Part shown: one piece after another, positions 1-42,499 of the stretch
Numbering within the stretch: the first letter of the stretch is position 1
Layout of the letters: each line of letters opens with the position of its first letter
Assembly (NCBI GenBank): GCA_031119205.1
Contig: JAVHYF010000035.1
Span: 1 to 42,499 of the forward strand
DNA from: Moraxellaceae bacterium
GTDB lineage: Bacteria > Pseudomonadota > Gammaproteobacteria > Burkholderiales > Rhodocyclaceae
Length of the DNA: 42,499 nucleotides
Direction of reading: 5' to 3'
Translations under genes and position numbers: made by a program
The notes under the pieces: generated by a model
Told to the model about the DNA's origin: nothing
What the model saw: the letters and a program-made list of their open reading frames with translations, nothing else
The model's database searches: none

Positions 1-563
1 CGCTCGCCGAGGCGCAGGCCAGCCTGATGGGGGGTGTCGATATCGCGCACCACCGCAGCCGGATCCAGCTGCCAACCGAACTGCGCGGCCAGCCCGCGCG
101 CAAGTTCGTGCGCCGGATTGAAGCCGCGCTGCGCAATGCGCCGTGCATGCAGCGGCACCGGCAGCAACAGGTCGCATTGCAGCTCTGCCACCCGCGCCCC
201 GAGTAGTTCCAGCAGCCAGGGCTGCAGCTCGAAAGCGCCACCGTTCTTGAAGCGCAACAGCATCTCGCGCACCGGGTAGTCGTAGGCGAAGACGGCAAGC
301 GTGGCGTCGAACGCCGGTTGCTTGCGCGAGCACTGACCGCAACGCTGCCCGGCCGGCGTCGGCAGCGCACACACCGGACAGTGCGCGCCGAGCAGCCAGG
401 GCAAGGCGTCTTCGCAACGCCGGCACACCGGCGGGCCACCCCGCTCTCCACACACGAAACAGGGCTGCGGCCAGGCGCGTGACAGCACATCGCCGACGAC
501 CCGTCGCCAGGCTGAGGGCAAGCGGTGACGCGATGGCGGAAGTGCTCCGGTCGGTGAAGACAT
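1..563 (-). CDS. comF: ComF family protein (partial, 3' end beyond window)
   Basis: The frame opens with ATG at 563 and stays open to the left edge, giving 187 codons without a stop. The N-terminal part holds two paired-cysteine zinc-knuckle motifs (CFVC...CRRC and CPVC...CGQC). These are followed by the LLPVPLHARRIAQRGFNPA segment that starts the phosphoribosyltransferase-like domain of ComF proteins. The C-terminal PRPP-binding loop would lie outside the window. ComF is needed for DNA uptake in naturally competent bacteria and probably helps process incoming single-stranded DNA in the cytoplasm. It lies 51 nt downstream of the iron ABC transporter ATPase gene on the same strand. The gap holds a 7-bp hairpin (592-598 with 604-610) without a T-run, so read-through from the fbp genes is possible. 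Identity is secure; the exact start is likely but the ribosome site is weak. Confidence 0.88.
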   Translation of the reverse strand, partial: MSSPTGALPPSRHRLPSAWRRVVGDVLSRAWPQPCFVCGERGGPPVCRRCEDALPWLLGAHCPVCALPTPAGQRCGQCSRKQPAFDATLAVFAYDYPVREMLLRFKNGGAFELQPWLLELLGARVAELQCDLLLPVPLHARRIAQRGFNPAHELARGLAAQFGWQLDPAAVVRDIDTPHQAGLRLGE

Positions 564-614
564 GCGCCGCATTCTGCGCGCATGCCGATGACGGGCAGCG
601 AACCTGCCCGAGGG

Positions 615-1715
615 TCAGGCCGGGAAGACGAAGACCCCGGCCGGATTCACCGTGACATGGACGGTTTGCCCAGCGTGCCATTGCCCGGCGCTGGGTACCT
701 GGGCCTGCACGGTGACCTGGCGACCATCGCTGGCCTGTACGGTCAGCTCCAGCAGGCTGTAACCACCCAGCATATGGCTGGCGAGGACCTGGGCCGGCAC
801 GCTGCCTGGCAGCGCTTGCGCATGGGCAAGCAGGGCCTCGGGCCGCAGCAGCACCTGCACGCGGCCGCCATCGGCGATGCCGGGCGCATCGAAGATGCCA
901 AGCAGTGTCACCGCCCTGCCCTGCACGGCCACCGCGTCGATGCGGTTCACGTCGCCGAAGAACTCTGCAGCGAAGGGGCTCTGCGGCTGGCGATACAGTT
1001 CGGCCGGCGAGCCGAGCTGCACGATCCGGCCTTCGTTCATCAGCGCGATGCGGTCGGCCATGAACATGGCTTCGTCCGGATCGTGGGTCACCATGATGCT
1101 GGCGCTGTTACTGTCCTTCAGCAGGCGCAGCGTGTCGATGCGCATGCGGTGGCGCAGGCGCACGTCGAGGTTGGAGAACGGCTCGTCCAGCAGCATCAGG
1201 CGCGGCCGCGAAGCCAGCGCGCGGGCCAGCGCGACGCGTTGCTGCTGGCCGCCGGACAGCACGTGCGGGGCATCGTCGGCACGATCGGCCAGACCCACGC
1301 GCGACAGCATGTCCAGCGCCACCGATTTACGCTGCGCACGCGGCAGCTTGCCGAGGCCGAAGGCCACGTTGTCGGCCAGGCTCATATGCGGGAACAGCGC
1401 AAAGTCCTGGAACACCAGGCCGACGTCGCGCCGCTCGGGCAGCACATGTCTGTCGGCCGAGGCGATCAGTTCGCCATCGATCTCGATGCTGCCCGCCTGC
1501 ACCCGCTCCAGGCCGGCGATGAGACGCAGCAGCGTGCTCTTGCCGCAACCGGAGGGGCCGACCAGGCACAGGATTTCGCCCGGCGCGACGCTGACCGATA
1601 CGTCGCGCAGTACATCGCTGCGGTCATAACGATGACGCAGGCCGCTGGCGTGCAGGCGGTGTCCGGTAGTCAACCCGGCAGGCAGGGCAGGAGGAAAGTC
1701 AGGCGTCTTCATCAC
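615..1715 (-). CDS. fbpC: Fe(3+) ABC transporter ATP-binding protein (FbpC-like)
   Basis: The product is 366 residues with a complete ABC ATPase domain. Walker A GPSGCGKST is at about residues 53-61, the LSGGQ signature at about 153-157 and Walker B LMLLDEP at about 173-179. The C-terminal third matches the regulatory TOBE-type extension of ferric-iron, phosphonate and thiamine importers. It would power uptake of iron (III) from the periplasm with the permease and binding protein encoded just upstream on the same strand. The gap to the permease stop is about 25 nt, which suggests one transcript. The start could be GTG at 1715 or the adjacent ATG at 1712; neither has a clear Shine-Dalgarno site. 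A related substrate such as 2-aminoethylphosphonate cannot be excluded from the ATPase alone, but the linked binding protein argues for iron. Confidence 0.9.
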   Translation of the reverse strand: MMKTPDFPPALPAGLTTGHRLHASGLRHRYDRSDVLRDVSVSVAPGEILCLVGPSGCGKSTLLRLIAGLERVQAGSIEIDGELIASADRHVLPERRDVGLVFQDFALFPHMSLADNVAFGLGKLPRAQRKSVALDMLSRVGLADRADDAPHVLSGGQQQRVALARALASRPRLMLLDEPFSNLDVRLRHRMRIDTLRLLKDSNSASIMVTHDPDEAMFMADRIALMNEGRIVQLGSPAELYRQPQSPFAAEFFGDVNRIDAVAVQGRAVTLLGIFDAPGIADGGRVQVLLRPEALLAHAQALPGSVPAQVLASHMLGGYSLLELTVQASDGRQVTVQAQVPSAGQWHAGQTVHVTVNPAGVFVFPA

Positions 1716-1740
1716 GGTATTGCAGGCAACAGTCCAACAA

Positions 1741-3465
1741 TCAACTGGCGTTCAGGGTCGGCACCGAGTCGGCGGCATCCACCGCTTCTACCGGCGTACG
1801 CCGCTTGCCGGCGGGCGCATGATGGCCGAGGCGCGACAGCAGGACAATCGGCAGCAACCCGGCCAGCACGATCAGCAGGGCCGCCACTGCACCACTCTCG
1901 TAAGTGCCGCGCGCAGCCTCGCCGTACAGGTGGGTGGCCAGCGTCTCGAAGTTCAGGGGGCGCAGCAGCAGCGTGGCCGGCAACTCCTTCATGCAATCGA
2001 CGAAGACCAGCAGCATGGCCGCGGCAATCGCCGGCCGGCCCAGTGGCAGATGGATGCGCCCCGCCACGCGGCCCGCGCTGGCACCGAGCGAGCGGGCCGC
2101 GTCATCCACCGAATGCGGGATCTTGCTGAAACCGGCCTCGATGCCGCCACTGCTCACCGCGAGGAAGCGGGCGACATAGGCGTACACCAATGCCGCGCCG
2201 GAGCCCGACAGCAACAGGCCGGTGGAAATGCCGAAGAACTGGCTGGAAGCGGAATCCAGCGTGTTGTCGAACCACGCCAGCGGGCCCAGCAGGCCGATGG
2301 CCAGCACGGTGCCCGGCACCGCATAACCAAGGCTGGCACACCTCACGAGTGCATGCGTCAGCGGCGCGCGTGCCTGCCGCAAGGTGTAGGCGAGCACGAA
2401 GGCAAGCGCCGTCGCGAACAGCGTGGCGACGGCGGAGATCCACAGGGTGTTGAAGGTCTCGCGCAGGATGATCTGCTCCAGGCCGGCGAAGCTGAAGCGC
2501 CTGGCTGCCTCTACCACCAGGTATCCCGCCGGCATGGCGAAACCGAGCAGCACCGGCACGCAGCACACCGCCAGCGCGAGCAGGCCGCGCAGCGGCGACA
2601 GCCGGCGCGGCACCAGCCTGGCGGCCTGGCGGCTGCTGGCGGCATAGCGCTGGCGGCGACGCGCCCAGCGCTCCAGCGCGATCAGCGACAGCACGATGGC
2701 GAGCATCACCAGCGCGATCTGCGCTGCGCCCGGCAGGCTGGAGCGATTCACCCAGGTGGAGTAGATGGAAACGGTGAGCGTGCGCACGCCGAGGAATTCG
2801 GCCGCGCCGATGTCGTTGAGCGCTTCCATCAACGCGAGGCTGGCGCCCACCGCGATGGCCGGCCGCGCCAACGGCAGCGCGACGCGGAAGAAGGTACGCC
2901 ACGGCCCGGCACCCAGCGTGCGCGACGCATCGATGAGCCCGCCCGCCTGCATCTGGAACAGCGCACGCGCCGGCAGGTAGACGTAGGGATACAGCACCAG
3001 GCCCAGCAGCAGGATGCAGCCCCACATCGAACGGATGTCGGGCAGGCGGAATTCACGCGGGTTGCTGTAGCCCAGCAGTTCGCGCAGGCCGGTCTGCAGC
3101 GCGCCGACCGGGTGCCACAAGTCGAGGTAGGCGAAGGCGACGATGTAGGTCGGCACCGCCAGCGGCAACAGCAGCGCCCAGTCGAGGACGCGGCGGCCGG
3201 GGAAATCGTAGGCAGTCACCAGCCAGGCCATGCCGCTACCGATGAACACCACCATCACGCCGACGCCGGCAAGCAGGAACAGGCTGTCCTGCAGGGCTTG
3301 CGGCAGCACGTAGGCCGCGAGGTGTGGCCAGAGTTCGCCGGAGCCTTTCAGTGCATGGCTCGCGAGCGACAGCACGGGCAGCAGTACCAGCGTGGCGACG
3401 ACAGCGGTGACGAGCAACCACCCGGCACCGACACCGCCGAACAGGCGGACGGAAAGGGAACGCAA
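1741..3465 (-). CDS. fbpB: Fe(3+) ABC transporter permease, fused two-domain type (FbpB-like)
   Basis: This is a large inner-membrane permease with about twelve hydrophobic segments and two internally homologous BPD-transport halves, as in FbpB and SfuB. Each half has an EAA-type loop, for example DASRTLGAGPWRTFFRVALP and DDAARSLGASAGRVAGRIHLP. It forms the translocation pore for ferric iron with FbpC as motor. The frame can be opened further upstream to a TTG at 3585, giving 614 residues. That version would translate the end of fbpA in another frame and a strong terminator hairpin at 3484-3523. I therefore prefer the TTG at 3465 (574 residues), placed just before the first membrane segment, although no clear ribosome site supports it. 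The function is certain; the start codon is not. Confidence 0.87.
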   Translation of the reverse strand: MRSLSVRLFGGVGAGWLLVTAVVATLVLLPVLSLASHALKGSGELWPHLAAYVLPQALQDSLFLLAGVGVMVVFIGSGMAWLVTAYDFPGRRVLDWALLLPLAVPTYIVAFAYLDLWHPVGALQTGLRELLGYSNPREFRLPDIRSMWGCILLLGLVLYPYVYLPARALFQMQAGGLIDASRTLGAGPWRTFFRVALPLARPAIAVGASLALMEALNDIGAAEFLGVRTLTVSIYSTWVNRSSLPGAAQIALVMLAIVLSLIALERWARRRQRYAASSRQAARLVPRRLSPLRGLLALAVCCVPVLLGFAMPAGYLVVEAARRFSFAGLEQIILRETFNTLWISAVATLFATALAFVLAYTLRQARAPLTHALVRCASLGYAVPGTVLAIGLLGPLAWFDNTLDSASSQFFGISTGLLLSGSGAALVYAYVARFLAVSSGGIEAGFSKIPHSVDDAARSLGASAGRVAGRIHLPLGRPAIAAAMLLVFVDCMKELPATLLLRPLNFETLATHLYGEAARGTYESGAVAALLIVLAGLLPIVLLSRLGHHAPAGKRRTPVEAVDAADSVPTLNAS

Positions 3466-3483
3466 AGCCGAACGAACAGCAGG

Positions 3484-3523
3484 ACAAAAAGAAGCGGCGT
3501 AGCGCCCGGAAGGCGCTACGCCG
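3484..3523 (-). terminator. Rho-independent terminator between fbpA and fbpB
   Basis: A perfect 12-bp stem (3495-3506 with 3512-3523) and 5-nt loop is followed on the minus strand by CTTCTTTTTG. It lies directly after the fbpA stop. It should end most transcripts after the binding-protein gene and leave reduced read-through into fbpB and fbpC. Confidence 0.88.
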
Positions 3524-3568
3524 TTGTGCTGCGGATCGGCGCTGCGCACGGGCGCAGCGCCGGGTCCA

Positions 3569-4597
3569 TCACTGGTCGAAACCAACCTTGTCCACCAGCA
3601 CGCTGGCGGCCTTGCGATGCTTGGCGATCTCGGTCAGCGGGGTCGCGTCGACATTCAGCGTGCCCAGCTTGGCGATGACCGGGTCAACCGCAGCGCCCTT
3701 CTTCACCGGGTATTCGAAGTTGGCCTTGGCGTAGATCGCCTGGGCTTCGTCGGACACCAGGTACTCCAGCAGCTTCACGGCGTTGTCCTTGTTCGGCGAA
3801 TGCTTGGCAATGGCCGCGCCGGACACGTTCACGTGGGTGCCGCCCTTGGCGAAGGTGGGCAGCACGACGTTGATGCCGTCACCCCACTTCTGCTGGTCCG
3901 GGCCACCGGCACCGGTACGCATCAGGCCGACGTAGTAGGAGTTGGCCGGGCCGATGTCGCACAGGCCACCAACGATGTCGCGTGCCACTTCACGGTCGCC
4001 ACCACCGGCCTTGCGGGCCAGGTTGGCCTTGACGCCACGCAGCCATTGTTCGGTCTTGGCTTCGCCGTCCTTGACGATCATGTGAGCGATCAGCGCAGTG
4101 TTGTACGGGTGCTGGCCGGCGCGGATGCAGACCTTGCCCTTGTACTTCGGATCGGCCAGCTCTTCATACGTAAAGCTGGCGGGGCCGCCGGTCTTCACGG
4201 TGTACAGCGTGCGGGCGCGCATCGACAGGGCGAACCAGTTGCCATTGGCGTCACGCAGGTTGGCGGGCACGGCGGCTTCCAGTGCGGCGGACTTGATCGG
4301 CTGGGTCACACCCTTTTCCTGCATGTCGACCAGGGCGTTGATATCGACGGCCATCAGCACGTCGGCGGGCGACTTGTCGCCTTCGCTGGCGACGCGTTCC
4401 GGCAGGCCATCCTTCAGGAAGACGGTGTTCACCTTCACGCCGGTCTTGGCGGTGTAGGCATCCAGCAGCGGCTTGACGAGGCCGGGTTCGCGGGTGGTGT
4501 AGAGGTTGATCTCGTTGGCCTGGGCCAGGCTGGAGAAGCCGGCAGCTGCGATGGCGGCAGCCAGGGTGGCACGACGGAAGACTTGCGAGGCTTTCAT
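3569..4597 (-). CDS. fbpA: Fe(3+) ABC transporter periplasmic substrate-binding protein (FbpA/FutA-like)
   Basis: The product is 342 residues. It has a Sec signal peptide with cleavage expected after the A-Q-A at residue 27; the mature chain begins NEINLYTTREP. Typical features of the FbpA/IdiA/FutA family are the NLYTTREP start, GDKSPADVLMAVD, AGQHPYNTALIAHM and the SYY tyrosine pair (in GPANSYYVGLM), which supplies iron ligands in the family. It would bind ferric iron in the periplasm and deliver it to the FbpB/FbpC importer encoded downstream. The ATG at 4597 is preceded by an AGGGACTCC-type ribosome site. Upstream lie two Fur-like boxes, so expression is probably iron-repressed. The strong terminator right after the gene fits the usual need for an excess of binding protein over permease. 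Confidence 0.93.
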   Translation of the reverse strand: MKASQVFRRATLAAAIAAAGFSSLAQANEINLYTTREPGLVKPLLDAYTAKTGVKVNTVFLKDGLPERVASEGDKSPADVLMAVDINALVDMQEKGVTQPIKSAALEAAVPANLRDANGNWFALSMRARTLYTVKTGGPASFTYEELADPKYKGKVCIRAGQHPYNTALIAHMIVKDGEAKTEQWLRGVKANLARKAGGGDREVARDIVGGLCDIGPANSYYVGLMRTGAGGPDQQKWGDGINVVLPTFAKGGTHVNVSGAAIAKHSPNKDNAVKLLEYLVSDEAQAIYAKANFEYPVKKGAAVDPVIAKLGTLNVDATPLTEIAKHRKAASVLVDKVGFDQ

Positions 4598-4678
4598 GGA
4601 GGAGTCCCTGTAGAAGGTTTTGACAGAACCGGAAAGTGAAGCCGCGTTCAGACGTGTGACGAATCGGAAAGTTCTAAC

Positions 4679-4715
4679 AAATGAGAATTATTTCTAACCA
4701 GCTAATGATTCTCAG
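4679..4715 (-). promoter_or_regulatory. Tandem Fur-box-like operators upstream of fbpA
   Basis: The stretch AAATGAGAATTATTTCTAA (4679-4697) closely resembles the Fur consensus, which is built from repeats of GATAAT-like hexamers. A second AATGATTCTCAG element follows at 4704-4715. They lie 80-120 bp upstream of the fbpA start in an otherwise GC-rich region. Fur itself is encoded at 27799-28224. Binding is inferred from the match. Confidence 0.78.
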
Positions 4716-5224
4716 GGCGCGCATTGTCGCGCAAAACGGGAATGCTGATGCAACTGCATCACCCTTTTCACAAAGCCGGATCGCCTCTCGCCGGATCTGT
4801 GCGCCGGCTCCGTGATACCCGCCCTTGTACGCCCGGCTTCCTCAGATGAATCCACTCAGCCAGCGGCCAGCAGGCCACGCGGGCGTTGCTCAGGCTGACA
4901 GCTCCTGAACCTTCCTGCCCTCGACCATCGCAGCACCTGCAGCGCCATTTCCGTTGCAGTGCCATCCACCGCCAGAGGCTGTCCACGCCCACTCGTTTTG
5001 TGCTTCGCACAAATTTGTCGACATAACTTACAAATTCGCCGGAATTGGTGCGACGGTCAGCCTGAAAGCCGCACTACACCGGGCGCGGCATGGCCGTTGC
5101 TTGCCACTGCCGGTCATGCGCCCTTGGGCTGGAAGGCGCGCATCACGGCCAGGCTCCGTCAGAGAGCCGAATGTAGGGGCGATTGCGGCACCGCCTTTCG
5201 TGACCGCACATCTGGAGGAAGACA
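4716..5224. other. Intergenic regulatory region between the iron importer and the PEP-CTERM gene
   Basis: About 500 bp hold no convincing gene; the short open frames here lack family character and ribosome sites. Three dyads are visible: TGATGCA-AC-TGCATCA at 4746-4761; TTTGTGC-TTC-GCACAAA at 4997-5013; and AATTTGT-N11-ACAAATT at 5012-5036. The last two overlap in an AT-rich patch. A possible sigma70 promoter for the downstream gene is TTGTGC (4998-5003) with CATAAC (5022-5027), so the hairpin palindrome would sit on its -35 box. Regulators are unknown. I see no recognisable riboswitch in 5040-5210. Confidence 0.45.
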
Positions 5225-5767
5225 ATGAAGCATTCCGTACGAGCATTCGTGTGCACCTGCTCGGCCGCATTCGCGCTGCTGCAGGCAGCACCTTCGCAGG
5301 CAGCCTGGTATCACTTCTCGCAAGGCGGGTTCAGCGGCGGCGGCACCATCACCGGCACCTTCGACGCAGAAGACCTGGACGGCAACGGCCAGATCTCTTC
5401 GTGGGCAGGCGAAGTCAGCACCTTCACGCTGTCCTTCTCCGGCGACTCGGTCGTGGGTCCGTTCACCCACAGCTTCAGCGACCTGTTCGGCCTGATCTAT
5501 GACCTGGGCAGCGGCTTCCTGGGCGATGGCCTCGACGGTGACGGCGAAGGCATTGCCAGTAACTACCAGAATGCCTTTGGCATCGAGTACATCAGCGGCC
5601 AGAGCTTCTTCCTGCCGTATCTGGGCAGCGTGACCGACCTGGCCACCGGTGCCATCAGCACCACGGACACGCTGGTGAGCGTCACGCAGGTTCCAGAACC
5701 GGGCTCACTGGCACTGGCACTCGCGGGCATCGCGTTGCTGGCAACGCGCGCACGCCGCAAGGCCTGA
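5225..5767 (+). CDS. PEP-CTERM sorting domain-containing secreted protein
   Basis: The product is 180 residues. It starts with a Sec signal peptide (cleavage near PSQA-AWYHF) and ends with a textbook PEP-CTERM tail: VPEPGSLALALAGIALL followed by the basic RARRKA. In the family this tail is recognised by an exosortase, which removes it during export to the cell surface. The middle region is Gly, Ser and Asp rich with no catalytic signature I recognise; the DGLDGDGEG segment is acidic and could bind calcium. A strong ribosome site, GGAGGAAG, precedes the ATG at 5225. It lies 66 nt upstream of the PL1 pectate lyase on the same strand, so the two may be co-expressed. No exosortase gene is in the window. 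The function of the mature domain is unknown. Confidence 0.85.
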   Translation: MKHSVRAFVCTCSAAFALLQAAPSQAAWYHFSQGGFSGGGTITGTFDAEDLDGNGQISSWAGEVSTFTLSFSGDSVVGPFTHSFSDLFGLIYDLGSGFLGDGLDGDGEGIASNYQNAFGIEYISGQSFFLPYLGSVTDLATGAISTTDTLVSVTQVPEPGSLALALAGIALLATRARRKA

Positions 5768-5833
5768 TCCGCAGCCGGTCGAAGACACCACGACGGGTCC
5801 ATACCCGTCGGCACACCATTCCTGGAGACTCGC

Positions 5834-7561
5834 ATGAACATTCGTATCAATCGCGAATGGCTTCCGCTCGCCCTCGCGGCGGCAGCCCTGCTCGCAGCAC
5901 CCACGGCGCAAGCCCAGACGTCCCGCCCCTGCAATGCCTGGACCAATTCCAAGCCCTCGTCGCTGGGCGCTGACGGCTGGGCCTCCGTCGACGGTCCGGT
6001 CACCGGCGGTTGCGGCGCGATGCCCGCCAAGATCTACAACGTGTTCAACCGCAGCCAGCTGGTCAACGCACTGACCGGCGGCAACCCCTCGGCGATCATT
6101 CCCGACCCGACACCGAAGATCATCTACATCAACGGCACCATCGACCTGAACGTCGACGACAACAACGTGCCGCTGCGTGAAGAGGACTACATGGCCCGCT
6201 GCAACTACACCGGGCATACCACCTTCTACGATCCGGTCACCGGGGACCAGACCGGTAGCGGCGGTTTCTTCGGCGCCTACAAGGCCGCCTACGATCCCAA
6301 CACCTGGCTGATGCAGTCGCTGGATCCGGCCGACAACCGCCCGCCGGTACTCAGCGGCCCGCTGGAAGACGCCCGCATGTGCTTCACCGAAGAGCAGATG
6401 AAGCGCGTGCTGATCCGCGTCGGTTCCAACACCTCGCTGATCGGCAAGTCCGGCACCAACCCGAAGATCATCAACGGCAACCTGCAACTGGGTTACCTGC
6501 GCACCGCGAACCTGGGCCAGAACTACGAGGCCGAGAACATCGTCATCCGCAACATCACCTTCGCGGACTCCTTCGACATGTTCCCCGGCTGGGATCCGAA
6601 GGACTCGTTCAGCATCACGATCACCAACACCAACGGTTGCCAGGCCACCTACGACGCCGCCAACAACGCCGGCCCGCATCGCTGCACCGCGCGCGGCGGT
6701 CGCTGGAACTCGGAGTACGACAATATCTCGGTGGAGAACGCGAAGCGCGTGTGGGTCGACGGCAACACCTTCACCGACGAGCCGCGCACCGACAAGCTCT
6801 ACCCGCCGGTTTTCGCCGCACCCTTCAACGAAGCCACGCAGAAAGTGCAGCACCATGACGGCCAGGTGGACGTGACCGTGGGCGGCACCAAGGTGACGAT
6901 GTCGTACAACGTGTTCCGCACGCACGACAAGACCAACCTGCTCGGCGGCTCCGACACGGCCAGCGCGCAGACCGGTTACGGCCCGGGCAAGATCGACGTG
7001 ACCTTCCACCACAACTACTGGCTGAACACCGTGCAGCGCATGCCGCGCGTGCGCTTCGGCCGGGTGCACGTCTACAACAACTTCTACGACGTGGACTGGC
7101 GCTCGTCTGCGGACTACCGCCTGGGCGAGACCTGGACGGTGGGCACCGCAGCCAAGCTGTTCGCCGAGAACAACGTGCTGGACGTGCGCAACACCAGCCT
7201 CGTGCAATCGTCGAAGATCGGTGGCTACAGCTCCAGCACCAGCAACCGCAACCGTTGTACCGCGGCAGGCTTCACGCTGGCCGAGTGCGGTACCTACTTC
7301 TATGACACGGGCACCATCGTGACTACCATCAACGGTGCCACGGTGACCACCCAGCTGCAGGACATCTACGCGGCCGTGCTGGTCAAGCAACAGTCCAGCG
7401 GCAGCAATGCCCCGCTGACCAAGCTGGACCCGAACGACCCTGCCGTGTTCTGGAAGCCCAGCCTGAGCTACGCCTACTCGCTGCTGCCGGTGTCGACCGC
7501 AGCCGAGCAGGCAGCGCTGCGCAGCTTCGTCGTCAGCAAGGCCGGTGCCGGCAAGCTGTAA
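5834..7561 (+). CDS. Secreted pectate lyase, polysaccharide lyase family 1 type
   Basis: The product is 575 residues with a signal peptide ending near AQA-QTSRP. The central region has the parallel beta-helix signatures of PL1 (Pec_lyase_C/Amb_all) enzymes: RVWVDGNTFTD, DGQVDVTVGGTKVTMSYNVF, VTFHHNYWLNTVQRMPRVR and VHVYNNFYDVDW. The RMPRVR arginines correspond to the catalytic/substrate-binding region. These enzymes cleave polygalacturonate by beta-elimination, usually with calcium, in the periplasm or outside the cell. The protein is longer than a typical 350-400 residue PL1 enzyme, with insertions in the N-terminal half that contain several cysteines. The ATG at 5834 follows a CTGGAGACTCGC ribosome site. 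A strong terminator follows the stop. It pairs functionally with the PL10-like lyase at 8522-9715 and the uronate genes at 28-32 kb. Confidence 0.92.
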   Translation: MNIRINREWLPLALAAAALLAAPTAQAQTSRPCNAWTNSKPSSLGADGWASVDGPVTGGCGAMPAKIYNVFNRSQLVNALTGGNPSAIIPDPTPKIIYINGTIDLNVDDNNVPLREEDYMARCNYTGHTTFYDPVTGDQTGSGGFFGAYKAAYDPNTWLMQSLDPADNRPPVLSGPLEDARMCFTEEQMKRVLIRVGSNTSLIGKSGTNPKIINGNLQLGYLRTANLGQNYEAENIVIRNITFADSFDMFPGWDPKDSFSITITNTNGCQATYDAANNAGPHRCTARGGRWNSEYDNISVENAKRVWVDGNTFTDEPRTDKLYPPVFAAPFNEATQKVQHHDGQVDVTVGGTKVTMSYNVFRTHDKTNLLGGSDTASAQTGYGPGKIDVTFHHNYWLNTVQRMPRVRFGRVHVYNNFYDVDWRSSADYRLGETWTVGTAAKLFAENNVLDVRNTSLVQSSKIGGYSSSTSNRNRCTAAGFTLAECGTYFYDTGTIVTTINGATVTTQLQDIYAAVLVKQQSSGSNAPLTKLDPNDPAVFWKPSLSYAYSLLPVSTAAEQAALRSFVVSKAGAGKL

Positions 7562-7581
7562 TCCGCAACAGCTCCACCATG

Positions 7582-7610
7582 AAAGCCCGGTCCCCGGACC
7601 GGGCTTTTTC
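7582..7610 (+). terminator. Rho-independent terminator after the PL1 pectate lyase gene
   Basis: A GC-rich stem, AAAGCCCGGTCC (7582-7593) pairing with GGACCGGGCTTT (7596-7607), is followed by TTC and more T. It lies 20 nt after the lyase stop codon. Confidence 0.9.
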
Positions 7611-7760
7611 TTTGCTACTGCGGGCGTAAACCGCTACAGACCGGGCTCCACTTCAGTCCGCCGCCCTCACCCTCAGGCCCCTCAGACGATTGCCCCGGAA
7701 GGAACCAAGGCCGGACGTATGACGTCCACCGCCTTTCCGCGCCCGTCCAGGAGTACGCCA

Positions 7761-8054
7761 ATGTCCGGTTTTCACGACTGGTGCCACATCTACGTTCCGA
7801 TCGCCTTCGATAGCGATTGCCGCTTCACGGTGGCGGGAAACAAGGTTGTCGTGACCTGGCCGGCGAACGAGGGAGAGCGGCTGGAACCACGGGAAGAAGT
7901 GCTGCTCGAGTTCGATGAAAGCACGGTGCAGCGCCTGAACGCGACCGATGACGTGACCTCGTACGAAGCGCAGCAAGCTTTCATGGAAGGTTTTCCGGAT
8001 CTGCACAACGAGGGGCCGAGCAGCAGCGACTCCGATCTGCGGCGCCCGCACTGA
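7761..8054 (+). CDS. Small protein of unknown function
   Basis: The frame encodes 97 residues beginning MSGFHDWCHIYVPIAFDSD. The frame is open further upstream, through the terminator and into the end of the lyase gene. The ATG at 7761 is preferred because AGGAG lies about 7 nt before it and because it lies downstream of the terminator. The sequence is acidic (EREPREEVLLEFDES-like content), has no membrane segment or signal peptide, and ends in a Ser/Asp-rich tail. I recognise no family. The good ribosome site and the codon pattern make it a likely real gene, probably cytoplasmic. Confidence 0.55.
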   Translation: MSGFHDWCHIYVPIAFDSDCRFTVAGNKVVVTWPANEGERLEPREEVLLEFDESTVQRLNATDDVTSYEAQQAFMEGFPDLHNEGPSSSDSDLRRPH

Positions 8055-8144
8055 AACGGCCGCGGGCGATCACCCGCATGGGGCCATGCCCGCGCGAGGG
8101 CACTGCGCACTCGGCCTCCGGGCCCCACTGCGACCAGCCGCGCC

Positions 8145-8498
8145 TCAATCGATGTAGCGACGGGCAAGCAAGGCTTCCGCGCGCAGGGCTTCGGCCCTGT
8201 CACCCTGCCCCAGCCGGTCCAGGTCGGCTGCCACGCATTCACGCTCACTGACCTCGGCCTGCAGGATCTCGCGAACGCGGGCAGCGTCGAGCAGCAGCCT
8301 TGCCACCTCGGCGGATCCGCTGCTGAAGTCGTGCGCGGTGTAGCGGCTGTCGGCAGCGTCGAGGGGCGGCGCCTCGGCGTTGTCGATCACCGCAATCAAC
8401 GCACGCAGCAGCGCAGCCTCCTGCGAGCGCCGCGCCTTCATCGCGGCCCGCAGATCACTGCGCAAGCGGTCCTTCATGCTGCGTCCCGCGTCCTGCAT
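8145..8498 (-). CDS. GatB/YqeY domain-like protein
   Basis: The product is 117 residues. The start MKDRLRSDLRAAMKARRSQE, then an LLRALIAVIDNAE helix, match the N-terminal part of YqeY proteins. YqeY resembles the tRNA-binding tail domain of the GatB amidotransferase subunit. A second helical segment (EVARLLLDAARVREILQAEV) completes it. YqeY proteins are usually about 150 residues, so this one is short. The chosen ATG at 8498 has a very strong GAAGGAGCTTGAG ribosome site; an internal ATG at residue 8 is an alternative. It lies 23 nt downstream of the PL10-type lyase gene on the same strand, so the two may be co-transcribed. Its cellular role is unknown. Confidence 0.72.
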   Translation of the reverse strand: MQDAGRSMKDRLRSDLRAAMKARRSQEAALLRALIAVIDNAEAPPLDAADSRYTAHDFSSGSAEVARLLLDAARVREILQAEVSERECVAADLDRLGQGDRAEALRAEALLARRYID

Positions 8499-8521
8499 CT
8501 CAAGCTCCTTCGATGGGGCGA

Positions 8522-9715
8522 TCAGCGCCCCATCCGTTTCTTCCAGTCCGGGTACTCCTCCGCCACCAGCTTCGCCGGCCACACGCCGTACCACGCGTAC
8601 CCGGTGCGACGCTCGTGGGTGATGTCGGCGTACTTCGTGACGCGGATGCCGTCGCGGTTGGCCAGCACCACGCTGTTGTCCTTCACGTCGTAGAAGCGCG
8701 CCCATAGCAGCGGTGCGGTCGGGTCCTGCACCAGCAAGCGGTCGGTGGTGGCGGTGTGGAATTCATACTTCACCGGCTTGTCGAGCTTCACGGTCTCGAT
8801 CTTCCAGCCACGCAGCGCAGAGCGGTCGAACCAGGCCATGGCGCCATCGATGGCGCGGATGACTTCCGGCGACGGGTTCGGGATACCCATCAGGTAGCGC
8901 ACCATCTCCACGCTTTCCTGCGACACCATCGCCGGCAATTCGAAGCTGCGGCCCTGCGCAGCTTGCAAGGTATCCGGGTGGTACTGGCCTGCCCAGCCGG
9001 CCGGCTGGCCGTTCTGCACTACCTGCAGCTTCAGCACGCACGCGTCACCTTTCTGCAGCGCCACGCGGGCACGTTCGCGCGTGGCCGCGTCCATGAAGCC
9101 GAAGGGCTCGCTGCCTTCGGCCACCTTGCGGAGCATGCGCAACACGCCAGAGGTCACTTCGTCGGCCATGGTGATGTAGCCGTGATACGGAATGTCGCTG
9201 GGCACCGTGTGCGGCCAGCCACCGCACTGCCTGTGCTGGTTGGCCAGGGTGTAGTCGAGGCCTTTCAATGCCGCTGCGCGGTAGCGCTCGTCCTTCGTTT
9301 GCAGGTAGACCGCCGACAGGTACTCGATCTGCGAGTAAACGTTGCGGTTGTCGAAGCTGCCCTTGGGCTGCACGCGCTCGGCGACGAATTCCGCGCGATC
9401 GCCCAGCGACACGATGCGCGTCGGGTCGCGGTTCTCCACCCAGCCACCGTTGTTGCGCTGGTACAGCAACAGGTTGTCAGCGATCTCCACGATCTGCGCC
9501 GGCTCGTACTTCGCGTAGTCGTTGCCGTTGCGGTCACGCCAGTGCTTGATGCCGTCGGAGAAGCCTTCGAGCGGAATGGCCTTGTAGCCCCCGGGCGGTG
9601 GCGCGGCGCGCGTCACCGGCGCCTGCTCCTGCGTACTGCTGCAGGCCCCCAGGACCAGACCCAGGATCATCGCTGCCGTCATCCTGACGACGACTCCAGT
9701 CACTCGCTGCCGCAT
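8522..9715 (-). CDS. Pectate lyase lipoprotein, PL10 (PelA) type
   Basis: The product is 397 residues from the ATG at 9715, which follows a GAGGAGAGAGGT ribosome site. The N-terminus is a lipoprotein signal with lipobox LGAC, so the mature protein should be lipid-anchored. The catalytic region shows PL10 hallmarks of an (alpha/alpha) toroid pectate lyase: YQRNNGGWVENRDP, the QIEYLSAVYLQT repeat helices, CGGWPH followed by PYHGYITMADEV, and the C-terminal RRTGYAWYGVWP motif. It would depolymerise pectate or oligogalacturonides at the cell envelope, complementing the secreted PL1 enzyme 1 kb away. A longer open frame reaches 10009 but has no family character there and crosses the divergent promoter region. 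The short YqeY-like gene lies directly downstream. Confidence 0.88.
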   Translation of the reverse strand: MRQRVTGVVVRMTAAMILGLVLGACSSTQEQAPVTRAAPPPGGYKAIPLEGFSDGIKHWRDRNGNDYAKYEPAQIVEIADNLLLYQRNNGGWVENRDPTRIVSLGDRAEFVAERVQPKGSFDNRNVYSQIEYLSAVYLQTKDERYRAAALKGLDYTLANQHRQCGGWPHTVPSDIPYHGYITMADEVTSGVLRMLRKVAEGSEPFGFMDAATRERARVALQKGDACVLKLQVVQNGQPAGWAGQYHPDTLQAAQGRSFELPAMVSQESVEMVRYLMGIPNPSPEVIRAIDGAMAWFDRSALRGWKIETVKLDKPVKYEFHTATTDRLLVQDPTAPLLWARFYDVKDNSVVLANRDGIRVTKYADITHERRTGYAWYGVWPAKLVAEEYPDWKKRMGR

Positions 9716-9827
9716 ACCTCTCTCCTCGTCTCCTGTGCGCCAGCATGTCTGGCGTTCTTTTCTCTCGATGGCCGCCGCCTCGCAGCCGACCCGGTCCGAT
9801 GATAGACCGCAGCGCCGTCTGCCTGCT

Positions 9828-9870
9828 GTCCTACACGCTGCTTCCGTTCGTCCTACAACGGGATAGGACG
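9828..9870. promoter_or_regulatory. Repeated GTCCTACA half-sites between divergent pelA and csbD-like genes
   Basis: GTCCTACA occurs at 9828-9835 and again at 9850-9857, 22 bp apart, or two helical turns. The second copy forms an inverted repeat, CGTCCTA (9849-9855) with TAGGACG (9864-9870). The element lies in the 263-bp gap between a minus-strand lyase gene and a plus-strand stress gene. No known regulator is recognised. Confidence 0.4.
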
Positions 9871-9978
9871 CCCCCGATCCAGCGTCCCGGCCCTGCCACG
9901 TAGCCTGTGCGGAACCGGAAGACAGCCACCAGAAGCTGCCTTCCATCATCGGAGCAGCGCACAGAGGAGGCAGCACAA

Positions 9979-10164
9979 ATGAACAGGGATCAGGTCTTGG
10001 GTCGTGCAAACCACTTCACCGGCAAGGTCAAAGAAGCCACTGGCTGGCTGCTCGGTAACAGCGGCATGCAGGTGCGCGGCCGCGCCGACCAGATTGCCGG
10101 CCAGGCGCGTGCCGCCATTGGTGACGCCGAGCAACGCCTGAAACTGCGCCTGCGAGCGCTGTAG
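9979..10164 (+). CDS. CsbD-family stress protein
   Basis: The product is 61 residues. It has the CsbD-like pattern NHFTGKVKEATGWLLG followed by a second similar half, VRGRADQIAGQARAAIGDAE. These are small, hydrophilic, helical proteins that accumulate under general stress in many bacteria; the molecular role is unknown. The ATG at 9979 has a strong GAGGAGG ribosome site about 8 nt upstream. It is the first gene of a plus-strand run with the proline-rich, transglutaminase-like and metallopeptidase genes, with 46 nt to the next frame. The upstream GTCCTACA repeats may control it. Confidence 0.83.
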   Translation: MNRDQVLGRANHFTGKVKEATGWLLGNSGMQVRGRADQIAGQARAAIGDAEQRLKLRLRAL

Positions 10165-10210
10165 GCCTGCCGCCTGGCAGACCTTCGACACCTGCAAGAG
10201 GAAGCCCCCC

Positions 10211-10477
10211 ATGCCGACGCGCAGCTCCGCAGACCTGATCGTCCTCAAGGCCTACGTGGCAGCCGCCACCGTGCCGCCGGACATCCCGCCCAGCTCACCG
10301 GCACCTGTGCCGCCGATTCCGCCCATGCCCGGCCCCGACCCGGATCCTGCGCCCATGCATGATCCGGAGCCCGGCGAGCCGGCGCCGGTGGATCCGGAAC
10401 CGCCGCTGGTAGACCCCGCCGTTCCCACCGCGCCGCGCCCCATCGTCGTGATGCAGCGCTGCTGGCTCCTGCAGTGA
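10211..10477 (+). CDS. Proline-rich small protein
   Basis: The product is 88 residues with about one third proline. The core is a run of PxP and acidic PDPDP-type repeats (roughly residues 20-75), flanked by an N-terminal MPTRSSADLIVLKAYVAA segment and a C-terminal VVMQRCWLLQ. The ATG follows an AAGAGGAAG ribosome site. The stop is 10 nt before the transglutaminase-like gene, which has its own GGAGG site, so they are probably co-translated from one mRNA. There is no clear signal peptide or membrane span. Such a composition suggests a disordered linker or binding peptide. No function can be assigned, and low complexity leaves some doubt that it is real. Confidence 0.6.
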   Translation: MPTRSSADLIVLKAYVAAATVPPDIPPSSPAPVPPIPPMPGPDPDPAPMHDPEPGEPAPVDPEPPLVDPAVPTAPRPIVVMQRCWLLQ

Positions 10478-10487
10478 CGGAGGCGCC

Positions 10488-11624
10488 ATGCAGAACGCTC
10501 TGGCCAGCGCCGGCACCGCTGCCCCGGACCAATCCATCCTCGCAGCAGAAGTAACCCTCCCGGCTTCAACCACTGTGGACGATCAGCCACAGGTCAAGCA
10601 CGCGGCGCGGCCACGCCACGTCACGGTAGACCTGCAGCGCTACGACATCGACTGCGAACTGGTCTACGAGGTGCAGGGCCCGACCCACTTCGTATTCCAG
10701 CTGCAGCCCGCACGCCACCCGGGCCAGACGGTGCTGGCGGAGAGCTTCGAGACCTCGCCCGATCTGCCGGTGCGCGCCTATGAACATACCGACGGTAACC
10801 GCTTCCTGCGCGTCGATGCGCCAGCAGGCAAAGTGAGTTTCCGCCATCGCGCCAGCGTGGAACTGGAGCCGCTGCTGGTGCCGGCCACCTTGCCGGAAGT
10901 GCCGGTCAGCGACCTGCCCGACGATGTGATGCACTACATCAACACCACCCGCTATTGCGAATCGGACCTGCTGTGCCGGGCCGCGATGCGCGAGTTCAGC
11001 CACATCACGCCGGGCCTGCCGCGCGTGCAGGCCATCACCGAATGGATCCGCCAGAACATCGAGTACCTGCCGGGTTCGTCCAGTTCCATCACCACGGCGC
11101 GCGACGTGTACGTCAACCGCGCCGGCGTGTGCCGCGACTTCGCGCACCTGGGCATCGCCTTCTGCCGCGCACTCAACATTCCGGCACGCTTCGTCGTCGG
11201 CTACGTGCAGTTCAGCGAACCGCCGCCGGACTTCCACGCCATCTTCGAAGCCTGGCTGGGCGACCGCTGGGTGCTGTTCGATCCGACCGGCATGGCCCCG
11301 GTCGACCGCCTGGTGCGCGTGGCGACCGGGCGCGACGCGAAGGACGTGGCCTTCGCCACGCTCTTCGGCCCGGCCGTCATGGTGTCCATGCGGCCCGACA
11401 TCTGCGAAGCAAATGTCGAGGAGGCCGGTTCGCCCGCCGACGCCGTATCCGATGCGGCGACCAGTTCGGCGAGCGCCTCGACGACCACCTCGATGACCGC
11501 ATCGACGATCCCGTCGGCAACCACCCCGACAACGGGCGTGGCCGCCAGCCCGCTGCCGCCGCAGCCCGCAGTGTCACCCTGCGCTCCCCCGCCATCCGGC
11601 AAACCCGTCAGTGCCTGTGCCTGA
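10488..11624 (+). CDS. Transglutaminase-like cysteine peptidase family protein
   Basis: The product is 378 residues. It has an N-terminal beta-sandwich region (about 35-130, the Bact_transglu_N type) and a transglutaminase-like core. The catalytic triad is visible as C215 in AGVCRDFAH, H250 in PDFHAIFEAW and D265 in LFDPTG. The last 65 residues are a Ala/Ser/Thr/Pro-rich tail, probably disordered. Family members act as peptidases or amide-forming enzymes rather than classical crosslinkers. In other bacteria this type is often found beside alpha-E and circularly permuted ATP-grasp proteins; those are absent here. A GGAGGCGCC site precedes the ATG. The stop overlaps or nearly touches the downstream metallopeptidase gene, which indicates an operon. 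No signal peptide is visible, so it is probably cytoplasmic. Confidence 0.85.
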   Translation: MQNALASAGTAAPDQSILAAEVTLPASTTVDDQPQVKHAARPRHVTVDLQRYDIDCELVYEVQGPTHFVFQLQPARHPGQTVLAESFETSPDLPVRAYEHTDGNRFLRVDAPAGKVSFRHRASVELEPLLVPATLPEVPVSDLPDDVMHYINTTRYCESDLLCRAAMREFSHITPGLPRVQAITEWIRQNIEYLPGSSSSITTARDVYVNRAGVCRDFAHLGIAFCRALNIPARFVVGYVQFSEPPPDFHAIFEAWLGDRWVLFDPTGMAPVDRLVRVATGRDAKDVAFATLFGPAVMVSMRPDICEANVEEAGSPADAVSDAATSSASASTTTSMTASTIPSATTPTTGVAASPLPPQPAVSPCAPPPSGKPVSACA

Positions 11625-11634
11625 GAACATCGAC

Positions 11635-12897
11635 ATGCGCATGCCCGCCACACAAGAGTCCAGCAGCGCCGCCGCCCCGACGCTGCCTACCCGCGCCTAC
11701 CGCTGCGACTGCGGCGCCCCGCTGTTCTTCCGCAACAGCCATTGCCTGCAATGCGACCGGCCGCTGGGCTACGACAGCGACTGCGCGCGCCTGCTCACGC
11801 TGGTGCCCGGCCCCGCCGAGGGACTGTGGTACGCAGCGGGCGAGCCGGAACACGTCCTCTACCGTCGCTGCGACAACATCGACACCGCGGCGGCCTGCAA
11901 CTGGCTGGTCGTAGTGGACGACAGTGACCCGCCCTCCGACAGCCCCTGTCTGTGCGCAGCCTGCCGGCTGAACCGCGTCATCCCCGACCTGTCGGTCCCC
12001 GACAACGCGATCCTGTGGGGCCGCATCGAGCTGGCGAAACGCCGGCTGGTGTCCGCGCTCATCACGCTGGGCTTGCCGGTCGCCTCACGCGTCGGTGAAG
12101 ACCCCGAGCGCGGTCTGGCCTTCGACTTCCTGCAGTCACCGCCGGAAGGTCCGCCGGTCGTTACCGGCCATGATGAAGGCATCATCACCATCGACATCGA
12201 CGAGGCTGACGACGCACTGCGCGAGCAGCGCCGCGCCGCGCTGCGCGAGTCATACCGTACGCTGCTCGGGCATCTGCGCCACGAGACCGGCCACTACTAC
12301 TGGTATCGCCTGGTGCAGCACGATCCGGCGTGGCTGGAGGGCTTCCGCCTGATTTTCGGCGACGAGCGTAGCGACTATGCCGAGTGCCTGCAGACCTATT
12401 ACAACCTGGGCTGCCAGCCGGACTGGGCCACCCGCTACGTCAGCGCCTACGCCAGCAGCCATCCCTGGGAGGACTGGGCGGAAACCTGGGCGCACTACCT
12501 GCACATGGTGGACGCCGTCGGCACGGCCCAGAGTTTCGGCCTGCACGACGACAAGCTGGCCATCGAAGCCGCCCCGTTCCTGCCGGACACCCTGCAGGAC
12601 GAGTCGGACCTCGGCCGCGACGACGTCAACGAAGATGCACGGCAAGCGGAGACCAACTCTTTCCTGGACCTGGTGAACACCTGGGTGCGACTCACCGCCG
12701 TGATGAACGAGCTATCACGCAGCATGGGCCAGGCCGATTTCTATCCCTTCGTACTGTCGCCGACCGCAGTGCGCAAGCTGTTCTTCGTGCACCGACTGGT
12801 CGTCGCGACATCGACAGGCAGCATTACAGACACCACACCTGCTGCTGCGGTGGAGAGCCAGGCGGCAGTGCCGCAAGCCATCGCACACGCTGCCTGA
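11635..12897 (+). CDS. Putative zinc-binding metallopeptidase (Peptidase_Mx-like)
   Basis: The product is about 420 residues. The N-terminal zinc-ribbon-like part (CDCGAPLFFRNSHCLQC) is followed by further cysteines (CLCAACRLN), and a catalytic HExxH sits at H216-E217-x-x-H220 within RHETGHYYWYRL. Downstream WEDWAETWAHYLH resembles the conserved third-ligand region of this family. The domain order matches the putative zinc-binding metallopeptidase family that often neighbours transglutaminase-like proteins. The role is unknown; a cytoplasmic protease or peptide-tag remover is possible. The start could be GTG 11611 (overlapping the previous stop) or ATG 11635; the ATG is chosen because a GAGAAC stretch sits upstream of it. 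It ends the plus-strand operon before a bidirectional terminator. Confidence 0.85.
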   Translation: MRMPATQESSSAAAPTLPTRAYRCDCGAPLFFRNSHCLQCDRPLGYDSDCARLLTLVPGPAEGLWYAAGEPEHVLYRRCDNIDTAAACNWLVVVDDSDPPSDSPCLCAACRLNRVIPDLSVPDNAILWGRIELAKRRLVSALITLGLPVASRVGEDPERGLAFDFLQSPPEGPPVVTGHDEGIITIDIDEADDALREQRRAALRESYRTLLGHLRHETGHYYWYRLVQHDPAWLEGFRLIFGDERSDYAECLQTYYNLGCQPDWATRYVSAYASSHPWEDWAETWAHYLHMVDAVGTAQSFGLHDDKLAIEAAPFLPDTLQDESDLGRDDVNEDARQAETNSFLDLVNTWVRLTAVMNELSRSMGQADFYPFVLSPTAVRKLFFVHRLVVATSTGSITDTTPAAAVESQAAVPQAIAHAA

Positions 12898-12924
12898 TCC
12901 ACGACCACCCAACACGCAACGCAA

Positions 12925-12971
12925 GTGAAAGAGGGCTGCCAATACGCAGCCCTCTCGCAGCCCTCTTTCAC
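12925..12971. terminator. Bidirectional terminator with two alternative hairpins
   Basis: An outer perfect 15-bp inverted repeat, GTGAAAGAGGGCTGC (12925-12939) with its complement at 12957-12971, competes with an inner hairpin in which 12931-12939 pairs with 12946-12954. It separates two convergent operons. The T-runs are short. Confidence 0.7.
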
Positions 12972-13031
12972 GTCACCCTGCTTGTTCGCCTGTATGCGCA
13001 GTCTGCCAAGGCCAGACCACCTCCTCGTCTT

Positions 13032-15125
13032 CTAACGCTCCGCCTGCGCCTTCACGCTGTGACCCGCAGGCCCGGCCGCAGAAGCGGCCTGACCCACGCG
13101 GCGGATGACGTCGCGGCAGCTCATCTCCTGCTCTTCGGACAAGTCCACCAACGGCAGGATGGCCGCTACCGGGGCCACCAGGCCCAGCGCAACGGCACTG
13201 CCCGCGCGCAGCGCGACCACGCCGGCGTTGATGGATACGGCCGGGTCCTCGAAGCTGCCCCGCACGTACAGCGGTGCGCGCAGAGAAAAGATGCGCAGCG
13301 ACTTCTGCTCGGGCCGCAGTACGAGGTTGAAGCGCTCGCTCTTCATGTCGACCGTGCCATCCATGGTGACGAAAGCCTCTTCGGTATCCAGCAGGAAGCC
13401 GCGGGTGTCCACCACGCCTTTGTCGATGCCGAAGTCGCCCGCCAGGCAATTCATCTGCACCTGACGGTCACCGAACAGCCGCGTCAACACCACGTTTGCG
13501 ACGTTGAGTCCGGCCGCCTCCAGCAGAAACTTGCTGAAGCTGCCCTCGGTGACCAGCACGCGCGCTTCGCCGTCAGCGCTACCGAGCAGGCTGGCCACGG
13601 AATTGCCCTGGGCTTCCATGGTGATCTGCCCGCCGAGCTGCCCGAAGCTGCCCTGCATGGATTCGACGGCGGGAAAGAGGCGTTTGATCTGCACACGACG
13701 CAGGCGGGTATCCAGCTTCGCTGCGATGGGCTTCTGCCGGCTGTCCAGCGTGATGTTGGATGCCACCGTTCCGCCCGCCACGCCGAAGTTCAGCGGCGCC
13801 AGGTTGAGCACGCCGTCGCGCAACACCACATGGGTGAACAGGTTGTCGATGGGCAGGTCCTCGTCGCGCAGGATGCGCTCGCCGGTGAACTTCACATCCG
13901 CGTCCATCTTGTCCCAGCGATCCACCTCGAAGGGTTCGGTGGGCAGCACCTTGCCGCGCTTGCGCGCCGTGGCGGCCGCCGGTGGCGCATCGCGTTTCGC
14001 TTGGCTAGCCGCGGAGTCGGCACCGATCAGTGGCGCGAGATCATCGAAACGCAACAACTTCGAACGCAACTCGCCCTTCAACAGCGGCCGCACCGGTCCG
14101 CCCTCGTAACGCAGGGTGCCACCAAGATCGCTGTTGCCCACGCGGCCGGTGAAGCCTTCGTAGGTCACGGCACCGCGTTTGCGGTCGATGGTGCCGTGCA
14201 ACCGACCCTCGGTGCGGAAGGCGGAAGTGTCGGGAAGATTCACGCCGAGCAAGGGGTACAGGTGCGCCATGTTGGCACCCGCCAGCTTCAGGTTCATGTC
14301 CACGGCGGTAAGGTTGATCGGGTCGGCCAGCGTGCCGTCCACCGCGATGCTGGTCTTGCCGACATCCACCCTGCCTTCGACCGGGAAAGGCTCGTCGCGA
14401 TCCTGGAGGGCCAACACGGCCCCGGTGCGGCCTTTGCCCTGCAGCGGCGCACCGTGATAGCGGCCCTTCACATCGAAGGCCAGTCCATAGGGTTGCTGCG
14501 AGGGGTCGTCGATGCTGCCGAAGTTGAGCGCCAGCTGCACGTCCTGGCGGGCGTCGTCCAGTTCCAGCTTGCCGCGCATCAGCACTACCTTCTCTACCTT
14601 CAGCGTCCAGCGTGAAGGCGCATCCTCATCGCCGTCGTCGCCGGCAGTGCGGAAGCTCCAGTTGTTGTCGCCATCGCGCAGACGCTGCAGCGACACCGCC
14701 GGATCATCCAGCGCGATCACTGCGAACACCAGTTCCTTGCGCAGCAGTGGCAGAGGCCGCAGCAGGAAGTGCAGGCTGCCCGCGTGAGCGAACTGCGGCG
14801 CAGTCCCCCACATGGTGTTGGCCACGTACACGTCCTGTGCATGCAGGCGCGGCAGCGGCACCCAGCGCGCCCAGCCGGTCTGCTCCGCCTCGGGGCGATG
14901 GAAGCTGAGGCGCAGATCGCCGCGGATTTCCACCGTGCGACCGATGGCTTCGCTCGCGCGTTCGCCGATCCAGCCTCGCGCGCGGTTCCAGTCGAAGGTC
15001 AGGGCGATGATGACCAGTGCGGTCAACATCACGAGCAGGCCCAGCAGGAACCATGCTGTCACGCGCAGCGCCGTGCGGCCGGCACGCGGCACATGCAGGG
15101 CTGCGGCTTTCGTTGAGGGGTTCAT
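13032..15125 (-). CDS. AsmA family protein
   Basis: The product is 697 residues with an N-terminal membrane anchor (about residues 20-44). This is followed by DWNRARGWIGERASEAIGRTVEIRGDLRL, the signature opening of AsmA-type proteins. The long periplasmic body is beta-rich with repeated segments such as LNLAPLNFGVAGGTV and ITMEAQGNSVASLLG. AsmA-like proteins span or reach across the periplasm and are implicated in lipid transport and outer-membrane homeostasis. A low-complexity K/A/R linker occurs around residues 370-390. The ATG at 15125 has an AAAGGAGAGGG ribosome site. It is convergent with the metallopeptidase gene and co-directional with the DUF883 gene 175 nt upstream; the gap holds a GC-rich hairpin without a T-run. 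Confidence 0.87.
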   Translation of the reverse strand: MNPSTKAAALHVPRAGRTALRVTAWFLLGLLVMLTALVIIALTFDWNRARGWIGERASEAIGRTVEIRGDLRLSFHRPEAEQTGWARWVPLPRLHAQDVYVANTMWGTAPQFAHAGSLHFLLRPLPLLRKELVFAVIALDDPAVSLQRLRDGDNNWSFRTAGDDGDEDAPSRWTLKVEKVVLMRGKLELDDARQDVQLALNFGSIDDPSQQPYGLAFDVKGRYHGAPLQGKGRTGAVLALQDRDEPFPVEGRVDVGKTSIAVDGTLADPINLTAVDMNLKLAGANMAHLYPLLGVNLPDTSAFRTEGRLHGTIDRKRGAVTYEGFTGRVGNSDLGGTLRYEGGPVRPLLKGELRSKLLRFDDLAPLIGADSAASQAKRDAPPAAATARKRGKVLPTEPFEVDRWDKMDADVKFTGERILRDEDLPIDNLFTHVVLRDGVLNLAPLNFGVAGGTVASNITLDSRQKPIAAKLDTRLRRVQIKRLFPAVESMQGSFGQLGGQITMEAQGNSVASLLGSADGEARVLVTEGSFSKFLLEAAGLNVANVVLTRLFGDRQVQMNCLAGDFGIDKGVVDTRGFLLDTEEAFVTMDGTVDMKSERFNLVLRPEQKSLRIFSLRAPLYVRGSFEDPAVSINAGVVALRAGSAVALGLVAPVAAILPLVDLSEEQEMSCRDVIRRVGQAASAAGPAGHSVKAQAER

Positions 15126-15300
15126 CAGCCCTCTCCTTTATCCGGCGTTCCTGGCGACATCCGTCGCATACACCGCTGCATGTTTCCTGCCTTCACATCG
15201 CCAGACCCTGAAGGCACGACGCCGGCCGACCCGTGACAGGGCCGGCCGGCGCAGGCGGGATGCAGCCGGGTTGCGGGGGATTTCCCTGCGACTGGCGGCA

Positions 15301-15780
15301 TCAACGGCGCGAGATCAAGGCGCCTGCCAGCAGACCGATGAGGCCGGCCGCGGCGACCGAACGCCACGGATTCGCCGTAATGGTCGACTCCGCGTAGTCA
15401 CGGGCATACACGGCGTTCTGGCGTGCGTACTGGCCGAGATCACCCGCCACCAGGCGCACGTCTTCGTAGACGCGACCGGCAGAGCCACGGGCAGAGTCCA
15501 GCGACTCACGCATGTGCTGACGCAATTGGGCACGGTGCTCGTCGAACTCGCGGCCCAGACGATAGACGCCGGGTTGCTCGTACGGATCTTCCGGCAACTC
15601 GGCGCGGTTGCTGATCACGGTCTTGCGGAAGTCCTGCGCCACCGCGGGCTTGCTGGCCTCGCGACGGATGTCGGCGGCAGTGGCCGGACGTTGCGCAGTG
15701 CCTTCCTGGAAGCCGTCCGGCACCGGGGTCGGGGTGGCGGTAAGCGGCGTGGGGTTGGGGGCATTGAGGGGAGAATTCAT
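15301..15780 (-). CDS. DUF883 (ElaB/YqjD-like) membrane-anchored protein
   Basis: The product is 159 residues. The C-terminus has the DUF883 hallmark NPWRSVAAAG, a glycine-rich transmembrane helix and a final SRR. Residues about 75-130 form a charged helix (HMRESLDSARGSAGRVYEDV). The N-terminal 30 residues are Pro/Thr-rich and probably disordered. YqjD and ElaB bind ribosomes in stationary phase and anchor them to the inner membrane through the C-terminal helix. The same role is possible here but not shown. The ATG follows a GAAGGAGTCCC ribosome site. It is divergent from bioB across a 420-bp gap. Confidence 0.8.
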   Translation of the reverse strand: MNSPLNAPNPTPLTATPTPVPDGFQEGTAQRPATAADIRREASKPAVAQDFRKTVISNRAELPEDPYEQPGVYRLGREFDEHRAQLRQHMRESLDSARGSAGRVYEDVRLVAGDLGQYARQNAVYARDYAESTITANPWRSVAAAGLIGLLAGALISRR

Positions 15781-16202
15781 GATGGGACTCCTTCAGTTGG
15801 TGGGTGCGGAACTGCTGCGTGTGGTGCGGTTCTGGCACTAGGTGCCCATGCGCACTGCGCGGACTGTCTGCCATACCCGCCATGACCCCGCTGGGGCTTG
15901 CGGATCGCGGAGCAGCCTTGCGTAGCCGCGTGGAAACAATCGTATGAAATTCCCCTTCCGCGAGGCGTCGGAAGACACGGATCGGGCTGTGGGATATGTC
16001 CTGCACCCCGGCCCTGCACCGGCTCTGCCACCCGCCCTGCAGCCGGTTCCGCACACGTCCCCGGCCCACCGCCGTTCGCCTGTCCTGTGCAAGCCCCTCG
16101 GCGTCAAGGTTTGACGCTACCCGGCCAAACCCGGATCATTTCGCCCGTGCGCGATGTCCCCGGGCAATATCTGCCGCCCGGTTCTAGTGAAGGTTCCCCC
16201 CG
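15781..16202. other. Intergenic region between the DUF883 gene and bioB
   Basis: No convincing gene is seen in these 422 bp; open frames here are GC-rich shadows. The right end holds the bioB promoter and dyad described separately. The rest shows no repeat or RNA motif that I can name. Confidence 0.4.
16101..16139 (+). promoter_or_regulatory. Candidate bioB promoter with palindrome over the -35 box
   Basis: TTGACG (16111-16116) and GATCAT (16134-16139, 4 of 6 matches) are spaced by 17 bp. The -35 is one arm of a perfect dyad, GCGTCAA-GGT-TTGACGC (16101-16117). The dyad does not resemble the BirA or BioR operators. The start of bioB is 64 nt downstream of the -10. Confidence 0.5.
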
Positions 16203-17180
16203 ATGACGATGTGTTCCACCGCCAGCGCCCCGCGCCTGGCAACGTCCGCCCCCGCCTGGACCACTGCCCAGGTCGCCGAGCTTTTCTCCCTGCCGTTCAA
16301 TGACCTGCTGTTCCGTGCGCAGCAGGTGCACCGCGAGCATTTCGACCCCAACGCGATCCAGCGCTCCACGCTGCTGTCGATCAAGACCGGCGGCTGCTCG
16401 GAAGACTGCGGTTACTGCTCGCAGGCCAAGCGCTACAGCACCGGCCTGGAAAGCCAGGCCCTGATGCCGCTGGATGAAGTGCTGGAAAAGGCGAAGCTCG
16501 CCAAGGCCAACGGCTCCAGCCGCTTCTGCATGGGCGCCGCCTGGCGCGGCCCCAAGGACCGTGACCTCGAGCCGGTGATCGAGATGGTCAAGGAAGTGAA
16601 GGCGCTGGGCCTGGAAACCTGCGTCACGCTGGGCATGCTGCGCGAAGGCCAGGCCGAGAAGCTGAAGGATGCCGGCCTCGACTTCTACAACCACAACATC
16701 GACACCGCGGCCGAGTTCTATGCCGAGGTCATCACCACCCACTCGCAGGAAGACCGCTTCGACACCATCGCCTCGGTGCGCGACGCCGGCATCAACGTGT
16801 GCTCCGGCGGCATCGTCGGCATGGGTGAATCGCGCCGTGCGCGTGCCGCGCTGATCGGCCAGCTGGCCAGCATGGAGCCGCCGCCGCAATCGGTGCCGAT
16901 CAACAACCTGGTGCGCGTGGAAGGCACGCCGATGGCGGAGCTGCCGCCGATCGATCCCTTCGAGTTCGTGCGTACCATCGCCTGCGCGCGCATCACCATG
17001 CCGAAAAGCTACGTGCGCCTGTCCGCAGGCCGCCAGGAGATGAGCGACGAGCTGCAGGCCATGTGTTTCCTGGCCGGCGCCAACTCCATCTTCTACGGCG
17101 ACAAGCTGCTGACTACCGGCAACCCGGACGTGGAACGCGACGTTGCGCTGTTCGCGCGTCTGGGACTGAAGTCGGTCTGA
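16203..17180 (+). CDS. bioB: Biotin synthase BioB
   Basis: The product is 325 residues. It is a radical SAM enzyme that inserts sulfur into dethiobiotin, the last step of biotin synthesis in the cytoplasm. The CxxxCxxC cluster motif is C65-C69-C72 in [12 protein letters not shown]. Other conserved blocks are [29 protein letters not shown]-like [21 protein letters not shown] and [15 protein letters not shown]. The arginine expected as a [2Fe-2S] ligand is present in the [16 protein letters not shown] block. Length is normal for the family. It is followed after 43 nt by bioC, forming a biotin operon that lacks bioF, bioD and bioA in this window. A candidate promoter lies 64-92 nt upstream. Confidence 0.97.
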
Positions 17181-17223
17181 CGCCGCGGATTGACGCCATT
17201 GTTCACCTGAACGCCGGGCTGCA

Positions 17224-18108
17224 ATGAGTGACTTCGCCCTCGACGGCGCGCAGCTGCGCCGTCGCCTGCAACGTGGCGCCGCCACCGTGCGGGCCGGCAA
17301 CTTCCTCGCTCGCGAAACGGCCAGTCGCATGGCCGAGCGTCTGGACCTGCTGCGCAACCAGCCCCAGCGCATCCTCGATCTCGGCTGCGGCACCGGCGAT
17401 GACCTCGCGCTGCTGGCGGCGCGCTACCCGGAAGCCCAGTGCATCGGCATCGACTTCGCGCCCACAGTGTTGAGCCAGGCTCGACCGGCGCGCAGCTTGG
17501 CCGACCGCCTGTTGCGCCGCGCCCGCGGCCCGGCCCTGCTGTGCGCGGATGCCACTGCCCTGCCGCTGGCGCGCAGCAGCGTTCAGATGCTGTGGAGCAA
17601 CCTGCTTCTACCTTCGTTCGCGGACCCGCTGCCGGCCTTCCGTGAAATGCACCGGGTGCTGGCCGTCGAAGGCGTGCTGATGTTCGCCACGCTCGGCCCC
17701 GATACCTTGCGCGAGCTGCGCGATGTCATGCCTGCCACGCACGGCGAGCGCGTCCACCGCTTCATCGACATGCACGATCTGGGCGACACCCTGGTCGCAG
17801 CAGGCTTCGGCGAACCCGTAATGGACATGGAGCGCCTGACCCTCACCTACACCCGGTTCGACGACCTGCTGCGCGACCTGCGCCAAGCTGCTGCCACCAA
17901 CGTCGCGACGACACGTCCGCGTGGTCTGTCCGGCAAGGCCGGCTGGCAACAGGCCCGCGCGGCATACGAGAAACTGCGCGTCGACGGCCGCCTGCCCGCC
18001 ACCATCGAGCTGGTGTTCGGCCATGCCTGGAAGGCCGCACCGAAAACCATGGAAGACGGCCGCGCGGTGATCCGCTTCGAGCGCGAACGGCGACCGCTGC
18101 GCGGCTGA
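17224..18108 (+). CDS. bioC: Malonyl-ACP O-methyltransferase-like BioC
   Basis: The product is 294 residues and is a class I SAM methyltransferase. Motif I is ILDLGCGTGDD at about residues 50-60, with IGIDFAPTVL as the acidic loop and MLWSNLLLPSFADP as the BioC-like post-core segment. The LFATLGPDTLRELR-type stretch (FATLGPDTLRELRD) is characteristic of BioC. BioC methylates malonyl-ACP so that fatty acid synthesis can build pimeloyl-ACP methyl ester, the biotin precursor. The genomic position right after bioB supports this role. The ATG at 17224 has only a weak upstream GGG element. A general methyltransferase is the fallback if the BioC assignment is wrong. Confidence 0.85.
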   Translation: MSDFALDGAQLRRRLQRGAATVRAGNFLARETASRMAERLDLLRNQPQRILDLGCGTGDDLALLAARYPEAQCIGIDFAPTVLSQARPARSLADRLLRRARGPALLCADATALPLARSSVQMLWSNLLLPSFADPLPAFREMHRVLAVEGVLMFATLGPDTLRELRDVMPATHGERVHRFIDMHDLGDTLVAAGFGEPVMDMERLTLTYTRFDDLLRDLRQAAATNVATTRPRGLSGKAGWQQARAAYEKLRVDGRLPATIELVFGHAWKAAPKTMEDGRAVIRFERERRPLRG

Positions 18109-18129
18109 TACGGCAGACCATCCCCATCC

Positions 18130-18762
18130 ATGCGCACCGTCTGGCTGTTCGATCTCGACAACACCCTGCACGACGCCTCGGCGCACATCTTTCCGCACAT
18201 CAACCGGTCGATGACCGAGTACCTCGCCTGCCACCTCGATCTGTCGGAGGCGGAGGCCAATGCGCTGCGCATGCAGTACTGGCTGCGCTACGGCGCCACC
18301 CTGCGCGGCCTGATGCGACATCACCGCCACTGTGACCCACGCCACTTCCTGCGCGACACGCACACCTTCGAAGACCTGCCCGGCATGCTGGTGGCGGAGC
18401 GTCGCATGCGCGCCTGGCTGCGCCGGCTGCCGGGACGCAAGGTGGTGTTCTCCAACTCGCCGCGCAAGTATGCGAACGAGGTGGTGCGCCTGCTGGGCAT
18501 CGCACCCTTCATCGAGCGCGTGATCGGCGTGGAAGACCTCGCCTTCCAGCCCAAGCCGCAACGTCTGGCCTATCAACGCGTGCTGCGCGCAGTGAAGGTG
18601 CCGGCGGCGCGTTGCGTGATGGTGGAAGACACGCTGGACAACCTGCGTGTTGCCAGACAACTCGGCATGCGCACCGTGTGGATCAGCCGTCGTAGCGGCC
18701 GCCCGGCCTTCGTCGACCGGCATGTGCGCTCCGTCTGCAGCCTGCGTGGCTGGCAGCGCTGA
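18130..18762 (+). CDS. HAD-family hydrolase, pyrimidine 5'-nucleotidase type
   Basis: The product is 210 residues. The catalytic motif I is FDLDNTLHD (nucleophile D8, acid/base D10). Motif II is VVFSNSP, motif III uses the lysine in QPKPQ, and motif IV is MVEDTLDN. This set and the DNTLHDA...HINRSMTEYL start match the SDT1/PPM-like pyrimidine 5'-nucleotidase subgroup, which dephosphorylates nucleoside monophosphates in the cytoplasm. It follows bioC by 21 nt and is probably in the same transcript, although no biotin-related role is known. The ribosome site is weak. The substrate is uncertain, since HAD enzymes are often promiscuous. Confidence 0.87.
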   Translation: MRTVWLFDLDNTLHDASAHIFPHINRSMTEYLACHLDLSEAEANALRMQYWLRYGATLRGLMRHHRHCDPRHFLRDTHTFEDLPGMLVAERRMRAWLRRLPGRKVVFSNSPRKYANEVVRLLGIAPFIERVIGVEDLAFQPKPQRLAYQRVLRAVKVPAARCVMVEDTLDNLRVARQLGMRTVWISRRSGRPAFVDRHVRSVCSLRGWQR

Positions 18763-18779
18763 GCAGGCGCTGGCGCGGC

Positions 18780-18810
18780 TTGGCGGGTCATGCGCAATCC
18801 GGGCTAGAAT
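18780..18810 (+). promoter_or_regulatory. Candidate promoter for the membrane cassette
   Basis: TTGGCG (18780-18785) and TAGAAT (18805-18810), with a GC-rich 19-bp spacer, lie 95 nt before the ATG at 18906. The TAGAAT element also argues against a start upstream of it. The spacing is long, so confidence is moderate. Confidence 0.4.
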
Positions 18811-18905
18811 CCTCGCCGCAACGTCCGCTCCGCGGGCGTGACGAATCCGACAAGCTGCTCCGCAGCCACACCCTGCGACGCGCAGCGGCGAGACATACTG
18901 ACCAC

Positions 18906-20312
18906 ATGGCACGCAAGCCCCGCTCGCTTTTCCAGACGATTGCGCAGCACCTGCCCATCCTGGCATTGATGCTCGCCACGCTGGCCGCCATGCCGGCCCT
19001 CGCACTGCCCGGACTCGATCCGGATTTCACCGACGCCCCGCCTTCCAGCGAACAGCTGCCGCCGCCCGATGTTGCCGGCGCCCTGACGCCTGACCGCACG
19101 CGCCTGCAACTCGCGCCCGCCTTGCCCACCGATCCGGTCGACCCGGTTGCCATGCCCGCGGCCATACCGACCAGCGAGGAGCCGGACAGTGCGACGCCGG
19201 TGCTGTCCGCGCAGTCACTCAGCCTGTCCCCGCTGGGCATCGCATTGCTGCTGATCGTCTGCGCAGTGCTGGCACGACGTGCCTACCAGTGGTGGATGGT
19301 GCTCAACCAGCGCCGCCGTATCGACCAACCGGACTGGACCGCACTGCGCACTGCCGACTGGCCGGTCGTCACCCTGCTGGTGGTCGCGCGCGAAGTCGGC
19401 ACCGCCATCGAGCCGCTGGTGGAATACCTGCTGACCATGGACTATCCGCCGGAGCGCCTGCGTATCCGCCCCACCGGCCAGTTCACCACGGCCCAGCGCG
19501 GCGCCGTTGCAGCCCTGCTGGCACGCCACCCCGGGCGCGTACTGCCGACCGCCGACCGACCGCTGGATGGCATCCGCGAGGCCGACACCGACATCGTGCT
19601 GATCCTGCGCGCCGAATGGACGCCGGACCGCAACTTCGTGCGCCAGGCAGTAGCGCCCTTCTTCGATCCTTCCGTGGGTGCCGTACTGGCACCGCTGGAC
19701 CCGGTGGTGGACGGCCACCCCTACACGCGACTGCGCCAGTTGTCGCGTGCCGCCTGGGCGCGCATCGTCGCCCCCTGGCTGGCCCGCGCCAATCTGCCGG
19801 CGCTGGGCGACACCCTGCTGTTCGGCGTGCGCCGCAGTGCCGTGGCCGCCGCCGGCGGATGGCGCCAGACCACCAACGAGCGCTGTGCCGATCTCGTCTG
19901 GCGCCTGTGCGCCGAGGGCTGGCACAGCGCCTGCCAGACCGCGCTGTGGGTCAGCGGCAAGCAACGCGATCCGCAAGTCGCCCTGCTCCCCGGCCTGTTC
20001 GTGCAGCTACCCGCGCTGCTCGGCTCGCAGCGTATCGCCTGGCGACAGAAAGGCCGCCTGCTTGGCTACACCGTAGCACGTGCCAGCCGCCACCTGGCCG
20101 GCCTGGGCATCCTGCTGGCTGTCATCGAATATGCCAGCGGCAATGCGCTGCTGGCCGGACTGGCGCTGTGCCTCCTGCTGATGGAAGCGCTGGCCGGCCA
20201 GAGCCTCACCCTGCTGGCCGCTGGCGCACAGGCCAGCCAGCGCAGCACCCAGGTCAGCCTGCTGCCCCTCGCCTTGCTGCGCCTTGCCGGAGTCGGTCAT
20301 GCCCTCCACTGA
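18906..20312 (+). CDS. Membrane protein with degenerate GT2 glycosyltransferase-like domain
   Basis: The product is 468 residues from the ATG at 18906. An N-terminal hydrophobic segment is followed by a Pro/Asp/Thr-rich stretch (about 40-95). A second membrane helix (LGIALLLIVCAVLARRAYQW) then leads into a domain resembling family 2 glycosyltransferases: WPVVTLLVVAREVGTAIEPL in place of the nucleotide-binding start, FFDPSVGAVLAPLDPV, GDTLLFGVRRSAVAAAGGW, and SQRIAWRQKGR where processive enzymes have QxxRW. The usual DxD is replaced by ILRAEWTPDR. Two or three C-terminal membrane helices follow. The lost DxD suggests an inactive or altered enzyme. It overlaps the next gene by 14 nt, so translation is probably coupled. 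Function unknown. Confidence 0.65.
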   Translation: MARKPRSLFQTIAQHLPILALMLATLAAMPALALPGLDPDFTDAPPSSEQLPPPDVAGALTPDRTRLQLAPALPTDPVDPVAMPAAIPTSEEPDSATPVLSAQSLSLSPLGIALLLIVCAVLARRAYQWWMVLNQRRRIDQPDWTALRTADWPVVTLLVVAREVGTAIEPLVEYLLTMDYPPERLRIRPTGQFTTAQRGAVAALLARHPGRVLPTADRPLDGIREADTDIVLILRAEWTPDRNFVRQAVAPFFDPSVGAVLAPLDPVVDGHPYTRLRQLSRAAWARIVAPWLARANLPALGDTLLFGVRRSAVAAAGGWRQTTNERCADLVWRLCAEGWHSACQTALWVSGKQRDPQVALLPGLFVQLPALLGSQRIAWRQKGRLLGYTVARASRHLAGLGILLAVIEYASGNALLAGLALCLLLMEALAGQSLTLLAAGAQASQRSTQVSLLPLALLRLAGVGHALH

Positions 20313-21420
20313 GCTCGCCCGAATCGGTTGGCCATTCGGTTGGCCACTTGGCTGGCAGATCGCACTGCTGCTGGGTGGTTCGCTGCTACTGGCGCTGCTG
20401 CTACGACCCGCGCGTCGTGAGTGGCTGCGCGAGCAGGACGACCAGAGCTTGCCCGTCCCGCGCCACGAAGATCGCATCGACACGCTGCGCACCATGGCCA
20501 CACAGGAGTTCAGCGACATGCTGCAGCGTGTCCGCGACAATGGCGGCGTCATGCGCGGCATCGATGCCGACGGCGAACCGGTGCTGGTGCTCGGCAGCAA
20601 GCAGGACCTGGCCAGCCAGATCGAACCCGGCACCCGCCGCATCGGCTTCGGCGTGCTGACCAGCCAGCGCCTCGACATTCCCGGCGAGCTGGTGTGCGAG
20701 CGCGACCTGTTCGCCGAAGGCCGCGCCAGCGTGGCGCAGAACGCCATCGTGCGCAGCCTGCTGAGCCTGCGCGATGTCGCCATCGGCGTGCGCGCGCGCG
20801 TCACCGGGCGCGTCCATGCCGACGGCCGCCTCGACGTCGCCGAGGGCGCCTGGCTGCACGGCGAGGCCTCGGCCGGCCAGGCATTGGCCCTGGCGCGCCG
20901 CACCCGCTTCGTTCGCCTCCACGCGCCGGTCATCGAATTCGGCACGCGCGATTCACCGGCCGCCCGACAGCAGGGCAACCTGCCGGAATTCGTGCCTGCC
21001 GACGCGCAGCACGACGCCGCCAACCGCCGCTTCATCGTGCACGGCGATCTCGTCGTTCCGGCCGGCCACCGCGTAAGTGCCGACCTGATCGTGGGCGGTC
21101 GCCTGCAGGTCCACGAGAACTGTGTCGTCAGCGGCAGCCTGCGTGCCGACCGTAGCGTGCGCCTTGGACAAGGCGTACAGGTGGAAGGCGGCATCGTCAG
21201 CCCCTCCGATATCCGCATCGCCGACAACTGCCGCATAGATGGCCCGGTGATGGCCGGCACCCGCCTGATCGTCGGTGCAGGCTGCGTGCTGGGCACCCGT
21301 GCAGAACCCGTGAGCGTCAGTGCGGCGCGCATGCGCATCGCCACCGGCAGCCTGATCTACGGCTTCGTTTCCGCGCGGCAGGCAGGTCAGGTGGTTGCAC
21401 CACAGGACCTGCAGGCATGA
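20299..21420 (+). CDS. Bactofilin-like beta-helix repeat protein with N-terminal membrane helix
   Basis: The product is 373 residues. A membrane helix lies near the N-terminus (WQIALLLGGSLLLALLL). Residues about 115-220 and 245-370 are built of short hydrophobic/Gly repeats such as VHGDLVVPAGHRVSADLIVGG and VSGSLRADRSVRLGQGVQVEGG. These are typical of right-handed beta-helices in polymer-forming cytoskeletal (bactofilin) or hexapeptide-repeat proteins. Unlike classical bactofilins it is long and membrane-anchored. The ATG at 20299 lies inside the end of the previous gene; a TTG 15 nt upstream is less likely. It probably acts with the degenerate glycosyltransferase and the polytopic protein encoded next. 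No enzymatic motif is visible. Confidence 0.65.
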   Translation: MPSTELARIGWPFGWPLGWQIALLLGGSLLLALLLRPARREWLREQDDQSLPVPRHEDRIDTLRTMATQEFSDMLQRVRDNGGVMRGIDADGEPVLVLGSKQDLASQIEPGTRRIGFGVLTSQRLDIPGELVCERDLFAEGRASVAQNAIVRSLLSLRDVAIGVRARVTGRVHADGRLDVAEGAWLHGEASAGQALALARRTRFVRLHAPVIEFGTRDSPAARQQGNLPEFVPADAQHDAANRRFIVHGDLVVPAGHRVSADLIVGGRLQVHENCVVSGSLRADRSVRLGQGVQVEGGIVSPSDIRIADNCRIDGPVMAGTRLIVGAGCVLGTRAEPVSVSAARMRIATGSLIYGFVSARQAGQVVAPQDLQA

Positions 21421-21442
21421 CAACCAGGAGCGATCCGTCGCA

Positions 21443-22204
21443 ATGAGCACGCGTGCCGCCCCCTCCCTGCGTCGTAGCCTGACGCGCGCCCTGCTCCACG
21501 GCCTGGCCATGCTGTCGCTGGTGGCCGTGCTGCAAGGCAGCCTGCAGGCCGTGTGGGCCTGGCTGCTGCAGGCCGGCGTGGCGTTGCTGGGCCTGCAGGC
21601 CACGGTGCAATCCGGCCACCTCGACCTGCTTGCCGGCCTGCACCTGCCGGTCGTGGCCATAGACGCCGGGCTGCCTTCCCCGCATGGCTGGGCCTTTGCA
21701 CTGCATGGCCTGATCCTCGCCGGCACGGCAAGCACGGCCTGGCTGGTTCGCCATACGAGGGAACGCCTTGCCCGCGCTTTGTGGGCAATCGCCTTGCTGT
21801 ACGCCGTCGCCCTCGCCGGCTGGCTGTGGGCCCCACAAGCCAGTGCGCATTCCCTGCTGGATCACACGCGCACGCTCTGCGGCATCATCGTGGCCTTGCT
21901 GTTCCTGCTGCCGCTGCCGCTGTGTGCGAGCCTCGCGGCCCTGGGCTTCAGCGCTGGCGGGCTGTGGCGCGTCATGGCGCGCATCGCGCTGGCCCTGATC
22001 GTGCTGCTGCCGCTGCAGTTGCTCAGCCATGCCGTCATCGCCAGCCACCTGTCGGCAAATGCGCTGCCTGCACTGTTCCTGCTGGGCGGGCCGCTGGCTG
22101 ACGTGTTCGTGCTGCTGGCCATGTTCGGCGCCAGTTTCGCCGCCACTGCACCGCCGCCCGAGCGGCGGCAGCTTGCGCGCCTGCGCTACGAAGAACACCA
22201 CTGA
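21443..22204 (+). CDS. Polytopic membrane protein of unknown function
   Basis: The product is 253 residues with about five or six hydrophobic helices, e.g. LLHGLAMLSLVAVLQGSL, WAIALLYAVALAGWLW, IIVALLFLLPLPLCASL and IALALIVLLPLQLLSHAVIA. Loops are short and there are no recognisable catalytic residues. The ATG at 21443 follows a CAGGAGCG site and lies 22 nt after the beta-helix gene stop. It therefore looks like the third member of a three-gene membrane cassette. I do not recognise a family. The C-terminus is hydrophilic and basic/acidic (PPERRQLARLRYEEHH). Confidence 0.7.
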   Translation: MSTRAAPSLRRSLTRALLHGLAMLSLVAVLQGSLQAVWAWLLQAGVALLGLQATVQSGHLDLLAGLHLPVVAIDAGLPSPHGWAFALHGLILAGTASTAWLVRHTRERLARALWAIALLYAVALAGWLWAPQASAHSLLDHTRTLCGIIVALLFLLPLPLCASLAALGFSAGGLWRVMARIALALIVLLPLQLLSHAVIASHLSANALPALFLLGGPLADVFVLLAMFGASFAATAPPPERRQLARLRYEEHH

Positions 22205-22221
22205 GACACCGAGGCCCGTAG

Positions 22222-22752
22222 ATGACCACCCCGGAGCGCCCACCGGAAATCCTCGCGAGCCGCTTCCCGCGCCCGGGCAGGGTCGAGCGCATCCTGCTCC
22301 GTCCCGAGCGCCGCACTGCCGTCGTCGAGGTGCCCGAGGTACATGCCGAAGCAGATGTCGGCCTGGCCGGCGATCGCCAACGCGGCGGCAAGCGCCAGGT
22401 CTCCCTGATCCAGGCGGAGCATCTGCCCGTGATCGCAGCGCTGAGCGGACGCGACAGCGTCGACGCTGCCCTGCTGCGACGCAACCTCGTGATCTCCGGA
22501 CTCAACCTGATTGCCGCGCGGGCGCTGTTCCCGCAGCAAGTGCTGCGCCTGCGCATCGGCGGCGCGCTGATCGAGATCCACGCCGACTGCGAGCCCTGCT
22601 CGCGCATGGAGGACGTGCTGGGTCCGGGCGGTTATAACGCCATGCGTGGTCACGGCGGCATGGTGGCCCGCATCATCGGAAGCGGCCTTGTCAGACGCGG
22701 AGACGCGGTTTACGCCGTCTCCGGCGATGAAGTTCCCCAATCAGATCCATAA
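22222..22752 (+). CDS. MOSC domain-containing protein
   Basis: The product is 176 residues. The MOSC domain is the C-terminal domain of molybdenum cofactor sulfurases and is found alone in YiiM/YuaD-type proteins that handle Moco-bound sulfur or oxygen. Visible signatures are AEADVGLAGDRQRGGKRQVSLIQ at the start of the domain, LRRNLVISGLNL, and the conserved cysteine in HADCEPCSRMEDVLGPGG. The Moco substrate is inferred from the family. The gene follows the polytopic membrane protein by 17 nt, so it may be co-transcribed, but no functional link is evident. The start ATG at 22222 has a GAGGCCC element upstream. Confidence 0.87.
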   Translation: MTTPERPPEILASRFPRPGRVERILLRPERRTAVVEVPEVHAEADVGLAGDRQRGGKRQVSLIQAEHLPVIAALSGRDSVDAALLRRNLVISGLNLIAARALFPQQVLRLRIGGALIEIHADCEPCSRMEDVLGPGGYNAMRGHGGMVARIIGSGLVRRGDAVYAVSGDEVPQSDP

Positions 22753-22854
22753 CTTCCCTGCCATGGGGGGTTTTGCTAGGATGCACGCCACTCCCGACCG
22801 GCCGGCTCCCCCGCTGTGGCTCATGGACGGGGCCAACACGCAACGCGAGGAATC

Positions 22855-23181
22855 ATGAGCGAACATATCAACCACGTTACCGACGCCAGCTTCGACAGCG
22901 ACGTCCTGCAATCGCAAACCCCTGTCCTGCTCGACTACTGGGCGGAATGGTGCGGCCCCTGCAAGATGATTGCGCCGATCCTGGACGACGTGGCCAAGGA
23001 ATACGCCGGCAAGCTGAAGGTTGCCAAGCTGAACATCGACGAGAACCAGGACACGCCTGCCAAGTTCGGCATCCGTGGCATCCCCACCCTGATGCTGTTC
23101 AAGGGTGGCAACGTCGAGGCCACCAAGGTCGGCGCCCTGTCCAAGTCCCAGCTGACGGCTTTCCTGGACAGCCACCTGTAA
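22855..23181 (+). CDS. trxA: Thioredoxin
   Basis: The product is 108 residues, the typical length of TrxA. The active site is W32-C33-G34-P35-C36 in [11 protein letters not shown]. The cis-proline loop is [14 protein letters not shown]. It is the general cytoplasmic protein disulfide reductant, using electrons from thioredoxin reductase. The ATG at 22855 follows a GAGGAATC ribosome site. A possible -10, TAGGAT (22777-22782), lies 73 nt upstream. The trxA-rho order is common in gammaproteobacteria. Confidence 0.97.
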
Positions 23182-23231
23182 TAGACCTCATGCGGCGCGT
23201 GCGGATTGCCCAAAATCCCGCACACGCCGCA

Positions 23232-23261
23232 TTGACAGGCCCGAACGGGCCGCGTTAGAGT
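23232..23261 (+). promoter_or_regulatory. Candidate rho promoter with long leader
   Basis: TTGACA (23232-23237) is a perfect -35. TAGAGT (23256-23261) follows after 18 bp with 4 of 6 matches. The expected leader of about 120 nt before the rho ATG fits known autogenous control of rho by Rho itself, but no specific attenuator is identified. Confidence 0.6.
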
Positions 23262-23387
23262 CCAAGCCAGTCCCCTGCCGCGCACGTCCCACGACGTTTC
23301 CAGCGCCTGCAGTCAGAATTTCCCCCATCCCCTCTGTCCCCGGCCTAGCGCCACTTCTGTTCGTCCACTCTTCCCCAGGGTTCGTCC

Positions 23388-24644
23388 ATGCATCTCTCAG
23401 AGCTCAAGTCTCTGCACGTCAGCCAGCTCCTCGAAATGGCCACCACCAACGAGATCGAGGGTGCCAACCGACTGCGCAAACAGGAACTCGTTTTCGCGCT
23501 GCTGAAGAACCGGGCCAAGAAGGGCGAGCCGATCTTCGGTGACGGTGTGCTGGAAGTGCTGCCGGACGGTTTCGGCTTCCTGCGCTCACCGGACACCTCG
23601 TACCTGGCCAGCACGGACGACATCTATGTATCGCCCTCGCAGGTGCGCCGCTTCAACCTGCACACCGGCGACACCATCGAAGGCGAGATCCGCATCCCCA
23701 AGGATGGCGAGCGTTACTTCGCACTGGTGAAGGTGGACAAGGTCAACAACGGCTCGCCTGAAGCGTCCAAGACCAAGATCCTCTTCGAGAACCTGACGCC
23801 GCTGCACCCGAACGAGCCGCTGAAGCTCGAACGCGACATCCGCGCCGAAGAGAACGTCACCTCCCGCGTGATCGACATGATCGCCCCCATCGGCAAGGGC
23901 CAGCGCGGCCTGCTGGTGGCGCCGCCGAAATCCGGCAAGACGGTGATGCTGCAGAACATCGCGCACGCCATCACCGCCAACCATCCGGACGTGGTGCTGA
24001 TCGTCATGCTGATCGACGAGCGCCCGGAAGAAGTGACCGAAATGCAGCGCTCCGTGCGCGGCGAAGTGGTCGCCTCCACCTTCGACGAGCCGGCCACCCG
24101 CCACGTGCAGGTCGCCGAAATGGTCATCGAGAAGGCCAAACGCCTGGTCGAGCACAAGAAGGACGTAGTGATCCTGCTCGACTCGCTGACCCGCCTGGCC
24201 CGCGCCTACAACACCGTTGTGCCGGCTTCCGGCAAGGTGCTGACCGGTGGTGTGGACGCCAACGCCCTGCAGAAGCCCAAGCGCTTCTTCGGCGCCGCCC
24301 GCAACATCGAGGAAGGCGGCTCGCTGACCATCATCGCCACCGCCCTGATCGACACCGGCAGCCGCATGGACGACGTGATCTACGAAGAATTCAAGGGCAC
24401 CGGCAACATGGAAATCCACCTCGACCGGCGCATGGCCGAGAAGCGGATCTACCCTGCCATCAACGTGAACCCGTCCGGCACCCGCCGCGAAGAGTTGCTG
24501 CTGGAGCCCGCCGTGCTGCAGAAGGTCTGGGTCCTGCGCAAGCTGCTGTACAACATGGACGATCTGGCCGCCATGGACTTCCTGCTCGACAAGGTCAAGC
24601 AGACCAAGTCCAACGCAGAGTTCTTCGACGCGATGCGTCGCTGA
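23388..24644 (+). CDS. rho: Transcription termination factor Rho
   Basis: The product is 418 residues, the standard length. The N-terminal RNA-binding domain contains [18 protein letters not shown] and [12 protein letters not shown]. The P-loop APPKSGKT at residues 178-185 keeps the same numbering as the E. coli protein (K181 and K184). Walker B is [16 protein letters not shown], and the secondary RNA-binding loops are near [21 protein letters not shown]. Rho forms a hexameric RNA helicase that terminates untranslated transcripts. It is complete and apparently functional. It lies between trxA and rpmE and has its own promoter. Confidence 0.98.
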
Positions 24645-24675
24645 CACACCCCGCTTTACGCGCAAATGCCCGGGC

Positions 24676-24704
24676 TTGAGCTAGGCGGCATTTGCTGCAA
24701 TAAT
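24676..24704 (+). promoter_or_regulatory. rpmE promoter
   Basis: TTGAGC (24676-24681) and AATAAT (24699-24704) are spaced by exactly 17 bp, 55 nt before the rpmE ATG. This is the best sigma70-type match in the window. Confidence 0.68.
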
Positions 24705-24758
24705 CGCGGTCTTTGAATTTTTGGGCGATCACACCCGTCGCCCGCTGAAGGGGAAATC

Positions 24759-24965
24759 ATGAAAACCGAAGGTCATCCGAATTTCGTCGACGTGCAGGTC
24801 ACCTGCTCCTGCGGCAACAAGTTCACCACCCGTTCCACGATGGGCAAGCCGAGCTACTCGATCGAAGTGTGCTCCGAATGCCACCCGTTCTGGACCGGCA
24901 AGCAGAAGATCGTCGACACCGCTGGCCGTGTCGAGCGCTTCCGCCAGAAGTACGGCAAGAAGTAA
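24759..24965 (+). CDS. rpmE: 50S ribosomal protein L31, zinc-binding type
   Basis: The product is 68 residues. The motif CSCGN (two cysteines) and [13 protein letters not shown] show the cysteine-containing (C+) form of L31, which binds zinc and is normally replaced by a C- paralogue under zinc starvation. The body ends [17 protein letters not shown], as in the family. A GAAGGGGAAATC ribosome site precedes the ATG. The gene is followed by a bidirectional terminator shared with the convergent NADH dehydrogenase gene. Confidence 0.97.
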
Positions 24966-24982
24966 GAAGCTTCTGCCCCAAC

Positions 24983-25015
24983 AAAAAGCCCTCGCGTTGC
25001 GAGGGCTTTTTGTTT
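24983..25015. terminator. Bidirectional terminator between rpmE and ndh
   Basis: AAAAAGCCCTCGC (24983-24995) pairs with GCGAGGGCTTTTT (24999-25011) around a GTT loop. Both ends carry the T-run in the respective direction, so it serves both convergent genes. Confidence 0.93.
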
Positions 25016-25043
25016 TCCGGACGCTGTTTCCCGGGCGCGGAAG

Positions 25044-26318
25044 TCAGCCGATCTCGTGCTTGTCTTCCGGTGGCGTGAAGATGATGCGGGCGTGGCGCTG
25101 GTAGGTCCAGTACGACCAGGCCCAGTTCATCAGCACAGTGACGCGGTTGCGGAAACCGATCAGGAAGAAGATGTGGATGAACAGCCAGAACCACCAGGCC
25201 AGCAGGCCCGACAGACGCACCGGCCCGAGATCCACCACTGCCGCCATGCGGCCGATCGTCGCCAGTGAGCCCATGTGGCGGTAACGGAAGTCTGGCGCTT
25301 TCTGCCCTGCCAGGCGTGCTTTGATGACGCGTGCCACATGCGCTCCCATCTGCTTGGCCGCGGGCGCGACACCCGGCACGGGCTTGCCGTCCTGGCTCAC
25401 GGCAGCCAGGTCACCGGCCACGAAAATCTCGGGATGACCCGCAACGGACAGATCGGGCCCGACCGGCACCCTGCCCGCGCGGTCCAGTTCGACACCGAGG
25501 CTGCGTGCAAGCGGTGACGCGGCGACGCCGGCTGCCCACAGCACGGTGCGCGACGCGATCCGCTGCCCATTCACCAGCACGCCGTTCTCATCGATGGTCT
25601 CGACCCGACCACCTGTCATGACCTGCGCGCCAAGATGCTCAAGCTGTTTGCGCGCCTTTTCCGACAGGGACTCCGGAAATGCAGCCAGCACTCGCGGCCC
25701 TGCCTCGACCAGCAGCACGCGCGCGTGTGATGGATCGATATGGCGGAACTCCTGCTTGAGGGTATGCCGCGCGATCTCGGCCAGCGTGCCTGCCAGCTCG
25801 ACACCGGTTGGCCCACCTCCCACCACCACGAAGGTCAGCCAGGCATCACGCGCCGCCGGGTCGGTCGCCAGCTCGGCGCGCTCGAAGGCCATCAGCAAGC
25901 GGCGACGTATGATCAGGCCGTCCTCGAGAATCTTCAGTCCGGGCGCGTGCTCGGCCCAGGCGTCGTTGCCGAAGTAGGCGTGAGTCGCACCGGTTGCCAG
26001 CATCAGGCTGTCGTAGGCAATCTCGCTGCCATCCGCCAGCAACAGGCGGCGCTCGACGGCACGAACCTCGCGCACGTTGCCGAGGCGTACTTCAAGATTG
26101 CGCTGGCCGCGCAGGATATGACGAAGCGGTGCGGCAATATCCGGAGCCGACAGGCCCGCAGTCGCCACCTGGTACAGGAGGGGCTGGAAGACGTGGTGGT
26201 TGCGGCGATCGATGAGCGTGACGCGCACGGCGCTCTTTGCGAGTGCCCTCGCCGCCCACAAGCCGGCGAAGCCGCCGCCGACGATCACGACGTGCGGTAC
26301 TGCGGATGGTTGATGCAT
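25044..26318 (-). CDS. ndh: Type II NADH dehydrogenase (NDH-2) / FAD-dependent oxidoreductase
   Basis: The product is 424 residues from the ATG at 26318. The FAD-binding GxGxxG is VVIVGGGFAGLWAA at the N-terminus and the NADH-binding one is FVVVGGGPTGVELAG in the middle. EIFVAGDLAAV is the typical second FAD contact. The C-terminal region has hydrophobic segments (LLAWWFWLFIHIFFLIGF) that fix the enzyme to the inner membrane, as in NDH-2. It oxidises NADH and passes electrons to quinone without pumping protons. The frame opens further upstream to 26573, but that extension has no family similarity. It probably ends the bamE-dapB transcript, with a 118-nt gap to dapB. Confidence 0.9.
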   Translation of the reverse strand: MHQPSAVPHVVIVGGGFAGLWAARALAKSAVRVTLIDRRNHHVFQPLLYQVATAGLSAPDIAAPLRHILRGQRNLEVRLGNVREVRAVERRLLLADGSEIAYDSLMLATGATHAYFGNDAWAEHAPGLKILEDGLIIRRRLLMAFERAELATDPAARDAWLTFVVVGGGPTGVELAGTLAEIARHTLKQEFRHIDPSHARVLLVEAGPRVLAAFPESLSEKARKQLEHLGAQVMTGGRVETIDENGVLVNGQRIASRTVLWAAGVAASPLARSLGVELDRAGRVPVGPDLSVAGHPEIFVAGDLAAVSQDGKPVPGVAPAAKQMGAHVARVIKARLAGQKAPDFRYRHMGSLATIGRMAAVVDLGPVRLSGLLAWWFWLFIHIFFLIGFRNRVTVLMNWAWSYWTYQRHARIIFTPPEDKHEIG

Positions 26319-26436
26319 GGGAAGTCCCGGGTATGTCAAAGAAACCTGTATGCGCATGCGCAGCGGCTTCGGACATGACACCGGGCCGCGCGATCCACCG
26401 CGCGTTACCGGTTCGACACGGGACCTCGCGTGGTGT

Positions 26437-27258
<822 letters not shown>

Positions 27259-27274
27259 TTACTTCTACCGGCTT

Positions 27275-27685
27275 CTACTTCTTGCCGGCTTCGATTTCGA
27301 TCACGCGCGGCCCCTTCGGGATCGCAGGCGTTTGCGGCGCAGTGGCCGCCGTGACGTCACCGTCGACCCGCGACAGCTTGCTGTCAGCAAAGAACAGCGC
27401 CACGCGGCGTTGCTCGACCGGTCCCTTGCCGGGCGTGAAGCGATAGACATAGTCCCAGCGATCGGTACGGAAGGTGTCGATCAGCAAGGGCGAGCCCATG
27501 ATGAAGCGCACCTGCTCCTGCGTCATGCCGGGCTTGAGCTGCGCGAGCATTTCCTGCGTTACGTAGTTGCCCTGGCGCACGTCGATCTTGTAGGGCCATT
27601 GCGTGCCCGAGCACGCAGTCAGCGCTACGGACATGCACACGAAGGTGGCAGCGCGGCGGAGGAAGGTCGAAATGGTCTGGAACAT
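27275..27685 (-). CDS. bamE: Outer-membrane assembly lipoprotein BamE (SmpA/OmlA)
   Basis: The product is 136 residues. The signal ends in a lipobox LTAC with a modified cysteine, so it is an outer-membrane lipoprotein. The core [20 protein letters not shown], then [21 protein letters not shown] and WDYVYRF, matches BamE. BamE supports the Bam complex that inserts beta-barrel proteins. The C-terminus is extended by an Ala/Thr/Pro-rich tail (about 25 residues). The start could also be an ATG at 27724; 27685 is chosen because it sits directly before a normal signal peptide. Divergent from fur across a short promoter region, as in many gammaproteobacteria. Confidence 0.95.
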
Positions 27686-27734
27686 GAGGAAGCGATCGGG
27701 TCTCGGTGCCGGGAGCATCGACACGTTGGTCGCG

Positions 27735-27764
27735 TTCCAAGGCAGGGCGGGAAACTATATCATA
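27735..27764. promoter_or_regulatory. Divergent promoter region of bamE and fur
   Basis: For fur, TTCCAA (27735-27740) and TATCAT (27758-27763) are 17 bp apart. On the minus strand TATGAT (27764-27759) can serve as the -10 for bamE, so the two -10 boxes overlap. No Fur box is visible here. Confidence 0.45.
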
Positions 27765-27798
27765 GGCACCCCCGACGACTGCCCTGACGGAGCCCGCG

Positions 27799-28224
27799 AT
27801 GGCCACCCCGCAAAGCCTCAAGAACATGGGCCTCAAGGCCACCCTGCCGCGCCTGAAGATCCTCGATCTGTTCCAGCGCAGCAACGAACGCCACCTGACT
27901 GCCGAAGACGTGTACCGCATGCTGCTGGACGAACAGCTGGATGTGGGCCTGGCAACCATCTACCGCGTGCTGACGCAGTTCGAGCAAGCCGGCCTGCTGA
28001 AGCGTCACCACTTCGAGTCCGGCAAGGCCGTGTTCGAGCTCAACGAAGGTAACCACCACGACCACATCGTGTGCGTGTCCTGCGGCAAGGTCGAAGAGTT
28101 CTTCGACCCCACCATCGAGGACCGCCAGCACGAAGTCGCCGAGAAGCTGGGCTACAAGCTGCGCGACCATGCGATGCATCTTTACGGCGTCTGCAGCGAT
28201 TGCACGACCAAGGAAAAGAAATAG
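27799..28224 (+). CDS. fur: Ferric uptake regulator Fur
   Basis: The product is 141 residues. The winged-helix DNA-binding part holds [15 protein letters not shown] and [19 protein letters not shown]. The metal-binding part has [16 protein letters not shown] and the C-terminal CSDC pair. Fur is a cytoplasmic iron-sensing repressor that, with Fe(II), blocks iron-uptake genes. The Fur-box-like sites before fbpA at 4679-4715 are likely targets. The gene is divergent from bamE and ends in a strong bidirectional terminator. Confidence 0.97.
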
Positions 28225-28240
28225 TCGCGCTGTCGCCCTG

Positions 28241-28279
28241 CCAACAAAAAGGCCACGCAATGCGTGGCCTTTTTGTTGG
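28241..28279. terminator. Bidirectional terminator between fur and uxaA
   Basis: A perfect 19-bp inverted repeat (28241-28259 with 28261-28279) contains AAAAAGGCCACGCA and its complement. The runs of A and T give both directions a T-tract. It separates the convergent fur and uxaA genes. Confidence 0.93.
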
Positions 28280-28291
28280 GCGGTACCCGAC

Positions 28292-29830
28292 TCACATCAC
28301 CGGGCCGATCTGCCAGGGCAGGAACTCGTCGTTACCGTAGCCCAGCACTTCACTGCGTGTCTTCTCACCAGAGGCATGCGCCAGGATGGCATCGAAGATG
28401 CGCTGGCTGATCACCGGCATCGGCACACCGTCGATCAGGTCGCCACAGTTCACGTCCATGTCGTCGCGCTGGCGATTCCACAAGGCGTTGTTGGTGGCGA
28501 ATTTGATGGTCGGCACACCTGCACAACCGAAGGCTGAACCACGGCCGGTGGTGAAACAGATGAGCTGCGCGCCACCTGCGGCCTGGCCGGTCGCCGACAC
28601 GGGGTCATAGCCTGGCGTGTCCATGTACACGAAGCCCTGCTTGTCGATCTGCTCGGCGTACTCATACACCGCTTCCAGCGTGCTGGTGCCGCCCTTGGCG
28701 ACCGCGCCCAGCGACTTTTCGAGAATCGTCGTGAGGCCACCTGCCTTGTTGCCGACCGACGGGTTGTTGTCCATTTCGCCGCCGTTGCGGGCGACGTAGT
28801 CCTTCCACCACTCGATGCGGGCCAGCAGCTTCTCGGCCACCGCAGTGCTGGCCGCACGGCGCGTCAGCAAGTGCTCGGCGCCGTAGATCTCGGGCGTCTC
28901 GGACAGGATGGCGGTCGCGCCATGCGCCACCAGCATGTCGACAGCACCGCCCAGTGCGGGGTTGGCCGTGATGCCCGAGTAACCGTCGGAGCCACCGCAG
29001 TTCAGACCTACGATCAGCTTCGACAGCGGCGCCTCCTGGCGCTCGAACTGGTTGGCGACCGGCAGCATGGCCTGGATGCGCTCGATGCCGACCTTGATCG
29101 CCTGCGAGGTGCCACCCAGGTCCTGGATGTTCACGCTCTGCAGCATGCCGGGGGCGTGACCTTTCAGCTCATCCACCAGCGGCGCGATCTGGTTCATCTC
29201 GCAGCCGAGGCCGACGAACAGCACGCCAGCGAAGTTCGCGTGCTTGGCATAGCCAAGCATGGTCCGTCGCAGCACCGCCATGCCTTCCGTGCCACCCATG
29301 CCGCAACCCAGCGGATGCGGCAGGCCGACGACACCATCGATGTTCGGGTACTCGGCCAGCAGCTTGCGGTCGAAATGGCTGGCGATGCCGCGCACCACCG
29401 TCGCCGAACAATTCACCGAGGCGATGATGGCGATGTAATTGCGGGTGCCGACACGGCCGTCCGGCCGTACATAGCCGCGGAAAGTCGCCGGTCTGTCGAT
29501 CTTCGCCGCCGGATGCACTTCGGTGCCGAACGCATGGGTGCGCTCGAACTCGCCGACCACAAGGTTCTGCGTATGCACGTGCTCGCCCGGCGCGATGTCC
29601 GCCTTGGCGAAGCCGATGATCTGGTTGTAGCGCCGCACCACGCCACCCTTGGCGATGGCACGGGTCGCCACCTTGTGGCCGGGCGGAATCAGGCCACGCA
29701 CGGTGATGCCCTCTTCCGCCAGCTCGGTACCGGAAATGAGCTGGGCGGTGGCAATCACCACGTCGTCATTGGCGTGCAGGCGGATGAATTGGCGGGTAGC
29801 GGGTCGGGCCGCAACGGTCGCGTCGCTCAT
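28292..29830 (-). CDS. uxaA: Altronate dehydratase UxaA
   Basis: The product is 512 residues. It begins with a SAF-type domain (about residues 15-90) and continues with the altronate/galactarate dehydratase core: GYVRPDGRVGTRNYIAI, NCSATVVRGIA, HPLGCGMGG, GLGCEMNQI, VGLNCGGSDGYSGITANP and EMDNNPSVGNKAGGLTT. It converts D-altronate to 2-keto-3-deoxygluconate in the galacturonate pathway in the cytoplasm, with an iron cofactor in the family. Length is normal. The ATG follows a GAAGGAGTCC ribosome site. It sits 12 nt after uxaB on the same strand, so the two form an operon. Its product feeds KdgK, encoded upstream. Confidence 0.95.
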   Translation of the reverse strand: MSDATVAARPATRQFIRLHANDDVVIATAQLISGTELAEEGITVRGLIPPGHKVATRAIAKGGVVRRYNQIIGFAKADIAPGEHVHTQNLVVGEFERTHAFGTEVHPAAKIDRPATFRGYVRPDGRVGTRNYIAIIASVNCSATVVRGIASHFDRKLLAEYPNIDGVVGLPHPLGCGMGGTEGMAVLRRTMLGYAKHANFAGVLFVGLGCEMNQIAPLVDELKGHAPGMLQSVNIQDLGGTSQAIKVGIERIQAMLPVANQFERQEAPLSKLIVGLNCGGSDGYSGITANPALGGAVDMLVAHGATAILSETPEIYGAEHLLTRRAASTAVAEKLLARIEWWKDYVARNGGEMDNNPSVGNKAGGLTTILEKSLGAVAKGGTSTLEAVYEYAEQIDKQGFVYMDTPGYDPVSATGQAAGGAQLICFTTGRGSAFGCAGVPTIKFATNNALWNRQRDDMDVNCGDLIDGVPMPVISQRIFDAILAHASGEKTRSEVLGYGNDEFLPWQIGPVM

Positions 29831-29842
29831 CGTAGGACTCCT

Positions 29843-31354
29843 TCAGGCAAGCAGTGCACGCAAGGCCGGGCGCATGCCCTCGCGCAAAATCGTTTCAAGC
29901 GGTTGTGCCACCTTGTCGGCAAGACCGGGCACCGCCTTGAGGTCCTCACCCCACAGACGGACGTCACCCAGCACGCGACCAACCAGGGCGGCCGTGTCCT
30001 GATCCTGCTCCCAGCTACGCCAGGCTTCGGCCCACACGCCGAGCACGTCCGGGTTGTCGCGGATCACGTAAGACTTGTCGCCACGGGCGCCGACATAGTC
30101 GCCGCGCTCGTCGAAGCGACCGCGGTAGAAAGCCAGCAGTGCGGCCAGCGAGAAGGCCAGCGCAGCGGGCGCCTGGCCATGTTCGCGCACATGGTCCTTG
30201 ACCGTCGGCAGCACGCGCACCTGCCACTTCGAGACCGAATTCAGCGAAATGGAAATCAGCTCGTGGCGGATGTGCGGGTTGGCAAAACGCTCCATGATCG
30301 TTCTGGCATAGCCCATGCGCTCTGCATCCGGCAAGTCCAGGCAGGGCACGATCTCGTCGAACATCAGCTTCTGCAGGTAGGCCGACACCTCGGCGTCCGA
30401 CGTCATTTCCAGCACGGTATCCAGGCTGGCGAGGTAGGCCGCCAGCGCACTTGCCGTATGAGCACCGTTGAGCACGCGCACCTTGCGGGTGCGGTAGGGC
30501 TGCAGGTCGTCGGTCCAGATCACGTCCAGACCCGCCTTGTGCAGCGGAAACTCTTCCGCCAGGGCGCTAGGCCCTTCGATCACCCACAGGTGGAAAGGCT
30601 CGGCCGCCACCATCAGCGGATCGTCGTAGCCCTGCTCGGCAAACTGCGCGTCCGCTTCACCGGCAGGAAAGCCGGGAACGATGCGGTCGACCAGCGTATT
30701 GCAGAAGTGGTTGTGCTCCTGCACCCAGGCAACGAACTCCGTCGGCAGTTTCCAGTCCTGTGCATGCTTCAGGACGATCTGGCGCAGATTGCTGCCGTTG
30801 GCTTCAATCAGCTCGCAAGGCAGGAACACGAGGCCGGTTGCGGCAGAGCCGCCCAGCGTCTTGAAGCGGTGCAACAGCAAGGCCGCGACCTTGGCCGGGA
30901 AGCCCTGCGGGCAGCGCGCCTCGTCCAGCGCTTCCTCCACGTAGGCAATGCCGGCTTCAGTGGTATTCGAGATCACGAAACGCGTGGCCGGGTCTGCCGC
31001 TTTCGCCAGCATCGCCGCCCAGTCCGCGTAGGGGTTCAGGGCATCGTCCACGCAACTGACGATGCGGCGCGATTCGACCACCTTGCCGCCCTGCAGGCCG
31101 CGCAGCAGCACGGTGTACAGGCCGTCCTGGGCACGCAGCTTGTCGGCAAGGCCGCGATCCAGCGGCTGCGCGATGGTGACGCGACCGTTGAACAGGCCTT
31201 GACCGTTGGTGACGTCGATCATCCAGTCCGCGAATGCGCGCAGGAAGTTGCCGTCACCGATCTGGAGAATGCCCACAGGCGGCTTCGGGCTCGGCGTTGC
31301 GGCCTCGGCACGGAATTTCTGGCTATCGAAGAGTCGGCGGTTCAGGCTGGTCAC
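29843..31354 (-). CDS. uxaB: Tagaturonate reductase UxaB
   Basis: The product is 503 residues and belongs to the long-chain mannitol dehydrogenase family. It reduces D-tagaturonate to D-altronate with NADH. Conserved blocks are ILQIGDGNFLRAFADWMID, LPCELIEANG, EHNHFCNTLVDRIVPGFP and KVRVLNGAHTASALAAYL. The frame extends to a TTG at 31396 and an ATG at 31384. I place the start at GTG 31354 because it has GGAG upstream and gives TSLNRRLF, which lines up with the TLNRRDF start of the E. coli enzyme. The longer versions would translate a TTGTCTGACAA dyad, which is better read as an operator. The related fructuronate reductase is the main alternative. Confidence 0.92.
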   Translation of the reverse strand: MTSLNRRLFDSQKFRAEAATPSPKPPVGILQIGDGNFLRAFADWMIDVTNGQGLFNGRVTIAQPLDRGLADKLRAQDGLYTVLLRGLQGGKVVESRRIVSCVDDALNPYADWAAMLAKAADPATRFVISNTTEAGIAYVEEALDEARCPQGFPAKVAALLLHRFKTLGGSAATGLVFLPCELIEANGSNLRQIVLKHAQDWKLPTEFVAWVQEHNHFCNTLVDRIVPGFPAGEADAQFAEQGYDDPLMVAAEPFHLWVIEGPSALAEEFPLHKAGLDVIWTDDLQPYRTRKVRVLNGAHTASALAAYLASLDTVLEMTSDAEVSAYLQKLMFDEIVPCLDLPDAERMGYARTIMERFANPHIRHELISISLNSVSKWQVRVLPTVKDHVREHGQAPAALAFSLAALLAFYRGRFDERGDYVGARGDKSYVIRDNPDVLGVWAEAWRSWEQDQDTAALVGRVLGDVRLWGEDLKAVPGLADKVAQPLETILREGMRPALRALLA

Positions 31355-31385
31355 AAAGGTCTCCACACAGGTCGCCAGACACATG

Positions 31386-31396
31386 TTGTCTGACAA
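31386..31396. promoter_or_regulatory. Candidate GntR-type operator upstream of uxaB
   Basis: TTGTC-T-GACAA is a perfect dyad 32 nt upstream of the uxaB start. The layout fits FadR-subfamily GntR regulators such as UxuR/ExuR. Similar sites occur at 31430-31439 and 32568-32576. Confidence 0.55.
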
Positions 31397-31429
31397 ATGC
31401 GCTTATTTTGACAGAAGCACCCTCAAACG

Positions 31430-31439
31430 GGTCTGACAA
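31430..31439. promoter_or_regulatory. Second, imperfect TGTC-N-GACA-like site upstream of uxaB
   Basis: GGTCTGACAA matches the dyad at 31386-31396 with one weaker half. The centre-to-centre distance is about 44 bp, close to four helical turns. Confidence 0.4.
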
Positions 31440-31452
31440 GATCAATTTTTAC

Positions 31453-31474
31453 TTTGTGGGAGCGTACCCACAAA
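31453..31474. repeat. REP-like palindrome
   Basis: TTTGTGGG-AGCGTA-CCCACAAA is a perfect 8-bp hairpin. The TGTGGGAGCG core resembles the extragenic palindromic repeats common in pseudomonads and xanthomonads. A single copy is seen in the window, so this is tentative. Confidence 0.35.
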
Positions 31475-31506
31475 ACAAGGCGCCGACCTCAGATGGGGGT
31501 CGGCGC
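31471..31506 (-). terminator. Terminator after kdgK
   Basis: GCGCCGACC (31480-31488) pairs with GGTCGGCGC (31498-31506). On the minus strand the stem is followed by CTTGTTTTG. It lies 29 nt after the kdgK stop and separates it from the uxaBA unit. Confidence 0.8.
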
Positions 31507-31534
31507 AGAGGTCATCAAGTCCGGGCGATGGCGG

Positions 31535-32470
31535 TCAGACGAAGAAGAAGACCGGCATGGCCTCGCGCGGGATGATTGCGCCCGGATGTTGGACCACGAT
31601 GGAAGCGATTTTGTTGCCCGAGCGCGCTGCCAGCTCGGGCGAATTGCCCTGCAGGCGGGCTGCCAGATAACCGCCCGCAAAGGAATCGCCTGCCCCGGTA
31701 GTGTCGACCACTTTCGGCACCTTGAACACCGGCACCGACAGCGGCTCCATGCCGCGGATGCGCACCAGCGTCGGCTCGGCGCCACGCTTGATCACGACCT
31801 CTTCACAGGCCAGCGAATAGGCATGCGCCAGGGCGCTGCCCTCGTCCAGCCCGTACAACGCGGCATTGTCGTCCAGGGTGATCAGCGTCATGTCGCAATT
31901 GGCGAAGGCGCGGTCGTACCAGAACGGCGGATCATCATCGCGCCACAGCCGGGCACGGAAGTTGTTGTCGAAGATGACCTTGCCACCACGGGCACGGAAT
32001 CGTTCGATCAACGAGAACAGGCGCTCGCGGCCTGCCGGGGGCAGCACGGCCAGGCTGATGCCGCTGAAATAGATCGCATCGAGCTTGTCGAGCTCGTCTT
32101 CCAGCGGGCTGCTGGCGCCTTCGAAATAGCCACGGGCAGCGCTGGCATCGCGCCAGTAGTAGAAGGTGCGCTCGCCGCTCTCATCCACCTGGATGGTGTA
32201 GAGGCCGGGCATGCGCCCCTCTTCACGCAACACCATGTGGGTATCGATACCTTCGTCCTGCCAGGCAGCGATCATCGCCTGGCTGTAGGCGTCCGTACCG
32301 AGCTGGGTAGCGTAGGACACCTTGATGCCGCCTTCGGCACCGATCCGGCCGAGATAGACCGCGGTATTCAGGGTGTCGCCACCAAAATGCTGATGCATGG
32401 TGCCGAACATCTGGCCGCGCATCTCGATCATGCACTCGCCCAACAGGGCGATCCGGCATTTCACTTCCAT
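31535..32470 (-). CDS. kdgK: 2-dehydro-3-deoxygluconokinase KdgK
   Basis: The product is 311 residues and is a PfkB-family sugar kinase. The start RIALLGECMIEMRG and HFGGDTLNTAVYLGRIG match KdgK. The C-terminal active-site motif is VDTTGAGDSFAGGYLAA, with the GAGD catalytic aspartate. It phosphorylates 2-keto-3-deoxygluconate to KDPG, the step after altronate dehydratase. The ATG at 32470 lies behind an A-rich stretch with no obvious Shine-Dalgarno site. A terminator separates it from uxaB, so it is a separate transcript. The shared dyad upstream (32568-32576) suggests the same regulator. The KDPG aldolase is not in the window. Confidence 0.93.
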   Translation of the reverse strand: MEVKCRIALLGECMIEMRGQMFGTMHQHFGGDTLNTAVYLGRIGAEGGIKVSYATQLGTDAYSQAMIAAWQDEGIDTHMVLREEGRMPGLYTIQVDESGERTFYYWRDASAARGYFEGASSPLEDELDKLDAIYFSGISLAVLPPAGRERLFSLIERFRARGGKVIFDNNFRARLWRDDDPPFWYDRAFANCDMTLITLDDNAALYGLDEGSALAHAYSLACEEVVIKRGAEPTLVRIRGMEPLSVPVFKVPKVVDTTGAGDSFAGGYLAARLQGNSPELAARSGNKIASIVVQHPGAIIPREAMPVFFFV

Positions 32471-32780
32471 TTTTTATTGGCCTGTACTGAGGAAATTTCA
32501 TCCTGGCAGGGCGAATGATCGCACGGCCACCGAAGCCGTTGCGCAAGTTCGACAAAAGCTTGCGCACTGTCAGACACGACAGGTTTACGGCGGCGCCAAC
32601 CGGAATATTGACGACTTTCGCACATTCCCCGCGCAACGGGCGCCGTTGCGGCTCAAGGCAGCTATGACTAAAGCCGTAGAAAAACCGTGCGCAGGGCTAG
32701 AATCGCCCCACGCGCCGCCATGACGGCAATGGCAGGCGCGGGGAGACAAGCCGACGAAGCGCGGCCTATAAACGATAGAC
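32471..32780. other. Divergent intergenic region between kdgK and the secretion-like operon
   Basis: These 310 bp carry no credible gene. They hold an inverted repeat GCGCAAG-N11-CTTGCGC (32541-32565), the TGTCAGACA dyad next to it, and TAGAAT at 32698-32703, a possible -10 for the plus-strand operon with only a poor -35. Confidence 0.45.
32568..32576. promoter_or_regulatory. Candidate GntR-type operator upstream of kdgK
   Basis: TGTC-A-GACA is a perfect 9-bp dyad 98 nt upstream of the kdgK start, of the same type as the uxaB site. A 7-bp inverted repeat abuts it. Confidence 0.45.
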
Positions 32781-34214
32781 ATGAAGCCGACACCCACGCA
32801 GGCAAACCTGACCGTGGTGCCCCGCCCCTCCGGCGGCACGACCCAAGCCAGTCCGGAACGCATCCGGGTGCTGGATTGCGTCAACACGGCACTCGCTCAG
32901 GAAAAGCTGTCGCTCGCGGCCACCGCAGTGGCCGGAGAACTGGCGCGTGCCTTTGCCTGTGAGCACGTAGTCATCGGCTTCCTGCGCGGCCAGGTCAGCC
33001 GTGTGACGGCCTGGTCCGGCACCGCCGATCTGCGCCAGGAATTCCAGCTCGTGCGGCGCGTGTCGGCCGCCATGGACGAGGCGCTGGACCAGCACAGCAC
33101 CCTGCGCTACCCGCCACAGGCCGACGACCCGCCGCGCATCACCCTGATGCACGCCGAACTGGCCGCCGATACGGCCAGCGCGCTGTGTACCCTGCCGCTG
33201 CCGGCACGCGGGCGTGCCATCGGCGCACTCACCCTGATCCGCCGCGCGGACAAGCCCTGGCAGGTCGACGAGATCCTTGCCCTCGAAAAACTGGTCACCA
33301 CGATCGGCCCGGTGCTGGAGCTCAAGCTCCTGAGCCAGGAATCCGCCTGGGTCCGCCTGCGTCATGACATCCGCGACTTCACCAGCCGCCTGACTTCTGC
33401 CGGACACGTCCGTAGCAAGTTCGTCGTGCTGGGGCTGGCCCTGCTCATCGCGGCGCTGACCTTGGTGCCGGTGACCGAGAACGTCACCGCCAACGCGCGC
33501 ACCGAGGGCCAGATCCAGCGCAGCCTGTCGGCACCTGCGGACAGCTTCCTGCAGGAGGTGTTCGTCCACCCGGGCGACACCGTGAAGCAGGGGCAGGTCC
33601 TGCTACGCCTGGCCGACGAGGAATTGCTGGCCCAGCAACGCCGCCTGGAAGCCGAGCTCGCGCAGGCTCAGAGCGAAATGGCCGAGGCCTTCGCCCGCCA
33701 GGACCGCAGCCGCATGGTGGCCGCGCAGGCCAAGACCGCCGAGACCGGCGCCGCACTGAGCCTGGTGGCCCAACAGCTGGCCCGCACCAGCGTGCTGGCG
33801 CCGTTCGATGGCGTGATCATCAAGGGCGACCTGCAGCAACTGGTCGGCGCACCCGTCAAACGTGGCGACCCGCTGCTGACACTCGCGCCGAACACCGCTT
33901 ACCGCGTCGTCCTGCAGGTGGAAGACCGCGACGTCGCCGAATTGCGTCCCGGCATGCAGGGCGCCCTGACGCTGTCGGCCATGCCGGGCGAATCCCTGCC
34001 CATCCTCGTCGAGCGCGTCACCCCGGTCGCCCAGGTGGAGGACGGTCGCAATGTCTTCGAAGTACGTGCCCGCCTGCTCGGCGCTCACGCCGGCCTGCGC
34101 CCGGGGCTGGAAGGCGTCGCCAAGATCGGCCTTGGCCGCGCGCCGCTGGCGCAGGTAGCCGGTGGCCGACTGGCTGACTGGCTGCGCTTCCAGAGCTGGA
34201 AGCTGCTGGGCTAG
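32781..34214 (+). CDS. GAF domain - transmembrane - HlyD-type adaptor fusion protein
   Basis: The product is 477 residues. Residues about 30-185 form a GAF-like domain (FACEHVVIGFLRG, ALCTLPLPARGRAIGALTLI, VDEILALEKLVTTIGPVLELK), which would be cytoplasmic. A membrane helix is at about 214-232 (FVVLGLALLIAALTLVPVT). The periplasmic part has a lipoyl/barrel-sandwich hybrid (LQEVFVHPGDTVKQGQVLLRL), a coiled-coil hairpin rich in Gln/Glu/Ala (about 280-335), and VLAPFDGVIIKGDLQQLVGAPVKRGDPLLTL with a beta-barrel domain. Adaptors of the HlyD class bridge inner-membrane transporters and outer-membrane channels. A GAF sensor fused in front is unusual. It heads the operon; the next gene starts 30 nt on. 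No good ribosome site precedes the ATG. Ligand and partner are unknown. Confidence 0.82.
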   Translation: MKPTPTQANLTVVPRPSGGTTQASPERIRVLDCVNTALAQEKLSLAATAVAGELARAFACEHVVIGFLRGQVSRVTAWSGTADLRQEFQLVRRVSAAMDEALDQHSTLRYPPQADDPPRITLMHAELAADTASALCTLPLPARGRAIGALTLIRRADKPWQVDEILALEKLVTTIGPVLELKLLSQESAWVRLRHDIRDFTSRLTSAGHVRSKFVVLGLALLIAALTLVPVTENVTANARTEGQIQRSLSAPADSFLQEVFVHPGDTVKQGQVLLRLADEELLAQQRRLEAELAQAQSEMAEAFARQDRSRMVAAQAKTAETGAALSLVAQQLARTSVLAPFDGVIIKGDLQQLVGAPVKRGDPLLTLAPNTAYRVVLQVEDRDVAELRPGMQGALTLSAMPGESLPILVERVTPVAQVEDGRNVFEVRARLLGAHAGLRPGLEGVAKIGLGRAPLAQVAGGRLADWLRFQSWKLLG

Positions 34215-34243
34215 CACCCCGACTCGCCCGCCCAGTCCCGGCC

Positions 34244-36415
34244 ATGAGCGACTCCCTGTTCAGCCCCTACTGGTACCGCGTCGCCAGCCTGCGCCCGCGT
34301 CTGGCCGGCACGGTCAGCATCAGCCGGCAGAACTTCCGCGATGAGCAGTGGTACGTGCTGGCCAGCCGCAGTACCGGCCGCCAGTTCCGCGTCAATGCGC
34401 TGGGTTACCAGTTCGTCGGCCGCCTGGATGGCCGCCTGACGGTGCAGCAGATCTGGGACCAGCTGGTACGCGACCTGGGCAACGACGCGCCCAGCCAGAC
34501 GGAGGTGCTGCACATCCTGTCCGAGCTCACCGCCGCCAGCATGGCCAGCACCGAGCATTCGCTGGACCTCGCCAACGTCTTCGACCACGCCGATCGTCGC
34601 CGCGCCGGCCGACGCGGCAACCTGTTGTCGCTCAAGGTGCCGCTGTTCGACCCCACCCGCCTGCTGGACGCCGTGCTGCCCGCCGTGCAGCCGCTGTTTT
34701 CGCGTGGTGCGCTGCTGCTGTGGCTGCTCGTCGTGGTCGCGGCGCTGGTCACCGCAGGCATGCATTTCAGCGAGCTGCGCAGCTACGGTGCACGCCATCT
34801 GCTGACGCCAGCCAATCTCGCGATCATGTGGTTCTGCTACCCGCTCATCAAGGCAATACACGAGATGGCCCACGGCCTCGCCGTGCGGCACTGGGGCGGT
34901 GAAGTGCGCGAAACCGGCGCCACGCTGTTCCTGTTCATCCCGGTGCCCTACGTCGACGCTTCCGCCGCCTCGGCATTTCCGGAAAAGTCGCGACGCATCC
35001 TCGTCAGCTCGATGGGCATCATCGTCGAGACCGCCATCGCGTCGGCCGCACTCGCCCTGTGGCTGGCCGCCAGCGACGGCCTGCTGCGCGAGACCGCCTT
35101 CGCCTGCCTGCTGATCGGCGGCGTGTCCACGGTGCTGGTGAATGCCAATCCGCTGATGCGCTTCGACGGCTACCACGTGCTGACCGACTGGCTGGAAGTG
35201 CCGGGATTGGCCACCCGCAGCGAAGCGGCACTGCGCCACCTCGGCGAACGCTGGCTGCTTGGCAATCGGAAGCTGCCGCCGCCGGCCGGCACCGAGGGTC
35301 ACCGCCTGATGCTGGTCAGCTACGGCCTGGCGTCATGGATCTACCGCATCCTGCTCTTCGTGGGCATGGTGGCCTGGATCAGTGCCAAGAACGCGCTCGC
35401 GGGCCTGGCGCTGGCCCTGTTCCTGGCCTGGAAATTCCTCGCGCTCCCGCTGCTGAAGCTGGTCCGCCATGTGTGGGCGGCGCCTCGCCTGGAAGCCTGT
35501 CGGGTTCGCGCAATCACCGGGCTGGCGGTCATCGCGGGGGGGCTGGTGGTATTGCTGGGTGTCGTGCCCATGCCCTACACCACCGTCACACAGGGCGTCG
35601 TATGGGTGCCGCCGGAAGCGCAGGTGCGTAACGACACCGAGGGCTTCGTCGAACAGGTGCTGGTCAGCGACGGCCAGCAGGTGAGCAGCGGTCAGCCGCT
35701 GGTGGTGCTCAGCAACCCGGATCTCGATGCGGCCATCAGCCAGATGCAGGCGCGCATCGACGAACAGCAGGCCGTCTTCCAGGCCAGCCTGCTCAACCAG
35801 CCGTCGCTCGCCGTGGCCAGTCAGGAAGCCATCGACAAACTGGCTGCCGACCTGGCCGAACTGCAGCGCCGCCGCGCCGGGCTGACCCTGAAGGCGCCAC
35901 GCGCCGGCAAGCTGGCCCTGCCCTACGGCGAAGATTTGCCGGGGAGCTTCTTCCCGCGTGGCAGCACGGTCGCCCACGTGATCGCCCCCGCCGACATGAC
36001 GGTGCGCGCCGTGATGCGCCAGCAGGATGTAGACCTCCTGCAGAAGGGCACGCGTGCCATCGAGGTACGCCTCAGCGAAGCGCGCGGTCACAGCCTGCCC
36101 GCGCAATTGCTGGCACAAACCCCGGCCGCCACCTTCGTGCTGCCCAGCCCGGCGCTGGGCGACCGCGGCGGCGGCCCGGTGATCACCGACCCGGCCGACG
36201 GCGAGGGCACGCGCGCGCTGGAGTCCTTCTTCGTGCTCGATCTGCGCGTGCCCGGCAACGGACTGGAACGCATCGGCAGCCGCGCCTGGGTGCGCATCGA
36301 ATACGACCGCAAGCCGCTGGCCTGGCAATGGCTGCGCAGCCTGCGGCAGGTCTTCGTCAAACAGTTTGGCGCGCGCAGCGCAGCCATGCTCGGCACGGAT
36401 CTCGATCTCCCCTGA
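34244..36415 (+). CDS. PqqD-like / M50 zinc metalloprotease / HlyD fusion protein
   Basis: The product is 723 residues. Residues about 30-100 resemble a PqqD-type winged helix (QFRVNALGYQFVGRLDG, then VQQIWDQLVRDLG). In RiPP pathways this domain binds leader peptides. The M50 site-2-protease core has H206-E207-x-x-H210 in KAIHEMAHGLAVRHWGG and the third zinc ligand in NPLMRFDGYH (D308), among several membrane helices. After a further helix near residue 430 comes a lipoyl/HlyD-type periplasmic part (VEQVLVSDGQQVSSGQPLVVLS) with a coiled coil (about 500-555). This matches proteins named putative peptide zinc metalloproteases. It could cleave or hand over a membrane-entering precursor. The stop overlaps the ATG of the next gene (ATGA). 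Confidence 0.85.
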   Translation: MSDSLFSPYWYRVASLRPRLAGTVSISRQNFRDEQWYVLASRSTGRQFRVNALGYQFVGRLDGRLTVQQIWDQLVRDLGNDAPSQTEVLHILSELTAASMASTEHSLDLANVFDHADRRRAGRRGNLLSLKVPLFDPTRLLDAVLPAVQPLFSRGALLLWLLVVVAALVTAGMHFSELRSYGARHLLTPANLAIMWFCYPLIKAIHEMAHGLAVRHWGGEVRETGATLFLFIPVPYVDASAASAFPEKSRRILVSSMGIIVETAIASAALALWLAASDGLLRETAFACLLIGGVSTVLVNANPLMRFDGYHVLTDWLEVPGLATRSEAALRHLGERWLLGNRKLPPPAGTEGHRLMLVSYGLASWIYRILLFVGMVAWISAKNALAGLALALFLAWKFLALPLLKLVRHVWAAPRLEACRVRAITGLAVIAGGLVVLLGVVPMPYTTVTQGVVWVPPEAQVRNDTEGFVEQVLVSDGQQVSSGQPLVVLSNPDLDAAISQMQARIDEQQAVFQASLLNQPSLAVASQEAIDKLAADLAELQRRRAGLTLKAPRAGKLALPYGEDLPGSFFPRGSTVAHVIAPADMTVRAVMRQQDVDLLQKGTRAIEVRLSEARGHSLPAQLLAQTPAATFVLPSPALGDRGGGPVITDPADGEGTRALESFFVLDLRVPGNGLERIGSRAWVRIEYDRKPLAWQWLRSLRQVFVKQFGARSAAMLGTDLDLP

Positions 36416-38430
36416 TGGCCGCCCGCGACCCTTTGCCCGCACCGGGCATCGTGCTCGGCCCCTATCCCGAGAAGTCCCATGCGGACAACCCCGCGCCCTG
36501 GCTAGCCAGCCTCATGGCGACGTGGGCCGCCCTCCCGCCCGTCGCCCGCCAGCGTGAGCGTGCCTTGCGCGCCTGGGTAGCGCGGGTGCGCGCGGCACAG
36601 GCACAGGTCCCCCCGTTTCCCGGCCGTGCCTTCCGCGATGCCTTGCTGGGCGTCCGCGCGGAAATGGCGCGCGATGGCTTCGGCTCCCCTGCCTGCGAGC
36701 GCGCCTGTGCCTTCGTCGCCCAGGCCATCGCCGCGGTGACCGGCCTGCAGTTGCGCGACAACCAGTTGATGGCCGCCCATGTGGTGCTGAGCGGCCGCCT
36801 GGCCGAGATGCCCACCGGCTCAGGCAAGACCTTGTCCACTGCGCTGGCGGCCACGGTCGCCGCCCTGGCCGGCGTGCCGGTGCATGTGCTGTCGGCCAAC
36901 GACTATCTCGCGCAGCGCGACTGTGACTACCTGCGCCCGCTGTTCCGCAACCTGGGCCTCAGCGCAGCGTCCATCGCGCAGAGCATGAAACGCGGTGAGC
37001 GCCGCAGCGCCTACGCCTGCGACATCGTGTACTGCAGCGCCAAAGAGCTGGTGTTCGACTGGCTGCGCGACAGCCTCCTGCCTCCACCGGTGGGGCTGGG
37101 CGCCGACCAGCGGGGCGGCCGCGTCCTGCGCGGCCTGTGCATGGCCATCGTGGATGAAGCCGACAGCGTGCTGATCGACGAGGCCAACACGCCGTTCGTG
37201 CTGTCGGAGTCCTACACGGAAGCCGGCCAGATCGCGCTGTGCCGCCTTGCGCTGGCGCTGGCCGGCCGGATGCAGGAGGGCCTGCACTACCACCTGGACG
37301 AGCGCCGCAACGTGGTGCTGGCCGATGCCGGCCGCCACCTGGTTACCACCGACAGCCAGAGCCCGGAGAACGCCGCTGCCGCGCAGGACAGCCCGCTGTG
37401 GGCCGTACCACGCTACCGCGATGAACTGGTCGGGCTGGCCATCCAGGCCATCCACGCCTTCCAGCGCGACCGTCACTACATCGTGCGCGACGGCAAGGTG
37501 CACATCGTGGACGCCACCACCGGCCGCATCGCCGAAGGCCGCAGCTGGTCGCGCGGCCTGCAGCAACTCATCGAGCTGCGCGAGGGTTGCCAGCCCTCGG
37601 CCGCCACCCGGGTGATCGCGCAGGTGAGTTATCCACGCCTGTTTCCGCGCTACCTGAGGCTGGGTGGCATGAGCGGCACGCTCACGGAAGCCCGCGCCGA
37701 ATTGCTCGAGGTGTATGGGTTGGCGGTGGACATCGTGCCCAGCGGCTACCCACGCACGCTGCACGTCGCCCCACCACAGGTCTTCGCACACGGTGACGAC
37801 AGGCTGCAGCGCCTTCTCACCAGTGTTACAGCGGCCCGTGCCGCCGGGCGGCCGGTACTGATCGGCACCGACTCGGTCGGCGAGTCCGAAAAGATCGCCC
37901 GCCTGCTCGCCGCCCATCATCTGCCGCACCAGGTACTCAACGCCCGCCAGGACCGGCGCGAAGCCGAGATCGTGGCCCAAGCCGGCACCGCCGGTCAGCT
38001 CACTGTGACAACCAACATGGCGGGCCGCGGTACGGACGTGCACATTCCACCGCAGGTCGCCCACAATGGCGGCCTGCACGTCGTTTCCTGCCAGCACAGC
38101 AGCTCGCGCCGGATCGACCGTCAGCTGTTCGGCCGCGCCGCCCGCCAGGGCCAGCCCGGCAGTGCAGAAACCCTGCTCGCGCTGGACGAAGGTTTGCTGG
38201 CAACACACCTGCCGGCCCCCGTGAAATACGTCCTCCGGCACGTCTCAAGGGCCGGCCTTCCTACGCCGTTAGTCTTAGCGAGGGCTGTCACCCGGTTCAC
38301 CCAGGCTCTGGAAGAACGCCGTTTGCGGCGCGCCAGGGCACTTGCACGTTGGCAGGACCAGCAGCACAGCGCACGCATGCCCTTCGGCATGCGACCCGAA
38401 GCCGCAGCCCCGGAGTCCGACAGACGATGA
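36415..38430 (+). CDS. SecA-like preprotein translocase ATPase (shortened paralogue)
   Basis: The product is 671 residues, against about 900 for housekeeping SecA. Walker A is EMPTGSGKT at 131-139. Other SecA motifs are LSANDYLAQRDCDYL, IVYCSAKELVFDWLRD, AIVDEADSVLIDEANTPFVLS, RYLRLGGMSGTLTEARAEL, TTNMAGRGTDVHIP and RRIDRQLFGRAARQGQPGS. The preprotein-crosslinking region is present but reduced, and the C-terminal zinc-binding, SecB-interacting tail is absent. Sequence drift from normal SecA is clear (LSANDY for VTVNDY; VDEAD for VDEVD). It would be an ATP-driven motor for a subset of exported proteins. Start and stop overlap both neighbours by ATGA, so it is translated with the M50 fusion and the adaptor. 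A second, full SecA must exist elsewhere. Confidence 0.9.
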   Translation: MAARDPLPAPGIVLGPYPEKSHADNPAPWLASLMATWAALPPVARQRERALRAWVARVRAAQAQVPPFPGRAFRDALLGVRAEMARDGFGSPACERACAFVAQAIAAVTGLQLRDNQLMAAHVVLSGRLAEMPTGSGKTLSTALAATVAALAGVPVHVLSANDYLAQRDCDYLRPLFRNLGLSAASIAQSMKRGERRSAYACDIVYCSAKELVFDWLRDSLLPPPVGLGADQRGGRVLRGLCMAIVDEADSVLIDEANTPFVLSESYTEAGQIALCRLALALAGRMQEGLHYHLDERRNVVLADAGRHLVTTDSQSPENAAAAQDSPLWAVPRYRDELVGLAIQAIHAFQRDRHYIVRDGKVHIVDATTGRIAEGRSWSRGLQQLIELREGCQPSAATRVIAQVSYPRLFPRYLRLGGMSGTLTEARAELLEVYGLAVDIVPSGYPRTLHVAPPQVFAHGDDRLQRLLTSVTAARAAGRPVLIGTDSVGESEKIARLLAAHHLPHQVLNARQDRREAEIVAQAGTAGQLTVTTNMAGRGTDVHIPPQVAHNGGLHVVSCQHSSSRRIDRQLFGRAARQGQPGSAETLLALDEGLLATHLPAPVKYVLRHVSRAGLPTPLVLARAVTRFTQALEERRLRRARALARWQDQQHSARMPFGMRPEAAAPESDRR

Positions 38431-39326
38431 CGATGAATGCAGTACCCACTCGCCTTGCCACCCGCCTCGGCAGCCTGGGCCTGATGCTGGCCTTGCTGGG
38501 CCAGCCCACGGCCGCCAACGCCCAGGCGGGCGCCAGCGTGCCCGCGGGCTGGGGCGGTGCCGCCCCGCGCGCCGCCGCCCCTGCAGCGCGCGACACCCTG
38601 GGCTGCCTGCTGCTGCCCACGGCCGAGGCCGAAGTCGGCTCACCAGTGGTAGGCGTGCTGGAGAAGGTGAATGTGGAGCGTGGTGACCGGGTGAAGAAGG
38701 GCCAGGTCGTCGCCCAGCTGGTCAACGACGTGGAACGCGCCGCCACCATGGCCGCCGAGCGCCGCCACGAAAACCGCGCCGACGTCGCCGCCGCCCGCCA
38801 TGCCTGGGAGTTCGCCCAGAAGAAAGCCGAGCGCGCCGAAGACCTGTACCAGCAGAAGTTCATTTCCAGCCAGGCGCGCGACCAGGCGGTGTCCGAAGCC
38901 AAGGTCGCCGCCATGAAGTACGCGCAGACCCAGGAAATGCGCCTGGTCGCCAAGCAGGACCTGGAAGTGGCGCGCGCCCAGCTCGGCCTGCGCAACATCC
39001 ATTCGCCGATCAATGGCGTGGTGGTGGACCGCTACCTCGCCGCCGGCGAGCGCGTCGAGGACAAGCCGATCCTGAAGCTTGCACAGATCGACCCGCTGCG
39101 CGTCGAGGTCGTGGTGCCCTCCTCCCGCTTCAACCAGATCAAGGCCGGCAGCACTGCCCGCGTGACGCCGGATCTCGCCGGCCTGCCCGAGCAGAGCGCC
39201 CGCATCACCGTGGTGGATGCCGTCATCGACCCGGCCAGCAATACCTTCCGCGTCCGCCTGGAACTGCCGAACCCCACTGGCAGCATTCCATCGGGCTTGC
39301 GGTGCAAGGTGGACTTTTCCGGCTGA
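38427..39326 (+). CDS. HlyD-type periplasmic adaptor (membrane fusion protein)
   Basis: The product is 299 residues. An N-terminal Sec signal peptide (cleavage near ANA-QAGAS) is followed by an Ala-rich linker. The lipoyl half motifs are VGSPVVGVLEKVNVERGDRV and NIHSPINGVVVDRYLAAGERVEDKP; between them lies a long helical hairpin (about 110-170). A beta-barrel domain ends the chain. The organisation is that of RND-type membrane fusion proteins (as in AcrA), but no RND pump is encoded nearby. The ATG overlaps the stop of the SecA-like gene (38427-38430). It probably serves as the third adaptor module of the operon. A lipoprotein cysteine is not apparent. Confidence 0.87.
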   Translation: MTMNAVPTRLATRLGSLGLMLALLGQPTAANAQAGASVPAGWGGAAPRAAAPAARDTLGCLLLPTAEAEVGSPVVGVLEKVNVERGDRVKKGQVVAQLVNDVERAATMAAERRHENRADVAAARHAWEFAQKKAERAEDLYQQKFISSQARDQAVSEAKVAAMKYAQTQEMRLVAKQDLEVARAQLGLRNIHSPINGVVVDRYLAAGERVEDKPILKLAQIDPLRVEVVVPSSRFNQIKAGSTARVTPDLAGLPEQSARITVVDAVIDPASNTFRVRLELPNPTGSIPSGLRCKVDFSG

Positions 39327-39350
39327 CGCCGGGCCGAGGAGCAAGCAGAC

Positions 39351-42300
39351 TTGGGCCACGCCGACTTGCGCGCACGTTTCCGCAAGGGCCTAGACAGGCT
39401 CACGGCAAGCCTCGGCCTGACGCAGGCCACGACAGCCTCCACGGCAGCACCCACGGTGTCCGGGACAGGCACCGAGCCGCCGCGCCGCCTCGTCTTCGAG
39501 GAAGTGGAAGCTCGCCTTCTGTACTCGGCGGATCTCGCCCCGGGGGTGGTCGATAGCGGCGCCGAAGTGCGCAGCATCGACGACGACAGCGACGACATGG
39601 CCGGCCAGGCCAACCCGCAGCCTGAGCACAGCACGCAGCAGGCCCGGACCCTGGTCTTCATCGACGACAGCGTGGCCGATCAGGACGTGCTGGTCCGCGG
39701 CATCCTTGCCGAGCACCCGGACGCCGAGATCATCCATCTGGACAGCAGCCGTGACGGCGTCGCCCAGATCAGCGAAGCCCTCGCAGGCCGGCAGGACATC
39801 GACGCTATCCACCTGCTGACCCACGGTAGCGAAGGTCGCCTGCAGATCGGGGCGACCCGTCTGGATGGCAGCACCCTCGGCCAGCATGCCGATGCCATTA
39901 CAGGCTGGCGTGCGGTCCTCAGCGAAGATGCCGACCTGTTGATCTACGGCTGCGACTTCGCGGGCAGCGATGCCGGACGCGCACTGGCCGACGGTCTCGC
40001 CAGCCTGAGTGGCGCTGACGTAGCCGCCAGCGACGACCTGACCGGCAATGCCAGCCAGGGCGGTGACTGGGAGCTCGAGTACCGCAGCGGCAGCATCCAG
40101 TCTGCGCTGGCGGTCGGCACCGCCACCCAGGAGTCCTGGTCCGGCACCCTCGCCGTCACCGTGGGCAGTACGACCTCTGCCGCCACCAGCACCTCCGGCG
40201 CGACAAGCCTGAGCTGGTCGCACACCGTCGCGGCCGGTAGCGACCGCATGCTGGTGGTATCGATCGCCGCCCGCAATGACGGGCCGGTCGACACCGTCAC
40301 CTATGGCGGCCAGGCGCTGACGCGCCTGAGCTCCGTCATCGGTGATGGCGTCGTGGTCGCCGAGATCTGGTATCTGCTGAATCCAACGGTCGGATCGGCA
40401 AACGTCGTCATCAGCCTGGGCAGCACACACGAGTTCGTCGCCGGCGCCACCAACTTCACCGGTGTGGACCAGACAACCCCTTTCGGTACGGTCAAGACTG
40501 ACGCAGACGACGGCAGCACCAACTCCTCCGCCTCGGTATCGTCCGCGGCCGGCGATGTCGTCATCGACGTGATCGCCCTGCGCCAGCAGGACGGCACCCC
40601 CTCCATCGGTGGCGGGCAAAGCCTGCTGTGGACCGAACGGGTCGGCAACAGCAGCGCAGACCCTACCGGCGCCAGCAGTTACGAAATCGCCTCGGGCAGC
40701 TCCACCTCGATGACCTGGAGCAGCATCGACAACAACTCGGCTCACGCTGCCATCGGCGTGGCCATCAAGGCCACTGCCAACACGGCACCGACGGTCACCA
40801 TCACCCCGACGAGCTACGCCGCCACCGAACAGGTGGCCATCAACCTGCACGGCAGCGGCATCACGGTGGCCGACGCGCAGGGTGGCAGCCTTACGGTCAC
40901 CATTTCGAGCGGCAGTGCCAACTCCGAGTTCACCGCCAGTGTCGGCAGCACCGGCGTGACGATTTCATCCGGCAATGGCACCAACAGCCTGGTGCTCACC
41001 GGCACGATCGCCCAGCTCAACAACCTGTTCGCTGGCAACAACAGCGGCACCCTCACCTTCCGCCAGGCCGGCGACACGCCGCCAGCCAGCGTCACGATGA
41101 CGATCAGCGCATCGGACGGCAGCCTCAATGGCAACGACACGGCGACCATCAACATCACTTCGGTGAACGACGCGCCGGACATCGTCACCACCGGTGGCAA
41201 CCTGTCCTACTCGGAGAACGCCGGTGCGGTAGTCATCGACTCCGGTCTCACCGTCACCGACGCGGACAACACCAACCTGACCGGTGCCACTGTCCGCATC
41301 ACCAGCAACTACCAGAACGGCCAGGACGTACTGGCCTTCACCAACCAGCTCGGCATCACCGGCAGCTGGGACGCCGCCACCGGGACGCTCACTCTCACTG
41401 GCACCACGACGGTTGCCAACTACCAGACTGCGCTGCGCACCGTCACGTACCAGAACACCAGCGAGAGTCCGAGTTCCAGCAACCGCGTCGTGACCTTCAC
41501 CGTCAATGACGGCAACACGACGGATGCTGCCACGCGCGGCATCGCGGTAAGTGCAGTGAACGATCCGCCGGACATCACCACCACCGGCACCACACTGTCC
41601 TACACCGAGAACGCCGCAGCCACCGCCATCGACTCCGGCCTGACGGTCACGGATGTCGACAACAGCAACCTGACCGGCGCAACGGTCCAGATCACCGGCA
41701 GCTACCAGAATGGCCAGGACATCCTGGCCTTCACCAACCAGCTCGGCATCACCGGCAGCTGGAACGCCGCCACCGGGACGCTGACGCTCAGCGGCACGGC
41801 CAGCGTTGCCAACTACCAGACGGCACTGCGTTCGGTGACCTACCAGAACAGCAGCGAGAACCCGAACACCAGCACCCGCACGGTCACCTTCACGGTGAGC
41901 GACAACTCGGCGTCCGACAGCGCGACGCGCAACATCAGCGTCACCACGGTCAACGACCCACCCGTCATCACCAGCAATGGCGGCGGGGCCTCTGCCTCGG
42001 TCAACGTGGCGGAGAACAGCAGCGCGGTCACGACCGTGACGGCCACCGACGCTGAAGGCAGTGGCCTGACCTACTCGATCAATGGCGGTGCCGATGCCGG
42101 ACGCTTCACCATCAACAGCAGCACCGGCGCCCTGACTTTCTCGTCGGCGCCGAACTACGAGTCGCCGAACGACAGCGATGGCAACAACACCTATGTGGTG
42201 ACCGTACAGGTCTCCGACGGCAGCACGACCGACACCCAGACAATCACCGTGACCGTCACGGACGTGGACGAGTTCGATGTCAGCGCGGTGACCGACAGCA

Positions 42301-42499
42301 ATGCTGCCGCCAACACCGTAGCGGAGAACGCCAGCAACGGTACGACGGTAGGCATCACCGCCACGGCCAGCGATGCGGATGGCAGCAACAACACCGTTAC
42401 CTACTCGCTGTCCGACAACGCCGGCGGGCGCTTTACGATCAACAGCAGCACCGGCGTGGTCACCGTTGCGAATGGCACCCTGCTCAACCGCGAGTCCGC
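39351..42499 (+). CDS. Giant LEPR-XLL/DUF4347/cadherin-like repeat protein (partial, 3' end beyond window)
   Basis: The frame runs to the right edge (1049 codons) with no stop. The start is TTG 39351, supported by GAGGAG at 39336-39341, 24 nt after the adaptor gene. The N-terminus (MGHADLRARFRKGLDRLT) is basic and has no hydrophobic signal peptide. Residues 49-62 read FEEVEARLLYSADL, close to the LEPR-XLL motif of very large exported repeat proteins. Residues about 100-267 are a DUF4347 domain (LVFIDDSVADQDVL, IHLLTHGSEGRLQIG, LLIYGCDFAGSDAG). Then come a beta-rich region (268-480), two near-identical 131-residue repeats (610-871) and a cadherin-like repeat (DGSGLTYSI-type, GGADAGRFTINSSTGALTF). 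Such proteins are adhesins or surface-layer/biofilm proteins. The cognate exporter is probably encoded just upstream. Confidence 0.85.
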   Translation, partial: MGHADLRARFRKGLDRLTASLGLTQATTASTAAPTVSGTGTEPPRRLVFEEVEARLLYSADLAPGVVDSGAEVRSIDDDSDDMAGQANPQPEHSTQQARTLVFIDDSVADQDVLVRGILAEHPDAEIIHLDSSRDGVAQISEALAGRQDIDAIHLLTHGSEGRLQIGATRLDGSTLGQHADAITGWRAVLSEDADLLIYGCDFAGSDAGRALADGLASLSGADVAASDDLTGNASQGGDWELEYRSGSIQSALAVGTATQESWSGTLAVTVGSTTSAATSTSGATSLSWSHTVAAGSDRMLVVSIAARNDGPVDTVTYGGQALTRLSSVIGDGVVVAEIWYLLNPTVGSANVVISLGSTHEFVAGATNFTGVDQTTPFGTVKTDADDGSTNSSASVSSAAGDVVIDVIALRQQDGTPSIGGGQSLLWTERVGNSSADPTGASSYEIASGSSTSMTWSSIDNNSAHAAIGVAIKATANTAPTVTITPTSYAATEQVAINLHGSGITVADAQGGSLTVTISSGSANSEFTASVGSTGVTISSGNGTNSLVLTGTIAQLNNLFAGNNSGTLTFRQAGDTPPASVTMTISASDGSLNGNDTATINITSVNDAPDIVTTGGNLSYSENAGAVVIDSGLTVTDADNTNLTGATVRITSNYQNGQDVLAFTNQLGITGSWDAATGTLTLTGTTTVANYQTALRTVTYQNTSESPSSSNRVVTFTVNDGNTTDAATRGIAVSAVNDPPDITTTGTTLSYTENAAATAIDSGLTVTDVDNSNLTGATVQITGSYQNGQDILAFTNQLGITGSWNAATGTLTLSGTASVANYQTALRSVTYQNSSENPNTSTRTVTFTVSDNSASDSATRNISVTTVNDPPVITSNGGGASASVNVAENSSAVTTVTATDAEGSGLTYSINGGADAGRFTINSSTGALTFSSAPNYESPNDSDGNNTYVVTVQVSDGSTTDTQTITVTVTDVDEFDVSAVTDSNAAANTVAENASNGTTVGITATASDADGSNNTVTYSLSDNAGGRFTINSSTGVVTVANGTLLNRES
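41166..41951 (+). repeat. Two tandem 393-bp repeats in the giant gene
   Basis: Unit 1 spans about 41166-41558 and unit 2 about 41559-41951, with a period of exactly 131 codons (GAC 41178 to GAC 41571). Both units keep the YQNGQD-[VI]-LAFTNQLGITGSW core with few changes, so the duplication is recent or kept similar by recombination. Confidence 0.9.

What the first reader, a model, noticed from the sequence alone, without database searches (positions are those of the whole stretch)
32781..42499. Candidate dedicated export system: SecA-like motor, PqqD-M50-HlyD protease, adaptors and a giant cargo protein
Seen: five plus-strand genes with ATGA overlaps or short gaps encode a GAF-HlyD fusion, a PqqD-like/M50/HlyD fusion, a shortened SecA paralogue, a HlyD-type adaptor and a giant repeat protein with no signal peptide. 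Known: SecA2-type motors move special substrates, HlyD adaptors bridge the periplasm, and M50 proteases cut in the membrane. Inferred: these genes together export and mature the giant protein. No ABC transporter, RND pump or outer-membrane channel is visible in the window, so the SecA-like ATPase is the only visible energy source. I know of no described system with this exact set, but could not search.
Basis: partly seen in the sequence, partly recalled or inferred. Interest (0 to 1): 0.9.

Follow-up and report, generated by a model that had tools for sequence, protein, structure and literature searches.

The report
SecA-like exporter for LEPR-leader giant proteins
A conserved bacterial gene set with a shortened SecA motor travels with very large surface-type proteins that share one short N-terminal signal, which suggests a dedicated export route for giant proteins.

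Summary
The five genes are real and ordered as described: GAF-HlyD, PqqD/M50/HlyD, shortened SecA, HlyD adaptor, and a DUF4347/cadherin protein cut off by the contig end. The four-gene module is not new: Kamneva et al. 2015 (PMC4452313) described it without a cargo. New here is the cargo link. The carried protein has an N-terminal LEPR-XLL motif (NF012209, over cut-off). Motif and module co-occur in 28 of 32 module genomes of a 300-genome order sample (Fisher 6e-31) and 32 of 36 of a 397-genome phylum sample (6e-36). The motif gene lies on the same strand within 8 kb of the M50 gene in 29 of 58 genomes with both. 54 of those 58 have a SecA-like gene; of seven genomes with only a second motif type (ALEPRxxxDA), 0 do. 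Motif frames reach 19,427 codons. I favour a dedicated exporter: the PqqD-type domain reads the leader, M50 trims it, SecA-like ATPase drives transport. Recognition, cleavage and transport are inferred. Against: SecA is missing in some module genomes, and this genome also has an ABC type I transporter.

The parts
32781..34214 (+). GAF-HlyD protein (477 aa): GAF domain, one hydrophobic segment (by eye), HlyD adaptor
   Evidence: GAF 3.5e-5, HlyD_D23 1.1e-17; relative found in 76 of 80 module loci
34244..36415 (+). PqqD/M50/HlyD fusion (723 aa), candidate leader receptor and leader peptidase
   Evidence: (NF041824 daptide protease 7.5e-42, below its cut-off)
34244..34573 (+). PqqD-like (RRE-type) N-terminal domain of the M50 protein
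   Evidence: profile A4 matches PqqD structure 3g2b at 1.8e-4; model shows three strands then three helices
34859..34873 (+). HExxH zinc-ligand motif (HEMAH, residues 206-210)
   Evidence: H206, E207, H210 invariant in 39 sequences
35141..35167 (+). NANPLMRFD motif (residues 300-308), second M50 active-site motif (role recalled)
   Evidence: N300, N302, P303, D308 invariant in 39 sequences
36415..38430 (+). SecA-like ATPase (671 aa) with nucleotide-binding and preprotein-binding domains; family profile ends where B. subtilis SecA residue 608 would be
   Evidence: model pLDDT 90.4; Foldseek ranks 1-36 are SecA or SecA2
38427..39326 (+). HlyD/RND-type periplasmic adaptor with a signal-peptide-like N-terminus (by eye)
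   Evidence: (TIGR01730 124.8 bits, cut-off 94.9)
39351..42499 (+). 5' part of the cargo gene: DUF4347 then cadherin-like repeats; runs off the contig
39489..39557 (+). LEPR-XLL leader motif (VFEEVEARLLYSADLA), S-type
   Evidence: (22.5 bits, over cut-off)
39651..40151 (+). DUF4347 domain
   Evidence: 183.4 bits

Best explanation
The locus is a dedicated exporter plus its cargo. The cargo is a very large secreted protein with no recognisable Sec signal; its N-terminus is a mostly basic stretch followed by the motif [hydrophobic]-E-x-L-E-x-R-x-L-x-S-[AG]-D. Proposed steps: the cytosolic PqqD-type domain of the M50 protein binds this leader; the SecA-like ATPase, which keeps its ATP site and preprotein-binding domain but lacks the C-terminal part of SecA after residue 608, drives the unfolded chain through or alongside the M50 membrane domain; the three HlyD parts (two on membrane-anchored proteins, one periplasmic) bridge to a TolC-type channel; M50 may cut off the leader; the GAF domain may gate the machine. 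Shown by computation: gene order, domain content, conserved catalytic motifs, co-occurrence, adjacency, and the match of motif type to M50 class and to the SecA-like gene. Inferred: recognition, cleavage, energy coupling, path and surface location.
For: Co-occurrence of strong-class M50 with LEPR: 28 both, 4 module only, 4 motif only, 264 neither of 300; 32, 4, 7, 354 of 397; 17 of 18 module genera, of 135 genera, also have the motif. Of 50 genomes picked by the module, 42 have the motif; 0 of 14 control genomes do. Motif gene on the same strand within 8 kb of M50 in 29 of 58. DUF4347 frames in the 80 module loci: 14 of 14 carry the strict motif, against 4 of 949 other frames. SecA-like gene: 54 of 58 S-type against 0 of 7 D-type-only genomes (read by span and frame length). 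Residues of the ATP site are invariant in 34 SecA-like sequences and HExxH in 39 M50s. PqqD match to 3g2b. One motif frame of 19,427 codons has 9 cysteines; RTX repeats in 9 of 9 C-terminal pieces scanned. 19 of 58 genomes have no LssB, PrtD or HlyB-type ABC over cut-off (union by hand).
Against: No experiment. SecA-like gene absent in G604, G359, G417, G693 and in 6 of 9 genomes chosen for a SecA-less module locus, where a motif protein persists. The related D-type class has no SecA-like gene in the 7 genomes tested. 39 of 58 genomes, this one included, also hold an ABC type I transporter over cut-off, and the RTX repeats (with sub-cut-off matches to RTX toxin and serralysin models) are usual type I cargo features. 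A TolC-type frame was found in only 15 of 112 loci. Foldseek's 50 rows shown for the M50 model are adaptor proteins; none is a PqqD or M50 structure. The class threshold and the motif pattern were set after seeing the data, genome size was not controlled, and related genomes are not independent.
Confidence: 0.68

Rival explanations
1. The giants are moved by an ordinary ABC type I transporter elsewhere in the genome; the module acts later, processing, retaining or anchoring them at the cell surface.
For: This genome has an LssB-type ABC at G000:C77:228393-230477 (981 bits) next to an HlyD gene, with no frame over 740 aa in the 20 kb read around it. 39 of 58 genomes have an LssB, PrtD or HlyB over cut-off. 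RTX repeats in 9 of 9 C-terminal pieces, which also match RTX toxin models below cut-off.
Against: 19 of 58 genomes with motif and module have none of the three over cut-off, including G148 (92% complete) and G710 (100%), one contig each; each still has sub-cut-off ABC matches. No type I C-terminal target model appears (that the library holds one is recalled). The shared sequence is N-terminal. A cytosolic SecA-type ATPase has no obvious role outside the cell.
Confidence: 0.15
2. The SecA-like protein is a SecA2-type partner of the ordinary SecYEG channel, and the module's M50 and HlyD parts only guide and trim the emerging chain.
For: Sequence and model are SecA throughout, including SecA in complex with SecY (5eul).
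Against: The profile stops at residue 608 of B. subtilis SecA, so the wing, two-helix finger and tail are missing (domain boundaries recalled; loss of wing-scaffold also in PMC4452313). The leader has no hydrophobic core: the highest 12-residue Kyte-Doolittle mean has a median of 0.43 over the 88 rows labelled S (9 of them really D-type). SecY or SecE genes were not looked for.
Confidence: 0.12
3. The module exports something else and the link to LEPR giants reflects shared inheritance on large genomes or mobile islands.
For: Related genomes were sampled; genome size was not controlled. In 29 of 58 genomes no motif gene was placed within 8 kb on the same strand, though many of these assemblies are fragmented.
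Against: Association holds at genus level (p 1e-17), motif and module also occur together in an Omnitrophota and a Rokubacteria record, adjacency comes in two different orders, and motif subtype follows M50 class.
Confidence: 0.05

Closest known systems
Secondary SecA_DEAD / T1SS-related module of Kamneva, Poudel and Ward 2015 (PMC4452313)
   Same: Same four genes: GAF-HlyD, M50-HlyD, SecA_DEAD without all or part of wing-scaffold, HlyD; they too suggested SecA as ATPase and M50 as possible pore.
   Different: No cargo, leader motif, PqqD-type domain, SecA-less class or link to LEPR giants in the parts I read (abstract, background, start of methods, sections 15-17).
Type I secretion (HlyB/HlyD/TolC; LapB/LssB for giant adhesins)
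   Same: HlyD adaptors, sometimes a TolC-type gene, RTX-bearing large cargo.
   Different: No ABC transporter among the five genes, and Kamneva et al. report none in their loci (I did not search the other loci for one); the conserved signal is N-terminal; SecA-type ATPase and M50 protease present.
Accessory Sec (SecA2) systems
   Same: Second SecA-family ATPase for special cargo.
   Different: Scores far under the SecA2 model cut-offs, lacks the C-terminal part of SecA after residue 608, and is paired with M50 and HlyD proteins.
RiPP leader processing with PqqD-type recognition domains and HExxH membrane proteases (NF041824 daptide protease)
   Same: PqqD-like domain joined to an intramembrane metalloprotease; short N-terminal leader on the substrate.
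   Different: 143.8 bits against a cut-off of 300; substrate is up to thousands of residues long; extra HlyD domain.
LEPR-XLL domain NF012209
   Same: The cargo is over the family cut-off.
   Different: The library entry names the domain only; the listings showed no paper that ties it to an export machine.

Membership tests
Secondary SecA_DEAD module (Kamneva 2015) | GAF-HlyD, M50-HlyD, SecA_DEAD and HlyD genes together | tested here: met
Secondary SecA_DEAD module (Kamneva 2015) | SecA lacking all or part of the wing-scaffold region | tested here: met
   alignment ends at residue 608 of B. subtilis SecA; model
Secondary SecA_DEAD module (Kamneva 2015) | SecA falls in their secondary clade in a tree | not tested
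   no tree was built here
LEPR-XLL domain proteins (NF012209) | score over 17 bits near the N-terminus | tested here: met
   20.9 bits at residues 47-69
Type I secretion system | dedicated ABC transporter in the locus | tested here: inconclusive
   none among the five genes; contig ends inside the cargo gene; an LssB-type ABC lies on another contig
Type I secretion system | C-terminal secretion signal on the cargo | not testable with these tools
   the window's cargo is cut off; nine relatives' C-termini gave no model named for such a signal
SecA2 accessory Sec | match to a SecA2 model over cut-off | tested here: not met
   TIGR04397, TIGR04221, TIGR03714, NF012136 all far below cut-off
Canonical SecA | full scaffold, wing and C-terminal regions | tested here: not met
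   a separate canonical SecA is at G000:C77:26596-28116 in a 942-aa frame
M50 site-2 protease | HExxH and NxxP..D motifs | tested here: met
   invariant in 39 sequences; activity not tested
PqqD/RRE domain | PqqD-type sequence and topology | tested here: met
   3g2b at 1.8e-4; strand-helix order in model; Pfam PqqD in 23 of 39. Not among the 50 Foldseek rows shown
PqqD/RRE domain | binds a leader peptide | not testable with these tools
   no complex prediction available

The most novel reading that the evidence does not exclude
A so far unnamed secretion pathway of Gram-negative bacteria, in which a PqqD-type receptor on a membrane protease reads a short N-terminal LEPR leader and exports proteins of up to nearly 20,000 residues, with two classes: S-type leaders with (mostly) a SecA-like motor, and D-type leaders with a SecA-free M50-HlyD set, often with TolC. 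Receptor class and leader type changed together.
Probability: 0.5. Interest if true: 0.92.

Novelty: new variant of a known kind. Interest (0 to 1): 0.8.

Why it matters
How bacteria move proteins of 5,000 to 20,000 residues through two membranes is poorly understood. The 2015 module had no cargo; a specific, widespread N-terminal motif now gives a candidate, and makes recognition, cleavage and motor use directly testable with small pieces (a 110-residue domain and a 15-residue peptide). It would also place a SecA-family ATPase in a type I-like assembly, and would explain what the LEPR-XLL motif is for.

Tried and rejected
DUF4347 as the marker of cargo: rejected as the main marker, since 14 of 32 module genomes in the order sample lack it and 30 genomes have it without the strong module. 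SecA as the only possible engine: rejected as a general statement. A C-terminal signal common to the giants: the last 120 residues of 23 frames differ widely; a GW-containing tail is seen in seven. PqqD identity by fold search: no PqqD entry among the 50 rows shown, so that claim rests on sequence profiles and topology. Literature: searched a held open-access library only; apart from PMC4452313 (abstract, first of seven parts of the text, sections 15-17 read) papers were seen as listings only.

Weak points. The E 0.001 limit and the strong/weak threshold were my choices, set after seeing two groups of scores (order sample: 284 bits or more against 172 or less, two of the strong hits being G153 fragments; phylum sample: 563 or more against 357 or less, G382 counted as strong on a 415-bit fragment). 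One search scored only two candidates a genome, three. The two samples share G000, G015, G049 and G093, and at least one genome (G326) is also in the phylum sample (G573). The 112 loci and the 80 include at least four loci also fetched (L116, L135, L164, L165), and many are cut by contig ends. D/S typing of 93 rows (4 of 97 not located: L063, L200, L213, L241) used a list I made by reading, whose automatic label was wrong for 9 D-type rows. Coordinates for one search were copied by hand; motif hits without a module on the same contig, and several far away on the same contig, were left out of its rows, but all 58 genomes are in its denominator.
Full report
WHAT IS THERE. The window is the whole of contig C8 of a 4.6-Mb, 90-contig genome. 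From 32781 on, five plus-strand genes follow each other closely: GAF-HlyD, PqqD/M50/HlyD, SecA-like, HlyD and a DUF4347 protein. The junctions are a 29-base gap, a TGATG overlap, an ATGA overlap and a 24-base gap. The last gene runs off the contig after 1,049 codons.

PRIOR ART. The other literature searches listed no paper that I could see linking the module with LEPR-XLL or DUF4347 proteins; only listings were seen.

THE CARGO SIGNAL. Residues 47-69 of the cargo match NF012209, LEPR-XLL, 20.9 bits against a cut-off of 17. In the 300-genome order sample 32 genomes have this motif and 32 have a strong match to the M50 protein (284 bits or more; the other matches are 172 or less). Both occur in 28, module only in 4 (G052, G114, G153, G181), motif only in 4 (G093, G094, G238, G249), neither in 264; Fisher p 6e-31; by genus 17 of 18 module genera also have the motif, p 1e-17. 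In 397 phylum genomes the table is 32, 4, 7 and 354, p 5.5e-36; module only: G351, G382, G425, G508; and none of the 39 motif genomes lacks an M50-HlyD protein of some class. The two samples share G000 (the seed), G015, G049 and G093. Of 50 genomes picked from the 80 module loci, 42 have the motif, among them an Omnitrophota and a Rokubacteria record; 14 control genomes have none. One of the eight misses (G309, L131) does show a motif by eye in its adjacent frame. DUF4347 follows the module much less closely: 18 of 32.

ADJACENCY. In 29 of 58 genomes with both, the motif gene lies on the same strand within 8 kb of the M50 gene, either upstream (cargo, GAF, M50, SecA, HlyD) or downstream as in the window. 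Two more genomes (G137:C120, G432:C407) and a further G363 locus have the motif within 1.1 kb downstream of a SecA-like frame (coordinates). In the 80 loci, many cut by contig ends, a GAF-HlyD relative is found in 76, SecA-like in 69 and HlyD in 58. All 14 DUF4347 frames in these loci carry the strict motif in their first 400 residues, against 4 of 949 other frames of 300-999 aa (the frames were found by DUF4347 similarity, the pattern was written after seeing motifs). G181, counted as lacking the motif, has a diverged copy (LEWLESRVLYSTD) in its adjacent frame.

TWO CLASSES. Nine genomes have NF012209 hits and only weak-class M50 (G093, G238, G249, G481, G512, G385, G400, G412, G435). Every hit read in them shows a different motif, ALEPR[ILV][LM][LFY]D[AG][AT], without the upstream E and with D in place of S (a second G249 hit was not read). 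G094 is a 23-residue frame and probably spurious. I read eight weak-class loci (L108-L115), chosen because a DUF4347 or LEPR hit lay near; each has a cargo frame with a LEPRxxFD-type motif (three of the eight genomes had been found through the motif; L111's motif is), and 6 of 8 have a TolC-type gene. The two M50 classes align over nearly their whole length (E 2e-82), the N-terminal domains alone more weakly (7e-5). Among 58 strong-class motif genomes 54 have a SecA-like gene (G569's is a 516-aa frame with a stop inside; G291's scores only 467 bits); G604, G359, G417 and G693 show only canonical SecA. Among the seven D-type-only genomes of the phylum sample 0 have one; G238 and G249 were not tested (my reading of spans and frame lengths). 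Exceptions: G355 and G580, with strong-class M50, each also carry a D-type hit; in G580 it lies about 7 kb from a weak-class M50.

THE MACHINE. SecA-like frames match the 34-member profile up to its end (position 657-667) at 467-992 bits; canonical SecA matches stop near position 508-557, mostly at 484-597 bits. Scores overlap slightly, so I separated them by span and frame length; no tree was built. Invariant residues cover the ATP site and the arginine-finger region (roles recalled). The profile matches B. subtilis SecA residues 14-608 only. The model has pLDDT 90.4, and Foldseek ranks 1-36 are SecA or SecA2. The M50 protein keeps HExxH and NxNP...D in 39 of 39. Its first 110 residues match PqqD (3g2b, 1.8e-4) and are modelled as three strands and three helices. 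Joined PqqD-type and protease domains suggest leader recognition and cleavage as in RiPP pathways (family knowledge, not tested).

THE CARGO PROTEINS. Motif frames reach 14,920, 15,434 and 19,427 codons; the last was read through with no internal stop, 9 cysteines and a 93-residue period. Of 33 frames over 2,300 aa in the 80 loci, 31 have at most 2.3 cysteines per 1,000 residues and are acidic; the other two are opposite-strand frames; the motif was not checked in all of them. Nine C-terminal pieces all have RTX repeats and match RTX toxin or serralysin models only below cut-off; no model named for a type I C-terminal signal appears. The stretch before the motif has a median net charge of +6 and no hydrophobic core in the 88 rows labelled S (9 of them really D-type; start codons chosen by rule).

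AGAINST. 39 of 58 genomes, the window's included, carry an LssB, PrtD or HlyB-type ABC over cut-off (24, 20 and 16; union counted by hand), so an ordinary type I route is not excluded; 19 of 58 carry none over cut-off, among them single-contig G148 and G710. Six of nine genomes chosen for a SecA-less module locus have no SecA-like gene (completeness not told), yet five of these six loci keep a cargo frame with the motif and the sixth genome has one hit (G310). Transport, recognition and cleavage have not been shown for any member that I know of.

VERDICT. A real, widespread module, published in 2015 without a cargo, now tied to LEPR-leader giants by co-occurrence, adjacency and matching subclasses. 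Dedicated export is the best explanation (0.68); receptor, protease and motor roles are hypotheses with clear tests.

Noticed in passing
L108-L115; alignment A5: A second, SecA-free locus type: giant with LEPRxxFD-type leader, HlyD, M50-HlyD and often a TolC-type gene, with no ATPase noticed among the frames identified. Its energy source is unexplained.
   Followed up: partly
L262-L264 (G409:C115): An open frame of 19,427 codons with LEPR leader, 93-residue repeat period and 9 cysteines.
   Followed up: partly
L265:6286-9896: LssB-type ABC transporter and HlyD gene in the window's genome with no frame over 740 aa in the 20 kb read; cargo unknown.
   Followed up: partly
L149, L158, L185, L187: In these SecA-less module loci the HlyD adaptor is longer (397-502 aa) with an extra C-terminal region that looks SPOR-like by eye; Pfam gave no such match for L187.
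   Followed up: partly
L120, L123, L159, L162, L178, L192, L193, C-terminal ends of frames upstream of the module: Seven of 23 frames end in a short hydrophobic stretch with GW followed by a tail rich in basic residues, a possible C-terminal sorting signal.
   Followed up: no
L104:9896-11431: A gene for an Lcl_C-domain protein sits between SecA-like and the LEPR giant.
   Followed up: no
window 28292-32470, minus strand: Sugar-acid genes (altronate/galactarate dehydratase, mannitol-type dehydrogenase, KDG-kinase-like) lie left of the module on the other strand, apparently unrelated.
   Followed up: no
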